Assembly (NCBI RefSeq): GCF_000235425.2
Contig: NZ_KI912266.1
Coordinates: forward strand, 6,591,464 to 6,655,463
Length of the DNA stretch: 64,000 nt
Reading direction: 5' to 3'
Origin: Pseudofrankia saprophytica
GTDB taxonomy: Bacteria > Actinomycetota > Actinomycetes > Frankiales > Frankiaceae
Positions 1-64,000 of this stretch are shown here, in pieces. Within the stretch, counting starts at the first letter, position 1. Every line of letters starts with the position of its first letter. The notes beneath the pieces were generated by a model. It made no database searches. It was not told the origin of the DNA and saw only the letters and a list, made by a program, of their open reading frames with translations. The translations under genes were made by a program, and so were the position numbers.

Positions 1-154
1 CCCACACCGCCACGGCCGGCACCGCGAGCCGCAGGTCGAGCGGCGGCCGCGCCGCGTCGTCCCGACTGCCGCCTCCCGCCGCGGGCTCTCGATCGGGTGC
101 TCCCTGACCGGGCGGCGCCTGGGCCGCCGGGTCCCGGTTGGGCCGCCGGCTCAC
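1..154 (-). CDS. comEC: ComEC-type DNA uptake channel protein, N-terminal fragment (runs off left edge)
   Basis: Reading leftward from a GTG at 154-152, the frame stays open to the window edge and encodes a basic, Pro/Ala-rich start followed by LDLRLAVPAVAVW, where a first membrane segment begins. This matches the usual N-terminus of actinobacterial ComEC/Rec2, the inner-membrane channel that moves single-stranded DNA into the cytoplasm. The GTG overlaps the TGA of the comEA-like gene (GTGA), so the two are translationally coupled, and comEA-comEC is the classical order. Only about 51 residues are visible. The family call rests on this short stretch plus the neighbour. Confidence 0.75.
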   Translation of the reverse strand, partial: MSRRPNRDPAAQAPPGQGAPDREPAAGGGSRDDAARPPLDLRLAVPAVAVW

Positions 155-1281
155 AGCGCGATCAACGGGAGCAGCTCGGCCAGCCGCCGGTCCCCGACGC
201 CGGGGACCTCGGCGAGCTGTTCCGGGGAGGCGAAGGGACCGTTCTCGTCCCGATACCGCACGATCCGCTCGGCGAGCACCGGGCCGATGCCGGGCAACGT
301 GTCGAGCTGCTCGGCCGTCGCCGTGTTCAGGTGGACCGGCCCCGCCGCCGTCCCCGCTCCCCCGCCGGACCCGCCGCCGGCGTCGCCGGTCCCCGCCTCT
401 GCCGCCGGCCCGGCGGGCGCGGGACCCGGCTTGCCGTCGACGAGGATCTGCTCGCCGTCGACGAGCTGGCGGGCGAGCGCGAGGCCGGTGGTGTCGGTGC
501 CCGGCAGCACTCCCCCGGCGCGTTCGATCGCGTCGACGACCCGTGCTCCGGCCGGCAGGCGTACCACCCCGGGCTCGCGGACCAGCCCGGCGACGTCGAC
601 GACCACCTCGGCGGCCGGGCTGGGGCTTTGGCTCATGCCGCCGGGCACGCTCGCCTCGGTGGACGGCGGGTCGGCCCGCGTGGTGCCGCCCGTGGACGCG
701 CCGGTCCCCGCCGTCACGCGCGCCGTCGCGCCGCTAGCCGCCGTGTCGATCCGGACCGGCCGTCCATGCCAGGCGAAGAAGGCGGCGACTGCCGCCGCCG
801 CGAGGGCGACGAGCGCGAGCACCAGCGCGCCGCGCGCCGCCGGGTCCCACACGGCGCCCCGCAGCACCGCTGGCAGCCGAGCGCCCAGCTCGGCCCCCCG
901 CCGGCGCCGCGGCGGCTGCGGCTCCAGCTCCGAGTCCGGCTCGAACGGGATGCCGCCGTCCAGCGCGTTCAGGCCGGCGCCGCCGAGCCCGCCGGTCAGG
1001 TCCCCGTCCGCCTCCGCCGACTCCCAGCCCGCCTGGCCGCCGCCCGTCCAGTCATGATCATCCTCCGGGCCGAACCCAGGTCCCGCGCCCGTCCCCCAGG
1101 CCGTCGGGCGCCGGCCGAGCAGGGCGTCGATGTCAGGCGGAACCACCCGCCCAGGGACGGATCGGCCGGGCAGCGTCCGGTCCGCCGGGTTGTCGATCGG
1201 GTTGTCGATCAGGCCACGCGCGCGGTCAATCGCCGCGGCGCGACCGGCAAGGTCAGGGCGGTCGAGATGCTGATCGGTCAT
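151..1281 (-). CDS. comEA: ComEA-like membrane-anchored DNA-binding protein (SLBB + helix-hairpin-helix)
   Basis: The protein has 376 residues from an ATG at 1281. A start at 1461 is possible, but the extra 60 residues look non-coding. Residues 1-145 are a low-complexity cytoplasmic tail, much longer than in Bacillus ComEA. Residues 151-170 form one membrane helix. Residues 225-283 form an SLBB-type domain (VVVDVAGLVREPGVV). A Gly/Ala linker leads to a double helix-hairpin-helix at 316-376 with GIGP and GVGD hairpins, the part that binds double-stranded DNA outside the membrane. In competence systems ComEA is the surface DNA receptor feeding ComEC, whose gene follows with a 4-bp overlap. Whether this organism is naturally competent cannot be told from sequence; many actinobacteria keep the pair without known competence. 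Confidence 0.85.
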   Translation of the reverse strand: MTDQHLDRPDLAGRAAAIDRARGLIDNPIDNPADRTLPGRSVPGRVVPPDIDALLGRRPTAWGTGAGPGFGPEDDHDWTGGGQAGWESAEADGDLTGGLGGAGLNALDGGIPFEPDSELEPQPPRRRRGAELGARLPAVLRGAVWDPAARGALVLALVALAAAAVAAFFAWHGRPVRIDTAASGATARVTAGTGASTGGTTRADPPSTEASVPGGMSQSPSPAAEVVVDVAGLVREPGVVRLPAGARVVDAIERAGGVLPGTDTTGLALARQLVDGEQILVDGKPGPAPAGPAAEAGTGDAGGGSGGGAGTAAGPVHLNTATAEQLDTLPGIGPVLAERIVRYRDENGPFASPEQLAEVPGVGDRRLAELLPLIAL

Positions 1282-1469
1282 GGGCCCGGACCGTAGGCCG
1301 GCGCGGCGCCACCGTGGGCCGGGCGGCGAGCGGCTGTGGACAGTGACGCCCCCGTCCACAGGTCCGTCGTTCCAGGCCAGAGCCTCGCTGGCGCGGGGAG
1401 GGTGGACGGGACGAGCGATCCACCGTCCAACGCGGAGCGGGAGCGGGAATACGCAGGCCACTCGCTATA

Positions 1470-1483
1470 GTTGCGAAGGCAAC
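1470..1483. promoter_or_regulatory. Short inverted repeat upstream of the YceI gene, candidate operator
   Basis: GTTGC-GAAG-GCAAC is a perfect 5-bp inverted repeat with a 4-bp spacer. It overlaps the end of a -10-like TATAGT (1466-1471) about 80 bp upstream of the yceI-like start. MarR-type regulators often use such compact TTGC/GCAA palindromes. That link is inference; no regulator gene lies next to it. Confidence 0.35.
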
Positions 1484-1561
1484 GATCGGTGGTAGCCAGC
1501 GCCGGTCGACGCCTCCACCGCCACCGGCGGCGGTGGAGATCCGCGCTATTGGGAGGACCAG

Positions 1562-2128
1562 ATGTCCGAAGCCACTGTCACCACGACCGAGCTGTCCGCG
1601 CTGACCGGCACCTGGACCATCGACGCCGCGCACTCGCGCATCGGTTTCTCGGCCAAGCACGCGATGGTCACGACCGTACGTGGCTACTTCAACGAGTTCG
1701 AGGGCACCCTCGAGCTGGACGGCTCCGCCCCGGTCAAGTCGGCCGCCAACGTGACGATCCAGACGGCCAGCTTCGACACCGGCGTCCCGGACCGTGACGG
1801 CCACGTCCGCTCGGCCGACTTCCTCGACGTCGAGAACTTCCCAACGCTCACCTTCGTCAGCACCGGCGTCAGCCAGGACGGCGACGAATACACGATGGCT
1901 GGCGACCTGACCATCAAGGGCGTCACCAAGCCGGTCGAGCTCGCGATAGAGCTCGAGGGCAGCTCGCAGGACCCGTTCGGCAACACGCGCGCCGGCTTCA
2001 CGGGCACCACCACCATCAGCCGCAAGGACTTCGGCCTGACCTGGAACGCCGTCCTGGAGACCGGCGGCGTCCTCGTCAGCGACAAGGTCAAGATCCAGCT
2101 CGACATCTCCGCCATCAAGCAGGCCTGA
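1562..2128 (+). CDS. YceI family lipocalin-like protein
   Basis: The protein has 188 residues; the ATG follows a clear GGGAGG ribosome site at about 1551-1556. Early residues GTWTIDAAHSRIGFSAKHAM are the hallmark start of the YceI beta-barrel, and later features such as GDLTIKGVTKPVEL, GNTRAGFTGTTTISRKDFGL and the closing VSDKVKIQLDISA complete the domain. YceI proteins fold like lipocalins and bind a polyisoprenoid or other amphipathic ligand. There is no signal peptide, so this copy should be cytoplasmic, as is usual in actinobacteria. It appears monocistronic and is followed by a long inverted repeat that may end its transcript. The exact ligand is unknown. Confidence 0.9.
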   Translation: MSEATVTTTELSALTGTWTIDAAHSRIGFSAKHAMVTTVRGYFNEFEGTLELDGSAPVKSAANVTIQTASFDTGVPDRDGHVRSADFLDVENFPTLTFVSTGVSQDGDEYTMAGDLTIKGVTKPVELAIELEGSSQDPFGNTRAGFTGTTTISRKDFGLTWNAVLETGGVLVSDKVKIQLDISAIKQA

Positions 2129-2209
2129 CCCAACCCGGCGGGCCCACGATCCACCACCCGCTACTGGCCCGCGCCCGCGGCACCGGCGACCACACCCTCA
2201 CCGCCGGGT

Positions 2210-2265
2210 CATGGTCTGGTGGCTTCCTCCGCCCTGCGCGGCGTGGAGGAACCCACCAGACCATG
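2210..2265. repeat. 21-bp inverted repeat with 14-nt loop, terminator-like
   Basis: The left arm at 2210-2230 starts CATGGTCTGGTGG. It pairs with the right arm at 2245-2265 over 21 bp with one mismatch; the loop is 2231-2244. The repeat lies 80 bp after the yceI stop. There is no T-run, as is common for actinobacterial terminators. The rest of 2129-2428 shows no gene. Confidence 0.6.
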
Positions 2266-2428
2266 GGTGCGGGCCAGGCGGGCGCCGGGCCGCGCGCACT
2301 AGGGCCGCGAAGCCGACCTCCGCACAGTCAGCGACCTCCGGCGCCGGCGCCGCGACCGGCTCCGACCGTCATCGGCCCCAAGGCCCGCGCCTTGCGCCGC
2401 TCCGCGAGCGGGCCTCACCAGCCCGTCG

Positions 2429-3028
2429 CTACACGCACGCCACCCGGTCACTGCGCCGGGTTGGCACGGCCTCTCCCTGCACCGCGCTGGTGCACTGCGT
2501 AAAGATGATCAGAACACCGGTGTCCGCGACAACCAGGACGCTCTGATTGTGTCCGGTATAGGTGACCTTCGTCCTGCCCGGCTCAACGGACTGCTGGAAG
2601 TACGTATAACCGGCAGTGGGCAGTGCCTGCCGGTAATACGCCACAGCGCCCGCCGGAGTAACACCCTTGAGGACGACTGTCGCGTCGGTACGTTTGTTGA
2701 CGGAGAGAACCCAAGTCGCTCCCTCGGGGAACGGGAAGCTCTCAGGAATGATCGTTCCAGTCAGCGACTCCGCGCTGGCCGATGCCGACGCCGCCACAGT
2801 CCCCGGCGCGCCGCTTGCGCCAAGATCCGTGTGCAGATTGTTGAACATGTCGGGAAGCGGCTCGGTGCGCACCGCGCTAGGCGGGTCGGTAGGCGCGACC
2901 GAGGTGGCCTCGCCCGACGCGGCCGACGTCTCGTCACCGGTCCCGCCGCAGGCTGCGACCAGGAACACCAGCCCCAAGCCGATACCCACGGTCAAAAGCC
3001 GGAATTTCGGCCTCCCAGCCCCCATCAA
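2429..3028 (-). CDS. Small secreted lipoprotein, function unknown
   Basis: The protein has 199 residues. Residues 8-27 form a lipoprotein signal peptide (LLTVGIGLGLVFLVAAC) with lipobox VAAC and a GGTGDETSA tail, so the mature protein should be lipid-anchored on the outer face of the membrane. A Ser/Pro/Thr-rich linker (about 30-80) leads to a compact domain of about 110 residues that holds alternating beta-type segments (TWVLSVNKRTDATVVLKGV, YYRQALPTAGY, VLIIFTQC). The layout is like other small actinobacterial surface lipoproteins with one alpha/beta domain. No catalytic motif is visible. The gene stands alone between two long gaps and is transcribed toward yceI. Confidence 0.8.
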   Translation of the reverse strand: MMGAGRPKFRLLTVGIGLGLVFLVAACGGTGDETSAASGEATSVAPTDPPSAVRTEPLPDMFNNLHTDLGASGAPGTVAASASASAESLTGTIIPESFPFPEGATWVLSVNKRTDATVVLKGVTPAGAVAYYRQALPTAGYTYFQQSVEPGRTKVTYTGHNQSVLVVADTGVLIIFTQCTSAVQGEAVPTRRSDRVACV

Positions 3029-3655
3029 ATCCCCCGCCCGGTCGCGCGGTAATCGCGCGCCTCGTTTACCGTTCAGATTCCTTCATTTACCCGACCATGC
3101 TGGCCCGAAATTCCATCCATGCCGCCGACCCGAACATGACGCAGACGGACGATTCCGGCGACTCTACGTGTCCCGGGCAGCAAGCCCGTTTCCCGATCAT
3201 TGGATTAAATCATCACGTTCTTTACGGGGCGGCACTGGGGCCGGGGCCGCGCCATGGTCGCCCGCCGCACCCCGAGGTGCAGGATGATCAGAAAGACCTC
3301 CGTGGACGTCATGTCTTATCCGGTACGGAGGCGGGCGCCGGATCGGAATCGGGCCGGCGTCCAGGGCAGTTCGGCGGCACAGATCGAGGACTGAGCCCAA
3401 AGCACTGAGCCAGATCCGCTGAGTGCGGGCCGTATGGCACCGCCGGTCCACAAGCGGCCCGACCCGCCGCGACCCGACGCCGCGTCCAGCACCCCTCGCG
3501 GTACCCCGCGACGCCCACGCCGTCTCCACACCAGACATCACCGCTGCCATCACCACCTGCGACCAAACCGTTTCGGTACACCGCCGGCCGGGGCACGCTG
3601 TGGTGGTGGGCTGTACGCGGCGTCAGCCGGCGGCTGACCGAACGGATCTAGGGGC
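3029..3655. other. Gap of 627 bp without a convincing gene
   Basis: Several overlapping open frames exist here on both strands, but none has a family-like sequence, a ribosome site or consistent codon bias. It separates the divergent lipoprotein and kinase genes and must hold both promoters; I see no clear -35/-10 pair. Confidence 0.5.
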
Positions 3656-6600
3656 ATGAGGCCCGGCCAGCGCGTGTCGCCAGCGGCGGCGGCATCGGCG
3701 CACCTTCCGGGGACGGCACCGCCGGAACTGCCTCATGAGGCTCATGGGACGGTGCCACTCCACGACCCGCGGTCACTCCAGGAGCCGGAGCTGCTCCACG
3801 AGACGGAACGCACCCGGGTTACCCGCCTGGTGTCCGGATCCGGCGGAGTGATCCGCAAGGAGCCGCTGGGGCCCGGAGCATCGCACCGGCTACATCGGGA
3901 GCGCTCGACCCTCGCGACGCTGTCCGGGCTCGAGGGGATCGCGCAACTGGCGGAGGGCGCGCCGTCGGCGCCTGGGTCGCTCCTGCTGGTCGACGTGGGC
4001 GGCGTCGCGCTGTCCGAGCTCCCGACGCCGCTGGACCCGGCCGAGCTCATCGCCCTCGCCGTGCGGCTCGCCCGCGCGGTCGCGGGCATGCACGGCCGCG
4101 GGGTGGTGCATCGGGACATCAACCCGGCGAACGTCATCGTCGCCGGCGACGTCCCGTATCTGATCGACTTCGGGCTCGCGACGACCGCTGCGGCGACGAA
4201 GCCGTCCCTCGCCCGGTTCGACGACATCGTGGGGACGTTGCCCTACCTGGCTCCGGAGCTGACCGGCCGGACCGGCCGGCCGGTCGACGCGCGGACCGAC
4301 CTCTACGCCCTTGGCGCCACCCTGTACGAGCTAGCGACCGGAGGGCCGCCGTTCGGCGTGGGTGACCCCGTCCGGATCCTGCACGACCTGCTCACCCGGG
4401 CGCCACCACCGCCGACCACGGTGAACCCCGCGGTGCCGCCCGGGTTCTGCACGATCGTCATGCATCTGCTCGAAAAGGATCCCGACGACCGCTACCAGAG
4501 TGCCGACGCCCTTCTGCACGATCTCGATCGCCTGCGGCGCGGCCACCCCGTGACCCGCCCAGGCGAGCGGGACCTCGCCGCCCGGCCGCTGGTGCCCTCC
4601 CGGCTCGCGGGCCGCGACCAGGAGATCGCCGACCTGCGCGCCGTGTTCGACGATGCGCTGGCCGGTCGCTGCAGCGGGCTCGCGATCTCGGGCCCACCGG
4701 GAGTGGGCAAGACGTCCCTGGTCGCGCAGCTTCGGCCGATCGTGGCCGCGCACGGCGGCTGGTTCGTCTCCGGCAAGTACGACGAGTACCGCCGCGACCA
4801 GGACTACGACGGGGTCCGGCAGGCGCTGCGGGCGGCCGGGCGGATGTTGCTGGCCGAGCCGGAGGAGTCCCTGGTCGAGGTCCGGGAACGGCTGGTACGC
4901 GGGCTGGGCCCCGGCGCGGGCCTGGCGGCCGCGGTCCTTCCGGAGGTGGGCACGCTGGTGGGCGTTCCGCCGGATCCCGGGGACCCGCTGACGGCGCCGA
5001 CTCGGGCGAAACACGCCGTGATCGAGGTCCTGCGCGCCATCGCCTGCCGGCGTCGGCCGATGGTGTTCTTCGTCGACGACCTGCAGTGGGCCGCGCGGAC
5101 CCCGTTGAGCATCGTCGACGCGGTCTTCAGCTGCGAGGCGACGATCGAGGGGCTGCTACTCGTCTGCGCCTACCGGGACGGTGAGGTAGACGCCACCCAC
5201 CCCCTCACGCCGATGCTCGCCCGCTGGGGCGCCCAGCCCATCGGTCCGCGCCAGCTGCGGGTGGGTGACCTGCCGGAACGGGCACAGGCCGACCTGGTAG
5301 CCGACCTGCTGGGCCTGGACGCCGCGCCCGCCGCCGAGCTGGCCGGCTTGATCGCGCCCACCACCCGGGGCAATCCCTACGACACGTTGGAACTGCTCGC
5401 CGCGCTGCGCCACGACGGCCTGCTGGTCCTCGGCGACGACGGCTGGCGCTGGGACCGGGCCGCGGTGCACGCCCGGCTCGACCGGGTGGACGTCACCGGG
5501 CTGCTCGCCGCCCATGTGGCCGCGTTGCCGCCTGCGACCAGGGAGCTGCTGGCCGTGATGGCGTGCCTCGCCGGCCAGGTGGCGCTGGACCTGCTGTCGG
5601 CCGCGACCGGGCTCGCGGCGACGGAGGTCGAGCGGCGGCTCGCCCCCGCGCTCGCCGCCGGCCTGGCCAACCTCGCGCCGAGCGGCCAGCGCGCCGTGTC
5701 GTTCCATCACGACCGGGTGCGCGAGTCGGTCCTGACGGCCCTGTCCGAGCCGGATCGACGGGCCACCCGGCTACGGCTGGCGCGGTGCCTGGCCACCCGT
5801 CCGGAGTACGCCACCGCGGCGGCCCAGCAATACCTGCCGGTCGCCGACGACGTGCACGACTCCGACGAACGGCGGCGGATGGGCCGGTTCTTCCGGCGCG
5901 CCGCCGACGAGGCACGGCTCTTAGGTACCTACCCGCTGGTGGAGCGGTTCCTCACCGCCGCCGTACCCCTCGTCGACCCGGCGGACCTCGACGAGGTGAT
6001 CGCGGTCCATACCGAGCGGCACGCCGCGCTGCACTGCCTCGGCCGGCTGGAGGAGGCGGACGAGGAGTTCGAGGTCATCGGCCGGCTGTGCGCCTGCCCG
6101 GCGCAGCGCACGGCCGCCGTCGTGACGCAGATCGTCAGCCTCACCAGCCGTAGCCGCGGCGCCGAGGCGATGCGGCTCGGCCTCGACCAGCTGCGCGGAC
6201 TCGGCATCGCCGTGCCGGACCGCGACCGCCTCGACGAGGAGATCGACCGCGGCCTGGACGCGCTCGGCCGCTGGCTCGACACAACCGCGGACAAGAACTC
6301 CGACGAGTCCTCCCGCGACACCGCCGATGGGACCTCCGACGAGACCCCCGACGACCCCGTCGTCGACGACAACGACGGCGAGCCTGGTGCGCTGGGGCCG
6401 CTCGGACCCGCTGGGAGCGCGCGGCTCGGCGCCGCCCGGATCGTCAACCGGCTCATGCCGGCCGCGTTCTTCGACGACCAGCGGATGATGGCCTGGCTGA
6501 CCGTCCAGACGCTGCAGCTGTGGGCCCGCGACGGCCCGGACCCGGACCTGCTCGGCCCAGCGAGCCACATCCCCTATGTGATCATCAACCGTCGGCGCGA

Positions 6601-8770
6601 CTATGCGACCGCGTACCGCATGATGCGCCGGCTCCTGGCCGCCGCCGAGGCGGGCAGCCGTGACCTGCCCGGCTTCGAGCGCGAGATCTGGGAGGCGCGG
6701 TTCATCTACGTCGTCAGCACCGGCCACTGGTTCGACACCCTGGAGGAGAACGTCGCCGAGGCGCGGCGCGTGCTGGAGGGCCTGACCCAGATCAGCAACC
6801 TGCAGAACGCCTGCTGGACCCACTACGTGCTGCTGTTCAACCTGCTGGACTGCGCGCCCACGCTCACGGAGTTCGCCGCCGAGGTCGACGAGGCGATGGC
6901 GATCGCCACCCGTACCGGCAACCGCCACGCCGAGGAGACGTTCCGGTCCTGCGCGCAGCTCGTGCGTGTCCTCGCCGGCGAGGCGGCCGAGCCGGCACCC
7001 GGCGAGGCCACCCAGTTACGGCTGCTCGCCGCCAACCCGCACGCCGCGGCCCACCTGCACATCACCCGGGCGCTCGCCGCGGCTCTGCTGGGTCGCCCGG
7101 CGGACCTCGCCCGGCACACGGCGGCGGTGTTCCCGTACGCGCCGGCCATCGAGGCGAACTACACGATGGCGGTCACCCGGGTGCTGCACGCCCTGGTGCT
7201 GGCCGGGCAGGCGCGCGCCGCGGCCGAGCACGAGCGCGCCCGGCCGCTGGCCGAGCTGGACGAGCTGATCGCCTGGCTGTGCGCGCGCTCGGCCGACGCG
7301 CCGACCAACTTCCGCCACCTACTGCACCTGGCGGCGGCGGAGCGGGCCTGGGCGGTGGACGACTTCCGCGAGGCGGCGTATCTGTTCGACCTGGCGCTGC
7401 GCGAGTGCCCGCCGCGGACGCGGCCCTGGCACCGCGGGCTGATCCTGGAACGCACCGCGCGGTTCTACCTTGCTCATGGCATGGAGATCGCGGGCTCCGT
7501 GCTGCTCGCCGCCGCCCGCCGCCAGTACCGGGACTGGGGTGCGACCGCGAAGCTGAGACAGCTCGACTGGGCCCATCCGTCGCTGCCCGTCGGGACCGCC
7601 CCCGCGACGCGGCCGCCCCGGGAGCCCGCGAACCGCCGGTCCACGGTCACCGCCGGCGCGATCGACCTGCTCGGGATCGTCGCCGCCTCCCAGGCGCTCA
7701 GCTCGGAGACCAGCTTCGAGGGCCTGCGCCTGCGCCTGACGGCGATCCTGCTGGAGATGACCGGCGCGACCGGCGTGCGCGTCCTCGTGCTCGGCCAGGA
7801 GCGGCCCGGCTGGCTGGTGCCGGTCGGCGCCGGCGCCGTGATCTCGCTGCGCGCGGCTGGCCGGCGACGCCTGACGCCCTCCTCGGTCGTCCGCTACGTG
7901 GAACGCACCCGGGAACCGCTCGTCGTCGCCGACGCCACCCGGGACGACCGGTTCCACCGCGACCCGTATTTCGCCGGCCTGGACCGCTGCTCGCTGCTCG
8001 CCGTGCCCATCCTGATCCGCGGCGAGCTGCGGGCGATGCTGCTGTTGGAGAACCGGATGATCCGCGAGGCGTTCTCCGTCGAGCATCTCGAAGGGATCAT
8101 GCTTATCGCCGGGCAGCTGACGGTCTCGCTCGACAACGCCCTGGTCTACGCGTCACTGGAGCAGAAGGTGGCCGAGCGGACCCAGCAGCTCGCCGAAGCC
8201 AACAAGCGCCTCGAACAGCTCTCGATCACCGACCCGCTGACGGGTCTCGCCAACCGGCGCCGTCTTGAGGACGTCCTCGGCTCCCACTGGGAACGCGCCA
8301 CCGACCAGTCCGCGCCGCTCGCCGTCGCCATGATCGATATTGACCATTTCAAGCGCTACAACGACCGCTACGGTCACTCCGCCGGTGACCGGTGCCTCCA
8401 GCGGGTCGCCGCCTGCCTCACCGACACCATCGATGACACCCAGCTGGCCGCCCGCTACGGCGGTGAGGAGTTCGCCATCGTCATGCCGAACACCGATACC
8501 GGCGCCGCCGCCAGGCTCGCCTGCCGCCTCCGCGCCGCCATCATGGACCTCGCCGAGCCCAATCCGTCGGCGCGGGAGCAGGTCGTCACCGCGAGCATCG
8601 GCGTCGCGGCGGCCGTTCCCGGGACGGGAAACAGCCCGGCGGACCTCGTCGAGCGCGCCGACGCCGCCCTCTACCGCGCCAAGCGTGCCGGTCGCGACCG
8701 CGTCGAGGTGGCCGGCCCCGACAGGGCACCGCGCGTACCTCCTCACGGCACAGCCGGCCGACACCACTGA
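3656..8770 (+). CDS. Giant signalling protein: Ser/Thr kinase - AAA-type ATPase - TPR-like region - GAF - GGDEF diguanylate cyclase
   Basis: The protein has 1704 residues. The kinase domain (about 50-300) has catalytic loop HRDINPANV (152-160) and DFGL (171-174). A long STAND/AAA-like ATPase follows, with Walker A GPPGVGKTS near 345 and Walker B VFFVDDLQWA near 470. A large helical region fills about 550-1320, interrupted by an acidic Asp/Ser/Thr-rich linker near 880-920. A GAF domain lies around 1340-1495. A GGDEF domain lies around 1525-1690, with DIDHFK and active-site GGEEF near 1602, so c-di-GMP synthesis is plausible. The RxxD inhibitory site is absent before GGEEF. The front half matches the PknK-like and cyanobacterial kinase-ATPase-histidine kinase family, here with a cyclase output instead of a histidine kinase. 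It is soluble, with no membrane segment. The ATG was chosen because upstream frame is closed. Confidence 0.88.
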   Translation: MRPGQRVSPAAAASAHLPGTAPPELPHEAHGTVPLHDPRSLQEPELLHETERTRVTRLVSGSGGVIRKEPLGPGASHRLHRERSTLATLSGLEGIAQLAEGAPSAPGSLLLVDVGGVALSELPTPLDPAELIALAVRLARAVAGMHGRGVVHRDINPANVIVAGDVPYLIDFGLATTAAATKPSLARFDDIVGTLPYLAPELTGRTGRPVDARTDLYALGATLYELATGGPPFGVGDPVRILHDLLTRAPPPPTTVNPAVPPGFCTIVMHLLEKDPDDRYQSADALLHDLDRLRRGHPVTRPGERDLAARPLVPSRLAGRDQEIADLRAVFDDALAGRCSGLAISGPPGVGKTSLVAQLRPIVAAHGGWFVSGKYDEYRRDQDYDGVRQALRAAGRMLLAEPEESLVEVRERLVRGLGPGAGLAAAVLPEVGTLVGVPPDPGDPLTAPTRAKHAVIEVLRAIACRRRPMVFFVDDLQWAARTPLSIVDAVFSCEATIEGLLLVCAYRDGEVDATHPLTPMLARWGAQPIGPRQLRVGDLPERAQADLVADLLGLDAAPAAELAGLIAPTTRGNPYDTLELLAALRHDGLLVLGDDGWRWDRAAVHARLDRVDVTGLLAAHVAALPPATRELLAVMACLAGQVALDLLSAATGLAATEVERRLAPALAAGLANLAPSGQRAVSFHHDRVRESVLTALSEPDRRATRLRLARCLATRPEYATAAAQQYLPVADDVHDSDERRRMGRFFRRAADEARLLGTYPLVERFLTAAVPLVDPADLDEVIAVHTERHAALHCLGRLEEADEEFEVIGRLCACPAQRTAAVVTQIVSLTSRSRGAEAMRLGLDQLRGLGIAVPDRDRLDEEIDRGLDALGRWLDTTADKNSDESSRDTADGTSDETPDDPVVDDNDGEPGALGPLGPAGSARLGAARIVNRLMPAAFFDDQRMMAWLTVQTLQLWARDGPDPDLLGPASHIPYVIINRRRDYATAYRMMRRLLAAAEAGSRDLPGFEREIWEARFIYVVSTGHWFDTLEENVAEARRVLEGLTQISNLQNACWTHYVLLFNLLDCAPTLTEFAAEVDEAMAIATRTGNRHAEETFRSCAQLVRVLAGEAAEPAPGEATQLRLLAANPHAAAHLHITRALAAALLGRPADLARHTAAVFPYAPAIEANYTMAVTRVLHALVLAGQARAAAEHERARPLAELDELIAWLCARSADAPTNFRHLLHLAAAERAWAVDDFREAAYLFDLALRECPPRTRPWHRGLILERTARFYLAHGMEIAGSVLLAAARRQYRDWGATAKLRQLDWAHPSLPVGTAPATRPPREPANRRSTVTAGAIDLLGIVAASQALSSETSFEGLRLRLTAILLEMTGATGVRVLVLGQERPGWLVPVGAGAVISLRAAGRRRLTPSSVVRYVERTREPLVVADATRDDRFHRDPYFAGLDRCSLLAVPILIRGELRAMLLLENRMIREAFSVEHLEGIMLIAGQLTVSLDNALVYASLEQKVAERTQQLAEANKRLEQLSITDPLTGLANRRRLEDVLGSHWERATDQSAPLAVAMIDIDHFKRYNDRYGHSAGDRCLQRVAACLTDTIDDTQLAARYGGEEFAIVMPNTDTGAAARLACRLRAAIMDLAEPNPSAREQVVTASIGVAAAVPGTGNSPADLVERADAALYRAKRAGRDRVEVAGPDRAPRVPPHGTAGRHH

Positions 8771-8781
8771 CCAGCACTCCT

Positions 8782-8800
8782 GCCGGGCGCGGGGCCCGGC
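8782..8800. terminator. GC-rich hairpin between convergent genes
   Basis: GCCGGGC - GCGGG - GCCCGGC forms a perfect 7-bp stem with a 5-nt loop. It sits in the 62-bp gap between two convergent genes and could terminate both. There is no U-tract. Confidence 0.5.
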
Positions 8801-8832
8801 CGAGCAAGCCTCCGCGGACCGCGGCGCACAGA

Positions 8833-9501
8833 TCAGGCGGTCACGCCGGCGGCCGCCGCCGCCGCGGCGATCACCGCGTTGCCCGGCCGTTCGGCCATCG
8901 CCTCGCGCAGCACGTTCGGCCATCCGCCGACGACGGCGCCGTTCACCATCATGCGGTGGACCTCCCACCAGTACGCCTCCGCGGTGCGCGCCTGCCATCC
9001 CGGCTGAAGCCCACGCCGCAGGCCCGCCCGCTCGACGACCGGCCCGGCCGACGCGGGGTCCGGGAACTCGTCGGCCAGCGTGCCGATGAGCTCGCGGTCC
9101 GACGGAGGCGGCCCAGCAGGCCGCGCTTGCGGGGGAACTCCGACTCCGACGTTCGCGGCGGCCTCGACCTGCGACGTGGCCGCCGAACCGCGTGGCGGGC
9201 CAGAGGTGCCGCGGTACCGGTCGACCACGGCAGCCAGCTGGCCATTGCCAGGGTTCATCGCGGCGGCCTCGGCCATCAGCCGCGCCAGCCAACCCTCGGC
9301 AAGCGCGACCTTGACCACGGCGAGCACGACGTCCCGCAGTGGAACGGACTCGGCCGCGTAGAGCTCCACCTGCCGGTCGATGCGGTCGAGCAGCTCCTCC
9401 AGCCGCGCCCGGGCGGGGAAGGCCGCGAGCAGCGCGGCACGCAACGCCTGGCGCTCCCCGCCACCCATCGCGGCGACCTGTGCCTCGTCCAGCCCTGTCA
9501 C
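8833..9501 (-). CDS. Effector-associated-domain protein (EAD1-like plus second EAD-like domain)
   Basis: The protein has 222 residues; the GTG start at 9501 is preceded by GAGGAA. Residues 1-95 read as an EAD1-type helical domain: ALLAAFPARARLEELLDRID, then LRDVVLAVVKVALAEGW and a closing AAAMNPGNGQL. Residues 135-222 form a second helical adaptor domain (LIGTLADEFPDP, VVERAGLRRGL, YWWEVHRMMVNG) that recurs at the N-terminus of the divergent neighbour at 9677. EADs are small death-domain-like adaptors that link sensors to effectors in NTP-dependent bacterial conflict systems, by homotypic contacts. This protein has no effector of its own, so it looks like a bridge. The family assignment comes from pattern reading. 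Confidence 0.65.
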   Translation of the reverse strand: MTGLDEAQVAAMGGGERQALRAALLAAFPARARLEELLDRIDRQVELYAAESVPLRDVVLAVVKVALAEGWLARLMAEAAAMNPGNGQLAAVVDRYRGTSGPPRGSAATSQVEAAANVGVGVPPQARPAGPPPSDRELIGTLADEFPDPASAGPVVERAGLRRGLQPGWQARTAEAYWWEVHRMMVNGAVVGGWPNVLREAMAERPGNAVIAAAAAAAGVTA

Positions 9502-9676
9502 GGCCGCTTCCTCATCCCGTCACCGTCCATACCGCCCCCGCGGGCCCACGCCACTGAGTAACGCCACTGGGCCACGACCTGAGTCTGCCGTGCTCGGGGG
9601 CTGCCGGCGTGGGTGACATGCTGTTCGGTAGCGTGACAAGTCGTGTCGTTCGAGTCACTCAGGGCTGGAGGGACGG

Positions 9677-11620
9677 ATGGCGGATGGGCTGTCGGCCGCG
9701 GAGGTGCGGGCGCTCGCCGAGCAGTTCTCGGACCCGCTCTCCGCCACCCAGCTTCTGGAGTGGGCGGGGCTGCCACGAGCGCTTCATCCATGGGGCGGAC
9801 GCTCCGCCGAGCAGTTCTGGCATGAGGTATCCCGGCTGCTCCAGGGGGGCGTGCCACGCCTGAGCCGGGTCAGCCTGCTGGTGGCCGCGGCCACGCGGTT
9901 TCCCGACCACGAGGTCTTCGCCTCGGCCGTAGCGCGGGAGTCCGCCACCCGGGACGACGACCGGGCCGGCCATCCGTTCGGTTTCGTCCCCAGGCCGCGC
10001 ACGGCCGAGACCCCGCCGAGCCTGTTGCTCCGCCCCGAGTACGCGGTCGTTCCCTTCGTCGAGCTCGCTGGTGACCGGGCCGCGCTGCGTTCCTGGGTGG
10101 CCCGGCCGGAAGCCTGCTCGGTGCGCCTGTTGGCGGGCCAGGCCGGGTCGGGCAAGACCCGGCTGGGCATGGGGATCTGCGAGGACCTGGCCGATCGAGG
10201 TTGGCTGACGCTCCTGGTGGACGCGGTGCTGAGCCCGACCCAGCTGCACCGCCTCGGCGAGGAGCCGACTCCGGTGCTCGTAGCCGTCGACAACGCCGAG
10301 CTGCGCCTCGACGAGGTGACGGCGATCGCCACGGCCCTCGCCAACCGTGCCGCCATCGGCGGTCCGCCAAGCCGGCTGCTCCTTCTCACCCGCTCGACCG
10401 AGCGGGTGCTGCGGGAGCTGCGCGACCTCCCTGACAGTCGCGTCGCCAAGCTGTTCCGGTCAGCGGAGGCCCAGCTGACGACGCCACTCGCGGCCGGGGC
10501 AGACGCGCGGCACATGCACTTCAACGCCGCGTACGCGGCGTTCCGGGCCGAACTGCGGCAGACCGGTCCCGTCGCGGGGCCTCCCCTCCCTCTCGACGGC
10601 TGTCAGTCCGTGCTGGACGTGCACGCGGCGGCGCTGAACGTCGTGCTCGACGAGACCCGGCCCTCCCGCGCCGACGAGGCCCCGTTGGTCACGCTCAGCC
10701 GGCACGACCGGCGGCGATGGGGGTCGCTGGGCCGCGAAGGGGACGGCGATCTCCACACAGGTCTCGCCGCCCGGATCCGCACCCTCACCACGCTGCTGCG
10801 ACCCGGCTCGCTCGACGACGCCGAGGCGCTGTCGACCGCGCTGCCGGGTCTGCTCGGCCTCGACGCCGACGCGGAGCGCGTCCGGGACTGTCAGCGGGCG
10901 CTCGGCGGGTTCTATCTCGCCCGATGGGCGGGCGACCCGATCCGACCCGACGCCTACGGCGAGCATCTCGCCGCCGCCGCGCTGGCCGCCGATCCGTCGG
11001 CCGCACTCGCGGTGGCGGCCACCGGCACCATCGATCAGGTCACGACCGCGCTGACCGTGCTCGGCCGCGCGCTGCCCCGCCATCCAGCCCTCACCGCGGT
11101 GATCGCGGGCATGATCCGCAGGGATCCCAACCGGCTCGTCCTCGTCGCCGCCGATGTCGCCGCGCGTCTGCCCGACCCCGAGCTGTTCACCCGCACGGTC
11201 AGCGATGCCGTGGACGACTCCGTGCTCGATCCTGGGGCGGTGTTCGGGCTGTCCGACCGCGCGCAACACGGCGGCGCCGAGCAGGACCCGCTACTTGGCC
11301 TGTTCTTCCGGTCCATGGTCGGCCTTTCGGAGCGGATGCGTCCCGAGCCCCCTGTGGACGTCAAACAGGACCCCGGCCTCGCGGCCCTGACGGACAAGAT
11401 CGGAAAAATCACCAAATCGCTGACCGATCTCGGCGTAGCGGTCGTCGACCCGACGTCCGGACGCATGCCGGCGAACCCGGACGGCACGCCGGTCATACCA
11501 CCCGAGAACGTGGAGATGTTGCGCGCGTTGCGGCGCATCTGGGCGGACAACCGGCGGGCGGACGATCAGCGCTCGGAGGACGACCAACCAGGCTCAGGCC
11601 GCTCCTGGAAATGGCCGTAG
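9677..11620 (+). CDS. EAD-like adaptor fused to a P-loop NTPase (STAND-like)
   Basis: The protein has 647 residues; the ATG follows GGAGGG by a few bases. Residues 1-85 repeat the adaptor domain of the divergent gene (VRALAEQFSDPLSATQLLEWAGL, FWHEVSRLLQGG, FPDHEVFA). A P-loop NTPase follows with Walker A GQAGSGKTR near 155 and Walker B-like VLVAVDNAEL near 200. The rest is helical (LAADPSAALAVAATG, LVLVAADVAARLPDP) and resembles the winged-helix and repeat regions of STAND ATPases. No nuclease, protease or membrane segment is seen, so the output would have to come through the shared adaptor domain. The 175-bp divergent layout with the EAD protein suggests co-regulation and direct interaction. 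Confidence 0.7.
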   Translation: MADGLSAAEVRALAEQFSDPLSATQLLEWAGLPRALHPWGGRSAEQFWHEVSRLLQGGVPRLSRVSLLVAAATRFPDHEVFASAVARESATRDDDRAGHPFGFVPRPRTAETPPSLLLRPEYAVVPFVELAGDRAALRSWVARPEACSVRLLAGQAGSGKTRLGMGICEDLADRGWLTLLVDAVLSPTQLHRLGEEPTPVLVAVDNAELRLDEVTAIATALANRAAIGGPPSRLLLLTRSTERVLRELRDLPDSRVAKLFRSAEAQLTTPLAAGADARHMHFNAAYAAFRAELRQTGPVAGPPLPLDGCQSVLDVHAAALNVVLDETRPSRADEAPLVTLSRHDRRRWGSLGREGDGDLHTGLAARIRTLTTLLRPGSLDDAEALSTALPGLLGLDADAERVRDCQRALGGFYLARWAGDPIRPDAYGEHLAAAALAADPSAALAVAATGTIDQVTTALTVLGRALPRHPALTAVIAGMIRRDPNRLVLVAADVAARLPDPELFTRTVSDAVDDSVLDPGAVFGLSDRAQHGGAEQDPLLGLFFRSMVGLSERMRPEPPVDVKQDPGLAALTDKIGKITKSLTDLGVAVVDPTSGRMPANPDGTPVIPPENVEMLRALRRIWADNRRADDQRSEDDQPGSGRSWKWP

Positions 11621-11688
11621 GCCGACGACCACGCCGGTGTCCGACCATCCGGTGTCCGGCCCCATCTGGCATCCGGCGATCCGGTTGG

Positions 11689-12594
11689 TCAGCGCAGGTC
11701 GTCGGTGAACAGCGACAGCTCGAGCGGGGCCCCGGCGGATGCCGAGGCCGTGGGGTCCGGGGCTTCGAAAAGGTCGGTCGGCTCGCCCGCCACCGGGGCG
11801 GGGGCGGCCGCCTGGGGGTCGGGGGCGCCAGGCGGGAGCTCGATGCGCTCGACCAGCGTGGGGCCCTGATTGTGGACGTCGCCGACGGCCGCGTCGACCG
11901 GATAGGCCTCGAACACGCCCGCGGGCGCCGGCACGAGCAGCGCGCGCAGGGCGTCGGTGTCGGCGTAGTCCGGGTCGAGCCACCGGTCCCAGGCGGCGGC
12001 CGGCAGCACGACCGGTGAGCGGTCGTGCAGGAACTCCAAGCCTACGCCCGGGCCAGTCGTAAGGATCGTGTAGGTCGTCAGAGGCTCGTCGCCGCCGCGC
12101 CACACCTCGTACAGGCCGGCGAAGGCGAGCAGCGGGCCGGCCGGGCCGATGCCCTGGTGCGGGCCGCGGTGGATGTAGTACGGCTGGCCGCGCTTCTTCT
12201 TCTCGGGCCGGTGCCACTCGTAGAAGCCGGTGACGGGGACGAGGCAGCGCCGCGCGGCGAACGGCTTGCGGAACACCGGCTTCTCGGCGACCGTCTCCGA
12301 CCGCGCGTTGATCATCCGCGAGCCGATGGAGACGTCCTTCGCCCAGGACGGCACGAGCCCCCAGCGGGCAAGCCGCAGCACCCGGGAGACCGCCGCGGGG
12401 GCCGCGGGAGGGGCGCCCGCCGCGTCCTCCTTCGGGTGTCTGTCCTCCTGCGGGCGCTCGGCCGTCACGATCGGCTGGGTGGTGGTCGGGGCGACGTTGT
12501 AGCGCTCGCGCACCGCGCCGCCGGTGTCGTCACGGGCCGACATCGCGTCCGCGAGGTCGTCCGCGCTCAGCGTCTGGGTGTACCTGCCACACAT
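11689..12594 (-). CDS. SRAP family (YedK/HMCES-like) abasic-site processing protein
   Basis: The protein has 301 residues. The start was fixed at 12594 because SRAP proteins must begin Met-Cys: the sequence opens MCGRYTQ, and Cys2, freed by Met removal, forms the thiazolidine crosslink with abasic sites in single-stranded DNA. Further expected residues are visible: the Asn in MINARSET, the Glu in GFYEWH and the His in EFLHDRSPVVLP. It therefore shields abasic sites at replication forks and can also cut itself loose. The C-terminal 50 or so residues are an acidic, Ala/Pro-rich extension. It lies 44 bp downstream of the M50-like gene on the same strand. No LexA box is evident just upstream. Confidence 0.92.
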   Translation of the reverse strand: MCGRYTQTLSADDLADAMSARDDTGGAVRERYNVAPTTTQPIVTAERPQEDRHPKEDAAGAPPAAPAAVSRVLRLARWGLVPSWAKDVSIGSRMINARSETVAEKPVFRKPFAARRCLVPVTGFYEWHRPEKKKRGQPYYIHRGPHQGIGPAGPLLAFAGLYEVWRGGDEPLTTYTILTTGPGVGLEFLHDRSPVVLPAAAWDRWLDPDYADTDALRALLVPAPAGVFEAYPVDAAVGDVHNQGPTLVERIELPPGAPDPQAAAPAPVAGEPTDLFEAPDPTASASAGAPLELSLFTDDLR

Positions 12595-12638
12595 GTGCTC
12601 AGCGTAGAACCGCCCTACGACGATGTGGACCGCGTGCG

Positions 12639-13286
12639 CTACCAGACGCCGGCGAGCAACGCGGTGCCGCCCGCCAGGCAGGCGACGCTGGCCACGGCGA
12701 AGATCGCGACCCACAGACCCGCGGGCAGTCTGGTGAGGCGAGCGAGTTGGTCGGGGTCGGAGCCGCCGCCTCGCCTCCGGCGACGGGACCGCGACACCTC
12801 GTACACGGGCCGCACGCCGCCGATCAGGAGGAACCAGGTGACATAGGCAGCGAACCCACCGCGCAGTGCGTCTGGGGCGACAATCGAGACCGCGAGCACC
12901 ACCAGGATGCTCACCACCACCGACAGCAGCCCGAACCCGTTGCGGATCACCACCAGCACACCGACGAGCAGCACGACGAACAGCTGCAGCAGCAGCGCGG
13001 TGCGCCCGGTCGACACCAGCGCCGCCGCGGCGAGGCCGAGCAGCGCCGGCGCCGGGTAGCCGGCGGCGACCGTGCAGACCACCCCGGGGCCGGTCGGCCG
13101 GCCCGACGAGACCGTCACCCCGGAGGTGTCCGAGTGCAGCCGGATCCCGGCGAGGCGACGCCCGGCGCACAGCGCGACCAGGGCGTGCCCCGCCTCATGG
13201 ACGATCGTGACGACGTGCCGGGCGACGGGCCAGGTGCGGCCGCCCGCGACGGTCAGCAGCGCGAGCAGGCCGGCGGCGGCGAGCAC
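12639..13286 (-). CDS. M50-like membrane zinc protease family protein
   Basis: At least 215 residues, multi-pass membrane protein. HEAGH at residues 30-34 is an HExxH zinc motif inside the first hydrophobic region; later helices include LLLQLFVVLLVGVLVVI and LLSVVVSILVVLAVSIV, and the C-terminus has two more. This is the short actinobacterial M50B-like family. A second metal ligand is not obvious, so activity is uncertain. The first normal start is a GTG at 13286, yet the frame continues upstream with a family-like stretch (LSDLLHRALVVQPAPSR) lacking ATG, GTG or TTG, so translation may begin at a rarer codon or the sequence may carry an error. It precedes the SRAP gene. Confidence 0.75.
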   Translation of the reverse strand: MLAAAGLLALLTVAGGRTWPVARHVVTIVHEAGHALVALCAGRRLAGIRLHSDTSGVTVSSGRPTGPGVVCTVAAGYPAPALLGLAAAALVSTGRTALLLQLFVVLLVGVLVVIRNGFGLLSVVVSILVVLAVSIVAPDALRGGFAAYVTWFLLIGGVRPVYEVSRSRRRRRGGGSDPDQLARLTRLPAGLWVAIFAVASVACLAGGTALLAGVW

Positions 13287-13663
13287 CAGGCGGCTCGGCG
13301 CCGGCTGGACGACGAGTGCGCGGTGCAGCAGGTCGGACAGGGCCGTCTCCTCGGTGGGGAGCCTCGTGGCCGGCGACGGCGCGGTGGCGTCACCGTGGCG
13401 AGCCGTCCCGATGACGGGCCATCGCGGTGATCACACGGTCGTCGGCCGCATTCCCCTACGGCCCGTTCATACCGGTTTCCGGGCAGAAGGTGCACCCCCG
13501 GCCGTCACCGCCCGGCCGGCACGGGCCGAAAGCGCCCGCCGGTGGCGGTAATGTTGGCCGGCCGACGGGCGTCGGGCGTCGGGCGGGCCGGAGTGTTCCG
13601 GCCGGTCGGAGTGCCCGGGCAGCGGAGTCTTCCGGGCGGACGGCTGACAGGAGGAGGGCACAG
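13287..13663. other. Divergent promoter gap, 377 bp
   Basis: This gap lies between the M50-like gene (leftward) and plsC (rightward). The first 60 bp read like an in-frame N-terminal extension of the M50-like protein without a standard start. The rest contains no convincing gene. Confidence 0.45.
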
Positions 13664-14581
13664 GTGGCGGAGTACGTGTACCGGCCGGTCATCAGCGTCG
13701 CGCTTGGGCTGTTCCGGGCTCTCGACCTGAAGCTCGACGTGCGCGGGCAGGAGAACATCCCGGCGACCGGCGGTGCCGTGGTGCTCATCAACCACATCTC
13801 CTACCTGGACTTCGCGCTCGCCGGCGTGCCGTTCTGGCGCGAGCGGGGGCGCATGGTCCGGTTCATGGCGAAGAAGTCGACCTTCGAGAGCAAGGTGACC
13901 GGCCCGCTGATGCGCGGCATGCACCACATCCCGGTCGACCGGGCCGCCGGCGCCGGGTCGCTGCGGCTGGCGACCGAGGCGCTGCGGGCTGGCGAGCTCG
14001 TCGGAGTGTTCCCCGAGGCGACGATCCACCCGCACTACTGCCTGGCACCGTTCAAGACCGGCGCGGCGCGGATGGCGCGGGAGGCCGACGTTCCGGTGAT
14101 CCCGCTGGTCCTCTGGGGCAGCCAGCGGGTCCTGACCAAGGGCCAGCCGCGCAACCTGCGCGCCGCCCGGCACACCCCGGTCTCGCTCACGGTCGGCGCC
14201 CCGATCCCACCGTCCGACCTGGCGGACCCCGCCGCCGGCACCGCCCTGCTGTTCGACGCGATGAGCAGGCTGCTCGACGAGGACCAGCGCCGCTACCCGC
14301 CGCCCGCGCCCGGCGAGCCCGACTGGTGGCAGCCGGCCCACCTGGGCGGCTCGGCGCCGCCGCGCCCGAAGGACGCCGGTCCGACCCGTCCCGATGATCC
14401 GGCTCCCGCGGTGTCCACGGCTCACTCGCTGCCCGACCAGGCGTCGCCGGAACGGACGCGGACGCAACAGGCACCGGCGGAACAGGGACCGGCGCGGCAG
14501 GTGTCAGCTGAGCAGGTTCCGGCGGGCACCGAGAGCACCGCGGCCACCCCGACCGGGCAGACCGCTCCCCCGGCGGCCTGA
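13664..14581 (+). CDS. 1-acyl-sn-glycerol-3-phosphate acyltransferase (PlsC family)
   Basis: The protein has 305 residues. The GTG at 13664 is chosen because GAGGAGG stands about 8 bp upstream and the protein then opens with the normal family start (AEYVYRPVISVALG); longer upstream frames look non-coding. Motif I NHISYLDF (the HX4D catalytic pair), a basic FMAKKSTFE block and motif III FPEATIHP define the LPLAT/PlsC fold, which transfers an acyl chain to lysophosphatidate in membrane lipid synthesis. After about residue 225 a Pro/Ala/Gln-rich disordered tail follows that is not part of the enzyme. Actinobacteria carry several paralogues, so the exact acceptor is not certain. Confidence 0.9.
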   Translation: MAEYVYRPVISVALGLFRALDLKLDVRGQENIPATGGAVVLINHISYLDFALAGVPFWRERGRMVRFMAKKSTFESKVTGPLMRGMHHIPVDRAAGAGSLRLATEALRAGELVGVFPEATIHPHYCLAPFKTGAARMAREADVPVIPLVLWGSQRVLTKGQPRNLRAARHTPVSLTVGAPIPPSDLADPAAGTALLFDAMSRLLDEDQRRYPPPAPGEPDWWQPAHLGGSAPPRPKDAGPTRPDDPAPAVSTAHSLPDQASPERTRTQQAPAEQGPARQVSAEQVPAGTESTAATPTGQTAPPAA

Positions 14582-14778
14582 CGGCTTTCTGTCAGGCTGT
14601 TTGACGGGAGCCAGCCGCGCGGCGGATCGTCCGAGTCGCCAGCTTCGATATCGCCGGCTTCGATGCCCCGTCACCAGGACGGACGCAGCCCGCTCGCCGC
14701 CTCCGGGTGGCGGCGCCGGTGAGGTTGGCCTCCCGCGATGCCGCGCCGCCGCGCGGCCAGGACCCCGGAGTGGTTGCC

Positions 14779-15924
14779 ATGGTGTCGCACCCGGACGTCG
14801 CCGACAGCGGCGCGATCAGGGACAGCTTGGTCAGGGACAGCCCGGTCAGGGACAGCCCGGTCAGGGCCAGAACGCCCGACAGCGGCGCCGTCAGCGACGA
14901 GGAGTTCGTCGACGCGCTGCCCAAGGTCGAGCTGCACGTCCACCTCGAGGGCTCGATGCTGCCCGGCACGGTGCTCGCGCTCGCCCGCCGTCACCAGGTA
15001 GACGACATCCCGACGTCCGAGGTGGCACTGCGCGAGTGGTACGCCTTCAAGGACTTCAACCACTTCCTGCGCGTCTACCGGACGGCGGTGCGGGTGCTGC
15101 GCGACGAGGACGACTTCGCGCTGCTCGCCCGCGAGACCGCGCTCGGCCTCGCCGCGCAGAACGTCCGCTACGCGGAGATCTACTTCACCCCGTTCATCCA
15201 CGCGATGCGCGGCGTCCCGATCGAGGACGTGTTCGCCGGCATCAACCGCGGCCGGGCCGAGGCGCAGGCGGCGACCGGCATCGAGATCCGCTGGATGGCC
15301 GACATCCCCGGCGGGCTGCCCGACGTCGACATCCTCGAGGTCGCCGACCTCACCGTCGAGTACGCGATCGCCCACGGCGGTGACAGCGTCGTCGGCCTCG
15401 GCATCGGCGGCGCCGAGGCGGGCGTTCCCCGGCCGCAGTTCGCCAAGGCGTTCGCGGCGGCCCGGGCAGCCGGCCTGCGCAGCATCCCGCACGCCGGCGA
15501 GACGACCGGTGCCCGCACGATCTGGGACAGCGTCGAGTACCTGGGTGCCGACCGGATCGGTCACGGCATCCGGTCCCTGGAGGATCCGGCACTGATCGCG
15601 CGGCTGCGCGCCGACGGCATCCCGCTCGACGTCTCGCCGACCTCCAACCTGTGCACCGGCGTCGTCGCCGACTATCCGAGCCACCCGCTGCCCAGGCTGA
15701 TCGCCGAGGGGCTGTCGGTCACGCTGAACAGCGACGACCCGCCGATGTTCGGCACGACCCTGCGCGACGAGTACCTGCACGCCCTGCGTGACCTGGGCCT
15801 GCCCCGCGCGACCGTCACCGGCCTGGCCGCCGCCGCCGTCCGCCACTCGTTCCTCGACCAGGACCGCAAGGATGCCCTGCTCGCCGAGCAGTGCGCCGCC
15901 GTTGACGCAATCACTGCGCGCTGA
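14779..15924 (+). CDS. add: Adenosine deaminase
   Basis: The protein has 381 residues. The ATG at 14779 has CCGGAG 8 bp upstream; a GTG at 14707 in the same frame is possible. The metal and catalytic residues are all present: HVHLEG near the start, HAGET for the catalytic Glu region, DRIGHGIRS, and NSDDPPMFGT with the metal Asp. It hydrolyses adenosine or deoxyadenosine to inosine in purine salvage. The first 30 residues contain a 15-bp tandem repeat (GACAGCCCGGTCAGG, three near copies around 14820-14868) giving a repeated RDSPV sequence that is not part of the family fold. The gene stands alone. Confidence 0.93.
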   Translation: MVSHPDVADSGAIRDSLVRDSPVRDSPVRARTPDSGAVSDEEFVDALPKVELHVHLEGSMLPGTVLALARRHQVDDIPTSEVALREWYAFKDFNHFLRVYRTAVRVLRDEDDFALLARETALGLAAQNVRYAEIYFTPFIHAMRGVPIEDVFAGINRGRAEAQAATGIEIRWMADIPGGLPDVDILEVADLTVEYAIAHGGDSVVGLGIGGAEAGVPRPQFAKAFAAARAAGLRSIPHAGETTGARTIWDSVEYLGADRIGHGIRSLEDPALIARLRADGIPLDVSPTSNLCTGVVADYPSHPLPRLIAEGLSVTLNSDDPPMFGTTLRDEYLHALRDLGLPRATVTGLAAAAVRHSFLDQDRKDALLAEQCAAVDAITAR

Positions 15925-16135
15925 CGCGCACCAGAACTCAGGGACAGCACGGATCCCCGAGCGCCGCCGCCGGGTTACTCTCGGGCGCAGGCCGACCAGG
16001 CGCGAGCGCGCGGTCATCGCACCGGATGCCCGCCGCATGCCCGCCGCGGCCTCTAAGGACGGGGCCGGGCCGCCCGAGCATCCCTCGGACGGCCCGGTTA
16101 CGGGGCCGGCGCCCGGTGGCGGCGCGGCCCGCTCG

Positions 16136-16456
16136 TCAGCCGCCGCGAGCGGCGCGGACCATGCGGAGCCGGAAGATCCGGCTGACGACAAGATGCGTGA
16201 CGAAGATCGCCCCGGCGAGCCAGTAGTTGCCGGCGCCGAACGCCCGCTGGCCGGGCAGCGGCACCAGGGTGTACGTGATCAGCGCGGCGGCGGCGGCGTA
16301 GAACAGCCCGATCGTGACCGCCCCGTACCAGGGCGGCGCGCCCGCGGAGGCGGGGGGCGCGGTGGTCGGGCTCGCGACCGGCGGGTCCGCTCGGTCGGGG
16401 TTCGAGGCTGAGCGCTCGTCGCCCGAGCCCACAGGCAGGGCCGTCGTGTCGTCCAT
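16136..16456 (-). CDS. Small two-helix membrane protein, CrgA-like layout
   Basis: The protein has 106 residues from the ATG at 16456. A disordered Ser/Pro/Ala-rich N-terminus of about 45 residues is followed by two membrane helices (VTIGLFYAAAAALITYTL and GNYWLAGAIFVTHLVV) and a short basic end (RIFRLRMVR). Size, topology and the GNY placed just before helix 2 resemble the cell-division protein CrgA, but similarity is too low to name it; a generic DUF membrane protein is equally possible. It is divergent from alkB, sharing a 240-bp promoter region. Confidence 0.6.
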   Translation of the reverse strand: MDDTTALPVGSGDERSASNPDRADPPVASPTTAPPASAGAPPWYGAVTIGLFYAAAAALITYTLVPLPGQRAFGAGNYWLAGAIFVTHLVVSRIFRLRMVRAARGG

Positions 16457-16574
16457 GGTCGGCCCTTCGCCGTGATTGCCCGTGGGATTGCCGGCGGGTA
16501 GGACCGGTCCGCCCGTACGGGTGGGCCGTACGAGGGACAACGAGCTACCCGCGCCTTACACCGATCGCGAATCT

Positions 16575-16591
16575 TGTCAGTCTTTATGACA
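16575..16591. promoter_or_regulatory. TGTCA-N7-TGACA palindrome upstream of alkB, candidate TetR operator
   Basis: Perfect 5-bp arms are separated by GTCTTTA. It lies 105 bp upstream of the alkB start, in the gap shared with the divergent small membrane protein gene. The TetR-type regulator encoded at the end of the alkB operon is the obvious candidate to bind it, as AlkX-like regulators repress their own operon in related bacteria. This is inference from position. Confidence 0.4.
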
Positions 16592-16696
16592 TGTGGGACA
16601 GTCTGTGTCCAGCGGTAGGTGTCGCGGCGGTCCGACCGGGCCGCTGTCCGAGCCCGCCGCATCTCGATCTTCCGCCGCCTGTTCCGGAGGTCCGCG

Positions 16697-17887
16697 ATGT
16701 CGGCTCCCGTCCTGGCCGCGCCCGGTGGCGTCGTCTGGCGTGACAGCCGCCGGTACCTGTGGCTGACCGGCCTGGTGCCGCCCGTGCTGCCGATCGTGGG
16801 CTATGGCCTGTGGCACCAGACCGGCAGCGACATCCCGTGGTGGATCACGCCGCTCTTCGTCTTCGTCCTGCTCCCCCTGCTCGATGGCACGACCCCGGTC
16901 GATCCGACCAACCCGCCCGAAGGGATCGGCGACCGCCTGCAGGCCGACCGCTACTACCGCTGGGCGACGTTCCTGTATCTCCCCCTTACCGGCATCTGCC
17001 TCGCCCTGGGCTGCCAGGCGTGGGCGACCGGCGGGCTCGGGCCGCTCGGCCGGGCCGGGCTGGTCCTGTCGGTCGGCACGGTCACCGGTGTCGGGATCAA
17101 CGCCGCCCACGAGCTGGGGCACAAGCGCGAGCGCGTCGAACGCTGGCTGTCGAAGCTGATGCTGGCGCCGACGGCCTATGGCCACTTCTACGTCGAGCAC
17201 AACCGCGGCCATCACGTCCGGGTGGCGACGCCCGAGGACCCGGCCAGTTCCCGACTGGGTGAGGGGTTCTGGCGGTTCTGGCCGCGGACCGTCGCGGGCA
17301 GCGCGCGATCGGCCTGGCAGCTGGAGGCACACCGGTTGCGGCTGCGAGGCCGGCGGGTCTGGTCGGTCCGCAACGAGGCGCTGCACTCGTGGGCGCTCAC
17401 GGCCGTACTGTTCGCGGCACTGGCGGCGGCGTTCGGGCCGGAGGTGCTGGTGTTCCTCGCGCTCCAGGCCGTCGTCGGCCTCTCGTTCCTGGAGGTCGTG
17501 AACTACATCGAGCACTACGGCCTGGCCCGCCAGCGCACCGCCACCGGCCGTTACGAGAAGGTCGACCCGCGGCACAGCTGGAACAGCGACGCGGTGGTGT
17601 CCAACCTGGCGCTCTACCAGCTGCAACGACACAGCGACCATCACGCCAACCCGACCCGCCGCTACCAGGCGCTGCGCTCGTTCGACGGATCGCCGCAGCT
17701 GCCGTCCGGGTACCCGACGATGATCCTGCTGGCGCTGGTGCCACCGCTGTGGCGCCGGGTCATGGACCCCCGTGTGCTCGCCCACTACGACGGCGACGTC
17801 ACCCTGGCCAACCTCGACCCACGCCGCCGCGCCGGCCTGCTCGCCCGCCACGCGCGCGACGCCGGCGAGTCGGTCTCGTCCGCGTGA
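16697..17887 (+). CDS. alkB: Alkane 1-monooxygenase, membrane di-iron hydroxylase
   Basis: The protein has 396 residues; the ATG follows CCGGAGG by 6 bp. All four histidine boxes of AlkB are visible: HELGHK, EHNRGHH, the signature NYIEHYGL and LQRHSDHH. Membrane helices surround them (for example YLWLTGLVPPVLPIVGYGL). The enzyme hydroxylates the terminal carbon of n-alkanes at a di-iron centre, with electrons from rubredoxin. No rubredoxin domain is fused to the C-terminus and no rubredoxin gene follows, which is unusual; the electron donor must be encoded elsewhere. Its TGA overlaps the GTG of the tetR gene, so both are translationally coupled. Confidence 0.93.
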   Translation: MSAPVLAAPGGVVWRDSRRYLWLTGLVPPVLPIVGYGLWHQTGSDIPWWITPLFVFVLLPLLDGTTPVDPTNPPEGIGDRLQADRYYRWATFLYLPLTGICLALGCQAWATGGLGPLGRAGLVLSVGTVTGVGINAAHELGHKRERVERWLSKLMLAPTAYGHFYVEHNRGHHVRVATPEDPASSRLGEGFWRFWPRTVAGSARSAWQLEAHRLRLRGRRVWSVRNEALHSWALTAVLFAALAAAFGPEVLVFLALQAVVGLSFLEVVNYIEHYGLARQRTATGRYEKVDPRHSWNSDAVVSNLALYQLQRHSDHHANPTRRYQALRSFDGSPQLPSGYPTMILLALVPPLWRRVMDPRVLAHYDGDVTLANLDPRRRAGLLARHARDAGESVSSA

Positions 17888-18582
17888 CGGCGGAGGGCCG
17901 CGGCGCAGTCGACGGCTCCGGCCCAGGAGGGGAGCCCGGCGCGGTCGAGGGCCGCGGCCGGCCGGGGCGCGCGCGGTTCGCGGACGCGACCCGCGACCGG
18001 CTGCGTGAGGCCCTACTCGACGCGGCTGCCGAGATCCTGCGCGAGCAGGGCGCGCGCCAGGCACGGATGGCCGACGTCGCGCGCCTCGCCGGCGTCAGCC
18101 GCCAGACGCTCTACCAGCATTACGGTTCACGCGACGCGCTGGTGCAAGCGCTGCTGCTGCGCGAGACCGGCCGCTTCCTGGATGCCGTCGGCGAGGCCGT
18201 CGTCATCCACGCCGACGACGCGCAGGCCGCCGTGGCCGCCGCCTTCGAGGTGTTCCTCGCCGCCGTCGCCGAGGACACGCTCCTGAAGTCGATGATGACC
18301 GGCTCGGACGAGTTCGCCGGTCTGCTGGCCCAGCACGGCCCGCCCCTGCTCGCCGCGGCCCGCGAGCAGCTGGCGACCTGCTTTCGCCGGGCCTGGCCGG
18401 ACGGTGACCCGGCCGACGGCCAGCTCGTCGCCGACTGCGTGGTCCGCCTCGCGATGAGCTACCTCACCCTCCCGGGCGGCGCCCCCGAGCTCACCGGCCA
18501 GTCCGTCGCCCGCATCCTCGGCCCTTTCGTCCTCACCGCCACCAACACCGCCCACCGACCAGGCGCAATGCCCGGCGAATGA
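17884..18582 (+). CDS. TetR family regulator (AlkX-like position)
   Basis: The protein has 232 residues. The GTG start overlaps the alkB stop (GTGA). About 30 disordered residues come first, then a TetR DNA-binding domain (LREALLDAAAEILREQGARQ, MADVARLAGVSRQTLYQHYGSRDAL) and a helical ligand-binding region. In Dietzia and other actinobacteria an alkB-linked TetR regulator (AlkX) represses the operon until fatty acids bind. The same role is likely here, acting on the palindrome at 16575-16591. The ligand cannot be read from sequence. Confidence 0.88.
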   Translation: MTAEGRGAVDGSGPGGEPGAVEGRGRPGRARFADATRDRLREALLDAAAEILREQGARQARMADVARLAGVSRQTLYQHYGSRDALVQALLLRETGRFLDAVGEAVVIHADDAQAAVAAAFEVFLAAVAEDTLLKSMMTGSDEFAGLLAQHGPPLLAAAREQLATCFRRAWPDGDPADGQLVADCVVRLAMSYLTLPGGAPELTGQSVARILGPFVLTATNTAHRPGAMPGE

Positions 18583-18796
18583 CGGCCAGCGCGGTCGACG
18601 GCTCGCTAGGCGAATCATCTTGGCGTACAGGACGGCCTTCGACTATTGAGCCAGGCAACAGCCTGAATTTGAGAGCGGCGAACTGAATCCTCAACAAAAG
18701 CGCTCGACGAGCGCTCGACTTATTTTGGCGAGCCTTCCAATCCGCCTTTCCGTACCGGTTTGCCATATCCGGGCCGGTTTGTTTATCGTGGGCGCC

Positions 18797-19699
18797 ATGC
18801 CGAGCGGGAAACACGAGGCGCCGATCGAGCTGGTCACGCTTGCCCCGGGCGTGGTGGTCGATCTGCTGTCGGATATATTTCTGGTCAAGGTGCCAGACTT
18901 TCGCGAGGTCACGGAGCCGAGCACGGACATGCGGATGCTGGCTCCCCGCACCTACCATGCCGACGGGGCGCTGCTGTTCAAGGACACCGAAGACCAGCCG
19001 GTGCTGGGCGTGGTGCTGGAGGTGCAGCGCGCATGGGATCCGCGAAAACACTGGACGTGGATGCTTTATGTGGCGCACATGGCCGTGCGGCTGCGAGTCA
19101 GGACGCTTCTGCTCGTGTACTGCCCTGACCCCGTCGTAGCTCGGCGTTATGAGCGGCTATACGAGCCGCGGGACCGCTACTCGCCGCAGGAGCCACTCAT
19201 CTTCTCGCCGGGGGATGTACCTCGGATTGTCGACGTCGAACGTGCACGCGCAAACCCCGCGCTCGCGGTGTTCTCCGCGATCTGTCACGGCAACGACGCC
19301 GATATCGACGACTACTTCCCGGCGTTGGCTGAAGTCATGCGAACGGCCGACTTCGAAGCGGCCGCGTCATACGATGACATATTGGTGGCCGGACTACCCC
19401 ATGCGGTCCGGATCAGGTGGGAGGCATACATGGACAGCGCCGTCAGGCACAGGTACTACAGCGACTTCTACCGCCAGCTCGACGCCCGGGCGCGCGCCGA
19501 GGGCCAGACCGAGGGCCGAGTCGAGGGCCGGGTCGAGGGCCGGGGGCACTCGGTGCTGACCGTGCTGGAGGCGCGCCGCGTGGCGGTTCCCGACGCCGCT
19601 CGCGAGCAGATCCTCTCCTGCACCGACCTCGACCGGCTCGACACCTGGCTACGCCGCGCCGTCGCCGCCGCCACCATCGACGACGTCCTCCAGCCCTAA
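18797..19699 (+). CDS. PD-(D/E)XK nuclease-like protein of an actinobacterial hypothetical family
   Basis: The protein has 300 residues from the ATG at 18797; a longer frame exists but its first 24 residues are not family-like. The pattern ADGALLFKD...VVLEVQ followed by a Lys/Trp segment (RKHWTW) is a plausible D-ExQ nuclease core, and LLVYCPDPVVARRYE is typical of the large Streptomyces/Frankia family of Rpn-like hypothetical proteins. The C-terminus has a repeated EGR stretch (EGQTEGRVEGRVEGRG), a feature shared with Rpn/PDDEXK transposase-like proteins. Cleavage activity is not proven for this family. It stands alone with about 210 bp of gap upstream. Confidence 0.65.
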   Translation: MPSGKHEAPIELVTLAPGVVVDLLSDIFLVKVPDFREVTEPSTDMRMLAPRTYHADGALLFKDTEDQPVLGVVLEVQRAWDPRKHWTWMLYVAHMAVRLRVRTLLLVYCPDPVVARRYERLYEPRDRYSPQEPLIFSPGDVPRIVDVERARANPALAVFSAICHGNDADIDDYFPALAEVMRTADFEAAASYDDILVAGLPHAVRIRWEAYMDSAVRHRYYSDFYRQLDARARAEGQTEGRVEGRVEGRGHSVLTVLEARRVAVPDAAREQILSCTDLDRLDTWLRRAVAAATIDDVLQP

Positions 19700-19964
19700 T
19701 CGGACACTGCGGCGCAAGGGCCGTGGCCCGGTGCTCCGCGACACGAAGCGGCCGACCTGGTGACCTACGGTGCCGGGCTCCGCCCATGGGCGCCGCGCAT
19801 GCCGGTGACGCGCACATCGAACCAGATAGATGATCATCACTAATCGAGCGCCGAACGATGCCTTGCGGTAGGGCGAATGGGTTGAAAACACGTGGTGCTG
19901 CCCCTAACCTGCGCACACGCCGTCGATCGCCGGATCTGACGCCATGCCAGCGACAGGACCCGCC

Positions 19965-22205
19965 ATGAGTACAACTGCCGCCAGCACATCTCCACAAGAC
20001 GTCCCGCCTGGCGGGGCCGCTGACGAAACCGGACTCGGGGTCAGCCGGCTGTGGCGGCGGGAACTGGCGCACTACCCCGCGCTCGGGCCACGGCTGGCGG
20101 CGCTGTCGATCGTCGTCCTGACGACGATCTTGTTCTACTACCAGTACTACCTGATCAGCGGCGTCAGCGAGCAGGTGCTGACCAGTACCGGCATCTCGTT
20201 CCTGTTCTTCGTCAACATCAACGTGGTCTCCGCGCTCGCCAGTGCTCTGGCGTCGCTCGCTGGCGGAGTGTGCGACCGCTACGGCCGAGCAAACATCGTG
20301 ACCGTCGGCGTGCTGCTCTGCGCGCTCATCTGCCTGTTCGGTTTTCCGAACGTCGAGTCGGGCTGGAGCGTCGGGATTCTCTACTCGTTGCTCGGCGCGA
20401 TCGAGGGCACCGTGCTCGTCGCGACGCCGGCCCTGATCCGTGACTTCAGCCCGCAGGTGGGCCGAGCGTCGGCGATGGGCTTCTGGACGATAGGCCCCGT
20501 CGCCGGCAGCCTGGTCGTCAGCGTCGTGGTGAGCAACACCGCCGATCACCTCACCGACTGGCGTGACCAATACGTCATCGCCGGCTTCGCCGGGCTCGGC
20601 GTGTTCATCATCGCCCTGCTGTTCCTGCGTGAACTCTCGCCGCGGCTGCGGGACCAGGTCATGGTCAGTGAACATGACCGCGCCCTGGTCGAGGCCAGGG
20701 CGCGGGGCCTCGACGCCGCCGACCTCGAGGCGGCGTTGCGCCGGCCATGGCGGCAGATGCTGCATCTGGACATCCTCGGCTCCGCCCTCGCCATCAGCCT
20801 GTTCCTGTTCATCTACTTCGTGGCCGTCGGCTTCTTCCCGATCTTCTTCCAGACCCTGTTCGGGTTCAGCACCTCGCAGGCCAACGCGCTGGGCAACTGG
20901 ATGTGGGGCTGCGAGGCGGCGGCGCTGATCCTGATCGGCTGGGTGTCCGACCGACTGCGGGTCCGCAAGCCGTTCATGGTCGTTGGCGCGGTCGGCGCGG
21001 TCATCTGCACGCTGCTGCTGATCGGCCGCACCAGTCACGCCGACACGGGCTACTACACGTTCGTCGGGATCCTCGTCCCGCTCGCGATCTCGCTCGGCCT
21101 CGCGTTCGCGCCGTGGATGGCGAGCTTCACCGAGACCGTCGAGCGGCGCAACCCCGCCCTCACCGCCACCGGGCTGGCGCTGTGGGGGCTGACGATTCGC
21201 GCGGTCGTCACCATCTCGACCTTCCTGCTCCCGTACATCGTCACCACCGTCACGCCGCTCGTGCAGGACGGCCCCACGGTCCAGGCCGCCGCGAGCGGGC
21301 AGGACCCGACGCTGGACGCTACGCAGAACGCCGTCGTCAAGGCCGTCGCGGCGGACCCGGCCATCGTCGACAAGGTCCAGGCTCTCGCGGCGAAATACGA
21401 CAAGCAGCTCGCGACGGCCGCGAAGCTGACCCCGGCCACGCAGAGCGCGCTGTCCAAGGACCCGGCGAACACCGCGACGCAGGCCGCGGCGCTCAGCGAG
21501 ATATCCGGTAAGCCGGTCGCCGACGTTGCCCGAGTCATCGATCTCAGCGGCCGCTACGGGGCGGAGCTCGCCACGGCGGAAACGATCGACGACCAGACGA
21601 TCGTCACGGTCCTGACGAACCCGGCGGACACAGCGGCGACGGCCAAGGCCGAAGGCGAGATCGCCGCGAAACTCGGCCTCACCCCGGAAGTAGCCCACAC
21701 CAGGCTCACCGACCTGCGCGCGGTACCGCTGCCTGATCTGCTCTTCATGGATGCCAACGGCGCCGCGGTGCAGCAGGCCGCCGACCAGCTCACCGCGCTC
21801 GCCGCCGTGCCCGGGGCGGACCTCGACTACCTCGACAAATACGGCACCTCGCTGCAGAACCCGAAGGTTCAGGCGGTGCTGATGTATCTGGACAAGAACG
21901 GCGCAAAGGTACAGAAGGCCGCGGCGGACTCCCCCGGCCAGTGGCAGACCTATTTCTGGATCGCCGTCGCGGGCGAGCTGGTGTTCATCCCGCTCATCTT
22001 CCTGATGGCCGGGCCGTGGCGTCCCAGCACCGCCCGACGCCAGGAGCGGGAGCACCAGGCGATGGTCGACGCCGAGCTGGCCCGCCTCAGCACTCCCACC
22101 ACCGCCAGCGCGGACACCGCCACCAGCCCGGATGCCGTCGCTGGTTCGGACGCCGCCACCAGCCCGGACACGCCCGCCACCGTGGAGACGCCCGTCGAAC
22201 CGTGA
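19965..22205 (+). CDS. MFS transporter with a large extracytoplasmic insert before the last helix
   Basis: The protein has 746 residues from the ATG at 19965 (AGGAC upstream); the in-frame ATG at 19944 is the alternative. The first 430 residues are a normal MFS core with eleven recognisable helices and the loop motif GGVCDRYGRANI. Then about 230 residues, rich in Ala/Thr/Asp and predicted helical, stand between the eleventh helix and the final one (WIAVAGELVFIPLIFLMAG). The tail has repeated AT/SP motifs. Ordinary MFS proteins have 400-450 residues, so the insert is a clear extra domain that should face outside if topology is standard. Such transporters occur in actinobacteria; the substrate is unknown. 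No partner gene adjoins it. Confidence 0.8.
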   Translation: MSTTAASTSPQDVPPGGAADETGLGVSRLWRRELAHYPALGPRLAALSIVVLTTILFYYQYYLISGVSEQVLTSTGISFLFFVNINVVSALASALASLAGGVCDRYGRANIVTVGVLLCALICLFGFPNVESGWSVGILYSLLGAIEGTVLVATPALIRDFSPQVGRASAMGFWTIGPVAGSLVVSVVVSNTADHLTDWRDQYVIAGFAGLGVFIIALLFLRELSPRLRDQVMVSEHDRALVEARARGLDAADLEAALRRPWRQMLHLDILGSALAISLFLFIYFVAVGFFPIFFQTLFGFSTSQANALGNWMWGCEAAALILIGWVSDRLRVRKPFMVVGAVGAVICTLLLIGRTSHADTGYYTFVGILVPLAISLGLAFAPWMASFTETVERRNPALTATGLALWGLTIRAVVTISTFLLPYIVTTVTPLVQDGPTVQAAASGQDPTLDATQNAVVKAVAADPAIVDKVQALAAKYDKQLATAAKLTPATQSALSKDPANTATQAAALSEISGKPVADVARVIDLSGRYGAELATAETIDDQTIVTVLTNPADTAATAKAEGEIAAKLGLTPEVAHTRLTDLRAVPLPDLLFMDANGAAVQQAADQLTALAAVPGADLDYLDKYGTSLQNPKVQAVLMYLDKNGAKVQKAAADSPGQWQTYFWIAVAGELVFIPLIFLMAGPWRPSTARRQEREHQAMVDAELARLSTPTTASADTATSPDAVAGSDAATSPDTPATVETPVEP

Positions 22206-22691
22206 CCCACGACGTGGCCGGCCAGGCAAGCTCTGGTCCTCCCCGCACCCGCCCTCCGGCGTCGCGGCACGCTCGACACCTCATGACGCCGACCGGTCAC
22301 GCCTTGGATAATTCAGTCGGCAGATGACGCGTGACGATGGCCACAAGTCGAACCCCGGTCGCCTTGTGTGCAAGCAGGAAATGCGCCGGGTCACCGATCG
22401 AGCCCGCATCCGGTGCCCCCGATGTTTGCCCTCGGCCCAGGATCCTGTCTAACGTTGTATTCGTTCCGGCCGGGAGCACGAACCCACCGGCGCGCACGCC
22501 GGACCGACGCCGAGTTCTGCCCACGGTTCCGGCGCCCGTCATCGCATCTGTTCGCGGGGCAGAAACGGAGAACCCGCAGGCGGTCGCCGGGCGGGTACGA
22601 AGAAACATTGTTCTCGTGGACGTGGCCAACCAGCCACGGTTTCTCATGCCCGTTTCCGGGCTTCCGCAGGTGTCGTGGGAAAGAATCTATC
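22206..22691. other. Gap of 486 bp without a convincing gene
   Basis: Open frames on both strands lack family features. The frame of the downstream deacetylase extends far into this gap but without coding character, which is why its start is placed at 22692. Confidence 0.5.
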
Positions 22692-23513
22692 TTGTCGATC
22701 CGGGCCAAGAGCACCCAGCGCGACGTCCGATCCCGGCTCCTGGCCTGGACCGTGGCGGGGGCCATCGGGCTGACGTCGGCGGGCATGGTCGAGTCCGCCC
22801 GGCCGGCCCTGGCGGCCGAGGCGGCAACGGCAACGGCAACGGCAACGGCGGCAACGCCCACGGCAGCGGCGACGTCGGCGGCCGTGCGGAAACGGCCGGT
22901 CTACACCGTGCACCAGATCCTTCCGCAGGCCCCGGCGAACGCGGTCGCGCTGACCCTGGACGACGGGCCAGACCCCTCCTGGACGCCGCGGGTGCTAGCG
23001 CTGCTCCGGAAGTACGACGTGCGGGCGACCTTCTGCCTCGTCGGGAGGCAGGCGCGGGCCCATCCGGACCTCGTCCGGCAGATCGTCGCCGACGGTCATG
23101 CGATCTGTAACCACACCATGACGCATCCCCAGCCGTTCGCTCACCGGTCCGCCGCCGCGATCGAGCAGGAGATCGACCAGGCCCAGTCCGCGATCACGGC
23201 CGCCGCGGGCACCGCGCCGCGCCTGTTCCGCTCGCCAGGCGGCGACTGGTCGCCGGCCGTGCTCGAAGCGGCGGCCAAGCGCGGCCTGACCCCGATCGGC
23301 TGGGACGTTGACCCCAGAGACTGGTCTCGCCCCGGCACGCAGAAGATCGTCGACAACCTGCTGGCGGCGAAGCCCGGAGACATCATGCTCTGCCATGATG
23401 GCGACGGGGACCGGTCGAGCGATACCGGCACGGACCGCTCGGAGACGGTGCAGGCCCTGGAAGTGGCGCTACCCCAGCTGAAGAGCAAGGGCTACACGTT
23501 CGTCACGCTGTAA
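22692..23513 (+). CDS. Secreted polysaccharide deacetylase (NodB homology domain)
   Basis: The protein has 273 residues from a TTG at 22692, preceded by GGGAAAG; this start gives a good Sec signal peptide (basic RDVRSRLL, then WTVAGAIGLTSAGM, cleavage near ALAAEA). A short Ala/Thr repeat encoded by six-base repeats (ACGGCA around 22825-22860) links to the NodB domain. Catalytic motifs are complete: TLDDGPD, the metal-binding HTMTHP, RSPGGDW, and the late LCHDG. It removes acetyl groups from N-acetylglucosamine in peptidoglycan or another wall glycan, outside the cell. Upstream starts in the same frame give no signal peptide at the N-terminus and are less likely. Confidence 0.85.
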   Translation: MSIRAKSTQRDVRSRLLAWTVAGAIGLTSAGMVESARPALAAEAATATATATAATPTAAATSAAVRKRPVYTVHQILPQAPANAVALTLDDGPDPSWTPRVLALLRKYDVRATFCLVGRQARAHPDLVRQIVADGHAICNHTMTHPQPFAHRSAAAIEQEIDQAQSAITAAAGTAPRLFRSPGGDWSPAVLEAAAKRGLTPIGWDVDPRDWSRPGTQKIVDNLLAAKPGDIMLCHDGDGDRSSDTGTDRSETVQALEVALPQLKSKGYTFVTL

Positions 23514-23524
23514 CAGACGGCCGC

Positions 23525-24109
23525 TCAACTCACCTTCTCTCCGCGGTCGCGGCGCAGGACCGTGAGCGCGGTCAGCGCGCCCGCGTCGGCGGGTTCGGCC
23601 GCGGTGAAGCTGTAGTCGGCGGAGGTGCCCGTGGCGAACAGCCGGTCGCCCTCTCCGACGACCGTCGGGAAGGTGATCAGCCGGTACTCGTCGACCAGGT
23701 CGGCCGCGGCCAGCGCGTGCACCAGGCTCAGGCTGCCGATCACGACGACGTCGCGCCGCGCACGCTCGGCGGCGACCCACGCCACCGGGTCGCCGTCGAT
23801 GGCCGCCGAGTTCGACCAGGCGGTCGCGTCGATGCCGGCCCGGGTGGCGACGCGCTTGGGCACGGCGTTCATCAGGCCGGCGAAGTCCCCGGCCCGGCCC
23901 GGCCAGAGCCGGGCGAAGTGCTCCCAGGTGCGCCGGCCGTAGAGCTGCACACCCTGCTCCATCCGCGCCCCGAGGCGGAACTTGTCGCCGTCGACCGGCC
24001 CCAGGCCGTGCCGGAAGGCCCAGCCACCGTGGCCCGTCCCCCAGCGCCCGTCGGGGTCGGAGACCACGCCGTCCAGGGTGGTGAACTGGACGACGATGAC
24101 GTCGCTCAT
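23525..24109 (-). CDS. Dihydrofolate reductase-like (RibD C-terminal) family protein
   Basis: The protein has 194 residues from the ATG at 24109, with GGAGGG about 8 bp upstream. The start VIVVQFTTLDGVVSDPDG, middle LYGRRTWEHF and late VVVIGSLSLVHALAAADLVDEYRL are typical of the RibD_C/DHFR-like fold, an NADPH-binding reductase domain. Members of this group are common in actinobacteria and are mostly of unknown substrate; few act as real DHFR. It converges with the deacetylase gene at only 11 bp distance and is divergent from the sigma factor gene. Confidence 0.88.
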   Translation of the reverse strand: MSDVIVVQFTTLDGVVSDPDGRWGTGHGGWAFRHGLGPVDGDKFRLGARMEQGVQLYGRRTWEHFARLWPGRAGDFAGLMNAVPKRVATRAGIDATAWSNSAAIDGDPVAWVAAERARRDVVVIGSLSLVHALAAADLVDEYRLITFPTVVGEGDRLFATGTSADYSFTAAEPADAGALTALTVLRRDRGEKVS

Positions 24110-24236
24110 CGCGGATCCCTCCTGCCGTGGCGGCTCTCGTCCGGCCGCCCTCACCCGACACATACCGGGCCCGGGCGGCGAACTCATCGCCCCTCGGCGC
24201 GGAGGATTCCGATCGTGGCGGGCGTAGGCTCGCCGC

Positions 24237-25322
24237 GTGGCCGAGCCGACGACGACGCGGAGCCGCGACGAGGCGCCGAGCCCCGATGAGGCGCCGAGCC
24301 GCCACGAGGCGCCGAGCCGCGACGAAAGGCACGAGGCCTACCGCGGCGACCTTCTCGCACACTGCTACCGGATGCTCGGCTCTCTCGAGGAAGCCGAGGA
24401 CGTGGTCCAGGAGACGCTTCTTCGAGCCTGGCGGGCGGCTGACCGGTACGACCCGCGGCGGGCGTCGTTGCGCACCTGGCTGCACCGGATCGCCACCAAC
24501 GCCTGCCTCACCGCGTTGGAGGGAAGGGCCCGCCGCCCGCTGCCGACCGGGTTGGGGCCGGCCGGCGACGACCCGCAGGTTCCGCTGGTGCCCAGCCTCG
24601 ACATTCCGTGGTTGCAGCCGTTCGCCGACGCCCGCCTCGGCGATCCCTCGGACGCCGCGCAGCAGCGCGTAGGCCTGCGGCTGGCCTTCGTCGCGGCCCT
24701 GCAACTGCTGCCCGCGCGGCAGCGCGCGGCGCTCGTGCTGCGCGAGGTGCTCCAGCTGCCGGCCGCCGAGGTGGCACAGGCGCTGGGCAGCAGCGTGGCC
24801 TCGGTGAACAGCGGCCTGCAGCGGGCCCGGGCCACGCTGCGGGATGCCGGGCTGTCGATGGAGGGGCTGCGGGAGCCGGCCGACCCCGCCGAGCGTGCCG
24901 TGGTCGAGCGTTATCTGGCGGCGTTCGAGGCCGCGGACGTTCCCGGCCTGACCCGGTTGCTCGCCGACGACGTGGTGCTGGAAATGCCGCCGGTACCGCT
25001 CTGGCTCTCCGGCCGGGCTCACTACCGCGAGTTCATGGAACGGGTCTTCGCCATGCGCGGGCCCGGTTGGCGCCTGCTGCCCGTCCAGGCCAACGGAAGC
25101 GCGGCCCTCGCGGCATACGCTCCGGACCCCGTCACGGGCGGGGTCCGGGCGCACTCGCTCCAGGTGTTCACGGTGACGGGCGGCCTGATCCAGCACTGCG
25201 TGACGTTCGCCGACCCGACGGTCTTCGACCTGCTCGGACTCCCCGGCGTCCCGCCAGCCGCGGAGCTCCCGCAGGATTCTCCCTTCACCCAGAGTGCCGT
25301 TGGAGGTCAGACCGGCCAGTAG
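24237..25322 (+). CDS. ECF-type sigma-70 factor with SnoaL-like C-terminal domain (SigG/SigJ-like)
   Basis: The protein has 361 residues; the GTG at 24237 starts the frame. The first 32 residues hold an imperfect hexapeptide repeat (DEAPSP/HEAPSR) made by an 18-bp tandem DNA repeat. Sigma region 2 follows (LLAHCYRMLGSLEEAEDVVQ), then region 4 (LLPARQRAALVLREVLQLP, VAQALGSSVASVNSGLQRAR). From about residue 215 a SnoaL-like fold (RYLAAFEAADVPGLTRLLADD) forms a C-terminal regulatory domain in place of an anti-sigma factor. This is the SigG/ECF41-like arrangement, where the tail controls activity. No anti-sigma gene is adjacent. It overlaps the tail of the small frameshifted gene on the other strand. 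Confidence 0.92.
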   Translation: MAEPTTTRSRDEAPSPDEAPSRHEAPSRDERHEAYRGDLLAHCYRMLGSLEEAEDVVQETLLRAWRAADRYDPRRASLRTWLHRIATNACLTALEGRARRPLPTGLGPAGDDPQVPLVPSLDIPWLQPFADARLGDPSDAAQQRVGLRLAFVAALQLLPARQRAALVLREVLQLPAAEVAQALGSSVASVNSGLQRARATLRDAGLSMEGLREPADPAERAVVERYLAAFEAADVPGLTRLLADDVVLEMPPVPLWLSGRAHYREFMERVFAMRGPGWRLLPVQANGSAALAAYAPDPVTGGVRAHSLQVFTVTGGLIQHCVTFADPTVFDLLGLPGVPPAAELPQDSPFTQSAVGGQTGQ

Positions 25323-25541
25323 TACGGCAATGCCGGGTCCACGTCGCCGAACAGCGGGCCGTAGAAGTCCCGGCAGTACCTGCAGATAACCCGGGGTGAC
25401 GGGCAACTGGGCGACTCCCGAGGCGATCCATGAAGGGCTCTGGTGGTCGAAGCTCATCTGGCCGGGTTCCTTCCGGACGATCTCGACGGTGATCCTGCAG
25501 ATGCCGGTCACCCAGAGGTTGCCGTGCGGTTGGTGACTCAT
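25307..25541 (-). pseudogene. Small gene coupled to the PfkB kinase, apparent +1 frameshift
   Basis: The ATG at 25541 overlaps the TGA of the pfkB-like gene (ATGA) and opens a frame with high G/C third positions (MSHQPHGNLWVTGICRITVE, then SWIASGVAQLPVTPGYLQ). At about 25380 this frame loses coding character. The frame one base on takes over with equally good codon use (YCRDFYGPLFGDVDPALPYYW) and stops at 25309-25307. Joining them needs one base removed in CAGGTAC and yields about 78 residues. I do not recognise the product. It may be a sequencing error, a real mutation or a shift site. The 3' end overlaps the sigma gene on the other strand. Confidence 0.4.
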
Positions 25542-26437
25542 TGGCTGCGCGCGAGGAGATCGGTGACGCGTGCATCGGTGATCCGGGTTGCGGCGCCGGG
25601 GGTTCCGACCGCGCAACCAGCGACGACGACGGCACGTTCAGCCGCAGCGTTCGGGTCCCGTCCCGCCAGCAACGAGTGCAGGAAACCCGCGAACAGTGCG
25701 TCGCCCGCGCCGGTCGTGTCTACGACGCCGAACGGAGCGACAGCGGGCACCCGCCGAACGGGACGGTCGCGGACGGCCAGCAAAGCCCCGGCGGGCCCAA
25801 GCCCGATGACGACGATCTGTGCGGGGAATCGCGCAAGGGCTGTCGCCGCAAAGGAGTTGGGTTCGGTTTCGAGGCGTTCGGCGGAGCAGAACAGGATGTC
25901 CGCTGCCCGCAGCCAGGGCTGGCTGTAGTCGTCCTCGACGCCGGTGATGGTCTGGACGTCGACGGCTATGGGAACCCTGGCGCTCTTCGCGATCGCGAGC
26001 AGTGGTCGGTTGAACTCGATGGTGGAAAGCACGGCGAGGCGAGCACCGCGGAGGAGTCGGGCGAACAGCTCCGGCGGATAGACAGCGTCCGGGACGTCCT
26101 TGAGATCGGTGTGGATCTGCCGGGCACCGGCCTTGTCGACGAGAACAGCCGAGGTAGGGGTGTGGGCTGTGCCGACTATTCCGTCGCCCAGAAGCCGGAG
26201 GCTTTCCAACTCCGCCCGGACCAGGGCGCCTGCGGGGTCGGCACCCGTCATCGTGGCCAGCACGACCGGGGACCCAAGCGCCTGCAGCGTCCGGGCCACA
26301 TTGAGACCGACCCCCGACGCCTCGACCCGCAGCTGGTGCGGCAGGTAGCGCACTGGCGAGTACGGGATCGGGAAATCGTCGACCGGAACGGTCTGCTGCA
26401 CGTTCACGACGCCCGCGACGAGCACCGACCCCGCCAT
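25538..26437 (-). CDS. PfkB family carbohydrate (ribokinase-like) kinase
   Basis: The protein has 299 residues from the ATG at 26437; an ATG at 26461 in frame is possible. GVGLNVARTLQALG near residue 45 is the PfkB glycine-rich start and DTTGAGDALFAGF near residue 240 is the second signature, with the catalytic Asp in GAGD. It phosphorylates a sugar or nucleoside; the substrate cannot be named from sequence. Its stop overlaps the start of the small downstream gene (ATGA), so the two form an operon. Confidence 0.9.
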   Translation of the reverse strand: MAGSVLVAGVVNVQQTVPVDDFPIPYSPVRYLPHQLRVEASGVGLNVARTLQALGSPVVLATMTGADPAGALVRAELESLRLLGDGIVGTAHTPTSAVLVDKAGARQIHTDLKDVPDAVYPPELFARLLRGARLAVLSTIEFNRPLLAIAKSARVPIAVDVQTITGVEDDYSQPWLRAADILFCSAERLETEPNSFAATALARFPAQIVVIGLGPAGALLAVRDRPVRRVPAVAPFGVVDTTGAGDALFAGFLHSLLAGRDPNAAAERAVVVAGCAVGTPGAATRITDARVTDLLARSQ

Positions 26438-26813
26438 GGGCACCAAGTATGCCCGCGGCATCGGTACGATCCCGGTTGACGGCCCGTGACGCGTTGCGGG
26501 CGTCGTCCGCGTGGCGCCAGCTTCTGACCTACGGCCCCGGCAAAACGGTCGAAGCGAGGAGAACCGGCTTACGCCGAGGCAGCGACCTTCGGGCAAGCCC
26601 TGCTCAGAGCGTCAGACCGGCAACTGGCCATGGCTACGGCTACGGCTACGGCTACGGCCGCTGTCCGTGGGTCAAGGCCGTGACCTGTACTCAATGGACC
26701 CGGAACTGGCCGCCGCCAGTTTCTGCCCACCGGGCGAAGCCGGGTGACTCCTCCGCCCCTACGACACCGGCCTGACGGAGCCGGCCCATCACGCACACGT
26801 GCGCCCGGTGGGG
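26438..26813. other. Gap of 376 bp with a short tandem repeat
   Basis: No gene is supported. At 26632-26658 GGCTAC is repeated four and a half times in perfect tandem, a simple hexanucleotide microsatellite. The gap ends at the IS630-type insertion. Confidence 0.6.
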
Positions 26814-28190
26814 CTAGTGTTCCCCGTCAGAAATCTCGCTGGCCAGGTTTGCCTTGTTGTTGGCTGCCGATGGGTTGATCTTGGTGAGGTAGTCGGCGAG
26901 GGAGGCGAGGATCTCGTCGGCGGTCTTGGTCCAGGTGAAGGGCCGGGGGTCGCGGTTCCAGGTGTCGATCCAGGTGCGGATGTCGGTCTCGAGGGCCTGG
27001 ACGGAGGTGTGGACGCCTCGGCGGATGAGCTTGTCGGTGAGCAGGCCGAACCAGCGTTCGACCTGGTTGATCCAGGAGGAACCGGTCGGGGTGAAGTGGA
27101 CGTGGAAGCGGGGATGGCGTTCCAGCCAGATCCTGATCTCGGGGGTGTTGTGGGTGGCGTAGTTGTCGCAGACCAGGTGCACGTCCAGGCCTGCCGGGAC
27201 GGCCTTGTCGATCGAGACCAGGAATTTGCGGAACTCGATGGCGCGGTGGCGGCGGTGCAGTTCCCCGATGACGGTGCCGTCGGCGATGTTGAAGGCGGCG
27301 AACAGGCTGGTGATGCCGTGGCGCAGGTAGTCGTGGGTGCGCCGCTCGGGCATGCCGGGCATCATCGGCAGGACCGGCTGGGAGCGGTCGAGCGCCTGGA
27401 TCTGGCTTTTCTCGTCGACGCAGAGCACGACCGCCTTCTCCGGCGGGTTGTGGTAAAGGCCGACGACGTCGACGACCTTGGCCACGAACTGCGGGTCGGT
27501 CGAGAGCTTGAAGCTGTCCTGCAGATGCGGTTTGAGGTCGAAGCGTTTCCAGATCCGCCCGATCGTCGAGGGCGACAGGCCGGTGCGTTTCGCCATCGAC
27601 GCCCGCGACCAGTGCGTGTCCGCCCCGGGCGTCGTTTCCAGCGTCGCGACGATCACGTCCTCGACCTGGTCGAGCAGAATCGACGGGGGCCGGCCCACCC
27701 GCGGCTCGTCGGACAGCCCGTCGAGGCGACGTTCGGTGAACCGGGTCCGCCATCGCAGCACCGTCGACTCGTCGACGCCGAGCTCGGCGGCGACCCGCCG
27801 ATCAGTCCCGCCCTCAGCGGCGCGCAGCACGATCCGTGCCCGCAACGCGAGGAACTGGGCCGTCTTCGCCCGCCGCGCCCAGCGTTCCAACTGGACCCGC
27901 TCGGGCTCGGACAGCACAAGCTCCGCGGCCTTCGACCGACCCGACGGAGCAGCATCCTCCAGACCAGCCAACCGGCCACGGGCGAACGACCGCCGCCAGC
28001 GGCCCGCCGTCCGCAACGACACCCCGACCGACGCGGCCACTTCCGGGTTCGACAGGCCCTCCGCCGCCGCCAACACGATCCGCGCCCGCTCCACGACCCG
28101 GCGATCCACATCGCCCAGCCGCCGGACCAACTCGCCACGCTCGTCCTCAGACAGGACGACCTCAACCGCAGCAGAGCCGGAACGCACCAT
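26814..28190 (-). CDS. IS630 family transposase with duplicated N-terminal HTH
   Basis: The protein has 458 residues. Two homologous HTH blocks come first (RARIVLAAAEGLSNPEVAAS near 37 and RARIVLRAAEGGTDRRVAAE near 118), each followed by a GLxDxxxxGR-type linker. Ordinary IS630 transposases of about 340-360 residues have one such block, so the protein is longer. The DDE catalytic core follows with LCVDEKSQ, CDNYATH and SSWINQVERWF. The last codon lies at the very end of the left inverted repeat, and the TAG stop is made from the flanking TA target plus one chromosomal G. Confidence 0.95.
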   Translation of the reverse strand: MVRSGSAAVEVVLSEDERGELVRRLGDVDRRVVERARIVLAAAEGLSNPEVAASVGVSLRTAGRWRRSFARGRLAGLEDAAPSGRSKAAELVLSEPERVQLERWARRAKTAQFLALRARIVLRAAEGGTDRRVAAELGVDESTVLRWRTRFTERRLDGLSDEPRVGRPPSILLDQVEDVIVATLETTPGADTHWSRASMAKRTGLSPSTIGRIWKRFDLKPHLQDSFKLSTDPQFVAKVVDVVGLYHNPPEKAVVLCVDEKSQIQALDRSQPVLPMMPGMPERRTHDYLRHGITSLFAAFNIADGTVIGELHRRHRAIEFRKFLVSIDKAVPAGLDVHLVCDNYATHNTPEIRIWLERHPRFHVHFTPTGSSWINQVERWFGLLTDKLIRRGVHTSVQALETDIRTWIDTWNRDPRPFTWTKTADEILASLADYLTKINPSAANNKANLASEISDGEH

Positions 28191-28235
28191 AGCGACAGAG
28201 TAGTACTTACCCGCCTAATTTCTGACGGGGCACAC
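26817..28235. mobile_element. Complete IS630-type insertion sequence, 1419 bp, flanked by TA
   Basis: Terminal inverted repeats of 18 bp (left GTGTTCCCCGTCAGAAAT at 26817-26834; right the reverse complement of GTGTGCCCCGTCAGAAAT at 28218-28235) differ at one base. Both ends abut TA (26815-26816 and 28236-28237), the target duplication of the IS630/Tc1 group. The single transposase gene fills the element. Nothing suggests decay, so it may be active and recent. Confidence 0.92.
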
Positions 28236-28237
28236 TA

Positions 28238-28779
28238 GTGCGCTGACCACGAATATGTGCCGTCCCTAGGGCGTCGCGCGCGTGGTCTGGACCGTGGCAT
28301 TTGAGCGTGCCCATAAACACGCCCATCCGACACACTCCCGTTACCCTCCGGGGATCTGTGTCATTTGGGCGTGCCTATAGAGGGGCTCATCCGCCGCGGT
28401 TCGCACTTGGTGGAGCCGTCCGGCGAGAGCGCACCACCGTGCGGGCTATGTCTGGGGTAACCCGGGACACCGGCGACCGGATTCAGCGCCACCAGGGCCG
28501 ACTCAGGCGCACACGTCCGGCTACTGTCCGCAACTACGCTCGGTGTGGCGTTCGCGTGGCGCCTGGAGATCGCGGCGCTGGTGCGGATACCTGCCGAAGT
28601 GACGCCAGGCCGCCCGGCTCGGCGTTGCTGCTTCTTGGTGTCGCTGCGGACGCCGTTCACCCAGGTGATCGCCGAGCACCTGTCGCCGTCGTCGCAGATT
28701 CGGCCATATCACGGCGTTGACGACACGTTGGCGACGATCAGGGCTGCTCCACGGCGGGGCGAAGCCGGCGGACACGGCA
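28238..28779. other. Gap of 542 bp with two near-identical 18-bp direct repeats
   Basis: CATTTGAGCGTGCCCATA (28298-28315) recurs as CATTTGGGCGTGCCTATA (28362-28379), two mismatches, 64 bp apart. Each could be a binding site or a remnant of an older insertion. No gene is supported. Confidence 0.5.
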
Positions 28780-29892
28780 CTAGCGCAGAGGTCGGAAGAA
28801 TGCCCGTACGTCTTCCACGAAGATGTCCGGCACCTCCATTGCGGGGAAGTGGCCGCCGCGGGGGAGCTCGGTCCAGTGCACGATGTTGAAGAATCGCTCG
28901 GCGTGCGGCCGGAGCGACCGGACCAGTTCTCCCGGATAGTTGGCCACGCCGGTCGGCACGGAGACCCGTCGCTGCGGCACCATCGTCTCCGGGGCCTGGC
29001 GTCGCTCCCAGTACAGCCGGGCCGACGACGCTCCGGTGAGGTTCGCCCAGTAGACCATCACGTTGGTCAGCATCTGGTCCTTGGTGAGGACAAAGGTGCC
29101 GCCGGACTGGTCGGTCCATTCGTAGAACTTCTCGATGATCCAGGCCGCCAGCCCGGCCGGTGAGTCGTCCAGCAGGTAACCGATCGTCTGCGGTCTGGTC
29201 CCCTGGATCGCGTCGTAGGCGCCGCCGGTGCGACCCATCCGCCGCGCCCACGCGGTCGGAGGAGCGGCCGCCTCGCCGCTGGGCGGCGGCACGTTCATCA
29301 GGTTGACGTGCAGGCCAAGGACGCGTTCCGGGCGCAGCTCGGCCATGTTGTAGGACACGATCGCGCCCCAGTCCCCGCCCTGGACGCCGTAGCGCTGGTA
29401 GCCGAGCCGGTCGGCGATCTCACCGAAGGCGGTGGCGATCCGCCGGGGGTTCCAGCCCGTATCCGTGGTCGGGCCGGAGAATCCGTAACCGGGCAGCGAG
29501 GGCACCACCAGGTGGAACGCATCGGCCGGGTCGGCCGGATCGGCCAGCGGGTCGATCACGTCAAGGAACTCGACCACGGAACCAGGCCAGCCGTGGGTCA
29601 GGAACAACGGGACGGCCGTCGCGTGACGCGACCGAATGTGCAGGAAGTGGAAGCGCTGGCCCTCGACCGTCGTCGTGAACTGCTCGTAGCGGTTCAGGCG
29701 GGCTTCGTGGACCCGCCAGTCATAGGAGTCCAGCCAGTAGCGGATGACCTCCCGGAGTACCTCCAGCGGGAGGCCCTGCTCCCAGCCGATGCCCGGTATC
29801 TCATTCGGAAGCCGGGTCCGCCGAAGCCGTTCGGCCAGGTCGGTGAGGACGTCGGCCGGCACGTCGACCCGGAACGGATCCAGCGCTGTCAC
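28780..29892 (-). CDS. Microsomal-type epoxide hydrolase (alpha/beta hydrolase)
   Basis: The protein has 370 residues from a GTG. An N-terminal EHN domain (PFRVDVPADVLTDLAERLRR, then GIGWEQGLPLEVLREVIRYW) precedes the alpha/beta hydrolase core. HGWPGS (100-105) is the oxyanion motif, QGGDWG holds the nucleophile Asp174, and GGHFPAME gives the catalytic His348. Such enzymes open epoxides to diols in detoxification or secondary metabolism. A YDWRVHEARLN segment (about 57-67) is typical of the group. The gene ends the chromosomal part; an acyl-CoA dehydrogenase remnant follows 31 bp upstream of its start. Confidence 0.93.
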   Translation of the reverse strand: MTALDPFRVDVPADVLTDLAERLRRTRLPNEIPGIGWEQGLPLEVLREVIRYWLDSYDWRVHEARLNRYEQFTTTVEGQRFHFLHIRSRHATAVPLFLTHGWPGSVVEFLDVIDPLADPADPADAFHLVVPSLPGYGFSGPTTDTGWNPRRIATAFGEIADRLGYQRYGVQGGDWGAIVSYNMAELRPERVLGLHVNLMNVPPPSGEAAAPPTAWARRMGRTGGAYDAIQGTRPQTIGYLLDDSPAGLAAWIIEKFYEWTDQSGGTFVLTKDQMLTNVMVYWANLTGASSARLYWERRQAPETMVPQRRVSVPTGVANYPGELVRSLRPHAERFFNIVHWTELPRGGHFPAMEVPDIFVEDVRAFFRPLR

Positions 29893-29923
29893 TCGCGCGA
29901 TGTTACCGAAGACGGCCCCAGGT

Positions 29924-30007
29924 TCAGCCCTTCAGCAGCTGCCTCGACATCACCACGCGCTGGATCTGGTTGGTGCCTTCGTAGATCTGGGTGATGTTCT
30001 CCTCAAG
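29924..30007 (-). pseudogene. 3' remnant of an acyl-CoA dehydrogenase gene; probable left attachment site
   Basis: The minus strand reads EENITQIYEGTNQIQRVVMS and then RQLLKG plus stop, the near-invariant C-terminus of acyl-CoA dehydrogenases. Homology starts abruptly near 30007, with no 5' part beside it. The 40-bp block 29930-29969 recurs (32/40 identical) at 55403-55442, next to the integrase gene. I read it as the left junction of an integrative element that uses the 3' end of this gene as target. Simple gene truncation is the alternative. Confidence 0.6.
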
Positions 30008-30700
30008 AGATCGACATCGCTGTGACCTGTGGACATGTTCGGCCGACGGCGGGTAGCCGTGCACGAATCCACGTCCTGTCCACGGCCAGGACTTCGAGCT
30101 GGGGTGGGAGACGTGAGCGTGCCGGACCCGCCATGGTCGGGTCTCGGCTGCCGCCAAAGCCCCGCGTCTCGGTCCGATGTGAGTGACTCGCGAATCGCCG
30201 AGTCGCGGAGTCGGGCCAGGTCGCCAACCTTCAGATCCGTAGGCTTCGGCGACCCGTCCATGAACATCCACGGACGTCCGCCGGTGCAGGTCAGGCGCCC
30301 GACTGCGTCCATGCACGTCCGCTGACGTCCGCCCCCGTTGCAGTACAACTGCCGTACACCAGTCCGCAGACGGCGGCAACGAAGCGTCGGACGGGTCGAC
30401 CAGCGGGATAAGAGGAGAGGGCGTGTCGTCCATGCGCGTCCGCCGACTCGGGTACACGGTTGGGTGCAGTGCTCTGGCTGTACCCGGCCGCATCGGCTCG
30501 GCGCTCGCCCGGTCGTAGCGCCCAATCGCCTGGCACTGGTCACCGGACCCGGGAGCGTCCTCTGGCATCTGTGCGAGTGCAGCACCGTTGCGGTGTAACT
30601 TGTTGGCTGCACGAAAGCGCCGTTCGGCTCGCCGGTTATCGGCTCGAACCGCGTAAGGGAGGGCGCCGACGCCGCTACACCCCCCTGTAACATCTTCGCG
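30008..30700. other. Left end of the element: 693 bp non-coding with imperfect 20-bp repeats
   Basis: No gene is supported. CGTCCATGAACATCCACGGA (30255-30274), CGTCCATGCACGTCCGCTGA (30306-30325) and CGTCCATGCGCGTCCGCCGA (30427-30446) are three variants of one motif. A fourth (TGTCCATGAACGTTCACCGA) lies at 32613-32632, beyond the next gene. They could be protein-binding iterons or promoter elements of the mobile element. Confidence 0.5.
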
Positions 30701-32410
30701 GTGACCGCTCCCGCGACTGCCGGCCTGCCGGCTATCGATCTTACTTGGAACGACGTCTTCCCGGGTGCAGACCGGGGAATCGATTCCTTCATGCGACTGG
30801 AATCCTGGGATTGCCCAATCACATACTTTGTGGGCCGCAATGGCAGTGGCAAATCACGCGCTGCTCGGGCCGTATCGACGCGGGTCGAAGGAGCTAGGCT
30901 ACTTATAGCCGATCGACTTCTTGGCCTGATGGCGATTACTTCATACACTTATGGCATTGAGCCAAACCAAGACCATTTCAAGGGGCTTCCGCTTGGAGAC
31001 CCTGAACGACACCAGGCCGGCGTCGGCGCCAAGAGAACTGGAGTAGCCTCCGAGGAGATTTATAACCTCAGAGAAAGGCCGGAGGTGTGGCTACGAGTTG
31101 CCGCATTTATTCGGAAGACTCTCGGGCGGACGATAGAGATACATGAACAGTCCGGCTATTTGGATCCACATGTGCGAATCGGCAACTCTTCGTATTCGCT
31201 ATTCCGAGAGGAAGGACATGGGCTGCGAGAGTTAGTGACGCTGCTTGCTGCCACCTATGGTGAAGACTGGCGAATTCTCGTAGTCGATGAGCCGGAGCTA
31301 CACTTGCATCCGTCGATGGTGCGACTGTGGCTCGCAGAACTTGAGAAAGAGTGCAGAAACTCGGGACGACGCGCTGTCGTTGTGACCCATGAACCGAGCA
31401 TGATCCAGCCCAAAAGCGTCGATGATTTGAACGGAATTTGGTACTTCTCGACGGGCAAGCCGGCCTGCCGACTCGGATCCTGTATCCTGCCAGCACAGAC
31501 GAAGCGCGTTACAGCCTCCCTACAACGCTATCCTCAGCTTGTGAGTACTCTGGTGTTCTCTCCTCGACCAGTTCTGGTCGAGGGTATCGACGACGTCACC
31601 GCATTGACTGTGGCGCTAATGAGGACACAATCACCTGAGATCGTCGCTCAGACAGATCTCGCAGAGTGCGGAAGTAATGGGGGAGTCGCCCTCTGGTTTG
31701 AAATCGGAAATTCGATCGGGTTCGACGTCAGAGCAATCGCCGATCTCGACTCGTTCTTCGCGCCGGAAGTGCAACGAACAATGGATTCCTCGAGCTACGT
31801 TCGATCGCGGTATGGAAGCGATTTGGCGGCCGAACCGGCTACGACCTCGACCGCACTGCGGCCACTCATCGAGCAGATGAACAAAGAAAGTATTCTCCCG
31901 AATCCGAAGAACCGCGCACAGTGGCTAGCCCATCTCAAGGACGAAGGTGGCCACTCGGCGCGGAAGTCAAAGCTCATCGAAATTTGGCGCGGAGCTGGAC
32001 TCTGGATTCACCCGCAAGGCTGCCTTGAGGACGTGCTGGGGATCACCGAGAAAGGTGCGGAACGGGCTCGTCTCGCTGCGCAAATGGCCGGCCCAATTGA
32101 TGACGTGGCTGATTGGTGCGCGTTCAAGCTTGACCATATGGGTGAAGTTGAGCTCCTTCTAAATGTAGCGGTAGAGAAGATCGCTCACCAACTGATGGAG
32201 GCGATCAGGATTGATCCAGAGGCAGAATTCGACGCACCAGCTGGACCGAATGCCATCATTGACGAGCGACTAGTGCAAGTTATTTCTCTCGGCGCCGGCG
32301 AGTATGAGTTGCGAGTCAAGGCGCCGACCGCCTTCGCCGGTTGGTGGCTTCGCTTTTCACGGCAGACACCCTCGTCTGATCTGGTTCTCAAGAGTCCGAA
32401 GATAGACTGA
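30701..32410 (+). CDS. OLD-family ATP-dependent nuclease (ABC-type ATPase + TOPRIM)
   Basis: The protein has 569 residues from a GTG. Walker A GRNGSGKSR sits near 44-52, a signature-like segment EEGHGLREL near 175, Walker B ILVVDEPELHLHP near 191-203 and the switch VVVTHEP follows: this is the ATPase of OLD/Gabija GajA proteins. A TOPRIM domain follows, with PVLVEGIDD near 290 and AIADLDSFF near 346. OLD enzymes nick or degrade DNA and act against phages, alone or with a UvrD-like partner. No GajB-like gene adjoins, so it is a stand-alone class 1-like case. The gene is visibly more A/T-rich than its surroundings, a sign of separate transfer. The ribosome site is weak. Confidence 0.8.
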   Translation: MTAPATAGLPAIDLTWNDVFPGADRGIDSFMRLESWDCPITYFVGRNGSGKSRAARAVSTRVEGARLLIADRLLGLMAITSYTYGIEPNQDHFKGLPLGDPERHQAGVGAKRTGVASEEIYNLRERPEVWLRVAAFIRKTLGRTIEIHEQSGYLDPHVRIGNSSYSLFREEGHGLRELVTLLAATYGEDWRILVVDEPELHLHPSMVRLWLAELEKECRNSGRRAVVVTHEPSMIQPKSVDDLNGIWYFSTGKPACRLGSCILPAQTKRVTASLQRYPQLVSTLVFSPRPVLVEGIDDVTALTVALMRTQSPEIVAQTDLAECGSNGGVALWFEIGNSIGFDVRAIADLDSFFAPEVQRTMDSSSYVRSRYGSDLAAEPATTSTALRPLIEQMNKESILPNPKNRAQWLAHLKDEGGHSARKSKLIEIWRGAGLWIHPQGCLEDVLGITEKGAERARLAAQMAGPIDDVADWCAFKLDHMGEVELLLNVAVEKIAHQLMEAIRIDPEAEFDAPAGPNAIIDERLVQVISLGAGEYELRVKAPTAFAGWWLRFSRQTPSSDLVLKSPKID

Positions 32411-32784
32411 GGTGCGGGTACGCGTAGTTGCGAATCCGCAGTTTGGGTATCTGCTTGTATACATGGGTGGCCAACGCTTGTCGGAATGCCGATTTGCTCG
32501 GTAGCGGCAGCCTGTTCCTGCGGGCCATTTGTTCTGTAGTTTCATCTGAATCATCCACGCAGATCCACGGCCGTCCAGGGAGTCCGGTTACCTCGGCCGT
32601 CACGTCCACCAGTGTCCATGAACGTTCACCGATGTCCGTCGGCTCGGCTGTCAACTTGGCTGTCAGATCCCCTCGCCTCGAAAAGATCGTCGACGATCTT
32701 CGGTGGCAAGCTGACTTGTACCGCAAGCGCGTGCCAGCGCCGAGGAGTGGAAGCGGCGCGGCGTGCTCGTCCAAGACTCACGGC
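32411..32784. other. Gap of 374 bp between convergent genes
   Basis: No gene is supported. It contains the fourth copy of the 20-bp motif (32613-32632) and related GTCC-rich words. Confidence 0.5.
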
Positions 32785-34131
32785 TTAAATTTGGTGTGCC
32801 GAGTCACGGTTCCTGTATCTTTTGGCGGCAATTCGTCGCGACCACAGGCGTTTATGGGCTACCAACTTTCGGGAATGTCGGTACACTCGATTGAAAAAGA
32901 AGTTTCCGGCCCCAAAATACAGATCCGAGGGTAATAGATTAGTGCTCGTCAGGGTTTCGTCGGTGAATATTTGGCGCCAACCAGGCCATGCGGACCCTGA
33001 TGTGGACCCACGAAGTGCCTTCACGAGACGCCGAAAGTCGGCCGAGAGGAGCGCGTTAACTATCGCTAGAGGGAGGATGAACGATATGGCAGAGATTGCC
33101 AACAGAAATACCATCTGTACTGTTTGAGGAACGAGGAAAGCTGCAACAAGGAGCGCGCATCCGGCCAAGGGGTAGATCGCAGAAAGAGAGGTGAAGATTA
33201 TTTTTGTGGATAGCTTGAGGGGCTTTCGAAGCGCGACTGGAGTGTTTATCGGTGTCGACCATATAAGGTCTCGGGCAAAGTAGTTTTGAGCCTTGATGTG
33301 CCCGTTCAGGTAAAGCGTAAAGAGGGCGACCTGGTGGTCGGAATCGGACGACCAGCGAAGTGCCGGCTTCGTATACCCGGATGTGGAAAAAAATATTCGG
33401 CGCTGCCCCGGCTCAGACGAACCAACGAGGCGCTGCACCTCCGGAATTCCCACTCTATTTCGGGTCCAGAATTTGGTCTGAGCCACTGCACCCGCTGACC
33501 AGACATCGATCCCGTCATCGGTTCCGCGGGGTGTAACGACGGCGTCGCGATAGCCGAACTTTTGGAGCCAGGATGCGGATACTCGCTCCGCGTCCTCTGG
33601 AGTAATTATGGCCAGAGGCCATTCGACGCCCTCAGGGACGTAGTCGCTCGAAGAGTCGGATGGAAGTGGGGGGAGTTTACCTTCAAGTTCGACATTCGAC
33701 GGGATGAAGTGTCCGATTGAGATTGTTGCCATGGCCGATATGGCTGCGACCAATAGGAGGGAGCCGCGAAGGGCTTCACCGTCCGAGAGTTGAGTCAGCA
33801 GGAGAAAGAGGCCATCGAATAGAGCAAAGATCCACGCTGATATCCAAGCACGTGGATACGTGAAACCCAGGCGATTTGTTTCCCTGGCTATTTCAGTCAA
33901 GGCGATTGGGCCTAAGGCGGCCGTGCTCCCATAGAGGACGCCGACTCTCGCCACTAGAAGAATGGCTACCGGGACGGCCAGGATAAAAGCTCCGATCCCA
34001 GAAATTAGACGTCGCGTGCGATGGTCCTTGATATAGAACCTGGCCCAGTCGTGGCGTCGAGTTTCGATCTCCGCTCGCGAAAGTAGATCTTTTGGTGGCT
34101 CCGGGCTTGCTAGATTCGCGTTCTGCGACAC
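32785..34131 (-). CDS. Membrane-embedded Mrr-type restriction endonuclease-like protein
   Basis: The protein has 448 residues from a GTG at 34131; the frame upstream is arginine-rich and non-coding in character. Three membrane helices (about 42-64, 97-114, 124-143) precede a soluble Mrr-like domain (about 175-275). GTDDGIDVW with Asp209 and the later QTK at 218-220 give the D-QxK form of a PD-(D/E)XK active site, and RRIFFSTSGYT is typical of Mrr folds. Two more helices (about 311-333 and 339-362) and a basic tail follow. Membrane-tethered nucleases of this kind may attack incoming DNA at the envelope, but no member is named here. The gene is A/T-rich like the OLD gene and converges on it. 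Confidence 0.75.
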   Translation of the reverse strand: MSQNANLASPEPPKDLLSRAEIETRRHDWARFYIKDHRTRRLISGIGAFILAVPVAILLVARVGVLYGSTAALGPIALTEIARETNRLGFTYPRAWISAWIFALFDGLFLLLTQLSDGEALRGSLLLVAAISAMATISIGHFIPSNVELEGKLPPLPSDSSSDYVPEGVEWPLAIITPEDAERVSASWLQKFGYRDAVVTPRGTDDGIDVWSAGAVAQTKFWTRNRVGIPEVQRLVGSSEPGQRRIFFSTSGYTKPALRWSSDSDHQVALFTLYLNGHIKAQNYFARDLIWSTPINTPVALRKPLKLSTKIIFTSLSAIYPLAGCALLVAAFLVPQTVQMVFLLAISAISFILPLAIVNALLSADFRRLVKALRGSTSGSAWPGWRQIFTDETLTSTNLLPSDLYFGAGNFFFNRVYRHSRKLVAHKRLWSRRIAAKRYRNRDSAHQI

Positions 34132-34801
34132 GGGCCAATGGTGCCATGTGGGTCCGACAAACTTGCATGACGTGAGGATCGATGCGGGTTGCGATGGCAT
34201 GGCGATCGGGCACGACGCGCCGGCGAGCACGGCCCGCCAGGGCCGCGCGCAGCCGTCGCGCGGCGCGACACTTGATCCCAAATCGAGAAATTCGGCAGGC
34301 CTGCGGCATAGGCGGCGCCGACGCCCTGGTAGCAGCGGACCTGGTGGCGAGCTACAGCGGGCGCAGAGCCGACCTGTCCGCAGCCGGCGCCGAGGTCTGG
34401 GCCTGACTGCCGTGACTCGGCGGCGAGTGGCGGCCCTAGGAACCGGTGGCGTAGCCACCGGTTCCATCTGTGCCCTCGCAGCGGGGTGGCCGGATGCTAG
34501 ACCGAGCGCGTCGGTTCGGGGCTCTCCTTCAGGGTCGTCGAGGTGGCGAGCTGATGAGGATGTCCCGACCGCGCTGCCGGCCTGTGCCGAGCCCAGTGCG
34601 TTTGTCGCCCGCGGCGGAAGGGCCTTGGCGGTGTCAGGCGCGATGTTCGGCGTTTCCAAGCTGACGGTGATCGCTGCTCGGTGCCTTGTGGGGATCGGGC
34701 CGGTGTCCGTCGGCCTTCGGAGCTTCCGTGTCCTGCCGTCTTCTCGTCGTCGCCTGTCTGTTCCGTTCGTGTCGTCGCGCCGCTGCTGTTCGGGACCAGC
34801 G
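34132..34801. other. Upstream region of the relaxase gene, 670 bp without a gene
   Basis: An open frame runs through from 34148 in phase with the relaxase gene but has no coding character. The region holds the perfect palindrome at 34439-34465 and is the most likely place for an origin of transfer. Confidence 0.45.
34439..34465. repeat. Perfect 12-bp palindrome with 3-nt loop, candidate oriT or terminator
   Basis: GGAACCGGTGGC - GTA - GCCACCGGTTCC. It lies about 340 bp upstream of the MobF relaxase start. Relaxase recognition hairpins often sit just upstream of the relaxase gene. A rho-independent terminator without T-run is the alternative. Confidence 0.45.
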
Positions 34802-37800
34802 GTGATCGCGACGCCCCGAGTTCTGCGGAAGCGGATACGGGTTCCCGAGGATCTCGGGAGGGCAGCGGGCGCGATCGTCGCCTATGTGCAGGGCGGGCAG
34901 GCGGCCGAGGCGGGTCTGGCGGGCTACTACAGCCCGGACCAAGCGCTCGGCCAGGCCCGCGGACGCTTGGCGGAGTTGGTAGGTCTCCGGGGCCAGGTGT
35001 CCGGTGAGGCGCTCGGTCGGCTCCTGCAAGGCAGGCACGCCGTGACCAACCGGCCGTTGTTGACCGGGCCTGATCCGGCAGCGCGTGCCCGGCATGCGGG
35101 CCTCGTCGTCAACAAGTCCGAAGCGTCGTCGGATTCTCCGGGCAGGGAAAGCGCCGCCGGATCCGGCCACGGCGATGATCTGCTGACATTGGTCGAGGCG
35201 GCGGCAGTGGCCGGGGTGAGCGTGAGCCACCTGCGTTCGCTCGTGAGCCGTGGTTCCGAGGCCGACGCCGCGCCCGACCGATCGGACCGCACCGGAGGCA
35301 CGGCTGCCAGGCAGACGCCGTTCAGAGCTGATCACGAGCGACCCGCGGACGACAGCGACCCGTGGACGAGCGAGATGCACGAGGAGGCTGAAGGTGAAGC
35401 CAGGTCACCGGGAAACGATCAGCCGTCGGGCATACGCGGCGCGGACGGTCGTTGGCGGGTGCGGCGGGATGTGCTGGAGCGGTGGTGTGCGGCGCGGGTG
35501 CCGCGGGCGACGGTGCTCGGGTACGACGTGGTCTGCGCGGCGCCGAAGTCGGTCTCGCTGCTGTGGGCGTTCGGCGATGAGGCGTTGCGTGCGGACGTGG
35601 CGGCGGCGTTGAACGCGGCGGTCGACGCGACCATCGGCTACCTGGAGCGCCATGCGGCGTTCGGCATGGTCGGCGGGCGGAACCAGCGGGCGTTCGGCCT
35701 GGCGGTGGCGTCGTACCTGCACGACGTGTCGCGGGCCGTCGAGGCACATCTGCATGTCCACAACATTGTGATCAACGCGCTGGCGGTCCCCTCCGATCCG
35801 GCCGGGCCCGGCGGCGAGCGGCAGGGACCCAACGCCGGTCGGGTGGTGACGGGCTGGGACTGGCGGGCGGTCGACGGGGAGGTGCTCCTCGCGCACGTCC
35901 GGACGGCCGGCTTCGTCGGCGCGGCGGTGCTGCGCCACGAGTTGTCAGCGCGGCGCGGGCTCCAGTGGGGGCCAGTGCGGAACGGTGTGGCGGAGCTGGC
36001 TGACTTCCCGGTCGACCTGTTGGCGGCGTTCTCGACGCGGCACCGGGAGGTCGAGGAGGAGTTCGCGCAGCTCGTGGCCGGCGGGTTGGAGCCGTCGGGG
36101 GCGACGAAGTCGGTAGCGCAGCGGGAGTCGCGGGCGCCGAAGCGCGTAGTCGCTGACGCCGCGGTCCGCGCGCTCCAGGTTGAGAAGCTAACGGCCGCTG
36201 GGTGGAGCGTCGACGAGGTCCGCGCTCTGGCCAGGCCGGGATTTCACCGCCCTCAGCCGGTCGGCGACGCCGACGTGGCCGGGCTTTTCGATCTGCTCGC
36301 CGGACCGACGGGGATGACCGAGAAGACGACGGCGTTCGTGCGCCGAGATGTGGTGCGCCGGGTCTCCGAATGGGGCGGGGACAGGTTGGATGCGGCGGCG
36401 GTCGAGCGGCTGACCGACCGATTCCTCGCCGATCCCCGCGTCGTCGTGCTTGTCGACGCCGCACCCGGCCAGCGCCGCCGGCAGGAACCAGAGCCGATCT
36501 ACACGGTCGAAGGACTGCTCGCCGCGGAGGAGCGGCTCTCCGGACTGGTCCGCGCCGGCCAGGTCGCGTTTGGCGCGGCCCCGCGCAGGCTCGTGGACCG
36601 GCGCACGCTCACTGCTCACCTTGCGGCCGTCGGCGCAACCGCTGCGAGAGGCCCGGGTAGGGGCCGAGCCAGCGTGGAGGGCGCTCCTGTCCGCGCCGCG
36701 ACGCCCGGCTTCCAAGGCGCCGACGCGCACGGCGACGCGGAGCCGCTCCTGTCGGGCGAGCAGGTGGCGCTGGTGCGCCGGCTGCTGGTCGGTGAGGACC
36801 TGGTGCGACTGGCGGTCGGTGCGGCCGGCACGGGGAAGACCGAGGCGATGCGGCTGCTGACCCGCATCGTGCGGGCCACGGGGCGGCAGATCTTCGCGAC
36901 CGCGCACGGCGGGCGGCAGGCCGAAGAGCTGGCCGAGCGGATCGGGATCCCGGCGCGGGTCGTGGCGAGCTGGCTGGAGAAGCTCGCCCATGTCGACGAC
37001 CCGGCCACGGTGTGGCCGCCGGGCTCGGTGCTGATCGTCGATGAGGCGACCCAGGTCGGGACCCGCGACGCCGAACGGCTTCTTCACTTCGCCAGCCGGA
37101 CGGGGACGGTGGTCATCCTGCTCGGTGATCCGGCGCAGCTCGGTTCGGTCGCTGCCGGCGGCTGGTTCGCTCACCTCGTCGCCCAGACAGCCGACGTGCC
37201 GACGTTGACGACCGTGCGCCGGCAGGCCGGCGCGGACCTCACCGCGGTGCGCGCCGCGCTCGGCGCGCTACGCGCCGACACCGCGGCAGGCACCCGCGTG
37301 GCCCTGGAGCGGCTCGCCGCCGATGGCAAGATCCGTCTCGTCGACGACCCGGACGCGCTGCTCGCGCAGGCCGTTGCCGACTGGTACACCGAACGCCGCC
37401 AACACAGCCGCGCCGTTCGCGCCGACCGCGGCGCGGCCGGCAACGCGAACAGCGCGGATCTGGCGGCGGCCGCGAGCCGCAGCGGCGCCGTCGGCGCGAA
37501 CGCTGGCGGAGCCACGCCGATGCCTGGGCACGGCGCGCCCCGGTCGGGCCGGCGCGGGCGCGCTTCCGGTCCGGCGGCGGCGCGGATGATGGCCGAGCGG
37601 CACCGGGACGTCGAGATGCTCAACCAGGCGGCCCGCGCGCTGCTCGCCGCCGACGGAACACTCACCGGACCGGTGCTGACCGTGGCGGGGAGGGACTTCC
37701 AGGCCGCCGACGAGGTCGTGACCCTCACCCAGACCGGCCACACCCTGGTACCCGACGGCCGACCCGGCTCGGCGTACATCCGGACCGGAACGACCGGGAC

Positions 37801-39598
37801 CGTCACCGCCGTCCACAACGATCCGGATCACCCGGCGGCGCAGTCGGTCACGGTGTACTTCCCGAGCAAGGGCACGGTCCAGGTCCCGTGGGAGTACCTC
37901 ACGCACCAGTTCGCCGACGGCCGCGACGGCGGCCTCGCCCACGCCTATGCACTCACCGCCGCGAAGGCCCAGGGCGCCACGATGGACACCGCCCGCGCCA
38001 TCGTCCCCGACGACACCAGCCGCGCCGGCCTGTACGTCATGCTGTCGCGCGCCCGCAGCGACGTCGCGGCCTACGTACTGCGCCGCGACGACCTCGACGC
38101 TCGCGACGACGACGAAACCTGGCTACCCGCCGAACCCAGCGCGACCGGAGATCCACTCGACCGGCTCGCGGACCGGCTCGACCGATCCGAACAGGAACGA
38201 CCGGCCGGCGCGCGTGACCCGATCGCGGCTGCCGCGCACCAGCTGTCCCGCCACCACGCTCTCGCGGAGCTCACCGCCCTGCGCCTCGGCGCCCTGCCCG
38301 GTCACGGCCAGGACGGGCCCGAGTCAGCGGCGACCGGCATGGGCGAGGTGTCTGGCGCGAGCGGCGCGCGCAACGCGCCGAGCAGCACCAAGCCGACAGC
38401 GCCCGTCGCGCCGTTCGCGCCGATGCGCGCCGCGCCGGACCCGCGGTCCGCGCCGGACGCGCCGACGCCCGAAGGCCCGGCGACCGCGGCGGGCCCGGCT
38501 GACGTTCCGCGCCAGGTGCTGCTGCGCCGCGCCGAGCTGGGCGCGGAAGCGGCGCTACGCAGCGCCGCGCTCGCGGACCCGCCCGCCGGCCTGGTCGCGC
38601 GGATCGGCCCCCGCCTGGAAGCCGGCCCGGACCAAGCCGTCTGGGACGACGCCGTCGCCGCTCTCACGATCTACCGCGCCCGCCATCAGCCCACAGCTCC
38701 CGCGCATCTGGCCGGGCCGCCGCCCGGCAGCCACGCCGACGACCAGGCGCGCGATCCCTGGCTACGGCATCGCGCGCAGGCAACCCGGCTCGCCGACGAC
38801 TGGGCCGCTGCCCTCCCCGCCGCGATCCGGGCTCGATTCGCCGGCCCTGGCCAGGCCGTTCCCCGAGCACGCGCCATCGCCGGGCTGCACGCCCTCCTCG
38901 ACGCCGGACATCCACCCACCGCGCTGGCTGACGCACTTCGCGCTGACTCTCTTGACGGGATCCGGGCCGGCGCGCCCGTTCTCGAGAGGCGTGTCAGCGA
39001 CCTCTGTCAGCAGACCGGCATCGACCCGTCCCTGTACGACCTGCCCGCACCGCGCACCGCGCAGGAGGAATGGAACGAGGTCACCGACCTGCTCGCTCTC
39101 GCCGAGACCAACCACCTCGCGACCAGGCCGACAATGGATCTCACCGCCGAGCGCCACACCCTCACCCACGCGCTCGCCGCGGCCGTGAGTGTCCCGGTGA
39201 CCATCACTTCGGACGGCGTTGCCGTCTTCGCGCCAGACTCCCCAGCCCCGGAGCGATTCGAGCAAACGGCACGGCTCGCGCGGCTCGACGCGGCGCTCGA
39301 CCGCCAAGCCGTCGACGCGATGGCCCGTGCCAAGACCGAACCCGCCCGCTACCTGACCGCACTGCTCGGCCCCCGCCCCACCGGCCCGGACGCAGAGACC
39401 TGGGATCAGGCGGCCAGCCGGGTCGAGCGCTACCGCCACCGCCTCGCTGGCCTGCCCTACGGAGCTCCCGCCGCTCCACACGCGGCCGATCCCGCCCGCT
39501 ACGCCCTCGGCGACCGGCCTGCCGACTCCACAGCTGCCGCTGACTACGACGAAGCCTGCGACGTCGCCAGCCTGCGCGACGGGCAGCTGACCATCTGA
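34802..39598 (+). CDS. MobF (TrwC-type) conjugative relaxase fused to a RecD/TraI-type helicase, with inserted HTH
   Basis: The protein has 1598 residues from a GTG at 34802, where family similarity begins (LRKRIRVPEDLG). The relaxase domain has candidate nicking tyrosines (GYYS at 41-44) and the three-histidine metal site HLHVH (316-320). Between them, residues about 125-230 hold an excisionase/MerR-like HTH (LVEAAAVAGVSVSHLRSLVS, later GRWRVRRDVLERW) not present in TrwC. The helicase part has Walker A GAAGTGKTE near 673, VDEATQVG near 747 and late AYALTAAKAQGATMD. It nicks oriT, stays bound to the 5' end and unwinds the strand for transfer. No coupling protein gene is in the window. Ala/Pro-rich linkers lie around 890 and 1190. 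Confidence 0.9.
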   Translation: MIATPRVLRKRIRVPEDLGRAAGAIVAYVQGGQAAEAGLAGYYSPDQALGQARGRLAELVGLRGQVSGEALGRLLQGRHAVTNRPLLTGPDPAARARHAGLVVNKSEASSDSPGRESAAGSGHGDDLLTLVEAAAVAGVSVSHLRSLVSRGSEADAAPDRSDRTGGTAARQTPFRADHERPADDSDPWTSEMHEEAEGEARSPGNDQPSGIRGADGRWRVRRDVLERWCAARVPRATVLGYDVVCAAPKSVSLLWAFGDEALRADVAAALNAAVDATIGYLERHAAFGMVGGRNQRAFGLAVASYLHDVSRAVEAHLHVHNIVINALAVPSDPAGPGGERQGPNAGRVVTGWDWRAVDGEVLLAHVRTAGFVGAAVLRHELSARRGLQWGPVRNGVAELADFPVDLLAAFSTRHREVEEEFAQLVAGGLEPSGATKSVAQRESRAPKRVVADAAVRALQVEKLTAAGWSVDEVRALARPGFHRPQPVGDADVAGLFDLLAGPTGMTEKTTAFVRRDVVRRVSEWGGDRLDAAAVERLTDRFLADPRVVVLVDAAPGQRRRQEPEPIYTVEGLLAAEERLSGLVRAGQVAFGAAPRRLVDRRTLTAHLAAVGATAARGPGRGRASVEGAPVRAATPGFQGADAHGDAEPLLSGEQVALVRRLLVGEDLVRLAVGAAGTGKTEAMRLLTRIVRATGRQIFATAHGGRQAEELAERIGIPARVVASWLEKLAHVDDPATVWPPGSVLIVDEATQVGTRDAERLLHFASRTGTVVILLGDPAQLGSVAAGGWFAHLVAQTADVPTLTTVRRQAGADLTAVRAALGALRADTAAGTRVALERLAADGKIRLVDDPDALLAQAVADWYTERRQHSRAVRADRGAAGNANSADLAAAASRSGAVGANAGGATPMPGHGAPRSGRRGRASGPAAARMMAERHRDVEMLNQAARALLAADGTLTGPVLTVAGRDFQAADEVVTLTQTGHTLVPDGRPGSAYIRTGTTGTVTAVHNDPDHPAAQSVTVYFPSKGTVQVPWEYLTHQFADGRDGGLAHAYALTAAKAQGATMDTARAIVPDDTSRAGLYVMLSRARSDVAAYVLRRDDLDARDDDETWLPAEPSATGDPLDRLADRLDRSEQERPAGARDPIAAAAHQLSRHHALAELTALRLGALPGHGQDGPESAATGMGEVSGASGARNAPSSTKPTAPVAPFAPMRAAPDPRSAPDAPTPEGPATAAGPADVPRQVLLRRAELGAEAALRSAALADPPAGLVARIGPRLEAGPDQAVWDDAVAALTIYRARHQPTAPAHLAGPPPGSHADDQARDPWLRHRAQATRLADDWAAALPAAIRARFAGPGQAVPRARAIAGLHALLDAGHPPTALADALRADSLDGIRAGAPVLERRVSDLCQQTGIDPSLYDLPAPRTAQEEWNEVTDLLALAETNHLATRPTMDLTAERHTLTHALAAAVSVPVTITSDGVAVFAPDSPAPERFEQTARLARLDAALDRQAVDAMARAKTEPARYLTALLGPRPTGPDAETWDQAASRVERYRHRLAGLPYGAPAAPHAADPARYALGDRPADSTAAADYDEACDVASLRDGQLTI

Positions 39599-40000
39599 CA
39601 AGCCCTCGAACCAGCGCCACTGGCCCCGGCCGGCGGACGGCGAATCAACTGCGAGGTCTGCCTCCTGGATGACCTGGCGGACGATCGTTTCAAGATGCCG
39701 TCCGCTGCCATCAGCACAGCCGGCCCGAGCCCAGGCTGAGCGAGGTTGTCACTCGCTCACCGGGCGATACGCGCGCGGCCCGGAGCCGGGAACGCGGGTA
39801 CCTGAAACCCCGAGACTTGGGCTGCCCGCTGTCATCGCGGATGGCATCGCCGGGGACATCGCGAATGACACCGCGCCGTATTCGTGCTGGTGCACGCATC
39901 GCGCGGGACATCGTCAGGGACATCGCAGACCTGGAGATGGCACGGTTGCCCGTCGGCCGGCACCGAAGCGCCGAACGAACGGCCAGCCCAGCACGCCGCG
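39599..40000. other. Gap of 402 bp between convergent genes
   Basis: No gene is supported. GGGACATCG occurs three times (39851-39859, 39903-39911, 39915-39923), a word related to the GATGTCC/GACGTCC words in other gaps of the element. Confidence 0.45.
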
Positions 40001-40561
40001 TCAGCCTGCGCGCGCCACGACCATCCCGACGGCGGCCTCGGTCGCGTCGGCACGCCCGTCGCCACCATCGATGGCCAGGTTGACGGTGGTGTCGAACGCC
40101 AACGGGCTGACGAGGCTGTGCGCCAAGCCTCGGCGAAGCGCGTACGCACGAGCAGCGGCGGGCGACTCGAACGGCAGATGCACCGCCAACGCCCGCGTGC
40201 GGCCGGGGTCGGCGAAGCTCACCACCCCGAACAGACACCCCTCACTTTCGACGCCGGACACGGCGGTCTCAGCGGCGGGCTGCTCACTGAGGAGGACCTT
40301 CAAGAGCTGGTCGCCCGGCCAGTCCAACGCCCGGGACAAAGCGGCCAGGGTGTCAGTACGGGCGCGACGGCCGCCAGCCCCGCGCTGAAGGAGACGGATC
40401 GTCGCCACCGAGATCCCCGACACCTCGGCCAGCCGTTGTTGGCTCATCCGGCGGGCCGCCATCCGCTTGTTGAGCTCCGCAGCGACCGCGGCCCAGTCCT
40501 CACCGCCGGGCACGTCAGCGGCCAGCTCTCGGACGGCCACGCCCGCCGGGGCCGGCGTCAC
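40001..40561 (-). CDS. Helix-turn-helix (XRE-type) regulator
   Basis: The protein has 186 residues; the GTG start overlaps the stop of the upstream gene (GTGA). Residues 27-90 hold an XRE HTH (LNKRMAARRMSQQRLAEVSG, ISVATIRLLQRG) that ends in LAALSRALDWPGDQL. The C-terminal 90 residues are not recognisable; they include FGVVSFADPGRTRALAVHLP. It probably controls element genes together with its coupled partner. Confidence 0.75.
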   Translation of the reverse strand: MTPAPAGVAVRELAADVPGGEDWAAVAAELNKRMAARRMSQQRLAEVSGISVATIRLLQRGAGGRRARTDTLAALSRALDWPGDQLLKVLLSEQPAAETAVSGVESEGCLFGVVSFADPGRTRALAVHLPFESPAAARAYALRRGLAHSLVSPLAFDTTVNLAIDGGDGRADATEAAVGMVVARAG

Positions 40562-41055
40562 GCGGCCACCGCCGCTGGCAAGGCATCGGCAGGGACAGCA
40601 GCGGACCGCATGCTTGCGACCCGAAAACGGTCTGTCAGCTCCCACACGACCCGCAACTGCGCCGCCTGCGGCGTCACGACCGTGATCAGGTGCGGCAGAA
40701 TGATCTCGCCGGCCTGCCACGCGCACCGCGGCCGAACCCCGCTGACCACGACCGGCACCGGACCAAGCCGGCCCGCCTCCCGCGCGCCGGCGAGCAGCCG
40801 ACCCACCGCGAGCGCCAACCTCGTCAGCCCCGGCGAGACCAGCGGCGGACACGCCACCAGCACCCGCTCGCCGCCCATTGCCGCCAGCGACCGCGCCGCC
40901 GACTCCGCCGGGAACGGATGCGAGGCCACGAAGGCCGGCTCTATCTCGGGCAGCCGGTCGCAGACCACCCCCGGCCGCGCCGGCAACGGGAACGGCTTCA
41001 GGTCCACCGTGGCCAGGCCGCCTGGCCCGCCGTCCACATCGATCATCACCTGCAT
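40558..41055 (-). CDS. Hypothetical protein coupled to the HTH regulator
   Basis: The protein has 165 residues from the ATG at 41055, with GGGAGG upstream. I do not recognise it. It is soluble, rich in Val/Ala/Pro, and has no clear motif; VLVACPPLVSPGLTRLALAV and VPVVVSGVRP suggest an alpha/beta fold. Stop and start overlap with the HTH gene (GTGA) argue that the two work together. It is divergent from the regulator gene at 41398. Confidence 0.6.
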   Translation of the reverse strand: MQVMIDVDGGPGGLATVDLKPFPLPARPGVVCDRLPEIEPAFVASHPFPAESAARSLAAMGGERVLVACPPLVSPGLTRLALAVGRLLAGAREAGRLGPVPVVVSGVRPRCAWQAGEIILPHLITVVTPQAAQLRVVWELTDRFRVASMRSAAVPADALPAAVAA

Positions 41056-41397
41056 CGGGGACCTCCCGTTCCCGCGCCAGCGAGCCTGGCCGGGCCCGCC
41101 GCCAGGGATCGACGCCGGCCGACGGCAGGCCCGCACCGTCACCGTCGCCGCACCCGGCCCGCGCCCTTCCCAGCGACTCCTGCCCGCCGGCCATCCGACG
41201 CCAGGTCGACCCTGACGTAGTCATGCGGACGACGACCTTCGGCCTGCCGTCTTGGAGACGTCCGAGTGCCTTTCCAGGGACATCAGTACGCCGACTTGGC
41301 GACGTTTCGACACGCCGCGCAGCGGAGCCGTGACAGGACGTCCGAACATCCCGATCCTGGAGATGTCCGGATCCGCCCGATACCGAGGAGGCGCGGC
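41056..41397. other. Divergent promoter gap, 342 bp
   Basis: No gene is supported. It contains GACGTCCGAGT, GGACGTCCGAAC and GATGTCCGGATCC, again the GTCC-rich words typical of the gaps in this element. It must hold promoters for the regulator on the right and the two-gene unit on the left. Confidence 0.45.
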
Positions 41398-42762
41398 ATG
41401 ACCCAGCCGCCCGCCCCCAGAACCCGTCTCGCCGAGCTTCTACGCGAACGGCACTGGACCGTCGACGACTTCGTCCGCGAGTTCAACCGCGCCGGCCGCC
41501 ACTCCGGCCCGGACCGCCGCGACCACGCGATCAGTCACCGCCAAGCCACCCGCTGGCTATCCGGCCGCCTTCCCTCCCAGCCGCACCCGGCGTCGTGCCG
41601 CGTCCTGGAAGCGATGTTCAGCCTCGACGCCGCGAGCCTGTTGAATCCACCGACAGCCACGCCGGACCGTGACCTATCGGGCGACCCGGGTGACGATGAG
41701 AACGTCCCGCCGGCACCGCTGGAAGAGGTGAGTCCGACGCGTCGCCGAGATGTCCTGTCCGCCGGCGTACTGCTTACAGGCACCGCCGCCGTCGCCAGCC
41801 CAACAGAGCAGGCCGCGCGGATCTCCCGCGCGATCGCCGCGGCTACCCCCGACCCGCTCACCCTCGCGCAACTGCAGCACGGCATCCACGAGCTGACCAC
41901 CCGCTACGCGCTCACCCCACACGCCGACCTCGTCGCCCCAATCGAACGCGCCTGGACCGACGCCGAAGCCCTCCTCGACACCCGGATCACCGGCCCCACC
42001 CGCACCGACCTCGAACTCGTCGCCGGTCAATACGCCTACTACCGCGGCCAACTCGCCTTCGACATGGGCGACAACAAAACCGCACTCACGTTCCTCGTGC
42101 TGGCCGCCCAGCACGCCCACGCTGTCGGCGACACTCTGCTCGCCGGCTCGGTCGCGGTGATGCGTTCCGCAGTGGCGTTCTTCGCCGGCGACTTCGCGGC
42201 GGCCGCGACCCTCGCCGGCCGAACCCTGCCCGGCGCCCACCCTTATGTCGTGCCCACCCTCGCCAGTTCTGTGGCCCGCTCGCTCGCCCAGACCGGCGAC
42301 ACCGAGGGAGCCCTCCAAGCACTGCGAACCATGCACGACAACATCTGGACCGGCCCATTCCTCCCCGGCCCCGAACCAGGTGACGAGGAGACCTATGAAG
42401 CCTTCAGCGCCGTTACCCTCGGCTACGTGGGCAGGGGCGAAGACGCCGAGCGTCACGGACTTCGCTCGCTCACGCTGCTCGCCGGTACAGGCCGGTTCGT
42501 CCAGCAGGCCGGCACACAACTCGCACTCGCCCGCGCCTTCCTGCGCCGCCAGACACCAGACCCCGAGCGGGCCGCTACAGCCGTTCAGGCTGCCCTGCGT
42601 GCGGCAGCCGGCAACAGTCATCCGCGCACCACATACCGCGCCGCAGCGATCTATCGCCACCTGACTGCCAACCCGGACTGGTCTCGCCTCTCGGTTGTAT
42701 GCAACCTCGCAGCCCAACTGCCTGCCGGCCCGCGCGCTCTGCCCTCGACTTCGGTGATCTGA
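41398..42762 (+). CDS. Transcriptional regulator with divergent HTH and TPR-like region
   Basis: The protein has 454 residues; the ATG follows GAGGAGG. Residues 5-85 hold a divergent HTH (RLAELLRERHWTVDDFVREF, then ISHRQATRWLSGRLPSQP). Next comes the RRRDVLSAGVLL segment seen in many Streptomyces regulators of this type. Residues 150-450 are helical TPR-like repeats, for example QYAYYRGQLAFDMGDNKTAL, suggesting peptide or small-molecule sensing. Such HTH-TPR proteins are common in actinobacterial mobile elements and natural product clusters. The target is unknown; the GTCC-rich gap just upstream is a candidate. Confidence 0.75.
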   Translation: MTQPPAPRTRLAELLRERHWTVDDFVREFNRAGRHSGPDRRDHAISHRQATRWLSGRLPSQPHPASCRVLEAMFSLDAASLLNPPTATPDRDLSGDPGDDENVPPAPLEEVSPTRRRDVLSAGVLLTGTAAVASPTEQAARISRAIAAATPDPLTLAQLQHGIHELTTRYALTPHADLVAPIERAWTDAEALLDTRITGPTRTDLELVAGQYAYYRGQLAFDMGDNKTALTFLVLAAQHAHAVGDTLLAGSVAVMRSAVAFFAGDFAAAATLAGRTLPGAHPYVVPTLASSVARSLAQTGDTEGALQALRTMHDNIWTGPFLPGPEPGDEETYEAFSAVTLGYVGRGEDAERHGLRSLTLLAGTGRFVQQAGTQLALARAFLRRQTPDPERAATAVQAALRAAAGNSHPRTTYRAAAIYRHLTANPDWSRLSVVCNLAAQLPAGPRALPSTSVI

Positions 42763-43095
42763 AACCTTCAGACGCGGCAGCCCCCGTGCTGCGACGGCTG
42801 CCCGGACTCGCTGGTAAGCAAAGAATCGCGCCCCGCACGCGAACGCCATCGGCTGTGAGATACCACAGGATCGATGCAGCGTGGACGGTATGGCAAAGAG
42901 CGTCGGCGGCCGACCCGAAATCAAGATCGTAGCGGGCCTTGGACCGGCCGTGTTCCCCAGGTCGGCACCGCCGCGTGGCACGCGACGACCTAGTCGTGGG
43001 ACCGACCGCGGCCCATCGTGGATCTGTGGAAAGGAGGCATCTGGACCCGTGGATCTCGCTAGAATTGGCTCCGTTACCTAGCGTAAGGGTGGCCA
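42763..43095. other. Gap of 333 bp upstream of the coiled-coil nuclease gene
   Basis: No gene is supported. TAGAAT at 43060-43065 could be a -10 box 30 bp before the ATG of the next gene; no good -35 is seen. Confidence 0.4.
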
Positions 43096-44670
43096 ATGAC
43101 ACCAAGTCACGGGGGTCCGTCGGACTGGCAGCGACGCCAGCAGGCTGCCGCGAGAGACGCGGAGCGCCAGCGCAAGGAGCAAATCCGCGCCAGGGCGAAC
43201 GCCACAAAAGAGCGCGAGCAGGCTCGCCGGGAACAGCGTGCCGCGAAGGTCGCGCAGAAAAACGTGCGTCTGAACGAGACGGTTGACGAACTCCGCGAAT
43301 TTCTGCGCCGCGGCCTCGACCGTTCCGCCCGGATCGACCTAGAACGAGATCGACGAACGCTGAAGGTAGAGCCGCTCAAGCTCGGAGGCATCGCTCAGCC
43401 CGTGCCTCAGCCGCGCTGGGAGGATTTCAAGCCGGCCGAACCATCGGCGCTTTCTCGCATGGCTGGTGGAGCGGCCCGCTATGAGCGTCGAACGGCCGAA
43501 TCCAAGCAGAAGTTCGAAGAGGCCGAACGCCGAGCCAAGCAAGCCGAAGAAGCGCGATTGATACAAGTAAATGCCGCTCAAGTCGAGTACGCCGCACAGC
43601 TTACGAGCGAACGAGCCGAGGTTTCGAAGCACAACGCCGCGCTCAACAAGTACATGCAGGAGCTCAGCGAGCGAGAGCCGGCCAGCGTCGAAAGATACCT
43701 GCTGCGCGTACTGCGAGAGGCGCCACTCCCAGGCAATTTCCCCCGAAACGCGGAAGTATCCTTCAGTCGGCGCGCGGAACAAGCAGTAATCAGGTTCGAA
43801 TTACCTCCACCAACTGTCGTTCCGACCGTGGCCGCGTATAAGTACCTGCCAACCAAGGATGAAGAACGCGAGACCCAGCGAAGCAAGTCTGATGTAGCCG
43901 ACATATACCGAGGCGCAGTCAGCCAGACGGCGCTGCTCTGCTTGCGAGACCTCTTCGACTCTGATCCGTCGCTAAATTCTATAGGGTTCAATGGGCATGC
44001 CCATGTGATAAATCCCGCAACAGGCGTGCAAGAGTACCCGTGCTTCATCAGCTTGAACGTCGGGAGATCCGCGTTTCCTCGCGACGACAATCTCCGCAAC
44101 GTCACGGCGGAAAAATGCGTTCGCCACCTTCGCGCAATCGTTTCAAATCATCCATACGAACTTGAGCCGATCGAACCGATCATCGACTTCGATCTGACCA
44201 AGTTTTCTTTCGTCGAAGGGCTGGATGCAGTCTCGACTCTCGACTCTCGCCCAGACCTGATGGACATGTCGTACACCAATTTCGAACATCTCGTGAGACA
44301 AATATTTGAGGCGCAGGGAGCTGAAGGCTGGACTACACAGCAGAGCAACGATGATGGCGTGGATGCTGTGATAGTTCAGCGTCGCGCCCTCATGGGTGGC
44401 CTAACGATAGTCCAGGCAAAGCACTACAGCAAAGTGATCGGAGTCAGCCACGTACGCGAACTTGCCGGTGCCATGGAAGAAAAGAAGGCTGGGTGGGGAA
44501 TACTAATCACCACATCCTGGTTTACTTCGAACTGCTGGGACAAGGCGCGCGACCATGGCCGCATGGAGCTGATCGACGGAGAGAGGCTGATCTACCTGAT
44601 CAAGGAATATCTCGGCAAGGACGTTCTAATCGGTATTCCAAACCGCCCTCGTCCTCGTCCCAACCCGTAG
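43096..44670 (+). CDS. Coiled-coil restriction endonuclease-like protein (Mrr_cat type)
   Basis: The protein has 524 residues. The first 200 are highly charged coiled coil (RDAERQRKEQIRARANATKE and similar), then a middle domain of unknown fold, then an Mrr-type nuclease domain from about 395: FEHLVRQIFEAQG, NDDGVDAVIV with Asp423 and VQAKHY with Lys442, the D-QxK active site. It ends WGILITTSWFTSN and a Pro/Arg tail. Proteins with this layout are annotated as restriction endonucleases, often stand-alone, and some act on modified DNA. No methyltransferase partner for DNA is next to it. The gene is more A/T-rich than the RiPP genes beside it. Confidence 0.8.
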   Translation: MTPSHGGPSDWQRRQQAAARDAERQRKEQIRARANATKEREQARREQRAAKVAQKNVRLNETVDELREFLRRGLDRSARIDLERDRRTLKVEPLKLGGIAQPVPQPRWEDFKPAEPSALSRMAGGAARYERRTAESKQKFEEAERRAKQAEEARLIQVNAAQVEYAAQLTSERAEVSKHNAALNKYMQELSEREPASVERYLLRVLREAPLPGNFPRNAEVSFSRRAEQAVIRFELPPPTVVPTVAAYKYLPTKDEERETQRSKSDVADIYRGAVSQTALLCLRDLFDSDPSLNSIGFNGHAHVINPATGVQEYPCFISLNVGRSAFPRDDNLRNVTAEKCVRHLRAIVSNHPYELEPIEPIIDFDLTKFSFVEGLDAVSTLDSRPDLMDMSYTNFEHLVRQIFEAQGAEGWTTQQSNDDGVDAVIVQRRALMGGLTIVQAKHYSKVIGVSHVRELAGAMEEKKAGWGILITTSWFTSNCWDKARDHGRMELIDGERLIYLIKEYLGKDVLIGIPNRPRPRPNP

Positions 44671-44789
44671 CCTCTACGCTGCCGCGTCGGTGCAGGTAAA
44701 CGGGCTGCTACCGCGGCGAGGGCGTCAGTGCCGCACAGTCGAGGCAATTCCGGCGCGGCCCCACGGGTCGACTTGTCGTCCATCGCGCG

Positions 44790-45590
44790 TCAGTTCGCGC
44801 GGCGGTCGGCGAGCCGGCGGGCGGCGGACGCCATGCTCTGTTTCCAGGGCTGGGGGTCTGTTTCGGCGATCTCCGTCCACATCTGGGCAAGTGCTCCGGT
44901 GAAGGCGGTGACAGCCTCCGCGCGCGCGTCGCGCCAGCTGGAGAACTGTTCGCGGCCCCAGGCGTCCGCAGCGGCGGCCAAGTGGCCGGCGTCGATGAGC
45001 CTGATGAGGAGTGCGGCGGGGTCGGCCCAGGCGGGGCCGATGGTGGGCCAGGCCCAGTCGAGGAGCAGCGTCCGGTCGGCGCTGATGAGGATGTTGTCCG
45101 GGGCGAAGTCGGTGTGGAGCAGGTGGGTGCCGCGCAGGTGGTGGCGCTGCGTCGGCGGCACGTAGGCGGACCAGCGTTGCTCGACGGTCTTGATCGTCGG
45201 AACCTGCGGGCAGGGAAGGGCTGCGAGGTCGTTCAGGAGAGCCGCGACCCGCGGGAGGTCGGCCGATCCAGGCGTGTAGTCGGCGTGGCGCCCAGGGGCG
45301 TGTTCGAAGCAGAGCAGGCTCCAGCCTGCGGTTTCGAGGTCCCACAGCAGCCGTGGGGAGAGGGTGCGAACGGTCGGGTTGATGTCTCGTTCGCGCCGCT
45401 GCGAGCCGATCTGCGGATGGTCCAGCGGGATGCCCTTGACGAAGACCGGGCCGGCGGCAGTGTGCAGGGTCGCGGCGACCGCGGAGTTCACTCCGCCCGC
45501 CACCGAGGCGTGGGCAAGTACGGGCCCGATCTTGTCCTCGACCGCGGTCTGGACCTCGTCAGGCAGGTCAGCCCAGCCGATTCGCGCCAT
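44790..45590 (-). CDS. Aminoglycoside phosphotransferase-like kinase, last gene of the RiPP operon
   Basis: The protein has 266 residues from the ATG at 45590 (an upstream ATG at 45623 is possible). APH/choline kinase fold: SVAGGVNSAVAATLHT loop, Lys52 in VFVKG, the catalytic loop HTDFAPDN (159-166) and LLLDWAWP with metal Asp178. It transfers phosphate to a small molecule or peptide side chain. It lies 90 bp downstream of the 47-residue precursor on the same strand, so it may phosphorylate the peptide or give self-protection. A drug resistance role by chance neighbourhood is the alternative. Confidence 0.8.
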   Translation of the reverse strand: MARIGWADLPDEVQTAVEDKIGPVLAHASVAGGVNSAVAATLHTAAGPVFVKGIPLDHPQIGSQRRERDINPTVRTLSPRLLWDLETAGWSLLCFEHAPGRHADYTPGSADLPRVAALLNDLAALPCPQVPTIKTVEQRWSAYVPPTQRHHLRGTHLLHTDFAPDNILISADRTLLLDWAWPTIGPAWADPAALLIRLIDAGHLAAAADAWGREQFSSWRDARAEAVTAFTGALAQMWTEIAETDPQPWKQSMASAARRLADRRAN

Positions 45591-45679
45591 CGACACCGTT
45601 GTTGGATCCCTCTCGGTTCGCATGGTTCGGCCCGCCCGGGCGGCGCGGACGGGCGCCCGGGCGGGCCGGTTGATCGTCT

Positions 45680-45823
45680 CTAGTAGGGGTTGTTGTCGCC
45701 CGCGCTGCAGCTGCACATGTCCGACGCGGACAGTACGTCCAGGTCCTCGACGAGCTGCAGCTCGGTGCTGTCCTCGTCGACAGTGGCGGGACGTGGTCCG
45801 AGTTCGACCATCACGGCCGTCAT
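45680..45823 (-). CDS. RiPP precursor peptide, 47 residues
   Basis: The ATG at 45823 follows a strong GGGAGGTGA whose last three bases are the stop of the radical SAM gene; 4 bp separate the two genes. The leader is acidic (VDEDSTELQLVEDLDVLSAS), with an LxL.. LD pattern like the FxLD family. The proposed core is DMCSCSAGDNNPY at the C-terminus, with two cysteines, two serines, two Asn and a terminal Tyr. The neighbours (FxLD-type methyltransferase, radical SAM/SPASM enzyme) argue strongly for a modified peptide. It is too short for most gene finders. Confidence 0.8.
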   Translation of the reverse strand: MTAVMVELGPRPATVDEDSTELQLVEDLDVLSASDMCSCSAGDNNPY

Positions 45824-45827
45824 GGTG

Positions 45828-46940
45828 TCACCTCCCTTCGGTGTGCTGGCAGTAGGCGGACGGGGATGCCGCCGCCTTGCGGTAGAGCGTCACGAGCGGC
45901 ATGCAGGTACCGCAGGTGCCGCTGAGCGTGCAGCCCGAACAGCCGCCCTGACGGGCCAGCAGGCCGTCGGCGATGCCGCCGAGGCGGACGAGCCCGTCGA
46001 CGCCCTCGGTCAGCAGGTCGACGTGCGGATCGCGGCCGACCTTGCAGATCGACGCCTTGCCGTGCGGGTCGACGTGGAAGAACGTGTGGCCGGCGTTGCA
46101 GCCGGTGAACGGCTTGCGTGCCCGCAGATGGGCACTGGACTGCGCGGGCAGTGTCTCGGCGCCGCCGTAGATCGTCGGGGAGATGTTCGTGTACTCATCG
46201 AACGGCAGCTCGTAGCCCTCCGCCAAGGCGCGCATCTCGTCGACCTCGTCGGCGTTGTGCCGGGCGACGATCAGGTTGAGGTGCAGCGGCAGACCGGCTT
46301 CATGCGCGGCGGCAATGCCTTGGCGGAACTTGCGGAAGGAGCCTGGGCGGCGGGTCAGGCCGTCGTAGCTCGTCTCGGTCGCGCCGTAGACGCTGACGAC
46401 GATCTCGTAGGGCCGCGCCGAGGTGAACAGGTCGAGGATGGCGGGGTTCGCGAGCCTGAATCCGTTGGTGGAGATCGTGAGCATCATGCCCAGCTCGCTC
46501 GCGAGCCGGTAGACGTCCGGGAACAGTTTGTCTATCAGTGGCTCGCCGCCGGTCAGCTGCAGCCAGAGCACCCCGGCGTCCCGCAGCATGTGCAGCATCC
46601 GTTCCCGGTCCGGCCAGGCGAGACCCTCGAATCTTTTCAGGCCGAGGTAGCAGTGCTCGCAGTCGTAGTTGCAGCCGAGGTTCAGCTCGTAGGAGGCCCG
46701 GCCGAAGCCGTAGGCGGTCTCCCGCCGGACGAGTACCGCGTCGCGGACGCGTCGGCCGCCCAGGTCGACCTGCCAGGTCTGACGGGCGGCGACCGCCAGC
46801 CAGTCCGGGCAGATCAGGCCACCCGCAGACGCCTCCGCGAGTTCGGCGTACTGCTGTCGCGGAGCTTTGAAGCCCCGCCGGGAACCGGGGCGGACGAGAA
46901 GGAAATTGCCCAAGAACGGGCTCGCGATGACCTCGTGCAT
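45828..46940 (-). CDS. Radical SAM/SPASM peptide maturase
   Basis: The protein has 370 residues; the ATG at 46940 has GGAGGA 6 bp upstream. Cys90, Cys94 and Cys97 (CNYDCEHC) hold the radical SAM [4Fe-4S] cluster, and TGGEPL follows. The C-terminal third is a cysteine-rich SPASM domain (TGCNAGH, SICKVG, GGCSGCTLSGTCGTC, late YCQH) with auxiliary clusters. The first 85 residues may recognise the leader, since no separate RRE gene exists. SPASM enzymes make thioether, ether or C-C crosslinks in RiPPs. The gene lies 14 bp after the methyltransferase and 4 bp before the precursor. Confidence 0.9.
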   Translation of the reverse strand: MHEVIASPFLGNFLLVRPGSRRGFKAPRQQYAELAEASAGGLICPDWLAVAARQTWQVDLGGRRVRDAVLVRRETAYGFGRASYELNLGCNYDCEHCYLGLKRFEGLAWPDRERMLHMLRDAGVLWLQLTGGEPLIDKLFPDVYRLASELGMMLTISTNGFRLANPAILDLFTSARPYEIVVSVYGATETSYDGLTRRPGSFRKFRQGIAAAHEAGLPLHLNLIVARHNADEVDEMRALAEGYELPFDEYTNISPTIYGGAETLPAQSSAHLRARKPFTGCNAGHTFFHVDPHGKASICKVGRDPHVDLLTEGVDGLVRLGGIADGLLARQGGCSGCTLSGTCGTCMPLVTLYRKAAASPSAYCQHTEGR

Positions 46941-46954
46941 CCGGCTTCCTCCGT

Positions 46955-48178
46955 CTATGGCCAGGACAGCACGATGCGACTGTGCCGCCTGTCGATCACG
47001 CGGCCTGCGGGTAGCTGGCTGTCCTGGGTGTTTCTCGGGTGCAGGGTGACGCGGGGACCGGGTCCGTCGCGGTGGATGTCGTTCCAGTGGCGGACCTGTG
47101 CGGCGAACTCCTCTGCGAGCGTGGCGGCCTGCGGGCCGAAGCCATGGACTTCGAACCGGAACCAGTCGTGGTCGATCTTGTGCCCACCGAGGTAGGCGAG
47201 GGTGGTGCCGTCGACCGCGGCGTGGCCCATGCCGACCGGTGGCGGAATCAGGCCGGTCGTCTTCTCTTTGTCGACGGTGAGGTGGCAGTAGCCGTCGAAG
47301 GCGGTCGCCAGCCACAACTGCAACGTCTCGAACGACACCCGATTCGGAAAGATCACCCCCGTGTCGACATCAACCCGGGGCGTGCCCAGAACACCTGCCA
47401 GCTGGTCGGGATTGTCGGGAAGGTCGTCGTCGAAGACGAGCGTGATCCGTTCGCCGTCAAGCGCCAGGGTCGGTTTGTCGTGTGCGCTGGTTCCGCGCAT
47501 CGGGACAAACCCGGAGTACAGCACCGACGTGCTCTCCAACCGGTCGCCGCGGAACTCGAAGGTGACGGTGCGGTTGAGCCCGCGCAGTCGCAACGGCACG
47601 ACCAGCCGCCCACCTTCGACCAGCTGGTCGGTCCACGCGGGTGGTACGTCCCAGGCCTGGGCGGTGACCAGGACGACGTCGTAACGGGCCGACGTCGGTA
47701 GGCCGTCCTCGGCGTCGGCGAGGACGACCCGCACCTGGTCGTAGCCCGCGGCGGCCAGGCAGCGGCGGGCACGGTCGGTCACATCCGCGTCGATGTCCAC
47801 GGTCGTCACGGCGCCGGCCGGGCCGACGAGCTCGGCCGTCAGCGCCGCGTTGTATCCGCCGGAGCCAATTTCCAGGCAACGCATTCCCGGGCCGACGCGG
47901 GCAGACTCGAGCATCCTGGCCTGCAGCCAGGGAGCGGACACCGAGCTGAGCGTCACCCCTTGATCGTCCAGCTTCGTCCGCACGATGTGATCGGCGTACG
48001 CGGCCTCCAGCGACACCTCCGGGGCGAACAGATGCCGCGGCACCGCGCGGAAAGCCGCCTCCACCACAGGCGTTGTGATCATCCCGTCCGCGAGTAGCTT
48101 GCCAACCAACGCCCTGCGGGCCTCCCCCGCCCCTTGCTCGTCATCCAGGACATCGACGCTCTCAGCCATTCCAGCCAT
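46955..48178 (-). CDS. SAM-dependent methyltransferase, FxLD-system/PCMT-like
   Basis: The protein has 407 residues; the ATG at 48178 has GGGAGG 7 bp upstream. The N-terminal 235 residues resemble protein-L-isoaspartate O-methyltransferase (VEAAFRAVPRHLFAPE, SAPWLQARMLE, motif I LEIGSGGYNA at 102-111, later VVLVTAQAWDVPPAW). The C-terminal 170 residues match the extension seen in 'methyltransferase, FxLD system' proteins next to short RiPP genes. It may methylate an acidic residue or isoaspartate of the peptide; the core has Asp-Asn-Asn, a context prone to isoaspartate. It is the first gene of the operon. Confidence 0.88.
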   Translation of the reverse strand: MAGMAESVDVLDDEQGAGEARRALVGKLLADGMITTPVVEAAFRAVPRHLFAPEVSLEAAYADHIVRTKLDDQGVTLSSVSAPWLQARMLESARVGPGMRCLEIGSGGYNAALTAELVGPAGAVTTVDIDADVTDRARRCLAAAGYDQVRVVLADAEDGLPTSARYDVVLVTAQAWDVPPAWTDQLVEGGRLVVPLRLRGLNRTVTFEFRGDRLESTSVLYSGFVPMRGTSAHDKPTLALDGERITLVFDDDLPDNPDQLAGVLGTPRVDVDTGVIFPNRVSFETLQLWLATAFDGYCHLTVDKEKTTGLIPPPVGMGHAAVDGTTLAYLGGHKIDHDWFRFEVHGFGPQAATLAEEFAAQVRHWNDIHRDGPGPRVTLHPRNTQDSQLPAGRVIDRRHSRIVLSWP

Positions 48179-48238
48179 GCACGTCCTCCCTTCCACTGGC
48201 ATGGTTCCGCCGGGGATTGCCGAGAGGAAGGAGTTCGC

Positions 48239-48270
48239 TGTCCGGCGCTGTCCGCGGACACCAACGGACA
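48239..48270. promoter_or_regulatory. Symmetric array of four TGTCCG half-sites, candidate operator of the RiPP locus
   Basis: TGTCCG (48239-48244), the perfect palindrome TGTCCGCGGACA (48249-48260) and CGGACA (48265-48270). The outer half-sites are placed symmetrically, each 13 bp centre-to-centre from the palindrome midpoint, making one 32-bp dyad. It lies between the divergent methyltransferase and HTH regulator genes, where it could control both. The HTH protein at 48316 is the likely binder (inference). Confidence 0.6.
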
Positions 48271-48315
48271 CCCGTCGCGATGGTGGCCGTGGCGCATCGC
48301 CGGGATGATGGCGGA

Positions 48316-49479
48316 ATGGAGACCTTCGGCGAGGCCCTGCGCCGCTGGCGAGGCGAACTACCAATCCGTGAACTGGCCCGCCGGGCGCACTGCGGAAAAT
48401 CCCACATCTCGACACTCGAAAGCGGCCGCAGCTTCCCCAGCCTGCGCATCGCCGCGGCGCTCGACAAGACGCTGAACGCCGGCGGCGAACTCGTCGAACT
48501 CGCGGGCAGACCCCCAGCCGCAGACGCCACGGACATCAGCACGTCCGTCGCCAGCCCCGCCCTGGCAGCGGGGCCGGTCACCGCCCGATCCGTCGATCCG
48601 GCGGTGACCGGCTACTTCGAATCCCAGCTCGAAGGGCACTACCGGGCCGACATGTTGCTCGGCCCGCGCGACCTCATCCGCATCGTCGCGACCCAGTTCG
48701 AACTCATCGACCGGCTGGCCCGCGCCGCCGCCGCGGACATCCGCCGAGACCTCCTGCGTATCGGCACCGCCTACGCCGCCCTCGTCGGCTGGCTCTACCA
48801 GGACGCTGGCGACCTCGCCGCCTCAGCCTTCTGGCGCGGCATCGCCCAGGAGTTCGCCCTGCGCTCCCGCGACCCGCACCTCACCGCCTACGCGCTGATC
48901 AACCACGCGTCGGTCCGCACCGACCTCGGCGACGGCGCGGGCGTACTCGATCTGTGCGACGCCGCCCTCGCCACGAGCGACACCCTCACGCCCAAGGTCC
49001 GACTCATGACGTTGCAGCAGCGGGCACACGGCGCTTCGCTACTTGGCGACCGCGTCACCGTCGACACCCTGCTCGACACCGCGAACACCCTCACCGACCG
49101 CCTCGACGACGACCTGCCCTGGGGCAACGCCTGCCGCCGCACCCCCGGATACCTTCAGATCCAACGCGCCACCTGCTACGGCCGCCTCGGTCTCGCCCAC
49201 GAAGCCGCAGCACTCTGGGCGCAACTCCTCATGGACATCCCAAGCACCGCCCGCCGCGACCACGGCGTCTACCTCACCCGCTTCGCCACCGCCTGCGCCC
49301 AGGCAGGCCAACCCGACCAGGCTGTCCACCTCGCCCGCCAGGTCGTCCCCATCGCCGCCGAGACCGGATCCGCACGGCTACGACGAGAACTCACCGCCCT
49401 CCGCCACGGCATGCGGCCATGGAAAGATGCCCGCATCGCCACCGACCTCGCCGAGGTCCTCGCCGCAACGGAGGCGTGA
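48316..49479 (+). CDS. XRE-type regulator with TPR-like sensor region
   Basis: The protein has 387 residues from the ATG at 48316; the longer upstream frame would run through the operator array and is unlikely. Residues 3-60 hold a clear XRE HTH (FGEALRRWRGELPIRELARR, SHISTLESGRSFPSL). From about 110 the rest is helical, with TPR-like segments (AYALINHASVRTDLGDGAG, ATCYGRLGLAHEAAALWAQ). It is divergent from the RiPP operon. A quorum-like, peptide-sensing role is plausible but unproven. The pterin dehydratase gene follows after 2 bp, so they are coupled. Confidence 0.82.
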   Translation: METFGEALRRWRGELPIRELARRAHCGKSHISTLESGRSFPSLRIAAALDKTLNAGGELVELAGRPPAADATDISTSVASPALAAGPVTARSVDPAVTGYFESQLEGHYRADMLLGPRDLIRIVATQFELIDRLARAAAADIRRDLLRIGTAYAALVGWLYQDAGDLAASAFWRGIAQEFALRSRDPHLTAYALINHASVRTDLGDGAGVLDLCDAALATSDTLTPKVRLMTLQQRAHGASLLGDRVTVDTLLDTANTLTDRLDDDLPWGNACRRTPGYLQIQRATCYGRLGLAHEAAALWAQLLMDIPSTARRDHGVYLTRFATACAQAGQPDQAVHLARQVVPIAAETGSARLRRELTALRHGMRPWKDARIATDLAEVLAATEA

Positions 49480-49481
49480 CC

Positions 49482-49796
49482 ATGTCCGACGTGCCTGCCC
49501 TGCTCACCGACGACGAGATCACCACCCAGCTCGCGGACCATCCCGGCTGGACCCGGACCGGCGACGAAATCACCCGCACGTTCCGGCTCCGTTACCACGG
49601 CTCCGTCGCACTGATCGTCCACGTCGCCGACGTCGAACGCCTCATCGGCCACCACGCCGACATCGACCTACGCTGGGACACCATCCGCTTCGCCATCACC
49701 ACCCACGACGCCGGCCACCGCCTCACCGCCGCCGACTTCGACCTCGCCACTCGCATCGACGCCATCGCCACCGCCCACGGCGCTTCGCCCATCTAA
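49482..49796 (+). CDS. 4a-hydroxytetrahydrobiopterin dehydratase (PCD/DCoH family)
   Basis: The protein has 104 residues; the start lies 2 bp after the regulator stop. HPGWTRTGDEITRTF, the central IGHHADIDLRW and THDAGHRLTAADFDLA are the expected PCD signature, with the catalytic His pair in GHH and His in THDAG. It dehydrates 4a-hydroxy-tetrahydropterins formed by aromatic hydroxylases, and in some bacteria has a regulatory role. No pterin-dependent hydroxylase is nearby. Its tight coupling with the RiPP regulator is unexplained. Confidence 0.9.
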   Translation: MSDVPALLTDDEITTQLADHPGWTRTGDEITRTFRLRYHGSVALIVHVADVERLIGHHADIDLRWDTIRFAITTHDAGHRLTAADFDLATRIDAIATAHGASPI

Positions 49797-49898
49797 CTCA
49801 GCAGAACGCCCTGAGTCCCAACGATTCTCAGCTGGTGGCCAAGAGGGAGCCGTTCGCCAGGATCGGCGGACAGCAGGCCCGCAGGCTGAGCGGTAGGC

Positions 49899-50570
49899 CT
49901 ATCCATCCGGGCCACTAAATGCGAGCGGAACTCGGGTGATGATGTCCCAGTGATAGGACCTGCCTGCACGGCGTAGCTCAACCAGCGCGACAGCGTCCAC
50001 TCGGACCGTCGCCGGGGGCAGGCGGCGTAGCCTCGCTACTTCGGAGACGATCGGCTGGGCCTCGTTGGCCCCGTTGCTGTAGGCGATGCCGATGTGTGGC
50101 CGAAACCCGGCAGACCCGGCGGCGAGCCGAGAAGGGCCGAGTACGACGCCCGTGACGTCGAGAACAGCCTCGCGGACCGCGATAACTGGCTTCCACGGCT
50201 GGACGCTGAAACGGACGGCACCCGGCGACCCCGCCAGTGGACCGACCGTCAGCGTGAAAGCAGAGAAGGACGCGAGGCGCCGATGTGTCTCCAGGACGGC
50301 CGCGTCGAGGTCAGCCAGGGTGATCTGGTCAGTGAACGCGAGGCGTTGCAGCGTGAGGTGCAACCCGTCGGCCGGGACCGGGTCAAGAACGGACAGGTGA
50401 AGCCGCTCCTGGCAGCGCGCCGCAAGGGCGTGCAGCTCCGGGGCTTCTTCAAAGGTCAGCATCCAGTGGTAGGAGCGGCGGCCCGGTGTCCAGCCGGGAC
50501 GGTCCCAATGATCAACAAGCCGACTGAGCCTCGCGAACCGATCCCAGTCCTCGGCGACCTCGGAAGCCAT
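49899..50570 (-). CDS. 2H phosphoesterase family protein (2'-5' RNA ligase-like)
   Basis: The protein has 223 residues from the ATG at 50570; a GTG at 50639 in frame is an alternative. The fold has two HxTx-type motifs: HLTL at 71-74 and HIGI at 159-162, the second with Gly in place of the usual Ser/Thr. 2H enzymes hydrolyse 2'-5' linkages or cyclic phosphates in RNA, cyclic nucleotides or ADP-ribose derivatives. Some phages use them to destroy CBASS signals, and cells use them in RNA repair. It is divergent from the MazG-like gene. The replacement in the second motif may change or weaken catalysis. Confidence 0.8.
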   Translation of the reverse strand: MASEVAEDWDRFARLSRLVDHWDRPGWTPGRRSYHWMLTFEEAPELHALAARCQERLHLSVLDPVPADGLHLTLQRLAFTDQITLADLDAAVLETHRRLASFSAFTLTVGPLAGSPGAVRFSVQPWKPVIAVREAVLDVTGVVLGPSRLAAGSAGFRPHIGIAYSNGANEAQPIVSEVARLRRLPPATVRVDAVALVELRRAGRSYHWDIITRVPLAFSGPDG

Positions 50571-50701
50571 ATCCGCATATTCCGTCACCCGGCAATTCTT
50601 ACCTGCCGAGACATAGAATGTGTCGGCGTTCACGACCACGGCAACTCGCCCGCCTACCTTGAAACCAGCTGCCTAACCGCCAGACGGACAAAAGGACGCG
50701 C

Positions 50702-51052
50702 GTGCATCCCCTCGCCGCCGAGGCCAGCCTCGCCGACCTGCAGCGCTACGTCGCCGCGATGGAAGTCGAACGAGGTTTCAGCGACCAATCCGTCTACGAG
50801 CAGACCTGGCGCCTTCTGGAGGAGGCGGGCGAACTCGCCCGCGCCGTTCGCAAGAACAACGGGCAACGCACTTTGACGGGCGAGCTGATCGGCAGCGTCG
50901 ACGAGGAACTCGTCGACGTCCTCATCTTCGCCTGCTCGATCGCCAACCGCCTCGGCATCGACCTCACCGACGCCATCCGGGCGAAAGAAGCCCACAACGA
51001 GACCCGTACCTGGCCCGCCACGCCACGGGAGGCCTCCACGGCAGGCTCGTGA
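50702..51052 (+). CDS. MazG-like nucleotide pyrophosphohydrolase
   Basis: The protein has 116 residues from a GTG. LEEAGELARAVRK and EELVDVLIFACSIAN give the EExxE and ExxD metal motifs of the all-alpha NTP pyrophosphohydrolase fold, and KEAHNETRTW ends the domain. It hydrolyses nucleoside triphosphates to monophosphates. Together with the ITPase-like gene 127 bp downstream it forms a nucleotide-cleansing pair. Confidence 0.85.
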   Translation: MHPLAAEASLADLQRYVAAMEVERGFSDQSVYEQTWRLLEEAGELARAVRKNNGQRTLTGELIGSVDEELVDVLIFACSIANRLGIDLTDAIRAKEAHNETRTWPATPREASTAGS

Positions 51053-51178
51053 CGACGCCGGACTGTCCGCGCCAGCCGTCAAGCTGTCAGCCGGCCGGAT
51101 AACCCCAGGTCCGAAGTGTCCTCGCTCCGTGCCGGTCTCATCTCGGCACCGCCTCCACTTCTCCAGAGGAATAGCCAG

Positions 51179-51733
51179 ATGATCGAAAACGTCCTGTTGA
51201 TCACAGGGAACGAAGGCAAGGCCGCCGAGTACGCCACCCTCCTGGGCATCGACGTGCAGGCCGTCAAGCAGGACCTGATCGAGATCCAGTCCCTCGACGT
51301 TACGGCCGTCGTCGAACGGAAGGTCGCCGACGCCTACGCCAAGGTGCACGGCCCCGTACTCGTCGATGACACCGGCCTGACGGTGAACGCCTGGAATGGC
51401 CTGCCCGGCGCGCTCGTCGCCTGGTTCCTCGGCTCAGTCGGTACCCAGGGCATCCTCGACATGGCCGCCGGCCTGGCTGACCGGGCCGCGACCGTCACCG
51501 CCGCCCTCGGCTACGCCGACGCGAACGGCATCCGGGTTGTCACCGGCACCCTCCAGGGCACGCTCGCCACGGAACGGCGTGGCACGGGCGGCTTCGGCTA
51601 CGACGAGATCTTCATCCCCGCCGGCGGGGATCTGACCTTTGCGGAGATGTCCAGCGAGCAGAAGAATCTCGTCTCCCACCGCCGACTCGCGGTCGACGCC
51701 CTGCGCGCCGAACTCGGGCTCTCTGGCGCCTGA
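51179..51733 (+). CDS. XTP/dITP diphosphatase (RdgB/HAM1) family protein
   Basis: The protein has 184 residues; the ATG at 51179 has AGAGGA 8 bp upstream. LLITGNEGKAAEYATLLG at the start matches the TxNxxK-E motif, DDTGLTVNAWNGLPGA holds the catalytic Asp, GGFGYDEIFIP and FAEMSSEQKNLVSHR complete the signature. It removes non-canonical purine nucleotides. A second chromosomal rdgB is expected elsewhere, so this is an accessory copy. Confidence 0.9.
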   Translation: MIENVLLITGNEGKAAEYATLLGIDVQAVKQDLIEIQSLDVTAVVERKVADAYAKVHGPVLVDDTGLTVNAWNGLPGALVAWFLGSVGTQGILDMAAGLADRAATVTAALGYADANGIRVVTGTLQGTLATERRGTGGFGYDEIFIPAGGDLTFAEMSSEQKNLVSHRRLAVDALRAELGLSGA

Positions 51734-51968
51734 GGGGCATCACACCGCATCGCGACAGGCACGGTGACATGTGATCCTGCGACGAGAGTTATCCAGCCGC
51801 CGGGCCTGATAGGCCGGTGATGCGACCGGCTTGGTGTCTCGCGATGCCTTCGGCGATGCGTTCCGGAGCGGCCGGCTTTCAGCGGTGTCATGCCCGGTGA
51901 CCGGCGCGGTGTGCTCCGAGGTGCGCGTCCGCGACCGCCCCGCCGGCAGGAGACCTACGCCAAGATCC

Positions 51969-53069
51969 TCAGGAGTCCTGCTCGGCTGGTGGCTCGGGAC
52001 GTTGGATGTATGCGGCGAGGCTGGCCAGCGCATCGTCGCGTGCGTGCTCGGCAGTCTGGCGAGTGGCCTCTGACCGTGCGGCGCGGTCGATGGCGTCGCG
52101 GGCTTCGGCGCGTGCCGCGTCGAGGAGGGTGATGGCCTGATCGGCGCGGGCCTGCTGCGCGGCGGCGGTTTCTCGGGCGGCGGCGAGGAGCTGTTCGGTG
52201 GTGGCGGCCCGTAGCTGTGCGAGTTCGCCGGCCTGGCGGGCGGCGGCTTCGTCTTCCCGGGCCGTGAGGAGTTGCCGGTCGGCATCCATACGGGCCCGGT
52301 TCGCCTTGTCCCGGCTCGCTTCGGCGGCGGTCATGCGCTCCGTTGTCCGATCGAGATCGGTTTGTAGGTGCGCCCGCTCGGTCTCGGCGATCTCGGCTCG
52401 GTGAACAGCCGCTTCTGCCGTGCGTTGGGCCTGATCGCGGTCGGCGAAGGCGGCGTCCCGGTCGGCGTCGGCGAGCTGCACGCGTCGCATCGCCTCGGCT
52501 GCGCGTTCGTCGGAGGCCTGCGCCCGGAGGGTCTGCTGAGCGGCTCGCTCGGTCGCGGCGGCGGCTTCCCGGCGTGCGTCCGCAGCGTCCGCGCGGACCC
52601 GTTCGAGCTCGGCCTGCATCTCGGCCGCGGCGTCCTCGGCGGTGAGCCGGGCCTGCTGCTCGGCGGCCAGGGCGACCTCGGCGTCCGCGACCGTCTTGAG
52701 CGCCTCGGCGCGGACCGCGGCGAGTTCCGCGGCAACCGCTTCCGGGTCCGTCGCGGTCCCCAGCAGTGCCCGGGCCGCACCGGCTGCCGCCTCGAATTCG
52801 GCGAGCAACTCCGCGAGACGGTCGACCGTGACCCGCAGCGACACGGCGGCCAGGCTCGCCGGCCGGCCGGCCTGTCCCGCTGTCTCGGCCGGGGCAGCGC
52901 TGGCGGGCTTGCGTGCCCGGCGGGCACGGAACGCGGTCTGCGCCGTGTGATCCTCGCGCACGCAGTACCGCGGCGCCGGCCCGCCCGTCGCCGGCGGTGC
53001 TGCCGCCGGTTCCTCGCATCCCGGGTAGGCGCATACCTCCCGGCTCGCTTCGACCATTCGTTCGTTCAT
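51969..53069 (-). CDS. Long coiled-coil protein with N-terminal zinc-finger-like Cys/His cluster
   Basis: The protein has 366 residues from the ATG at 53069 (ATG at 53057 also possible). CAYPGCEEP followed about 15 residues on by RYCVREDHT forms a probable CxxxxC-C-H zinc site. Residues 100-350 are almost pure Ala/Glu/Arg coiled coil, with no catalytic motif. Layout resembles KfrA-type coiled-coil proteins of plasmids, though the HTH of KfrA is not visible. A role in element maintenance or nucleoid organisation is a guess. Confidence 0.7.
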   Translation of the reverse strand: MNERMVEASREVCAYPGCEEPAAAPPATGGPAPRYCVREDHTAQTAFRARRARKPASAAPAETAGQAGRPASLAAVSLRVTVDRLAELLAEFEAAAGAARALLGTATDPEAVAAELAAVRAEALKTVADAEVALAAEQQARLTAEDAAAEMQAELERVRADAADARREAAAATERAAQQTLRAQASDERAAEAMRRVQLADADRDAAFADRDQAQRTAEAAVHRAEIAETERAHLQTDLDRTTERMTAAEASRDKANRARMDADRQLLTAREDEAAARQAGELAQLRAATTEQLLAAARETAAAQQARADQAITLLDAARAEARDAIDRAARSEATRQTAEHARDDALASLAAYIQRPEPPAEQDS

Positions 53070-53442
53070 TCGTCGATGATATGTACGGACATCGCCCGAG
53101 GCGCCGAGTCGTCCACAGCCGCGCCTACGCCGGGCTCGATCCGCCGAACACGGGCACCGTGGCTGGCCCTCTCCTGGCATCACGGCGTTCTGGGGCATCA
53201 GCGTGCGGAAGCCCGACATCCCTGCTGTCCTCGCCAAGGGCATCGCTGAAGCCTCCCGATTGCCTCGCCGACAGGGATGTGCTCGCTGATGGCGTGCTCG
53301 TGCACGCAGGCGTTCGGGTGAGTCCCCGGTGACGCGGTGATCGTGGCGGTGACGTCGGCGGTGGGCCGAATGGCGTCGATGCGGTGCCCGATGGCGTCCA
53401 GAAGGCCCGGGGCGATGACAGCGATTCGGAACGTGCGTTTCC
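53070..53442. other. Gap of 373 bp upstream of the excisionase gene
   Basis: No gene is firmly supported. A minus-strand frame (53198-about 53530) has fair G/C third-position bias and reads protein-like in part (TFRIAVIAPGLLDAIGHRID), but it has no good start and overlaps the excisionase. It may be a gene remnant. Confidence 0.35.
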
Positions 53443-53733
53443 ATGACCACGATCCGGCCAAACGCGGGCGTCGGTACCGGCCGGCCCGCAAGGGCGCCAC
53501 GATCTGATCGATCAGCAACAGGCAATGATCAGCGAGTTCTACTGACCCTCGACCAGGTCCTCGCCGAGCTCGGCGGTCCGGACTCGCCGCTGCCCCGATC
53601 GACCTGGCGTGACTGGCAGGCCAAGGGAACCGGTCCAAAGGTCATCAAGCTGCCCAACGGGCAGATCCGGGTAGCCCGCGACGACCTGAACGCCTGGCTC
53701 GACCGCCTGACCCGCGACCCGAGCGCCCCATGA
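53443..53733 (+). CDS. Excisionase-like HTH_17 DNA-binding protein
   Basis: The protein has 96 residues or fewer; the true start may be nearer 53530, since the first 30 residues are not family-like. LLTLDQVLAELGGPDSPLPR, TWRDWQAKGTGPKVIKLPNG and IRVARDDLNAWLDRL are the winged HTH of excisionases. It should bind attachment-site DNA and steer the integrase to excision. Its TGA overlaps the integrase ATG (ATGA). Confidence 0.85.
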   Translation: MTTIRPNAGVGTGRPARAPRSDRSATGNDQRVLLTLDQVLAELGGPDSPLPRSTWRDWQAKGTGPKVIKLPNGQIRVARDDLNAWLDRLTRDPSAP

Positions 53734-55376
53734 ACCGCGACGCGGTCGGGACAAGCCCCAGCAACGAGGAACGCCGAACGACCTTCGACGTCCGGGTCTG
53801 GTCACTCCGCGAGGTCCCGCAGAAGAAGGGCACAAGCTGGCAGGTCCGGTGGCAGGTCGCCGGCCGGCCGAGCGCGAACACCCGTAACTTCGCGTCGAAA
53901 TTCGCTGCAGACTCACGGCGCGCCGAAATTCTGACCTCGGTCCGCAAGGGCGAAGCGTTCGACGTCGAGTCCGGCCTGCCGCTCTCGGAATGGCGAGCGC
54001 TGCCGAAGCCTGCGCCGGTACCGGCGCAGGTGCGGACGTGGCTCACGGTGGCGCGCGAGTTCGCCGACGCGAAATGGGCCGAGCATCAGGCGCCAGGCAC
54101 TCGACGCACGATCGCCACGACGCTCGGCATCGTCACCCCTGCCCTTTTCGACGAGCGGCCGCCGGCCTCGCTCGCCGATTTGGTCCGCGAGTCCCTGGTC
54201 GGCTGGGTGTTCCTCACCGGGAGACGCACCACGCTGGGACCGGACGGCCGATTCGTCGAGAACGAACCGCCGGCCCAGTGGACCAACGTGCTCGCCTGGA
54301 TGGAAGCGCACAGCCGACCCGTCGCCGACCTCGCCAACGCCGACATCGTCCGAGCCGCGCTGCGGGCGCTGTCGCACCGCCAGGACGGCAAACAGGCCGC
54401 ACCGAATACGATCAGCTCCCGACGCATGTACTTCAGCCAGGCCCTGAGCTTCGCTGTCACCCGCGGCGATCTTGAGACCAACCCGCTGCCGAGCGTCCAG
54501 TGGACCCCACCGCGCAAGATCGTCGTCGTCGACCGGCGGGCTGTTGTCGACTACCGCCGGGCGCAACGGCTGCTGGCCGCGGTCGCCGAGATCCGCCCCG
54601 ACCTCGAAGCCTGGTTCGCCTGCATCTACTACGCGGCGACCAGGCCCGGCGAGACCAACGAGCTGAACATCAACCAGCTCGTACTTCCCAAGACCGGCTG
54701 GGGCGAGGCCGCGCTCGAACGCAACAACCCCGAGATCTCCCCGCGCTGGTCCGACGAGCCCGACAAACCCCGCCAGGCCCGCCAGCTCAAACACCGCGAG
54801 AAGGGCGAAGTCCGGCCTGTCCCGCTCCACCCGAACCTGGTCGCTCTGCTACGCCGGCACATCGAGGAATTCGGCACAACGCCCGATGGCCGGATCTTCC
54901 GATCGACGACCGGCGGCCCCGTCAGGATGTCGACCTACCTCACCATCTGGCGCAGGGCTCGCCAGCAGGCACTCACCCCGGCCGAGGCCGCATCGCCGCT
55001 CGCCCGCCGACCCTACGACCTGCGGCACGCCGCGGTGTCGCGCTGGCTGAACGCCGGCGTGCCGCCCACCCAGGTCGCCGAATGGGCCGGGCACAGCGTC
55101 CGAGTCCTTCTCACCGTCTACGCGAAGTGCATCGTCGGCGAGGAACAGCGCGCCCTCCGCCTCATCGACGCCTCGTTCGCCGCCGAGCAGGACGACGCCG
55201 AGCCACCGGAGACCCCGGCGGCCACGCTCAGCGACGACCCGGCTGATCATGATCGGGTCCATGCCGAGTCCACAGACACCCGGCCAGAGCTGCCTCTAGC
55301 CGGCCGCGACCGGACACCCAGCGTCACCGACGCTGCTCCCGTCACCGAGCTTCCCGACGACGATTTCGGCCTCTGA
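53730..55376 (+). CDS. Tyrosine recombinase integrase of the element
   Basis: The protein has 548 residues, coupled to the excisionase by an ATGA overlap. An N-terminal AP2-like/arm-binding part (QVRWQVAGRPSANTRNFASK) and a core-binding domain precede the catalytic domain. Visible catalytic residues: the Arg in ATRPGE, the Lys around KHREKGEVR, the Arg of YDLRHAAVS, the His of WAGHS and the Tyr of VYAKC. An acidic, Pro-rich tail of about 75 residues follows. It catalyses site-specific integration and excision; the likely att site starts 27 bp after its stop. Confidence 0.93.
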   Translation: MNRDAVGTSPSNEERRTTFDVRVWSLREVPQKKGTSWQVRWQVAGRPSANTRNFASKFAADSRRAEILTSVRKGEAFDVESGLPLSEWRALPKPAPVPAQVRTWLTVAREFADAKWAEHQAPGTRRTIATTLGIVTPALFDERPPASLADLVRESLVGWVFLTGRRTTLGPDGRFVENEPPAQWTNVLAWMEAHSRPVADLANADIVRAALRALSHRQDGKQAAPNTISSRRMYFSQALSFAVTRGDLETNPLPSVQWTPPRKIVVVDRRAVVDYRRAQRLLAAVAEIRPDLEAWFACIYYAATRPGETNELNINQLVLPKTGWGEAALERNNPEISPRWSDEPDKPRQARQLKHREKGEVRPVPLHPNLVALLRRHIEEFGTTPDGRIFRSTTGGPVRMSTYLTIWRRARQQALTPAEAASPLARRPYDLRHAAVSRWLNAGVPPTQVAEWAGHSVRVLLTVYAKCIVGEEQRALRLIDASFAAEQDDAEPPETPAATLSDDPADHDRVHAESTDTRPELPLAGRDRTPSVTDAAPVTELPDDDFGL

Positions 55377-55402
55377 CCCGACAAACGCGCCGCCTGTTCA
55401 CT

Positions 55403-55442
55403 CTTCGGCAGCTGACGGGACATAACTACCCGCTGTATCTGG
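55403..55442. repeat. Probable right attachment site, 40 bp, matching the left acyl-CoA dehydrogenase remnant
   Basis: The minus strand reads QIQRVVMSRQLPK, the acyl-CoA dehydrogenase C-terminal sequence. It matches 29930-29969 at 32 of 40 bases; all but one of the eight differences are silent. It stands 27 bp after the integrase stop, the usual place of attP-derived sequence. Right of it the dehydrogenase frame does not continue. Confidence 0.6.
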
Positions 55443-55704
55443 ACACGCCAGACCTCCAGCAGCCGCATCGGCGTCTCCGCCGGCGCAGCCCAGCCCTCGC
55501 GCGCGACGCCGTGCACGCTCTGTTGCCTGCCGGAAACACCGCCATGTCAACCCACACCGATGATCGACGCCTTCAACTACGAGCGCGCTGACGATGCCGC
55601 CCGCGGTGACCCCAAGGATGCCGGGACCGCACAGGCTGAAGGGTTGCCTCGACCTGCTCCGCCCTGAGGTACGTCGGTACCCTGCTGCCGGAGGCGGGGA
55701 GGCC
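55443..55704. other. Junction region right of the attachment site
   Basis: No gene is supported. A short plus-strand frame at 55560 (MIDAFNYERADDAA, stopping after 34 residues) recalls the start of FAD-binding subunits of molybdenum hydroxylases and may be a remnant. Confidence 0.35.
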
Positions 55705-55986
55705 ATGACAGTCATGGGACCGAGCCGTCAGGCGCCGTTGAAGGTCGACCCGGCGACCGATGAGCTGATCTCGCAGGCGGCGCACTTCTTCGACATGTCG
55801 AAGAAGGACCTCGTCGCTGAAGCGGTCAAGGTCTACGTAGAGCAGCGCCGCGAGGAGATCGGTCGAGGAATGATCGCCTCCATGCAGGTCCTCGGCGGTT
55901 ACCTCTCGGCGAGCGTCTCGGCGCTGACCGGGCTTTCCCCGGATCGGATCGAGCACCTGGGCGGCGCCGGAGACTGGGAGACCTGA
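55705..55986 (+). CDS. Small ribbon-helix-helix-like protein
   Basis: The protein has 93 residues; the ATG at 55705 follows a strong GGCGGGGAGG. Residues 10-50 (APLKVDPATDELISQAAHFF, MSKKDLVAEAVKVYVEQRRE) fit a CopG/RHH fold: one beta strand then two helices. The C-terminal half is helical (MIASMQVLGGYLSASVSAL). It could be an antitoxin or regulator; no toxin gene is directly downstream. A RelE-like domain occurs in the helicase gene at 57101-59491, transcribed toward it. Confidence 0.65.
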   Translation: MTVMGPSRQAPLKVDPATDELISQAAHFFDMSKKDLVAEAVKVYVEQRREEIGRGMIASMQVLGGYLSASVSALTGLSPDRIEHLGGAGDWET

Positions 55987-56149
55987 CCTCCATGCCCGTC
56001 CGATGCCCGGGCGGCTATTACCCCGGAGCACTGTTATAGCCGACTGCGCCTCACCCAGAAGTATTCGCCAAGGGGCGCGCGCCTCGCTCGACCGGGCGAC
56101 GCTCCGCATTGTGAAGGCACCGACCGCAGGCGCTCGTTCCGGTAGAAAT

Positions 56150-56821
56150 TCACACGGCCGCGTTGACGATTGATTGCAGAGCGATTCCGGTCCATCCGCG
56201 GGCGACAGGCTCGGCTTGAGCATTGCTGACGATGGTGCCACGGCCGCCCGGATGATAATGTAGACCGGTGTAACGTACTGTTTGATACCGCCCACCCTCG
56301 CGGGAAAGCTCGACGATGTTCCCGGTGCCAGGTGCATCGACGAGCTTCTTGTATGCCTGCGCACTGGCCTCGTCAGGCATCTCTACCCAGGAGATAGCGA
56401 TGAGCACCGTGTCGCCTTTCCGATTCTTCAGCTCAAGCTGTGCTCGGTAAAGATCCGTGCACGGCTGTCGCTCGAAGAACGTCTGTACCAGACCGTAGGC
56501 GTGCTCGGCGCACGTAGCACCGTCATGCTCCAGTCGGCCATTGCCGTGCAGGCCTCTACGGGCGAGTTTGGTCTCGATAGACTGGAGGTCTTCCGTGCTG
56601 ATCTCCAGGGTGGGACGCTCCGCGGATCCCCGTGAATTTCCTCGACCAGCTCTGTCTGCAGAAGTCGACGAGCCACCCGCGGTTCCGCTGGCCGTGACTG
56701 TGCCCGTCGTGGTGATCCCACCGACAGCTACCGCTACAGCCACCGTCACAGTGACGGCGACCCCCGGCCGACCCGCCCGTTCACTTCCCCCGTCGGGCCC
56801 ACCTATTCGCCTGCCAGCCAT
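56150..56821 (-). CDS. Membrane-anchored hypothetical protein, actinobacterial
   Basis: The protein has 223 residues. A basic N-terminus is followed by one hydrophobic segment of repeated Thr/Val/Ala (VAVTVTVAVAVAVGGITTTG), then a linker and an extracytoplasmic domain with two cysteines (ATCAEHAYGLVQTFFERQPC) likely joined in a disulfide, and alternating strands (DTVLIAISWVEMPDE). I recognise the type as a recurrent actinobacterial hypothetical but no function. It is encoded alone. Confidence 0.65.
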   Translation of the reverse strand: MAGRRIGGPDGGSERAGRPGVAVTVTVAVAVAVGGITTTGTVTASGTAGGSSTSADRAGRGNSRGSAERPTLEISTEDLQSIETKLARRGLHGNGRLEHDGATCAEHAYGLVQTFFERQPCTDLYRAQLELKNRKGDTVLIAISWVEMPDEASAQAYKKLVDAPGTGNIVELSREGGRYQTVRYTGLHYHPGGRGTIVSNAQAEPVARGWTGIALQSIVNAAV

Positions 56822-57100
56822 GCTGACCCCCGTTCTGGCTTCGCTAAATAATACGGCCCGGAACTGAACGCCCCGGACCGGCCCCCGCCGCGACTGCCCG
56901 CTCTCGGGCCGCGTCGCCGGTCGAGTCCGTTCGCGAATCTCGGGTACTGCAGGACGAGGTCAGCACTCCTACTCGTCGGAGTGCTGGGGCGGTCCGGCAC
57001 CGGGCCCGATCGTTGGGCCCACTCACGGAGGTTGGCTAGCTCGTTTGCCACTGCGACTGGCGGCCGGTTGACGTTCTCAAGCTGGCGGCGTGTCGACGGG

Positions 57101-59491
57101 CTAGCGAGGCAGAAACGGTGAGGGTGCGCCGGTCCAAAGGACGACGAGGGCGTCGCGGGCGCGAGACGCGGCGACATAGAGCAGGAAACGTTCGCGGGCC
57201 TCGCGGTCGGCGCGTTCGTCGGTTGTCTCGCCCGCCAGCGCCTGGGCCGAGGGGAGGTTGTCGCGGTCGACGCCGAAGAGGATGACTCGGCTGAACTCGA
57301 GGCCCTTGGCGCGGTGCATGGTCATCAGACGGGGGGCATCAGCGCGGCCGCTGTCCTGACCGGCGACTACCTGCACAGGAATTCCCCGGTCCCGCAGGCC
57401 CTGGGCGACCGTGTCCCGCTGCGCTGCGCCACGGGTCAGGATCCCCAGACTGCCAGGCTCGACCGCGGTCCCAAGGGCAGAGTCATCGCCCGCGGCCGCG
57501 TCGGTGCGCAGGCTCAGCCAGGCGCGCAGCGTGGCAGCGGCGAAGTCGAGTTCATCGGTCAGGCCGGTGCAGGCGCGGAGCACCGGGGCCGGGCCGGACA
57601 TGGCTGACCGGTATCCGGCGACGCTGTCACTCTCGTCGTCGAGGTCGGTGACGGGCGCGTCGCCGAGGATGCTGACCGCTAGGCGCAGGTTCTGCGCAGT
57701 CGTGCGGTAGTTCAGGGTGAGCCGGCGGCTGCGGCCTCGGACCTGGATGCCGTAGCGCGACAGGACGACCTTCTCGCCGTAGATGCGTTGATGGGAGTCC
57801 TCGGCGATGAACAGGTCGTCGCCGCCTTCGGCGACGAGCGCGCGCAGTAGGCGCCAGTGGCCGGGGTGTAGGTCCTGAGCCTCGTCGACAACGACATGAT
57901 CGGCAGGGCGAGTGCCACGGGCTTCTGCGACCGTGTCCGCGCAGCGGGCGGCGAGTACTGCGATCTCGGCGAAGCTGGCTTTATGACCAAGGGCTAGTTG
58001 GCGGCGGTAGGCCTCCACCGCATCCCAGATCGCCATCCGCTGTGCCCGCGAGAGCCGCGTGCCGCGCCCCGGACGCGGAGCGCGCGCGTAGTCAGCCCGC
58101 GTGGTCACGTCGCGGGCGAGGATGACCATCCGGTACTCGCCGAGCAGGAAGCTTGGGCGGCCGAGGTCGCCGGTCAGCCCGGCGACGCGGGCGGCGTCGG
58201 CCCAGGCCGCGCGTTCCTCGCGCTCGGTGAGCGGCTCGGGGATGGCGCCGCTGGACAGCAGGTCGTTGTCGGCCTTCGCCCGGATCTCCAGCGGGGTGCT
58301 GCTGAGGATCTCCAACGCCAGCTGGTCGATCCCGCGAACGGCGATGCCTGGCTGGCCGAGATGGACCTGGGGGACCGCCGGGTCGAGAACGCGCAGGTCG
58401 CGCACGAGGTTGTCGGCCAGCGTGCGGGTGAAGGTCGTCAGCACGACTCGCGGATCACGCCCGGCGGTGGCCAGGTGGCGAGCCCGGTGTAGTGCCACGA
58501 CGGTCTTTCCGGTGCCGGCGCCGCCGGTCAGCCGGTAGGCACCGCCGGTCCGCAGGTAGGCATAGTGCCGCTGTTCGGGATGCAGGAAAACCCGCCAGTC
58601 CGCGAACGTGCCGTCGAGGACGCGGCGCAGCTGCTCGTCGGTCTGGATCCGGACGAAGTCCATCAGCGTGCCCGGGCGTTCGAGCGCGGCTTCGACCTCG
58701 GCGTCGCTCGCCGGCCGCGTGCCAGGCTCCGGTCCGGCCGCGGCGTTCTGGATGACCGCGTTCTGAATCACGGCGTTCTGGATGACCGCGTGCTCGATGA
58801 CGACGTTCTGCATGATGCTGCGCGCTGGCGGTGCGGACGTGGCGGGCTCGTCCGGCTGAAGCTGTGCCAGGACCTCGGCGACCGAGGCGCCCGTGGCCAG
58901 CGACAGCAAGGCGTCGGCCTGCCACGAAGGAACGTGCTGATCCCCAGCAATGGCGATCAGCGCGTCCTCATCAGCGCAGGCGAGCGCGCGTCGCGTTAGC
59001 TCAGCGGGCAGTCCGACGGCTTCCAGATCCATGGCGGTGAACCGTGCCAGCGGCGGCTCCGCACCGCCTGGCGGAAGGATGTCGCGGTCCGCCGTCTGGT
59101 CGGCGGCCGCGCCTCGGATGGCTGGCGCGGGCGGCGGCTGGACCGGTGCCGCCGACGCCTCCTCGTGGACCTCAAGGATGCCGGTGACGGGGTTGGTGGT
59201 CAGGACGATCCGCTCGGCCAGCGCGTTCGCCTCGTCGTGCTTGGCGACGGCGGCCAGAACGAAGTGTGGTTCGGGCTGCTGGGCGACGAGGAACATGACC
59301 GCCCGGAAGTTGTCGTTGACCCGGCCCGTCCGCACCCGCGGATCCCGGGAGCCCTTGATCGGCTCGATGTGCAGCCCGGGGCTCGTCGGGTCGGTCATCA
59401 GCTTCGTCAGAAAGTCCCAGGCCCGCTGCTTCAGCGACCCGTCGATGTCGAGCCGCTTCCGGAACTGCCGAGACATCGTGATGTTGCTCAT
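57101..59491 (-). CDS. UvrD/Rep-type helicase with N-terminal RelE/ParE-like toxin domain
   Basis: The protein has 796 residues. Residues 1-100 resemble the RelE/ParE/YafQ fold (FRKRLDIDGSLKQRAWDFLT, GLHIEPIKGSRDPRVRTGRV, FVLAAVAKHDEA), as in several actinobacterial helicases. A Pro/Ala linker and a VIQNA pentapeptide repeat (about 225-245, from 15-bp tandem DNA repeats) lead to a superfamily 1 helicase: Walker A GGAGTGKTV near 324, VVVDEAQDLHPG near 530, LNYRTT, late MTMHRAKGLEF and AASRARDALV. It should unwind DNA 3' to 5'. The RelE-like part may bind ribosome or RNA, or be structural. The gene lies 123 bp downstream of the next helicase gene, same strand. Confidence 0.85.
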   Translation of the reverse strand: MSNITMSRQFRKRLDIDGSLKQRAWDFLTKLMTDPTSPGLHIEPIKGSRDPRVRTGRVNDNFRAVMFLVAQQPEPHFVLAAVAKHDEANALAERIVLTTNPVTGILEVHEEASAAPVQPPPAPAIRGAAADQTADRDILPPGGAEPPLARFTAMDLEAVGLPAELTRRALACADEDALIAIAGDQHVPSWQADALLSLATGASVAEVLAQLQPDEPATSAPPARSIMQNVVIEHAVIQNAVIQNAVIQNAAAGPEPGTRPASDAEVEAALERPGTLMDFVRIQTDEQLRRVLDGTFADWRVFLHPEQRHYAYLRTGGAYRLTGGAGTGKTVVALHRARHLATAGRDPRVVLTTFTRTLADNLVRDLRVLDPAVPQVHLGQPGIAVRGIDQLALEILSSTPLEIRAKADNDLLSSGAIPEPLTEREERAAWADAARVAGLTGDLGRPSFLLGEYRMVILARDVTTRADYARAPRPGRGTRLSRAQRMAIWDAVEAYRRQLALGHKASFAEIAVLAARCADTVAEARGTRPADHVVVDEAQDLHPGHWRLLRALVAEGGDDLFIAEDSHQRIYGEKVVLSRYGIQVRGRSRRLTLNYRTTAQNLRLAVSILGDAPVTDLDDESDSVAGYRSAMSGPAPVLRACTGLTDELDFAAATLRAWLSLRTDAAAGDDSALGTAVEPGSLGILTRGAAQRDTVAQGLRDRGIPVQVVAGQDSGRADAPRLMTMHRAKGLEFSRVILFGVDRDNLPSAQALAGETTDERADREARERFLLYVAASRARDALVVLWTGAPSPFLPR

Positions 59492-59614
59492 CTACGCCCC
59501 CGTCTCCCGTCCACCATCGGCGCCTCGCAGAGCCGATCTCGGCAAGGCGGCGGCGTGCCGAATCCCTCAGGAGAACGGCTCGGGCGGGCTTTGCGGCGAG
59601 GCAGGACGTCCATG

Positions 59615-62600
59615 TCAACGCTCCACGGCGTTCAGCAGGTCAACGAGGCGATCGAGATCGGGGCCGGTGACCTGCCAGCCGGCGTCCGCCAGGGTCGCGG
59701 CCAAAGGCGCGTCGGGAGTGATGAGGACGGCAACGTGGCGGTCGGGCCAGGCGAGATCGAGAGGGTAGCCGTCGTCTGTCTCATAGCCCTGTTCGGGAAG
59801 CGGGACGCCTGCGCCGGCGAGGCTGGCGAGCAGGGCCCGTTCGTCGTCGTCGGCGGCCGTGTCCACGAGCGCCTGCCAGGCGGGGGTCAGCGCCGCCGGG
59901 GTGGCGGCGCTCCCCTTCGCCCCGATGGGCGGTGCCGGCACCTTGGGGGCCGGGGCGAGGGCCTGGGAGAGCGCCAGCGGCCGGGCGCCGGCGGCATGGC
60001 CGAGGATGTTCGACAGGGCGAGCCACGCACGCCAGGCGGCGGCGCCCTCGTCGGTGCTGAGGGTGTCGTCGCGGTCGTCGACGACAATGAGCGATCCGAC
60101 GTCGTAGGGCTGGGTCGCGCGGGCCGCGGTGGCGACCGCGAGCGGGCCGTGCCGCCAGCTCCAGCCGAGAAGGCCGGGACCCGTGGTGCTCGGGGTCGAC
60201 TGCGGCGAGCCGGCGGTACGCGGCGCGGGTGCAATAGGCCGGGCACCGAGAACCTCGGCGGCGATCGGTGCCAGGTCGGCTCGGTCGCCGATGGGCACCG
60301 GTCGCGCGGTGATCAGGGCGAACGGCAGTCCTTCGGCGAGGGTCCGCCAGGCGTCGGGCCTGGGATCCATGATCCAGTCGACAAGCTGCGTGACGGCGTC
60401 GGCTGTCGCCGTCGCATCGGACATCGAACCGGCCGGGATGCGCTGCTGACGCAGTGCGGCGAGCCGTCCGCGGACCGCCTCGGTGTACCAGGATGCGCCG
60501 GCGGGGTGGGCGTGGTCGCCGCGGGCGAGCGCCTCGAACGTGGCGACGTCGTCGTCGGTGACCGCCCAGACGCGGTTGCCGGCGGAGCGCAGCACCGCCC
60601 GCTTCGCCGCGTCGTCGGCGAGCCGGTTGTGCGCGGGGCTGGCGTGCCAGAGCCGGCCGTCAGCGAAGATGTAGACCCGCGGAATCGCCGGGTCCTCGCA
60701 GAGCAGCTCGAAGTCGGGCCGGGAGCCGTGGGCGTGGACCTGGGGCCGCAGCGTCCAGCGGCGGTGGACCTGGCCGGGGACGCCGAACCGGACCTCGGTG
60801 CCGACGAGCTGCGGGATCTCCTGGACGGCGGCGCCGCGGGCCCGCAGCGCCTCGGTCAGCACGCGCCGGAACCGCAGTTCGAGCGCGCTGTCGAGCGAGG
60901 GCAGCGGAATGTCGGCGATGGAACGCAGGCGTTCGGGATGCCAGCCACGGCCGGCCTGGTCATCGGCGTCCGGGCTGGCGCCGACGCCTGCGATCGGCAG
61001 GCCGAGCAGCTCGCGCAGCACCTGTTCGGCGCGGGCGCGGGAGGTGCGTTCGACCTGCCTGGTGAACGGCAGGAGGCAGCGCGGGCAGGCGAGCAGCCCC
61101 TCGCCCCGGCACGGGCAGGCGGCGACGACGTCGAGCGCGGCGGTGAGGATCTCCCGGACCCGGCTGGGGCGGGCCAGGTCGGCCAGGTAGCCCGTGCCGC
61201 CGGGAACACGGTCGTGCAGGAGCAGGGCGGTGCGGTCTTGGCCGTCGACCGGCAGGTGCGCCTCGATCAGGTCGAGGTGGTCAGGGTTGCCGCCGAGGAT
61301 CTCGCGCAGGCCGAGCAGCAGCGCGGCGCGCAGCGACGGGACGCCGAAATGGTCGTAGGTGACGTGCGGCGGCAGCAGCACCCGCACGGCCTGGGTCCGC
61401 AGGGTCCGGCCGAGGGCGAGTTCCGCCCAGGGAACGGCGATCGCGGCGCGGTACTGGCACCAGGCCCGGTGCCGCGCGCCGGGCAGGTCGCGCACGCCCG
61501 GCTGGGCGGCGGGGACGACCCCGCAGCCGGGGCAGACGGTGAACAGCGGGGCGCGGACCTCGACGCCGGCGAGCACCCGGGGCGCGCCCTGCTCGACGGC
61601 GCGGCCGGCGTTGACCCAGCGGATGTCGATCTGGCGGACGTATTCGGCACCGAACGGGTAGCCGCGCAGCTGCCACGCGTCGGTGACCTGGTCGGGGTCG
61701 ACGTCGGCGGCCGGGACGACGGTGAACGCGAGCCGGTCGCGTTCGTCACGGGAGTCGGAGATCGCCGCGTTGTCCCGCGAGACCTGCGCGGAGACCCGTT
61801 CCAGGGGCAGGACGGGAAGCGCCTGCCCCGTGTCCGCGAGGCCGGTGTGCCCGCAACGCGGGCAGCTCGCCGGGACCGGCGGCGACGGCTCGGAGCTCCG
61901 AGAGGCCTGCGACCAGCCGCAGGCGGAGCACAGCCGCCAGGTCTGCACCAGCGCGTCGAGGTCGCGCCCGACGTCGACGGCGTCGATGCGGACGGCGAGG
62001 CCCTGTGCGTAGAAGGTGGAGCCGGGTGCCCATTCGGTGAGCGCGATGGCGCTGCCGCGTTGGTAGGCGCGGGCCTCCTCCCGGTACTCGGCGGTCTCGT
62101 GGTCGACCCAGCGCAGGGTGACGTCGAGGCTGACGGTGTCGTCGAGGAGGGTGTAGTTCGGCAGGACGCCGCGTTCCTCCAGCGCAGCGACCCAGAACTG
62201 GCCGCCGAGGTCGTGGCGGCGCTTCGCCAGGAACTTCAGCTCGGCTCCGGCGAGCCGGGCGGCGAGCCGGTCCTCGTCGGTGGCGGTCGGCCGGGCGGCG
62301 GCCTCGCGCAGGCCCGGGACCTGCTCGCTCAGCGCCGCGTGCCGGTGGCCCAGCTCGTCGATCTCCCGCCGGTAGTCGACGGCCGCATGGCGCACCAGCC
62401 GGCCCAGTCCCGCGGCCTCACCGTTGGCGAGGCCGGCGCCGGCCCAGCCGCGCAGGTCGTCGGCGGTGTCGGGACGGACCAGATCGCCGAACAGGGCGAG
62501 GAATGTCTCCACGTAGTCCGCCGCGTGCGCGGTGGCGTCGTCGAGAAGCTCGCCGAGCCAGGTACCCGGGCCGGCGTCGACGTCGGGGAAGACCCCGGCG

Positions 62601-64000
62601 GCGTTCGCCGGGTCCGGCACGCCGGCGCGCGCACGCCGGTCGACGAGCCAGGCGACGTACTGCCGGCGCAGGATCTCGATCGCGTCGAGGTAGGTCGCCG
62701 GCGGGCGGACCTCGCCGTCGAGCAGCGCCAGCGGGTCGTCGAGCAGCGCGGAGTTGCGGGCCTGGCCGGGGACGTAGGCCAGGATCAGTGCGTTGCCGGT
62801 GAGCCGGCCGGCCCGGCCGACCCGTTGCAGGTAGGACGCGACGGATCGGGGCAGCGAGCCGAGCAGCACCGTGGAAAGATCGCCGATGTCGATGCCGAGC
62901 TCCAGCGTCGGCGTCGCGGTGAGCACGTTCGGCACCGCGGGCCCGGTGCCCTCGCGGAAGGCGGTCTCGACGTCGAGGCGGACCTTGTCGGGCAGCAGCG
63001 AGGTGTGCTCGTGGGCGACGACCCGGCGCATGTCGCCGCTGCTGTAGAGGGCGCGGTAGTAGTCGTCGCCGCGGGGCGCGCGGCGCAGCGTCCCGGGGCA
63101 GAGCTGGCGCAGGCAGGCGGCGCCGTCGAGGTCGTCGATGGTCTGGCGCCGGCCGGGGGTGACGGTCTGGCAGACGTCGCAGCGCAGCGCCAGCGACCCG
63201 TTGGCCAGGCCCGCGTCGTCCGTGGTGGCGAGGGTGATCCGCTCCGGGTCGAGGGCGAACACAGTCGCTCCGGAGTTCGTCCGCCGCGTCCGCAGCCAGC
63301 CAACCGCGGCCGCCTCCTCCAGCAGCGCCCGCGCGACTAGGCCGCCGTCCCTGTTCGTCAGCCGCAGCTGCCGGGCCGACCAGCGGGCGTACCAGGCCCG
63401 GGTGCTGGTGACGGCGGCGAGCCGGTCGGCGCGGGCCGCCGTCGTCGGGAACGCGGGCGCGGGCCGGCCTGGCGGGAACGCGGGCAGGCCCTCGTTGCGG
63501 GCGCCCCCGCGGCCCCCGGTGAGGAACCAGCGGTTGCCGTCGTCGTCGACGTACCGGTCAAGCCAGTGGTGCGCGATCCCGCCCTGGGTGCGAACCCGTT
63601 CGAGCACGCCGCGAACCCAACCGGCGAGGCGCGCGTCGTCGAGGGTGGCGCCGAGCGCGTCGTCGATGTCCTGGGCAAGGCTCTGCTGCTCCCGGGCCTT
63701 CGTGATCGCCCGGCGGCCGACGTTGCGCAGCGCCCGTGTGGAGTCGGTGTCGACCTCGGCGACGACAGCGCCGGTGAGTTCCAGGGTGCGGCCGGTCCGG
63801 GCGTTGAGGCCGAACTCCAGGGCCGCGTCGAACAGCAGCCGGCGTTCGACCGCCCGCCGGGCGCCGGCGCGGTCGCGGGCGTTGCCGGCGGGATGCCAGT
63901 AGCGGTGGAAGGCCGCCCAGTCGGCCACCGCGGGCGGGACGAGCCGGTAGCGGCGGACGGGGTCGTCGCCGGCCCGGTTCATCGCCTCCCGGGGCAGGTC
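59615..64000 (-). CDS. DEAD/DEAH-box helicase with DUF1998-like zinc clusters and Vsr-like nuclease tail (5' end outside window)
   Basis: The frame is open at the right edge, so the helicase domain with Walker A is missing; over 1450 residues are seen. TPTLELGIDIGDL and YLQRVGRAGR are helicase motifs V and VI. Zinc clusters follow (CSACGW with CPRCGH, CPGCG with WC, CPCRGEGLLACPRC), the MZB/DUF1998 region known in MrfA- and DrmB-like proteins. Near the C-terminus PDFELL, VYIFADGRLWH and KRAVLRSAGNRVWAV fit a Vsr/DUF559-like PD-(D/E)XK nuclease. It may remodel and cut foreign or damaged DNA. The last 250 residues are not recognisable. Confidence 0.85.
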   Translation of the reverse strand, partial: DLPREAMNRAGDDPVRRYRLVPPAVADWAAFHRYWHPAGNARDRAGARRAVERRLLFDAALEFGLNARTGRTLELTGAVVAEVDTDSTRALRNVGRRAITKAREQQSLAQDIDDALGATLDDARLAGWVRGVLERVRTQGGIAHHWLDRYVDDDGNRWFLTGGRGGARNEGLPAFPPGRPAPAFPTTAARADRLAAVTSTRAWYARWSARQLRLTNRDGGLVARALLEEAAAVGWLRTRRTNSGATVFALDPERITLATTDDAGLANGSLALRCDVCQTVTPGRRQTIDDLDGAACLRQLCPGTLRRAPRGDDYYRALYSSGDMRRVVAHEHTSLLPDKVRLDVETAFREGTGPAVPNVLTATPTLELGIDIGDLSTVLLGSLPRSVASYLQRVGRAGRLTGNALILAYVPGQARNSALLDDPLALLDGEVRPPATYLDAIEILRRQYVAWLVDRRARAGVPDPANAAGVFPDVDAGPGTWLGELLDDATAHAADYVETFLALFGDLVRPDTADDLRGWAGAGLANGEAAGLGRLVRHAAVDYRREIDELGHRHAALSEQVPGLREAAARPTATDEDRLAARLAGAELKFLAKRRHDLGGQFWVAALEERGVLPNYTLLDDTVSLDVTLRWVDHETAEYREEARAYQRGSAIALTEWAPGSTFYAQGLAVRIDAVDVGRDLDALVQTWRLCSACGWSQASRSSEPSPPVPASCPRCGHTGLADTGQALPVLPLERVSAQVSRDNAAISDSRDERDRLAFTVVPAADVDPDQVTDAWQLRGYPFGAEYVRQIDIRWVNAGRAVEQGAPRVLAGVEVRAPLFTVCPGCGVVPAAQPGVRDLPGARHRAWCQYRAAIAVPWAELALGRTLRTQAVRVLLPPHVTYDHFGVPSLRAALLLGLREILGGNPDHLDLIEAHLPVDGQDRTALLLHDRVPGGTGYLADLARPSRVREILTAALDVVAACPCRGEGLLACPRCLLPFTRQVERTSRARAEQVLRELLGLPIAGVGASPDADDQAGRGWHPERLRSIADIPLPSLDSALELRFRRVLTEALRARGAAVQEIPQLVGTEVRFGVPGQVHRRWTLRPQVHAHGSRPDFELLCEDPAIPRVYIFADGRLWHASPAHNRLADDAAKRAVLRSAGNRVWAVTDDDVATFEALARGDHAHPAGASWYTEAVRGRLAALRQQRIPAGSMSDATATADAVTQLVDWIMDPRPDAWRTLAEGLPFALITARPVPIGDRADLAPIAAEVLGARPIAPAPRTAGSPQSTPSTTGPGLLGWSWRHGPLAVATAARATQPYDVGSLIVVDDRDDTLSTDEGAAAWRAWLALSNILGHAAGARPLALSQALAPAPKVPAPPIGAKGSAATPAALTPAWQALVDTAADDDERALLASLAGAGVPLPEQGYETDDGYPLDLAWPDRHVAVLITPDAPLAATLADAGWQVTGPDLDRLVDLLNAVER

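Follow-up and report, generated by a model that had tools for sequence, protein, structure and literature searches.

Four adjacent minus-strand genes of Pseudofrankia saprophytica enclose an open reading frame of only 47 codons, raising the question of which of them form a RiPP pathway and which residues of the peptide are modified. The locus lies in a 64,000-nucleotide stretch of DNA, referred to as the window. Comparison with related loci leads us to give about even weight to the following answer: a RiPP cassette of actinobacteria and mobile elements, in which a core Cys would be tied to an Asx residue and a Tyr phosphorylated.

Organization of the locus

The open reading frames and direct reading of the sequence confirm four minus-strand genes at 44790–48178. 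The operon is sequentially composed of an FxLD-system methyltransferase (TIGR04364; 46955–48178), a radical SAM/SPASM enzyme of 370 residues (45828–46940), a precursor peptide of 47 residues with a class I core (45680–45823), and an APH-fold kinase of 268 residues (44790–45596). The kinase starts with GTG at 45596 or, alternatively, with ATG at 45590. The intergenic gaps are 14 nt, 4 nt, and then 83 nt (kinase GTG) or 89 nt (kinase ATG). The original prediction had the genes and the first two gaps right, and its third gap of 90 nt is replaced by these values. A strong ribosome-binding site, GGGAGGTGA, precedes the precursor and is located inside the 3′ end of the enzyme gene (45828–45836, minus strand).

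The precursor leader contains the motif LVEDLD at positions −23 to −18 (45737–45754, minus strand), a candidate recognition sequence. The core, DMCSCSAGDNNPY, occupies 45683–45721 of the same strand and includes Cys-10 (45713–45715), Cys-8 (45707–45709), Asp-4 (45695–45697), Asn-2 (45689–45691), and Tyr0 (45683–45685). Compared with locus L030, the enzyme, kinase, and methyltransferase of the window display pN/pS values of 0.13–0.21, and the precursor differs by one synonymous and one non-synonymous change. As the original prediction had it, no transporter is found among the ten neighbour gene groups scanned.

Conservation of the precursor and the enzyme

Downstream of the enzyme, 253 of 258 loci (duplicates counted) carry a precursor belonging to a single family; three of these, with Asn-ending cores, were missed by the search pattern and recognized by eye. 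Counted by distinct enzymes, the proportion is 202 of 206. The precursors of L067, L092, and L101 were likewise read by eye. Of the five remaining loci, L071 and L207 share one sequence, in which the frame with the core GCGDDNPYR continues without a stop until the contig finishes; the other three (L248, L250, and L271) are cut within the enzyme. The precursor is far beyond chance because nearly every enzyme gene is followed by a reading frame of this family that terminates with the core. The prediction of a radical SAM RiPP operon is supported; a lack of conservation of this frame, which would have refuted it, is not what the related loci show.

With a mechanical choice of start, the precursors are 38–126 residues long (median 51). 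A loose pattern detects a leader motif similar to LVEDLD in 169 of 197 distinct precursors. The window precursor matches no NCBIfam family at E values up to 1, and its core fits neither an NCBIfam model nor, above cut-off, a Pfam model, in agreement with the earlier statement that the core belongs to no nameable RiPP class. In the gene order of the loci, the enzyme is followed by the short precursor and then mostly by an APH-fold kinase, or in a minority by a GNAT gene. Judged from this arrangement, the conserved unit is the radical SAM enzyme, the precursor, and the APH-fold kinase.

The enzyme matches the Pfam Radical_SAM model with 58.7 bits, and its full-length relatives share 42–95% identity. 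In 41 aligned enzymes, Cys90, Cys94, and Cys97 of the CX3CX2C motif are invariant. The C-terminal region contains seven conserved Cys residues, of which six are invariant and Cys334 is present in at least 90% of the enzymes. None of the 25 NCBIfam matches listed exceeds its cut-off. The mycofactocin maturase model ranks first among them (65 bits, cut-off 265), and the PQQ model gives 50.9 bits against 381.35. Viperin membership was rejected, with PADLOC scores of at most 53.6 bits. Alignments with SuiB (Z 22.8) and SkfB (Z 23.0) cover most of the enzyme model. With the whole model as query, they start at residue 1–3, and the N-terminal part of the enzyme may be read as RRE-like.

Cysteine and Asx positions of the core

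Class I cores contain Cys-10 and Cys-8, hold Asp-4, and vary at position −2. Class II cores contain Cys-6, hold Asn-2, and vary at position −4. Among 71 distinct class I cores, position −4 is Asp in 66, Ser in four, and Glu in one, and Asn-2 is found in all 65 distinct class II cores. If the precursor shares the history of the enzyme, as all rates given here assume, class I accumulated 13 changes at position −2 and 3 at position −4, and class II 0 and 12, respectively (Fisher p 1.5e-5 for the swap). Parsimony yields three separate switches between the classes.

The swap of rates between the two positions is as would be expected of a Cys-X3-Asx thioether. We tentatively propose, with slightly less than even confidence, that the N-terminal part of the enzyme binds the leader at the motif near −20 and that the enzyme ties a core Cys to the β carbon of the Asx residue four positions on, forming a ranthipeptide-like thioether. 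The tie would join Cys-8 to Asp-4 in class I, including the window, and Cys-6 to Asn-2 in class II. The original prediction had named the two Cys, Ser, Asn, or Tyr as residues linked by the enzyme. Cys and Asx (Asn) are still good candidates, and the positional constraints agree with them. Ser is an unlikely partner: no Ser is invariant, and the best conserved, Ser-9, is present in 58 of 71 class I cores and not retained in class II. Tyr is also unlikely, since 53 of the 58 kinase-free loci have another residue (His, Phe, or Asn) in its place.

Alternatively, the enzyme could make α-carbon thioethers (sactionines) or other links that do not involve Asx, a possible if doubtful reading. Such links would suit the fold resemblance to SkfB, SuiB, and CteB-type maturases and the presence of an StsB-type sactipeptide maturase among the weak matches. 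They would also accommodate Cys-10, which has no Asx at X3 spacing, position −6 being mostly Ala or Ser. For that reason, half of the class I cysteines find no explanation in a Cys-X3-Asx tie, and the Ser or Glu at position −4 of five class I cores also counts against it. However, the class-specific constraint shifts with the Cys by exactly two residues, onto Asp or Asn, and this speaks for the tie to Asx.

The core tyrosine and the kinase

The kinase matches PF01636 with 27.7 bits (cut-off 23.2) and fits no named NCBIfam family. It has the APH superfamily fold with the catalytic Lys, His-x-Asp, Asn, and Asp, and the window protein retains Lys54, Glu69, His161, Asp163, Asn168, and Asp180. Among 148 linked kinases, none lacks the catalytic Lys, Glu, His, Asn, or Asp180, and position 163 is Asp (136) or Glu (12). 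The original prediction listed this kinase and drew no link between it and the core Tyr.

Each of the 195 kinase-positive loci has a core that terminates in Tyr, versus five of 58 kinase-negative loci (L097, L112, L113, L245, and L246). By distinct enzyme, the counts are 155 of 155 versus 4 of 47. The absence of the kinase from L245 and L246 holds with about 4 kb downstream examined. Within kinase-positive cores, Tyr alone is invariant in both classes (150 of 150), there is no invariant Ser or Thr, and neighbouring positions do vary, unlike Tyr. All eight changes reconstructed at the Tyr position of a 196-row tree, in which three Asn loci are excluded from the position counts and included in the count of changes, fall on branches outside the kinase-positive part. 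That part makes up 79% of the tree length, and under a uniform rate the probability of eight of eight changes outside it is about 3.5e-6, or 5e-5 for the six changes off transition branches. By parsimony, Tyr was lost five times, each time in a kinase-free lineage, of which there are three.

The occurrence of Tyr in all kinase-positive loci, together with the restriction of its changes to the rest of the tree, suggests that the kinase probably phosphorylates the hydroxyl of the Tyr closing the NPY motif at the core end. The product would carry a phosphotyrosine at or next to the peptide C-terminus. In class I, Ser-9 could be an alternative kinase site; it is present in 30 of the 40 kinase-positive cores of this class and not kept in class II. 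The five kinase-free loci with Tyr, the Glu at position 163 of twelve linked kinases, and the read-through of the core in L071 and L207 also weigh against the proposal.

A somewhat unlikely variant retains the substrate site and changes the purpose: the kinase (or GNAT) would confer immunity by masking a harmful finished peptide through phosphorylation of Tyr or acetylation elsewhere. Self-resistance kinases phosphorylate antibiotics, and APH and GNAT are the two folds classically associated with antibiotic modification. A GNAT gene often occupies the kinase slot, and this alternation would suit immunity, as would the rarity of loci with neither transferase (3 of 253). Nevertheless, these three loci do exist, and we know of no toxicity of the peptide. 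Six kinases that have no enzyme gene beside them fall within the group of linked ones (L284, L285, L286, L287, L293, and L315, the last from the window's own genome). Lys54, His161, Asn168, and Asp180 are present in each of the six, and in L286 and L293 Asp163 is replaced by Glu. Such orphans would also fit an immunity role, but they may be relics: L284 has a broken precursor and an enzyme stub, and L286 has a stop. The amicoumacin kinase and the corramycin phosphotransferase appear among many near-tied fold matches, although these ties say little, with Z of 14.8–17.1 among the 50 matches listed.

It is quite unlikely that the kinase has a substrate other than the peptide and that Tyr is merely retained by clade. 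Kinase relatives do occur apart from the cassette, some beside unrelated small genes, and the kinase is not dedicated to the cassette. Independent switches are also few. Parsimony gives three kinase losses and two regains only, and an independent-pairs sign test of kinase against Tyr is not significant (median p 0.25; five pairs, with 3.4 in the same direction, 0 opposite, and 1.6 without difference; similar with 106 rows). Against another substrate, variation at the Tyr position (Y, F, H, N) is confined to loci that lack the kinase, with 0 changes in the 195 kinase loci.

The methyltransferase

The original prediction described a four-gene system with an integral FxLD methyltransferase acting on Asp/Asn, which now appears very unlikely. 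In its favour are the TIGR04364 score of 499.7 bits (cut-off 320), the short gap to the enzyme, and the sequence D-N at positions −4/−3 of methyltransferase-bearing cores in place of the usual D-D, D-N being the more aspartimide-prone pair. However, L100 has no methyltransferase and also carries Asn at −3. Of the 242 loci with room upstream, only those of the window's genome and of Pseudofrankia sp. BMG5.36 (L030/L203) have the methyltransferase next to the enzyme. These represent a single lineage, and the methyltransferase was rejected as a core part on this ground. A second TIGR04364 gene of the window's genome sits beside an FxLD-like precursor (L002). By its pattern of adjacency, the methyltransferase is a local, lineage-specific addition. 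In Pseudofrankia only, it might, with low confidence, additionally esterify an Asp of the core.

Comparison with known systems

To our knowledge, the PapA/PapB system has no kinase. PMC9413430 describes PapB as making Cys-X3-Asp/Glu thioethers and PapA as containing six Cys-X3-Asp motifs. Like such ranthipeptide systems (PapB/freyrasin), the cassette combines a radical SAM maturase with a leader-bearing precursor and, in the core class of the window, a Cys-X3-Asp motif. It differs in several ways: the core is very short and has one Asx at X3 spacing, against the six motifs given there for PapA, this Asx is Asn in class II, and the maturase is accompanied by a kinase or a GNAT.

The window methyltransferase belongs to TIGR04364, as in FxLD lanthipeptide systems, whose precursor model we take to be TIGR04363, and the DLD motif of the cassette leader resembles FxLD. 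Unlike in those systems, the precursor is matched by no NCBIfam model, the methyltransferase is missing beside nearly all relatives, and the core is devoid of the Cys/Ser/Thr-rich tail of the L002 precursor in the same genome. No lanthipeptide dehydratase or cyclase is found among the seven window proteins scanned. Class V lanthipeptide clusters carry an APH-fold kinase, as the cassette does, but the cassette core contains no invariant Ser/Thr, even Ser-9 falling short in class I, and the probable target is Tyr. Dehydration by a kinase and a lyase was rejected for lack of an invariant Ser/Thr; a Pfam scan of ten neighbour groups, three of which had no match at all, finds no lyase. The APH antibiotic phosphotransferases AmiN and corramycin phosphotransferase share the fold (Z 16.6–16.9 over 238–248 residues) and the catalytic residues, but the window kinase fits none of the named NCBIfam families and is genetically linked to a RiPP precursor.

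The mycofactocin and PQQ systems likewise pair a related radical SAM/SPASM enzyme with a precursor that has Tyr at its C-terminus. Tyr is the residue modified by PqqE and MftC, but a comparable modification of the aromatic tail residue is most improbable here, since the mycofactocin maturase score, though the best among the matches listed, is far under its cut-off, and the Tyr with which most cores end gives way to Phe, His, or even Asn in 53 of 253 loci with clear enzyme homologues, all of them kinase-free. An aromatic crosslink of the PQQ/mycofactocin type was rejected because Tyr is replaceable.

Distribution and implications

The cassette is carried by soil actinobacteria and by some of their phages and plasmids, including an isolated Streptomyces phage, Success. 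It occurs in 70 of 392 sampled genomes of one genus, probably Streptomyces. The peptide family was not found in the databases searched, and no library model above cut-off names the cassette. Text searches of open papers returned none on the cassette, a result that does not extend to print at large; PMC9303977 and PMC12710340 concern other systems, several further papers look unrelated by title and abstract, and in PMC11002830 kinases and phages come up in the reference list only.

A longer chain of conjecture, fairly unlikely as a whole, would have a ranthipeptide-like ring and, after it, a phosphotyrosine made by an APH-fold peptide kinase, with kinase and GNAT as interchangeable immunity enzymes. 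Present on chromosomes, plasmids, and phages, the cassette would then be a small, self-contained peptide weapon or signal.

The cassette is common, none of the family libraries searched has a name for it, and its small size would allow reconstruction in a laboratory host. The kinase–Tyr and Cys–Asx patterns provide two sharp, testable predictions. If they are true, a kinase of an antibiotic-resistance fold acting on a peptide Tyr would be unusual, as would an isolated phage that carries an entire modified-peptide cassette.

Organization of the operon

All four minus-strand genes of the original prediction were found in place: a TIGR04364 methyltransferase (46955-48178; 499.7 bits against a cut-off of 320), a 370-residue radical SAM enzyme (45828-46940), a 47-residue precursor (45680-45823) and an APH-fold kinase (44790-45596). 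They are separated by gaps of 14 nt, 4 nt, and either 83 nt or 89 nt, depending on whether the kinase starts at GTG or ATG. The enzyme is under purifying selection between the window and locus L030 (pN/pS = 0.13). None of the 25 listed of its 47 NCBIfam matches reached the cut-off of its model, and 41 enzyme members hit distant models of the same kind, with cut-offs given for the first member only. The precursor had no NCBIfam match at E up to 1 and a single Pfam match, under cut-off (E 0.06). The kinase had a single NCBIfam match (E 0.24), and neither precursor nor kinase matched PHROGs.

An NsdA-family HTH/TPR regulator (48217-49479; 165.7 bits against a cut-off of 75) is divergent from the methyltransferase and may control the operon. 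The surroundings also contain a plus-strand gene with an Mrr_cat domain (43096-44670), called by PADLOC as a type IV methyl-directed restriction enzyme (381 bits), and a minus-strand gene for a 2'-5' RNA ligase/LigT-like protein (49899-50639).

Conservation and spread of the cassette

Plasmids, bacterial contigs (best 80 of 259 matches retained), viral contigs, phages and whole genomes yielded 258 enzyme loci by profile, the window and duplicates counted; these encode 206 distinct enzyme sequences. A homologous small ORF ending at the core lies directly 3' of the enzyme in 253 of the 258 loci, or for 202 of the 206 distinct enzymes. Three of these precursors end in Asn, outside the search pattern, and were identified by eye; in L248, L250 and L271, three of the five loci without the ORF, the sequence breaks off within the enzyme gene. 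The precursors start with a consensus like MTAVxVEI (26 aligned), and a loose pattern finds a motif near position -20, counted back from the tail residue as 0, in 169 of 197 distinct precursors.

At E 1e-60, the enzyme occurs in 70 of 392 genomes of the genus of G161, a genome probably of Streptomyces, in 37 of 345 and 9 of 397 genomes of the orders of the Actinomadura craniellae and Amycolatopsis eburnea genomes, in 24 of 250 of the family of the Winogradskya humida genome, and in 6 of 35 of the window's family, the window's genome counted. A phylum sample gave 13 of 396 genomes at E 1e-20, distant enzymes included. Among the plasmids that carry the cassette are phiDSM40276 and one from Streptomyces that encodes a portal protein. 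The cassette also makes up genes 3, 2 and 1, at one end of the complete genome of an isolated phage, Streptomyces phage Success. The two Success entries are the only ones out of 50,697 phage records that match the enzyme over at least 80%, and also the only ones that match the kinase. Of 23 IMG/VR matches, viral by the collection's own assignment, 21 are 46-65% identical across the whole enzyme. The L064 enzyme has an extra N-terminal piece (47% identical) about 230 nt upstream, which looks like a partial duplication or frameshift.

Two core classes and the Cys-Asx spacing

The cores fall into class I, with Cys at -10 and -8 (71 distinct cores, the window's type), and class II, with one Cys at -6 (65 distinct cores); one mixed core has Cys at -8 and -6. 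Parsimony gives three separate switches between the classes, plus the mixed core. The identical sequences L071 and L207 carry a class II core, GCGDDNPYR, in a frame without a stop up to the contig end; this could be a lengthened precursor, a decaying one or an error in the sequence.

Position -4 of class I is Asp in 66 of 71 cores (Ser in 4, Glu in 1), whereas position -2 varies (Asn 33, Gln 28, Ala 8, Val 2). All 65 class II cores have Asn at -2 followed by Pro, and position -4 varies (Asp 50, Asn 11, Glu 4). Asp-3 is kept in both classes (64/71 and 64/65). The tree gives 13 changes at position -2 in class I and none in class II, against 3 and 12 at position -4 (Fisher p 1.5e-5 for the contrast; 8e-4 and 3e-3 for the two positions taken one at a time, by branch length). 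The constrained Asx therefore shifts with the Cys, and the X3 spacing is kept. PapB, a ranthipeptide maturase, is described as forming a thioether from Cys to Asp or Glu within Cys-X3-Asp/Glu motifs, with other spacings also tolerated in vitro (PMC9413430). By analogy, the enzyme would join the core Cys to Asx at X3 spacing in a link similar to the PapB thioether. Cys-10 of class I is not explained by this pattern.

Covariation of the kinase and the tail tyrosine

A kinase, counted as present at >30 bits and at most 2.3 kb downstream, accompanies 195 of 253 loci, and the tail residue is Tyr in all of them. The 58 kinase-negative loci end in His (35), Phe (15), Asn (3) or Tyr (5). Per distinct enzyme, tail Tyr is found in 155/155 with the kinase versus 4/47 without. 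A GNAT gene accompanies 51 of the 53 loci without Tyr, 4 of the 5 that have Tyr but no kinase, and nine of the kinase loci, among them L064 on 48 bits only.

Mapped on a FastTree phylogeny of 196 distinct enzymes, the kinase was gained or lost 5 times and the tail switched between Tyr and another residue 6 times. All 8 reconstructed changes of the tail residue fall on branches that lack the kinase or where it comes or goes; these make up 21% of the tree length. What weighs against the link is an independent-pairs test, which gave only 5 pairs, never opposite, and was not significant; a smaller, 106-row tree gave the same picture. Kinase loci in the tree set have Tyr in 150/150 and Pro in 149, the remaining core positions being variable, whereas 43 kinase-free loci (three Asn loci left out) have Asp-3, Asn-2 and Pro-1 fixed and a variable tail residue. 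The core Tyr thus seems to serve the kinase rather than the enzyme, and the kinase would phosphorylate the peptide. Lys54, Glu69, His161, Asn168 and Asp180 are present in 148/148 linked kinases; Asp163 is kept in 136 and is Glu in the other 12.

A gene of 144-235 codons with a CCQD motif lies 3' of the cassette in ten loci (L025, L057, L061, L063, L064, L072, L079, L098, L120 and L027, a phage-plasmid that lacks the kinase). The one member scanned had no Pfam match.

Predicted structures

The predicted models have a mean pLDDT of 89.9 (enzyme) and 96.0 (kinase). Starting near the N-terminus, the enzyme model aligns with SkfB (310 residues, Z 23.0, rmsd 5.7) and with SuiB (322 residues, Z 22.8, rmsd 4.7). 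Many APH-fold proteins nearly tie for the kinase model, led by 3csv (Z 17.1), LicA (17.0), corramycin phosphotransferase (16.9) and AmiN (16.6).

The methyltransferase

Among the 242 of 258 loci with at least 1300 nt upstream, only those of the window's genome and L030/L203 have the methyltransferase next to the enzyme (E 1e-10), so it looks to have been recruited in Pseudofrankia. L030 and L203 are both 92% identical and probably one strain. L032 and L034 have a 37-40% identical relative 3.4 and 2.6 kb upstream. At L002:1477-3009, the window's genome has a second TIGR04364 gene, followed 3' by an 85-residue FxLD-like precursor with EFELDLQVIES and CDTSDGCGSTCATTACISNANDPF, which is likely an FxLD lanthipeptide.

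Unlinked kinases and the role of the cassette

Kinase relatives occur in 37 of 101 genomes of the G161 genus (48 matches). Twenty-eight kinases have no adjacent enzyme match at E 1e-60 (five weak partial matches left out), and 27 were included in a kinase tree. Five (L284, L285, L286, L287 and L293) are nested among linked kinases, 16 form a separate group, and two groups on long branches, with 4 and 2 members, sit among linked kinases with unsure placement. L315, from the window's own genome, is also nested; it is intact with its catalytic residues (L315:1393-2283), and a second relative there, L316, was found in two pieces. In L284 a broken precursor and a stub of the enzyme persist, L293 has a precursor and no enzyme, and L286 has a stop in its sequence.

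Distant kinase relatives in L288, L294, L300 and L301 lie 3' of tiny zinc-ribbon-like ORFs (e.g. CDHEWVPWSGEQRCRKCGATKR), preceded in L288 and L294 by a gene that is phage-antirepressor-like by eye. Others follow a protein ending CSQCHANCSDSPNHP (L299, L303) or a similar protein of 153-184 residues (L295-L297), possibly another peptide-kinase pair. Those of L298 and L302 lie directly 3' of a different radical SAM enzyme, suggesting that further kinase-linked systems exist.

Only 3 of 253 loci have the enzyme with neither kinase nor GNAT. This asymmetry with the orphan kinases fits an immunity role, and fits decay as well. The sequences show the cassette, its conservation and the covariation, whereas the bond, the phosphorylation and the role are inferred; for that role, tailoring and immunity by the kinase rank close. 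Ranthipeptide, FxLD lanthipeptide and mycofactocin-type system were each considered and none was adopted as the class, because some features that define these classes were absent or lie beyond what sequence can show. The cassette would function much as a ranthipeptide-type RiPP system with a radical SAM enzyme and a peptide kinase does.
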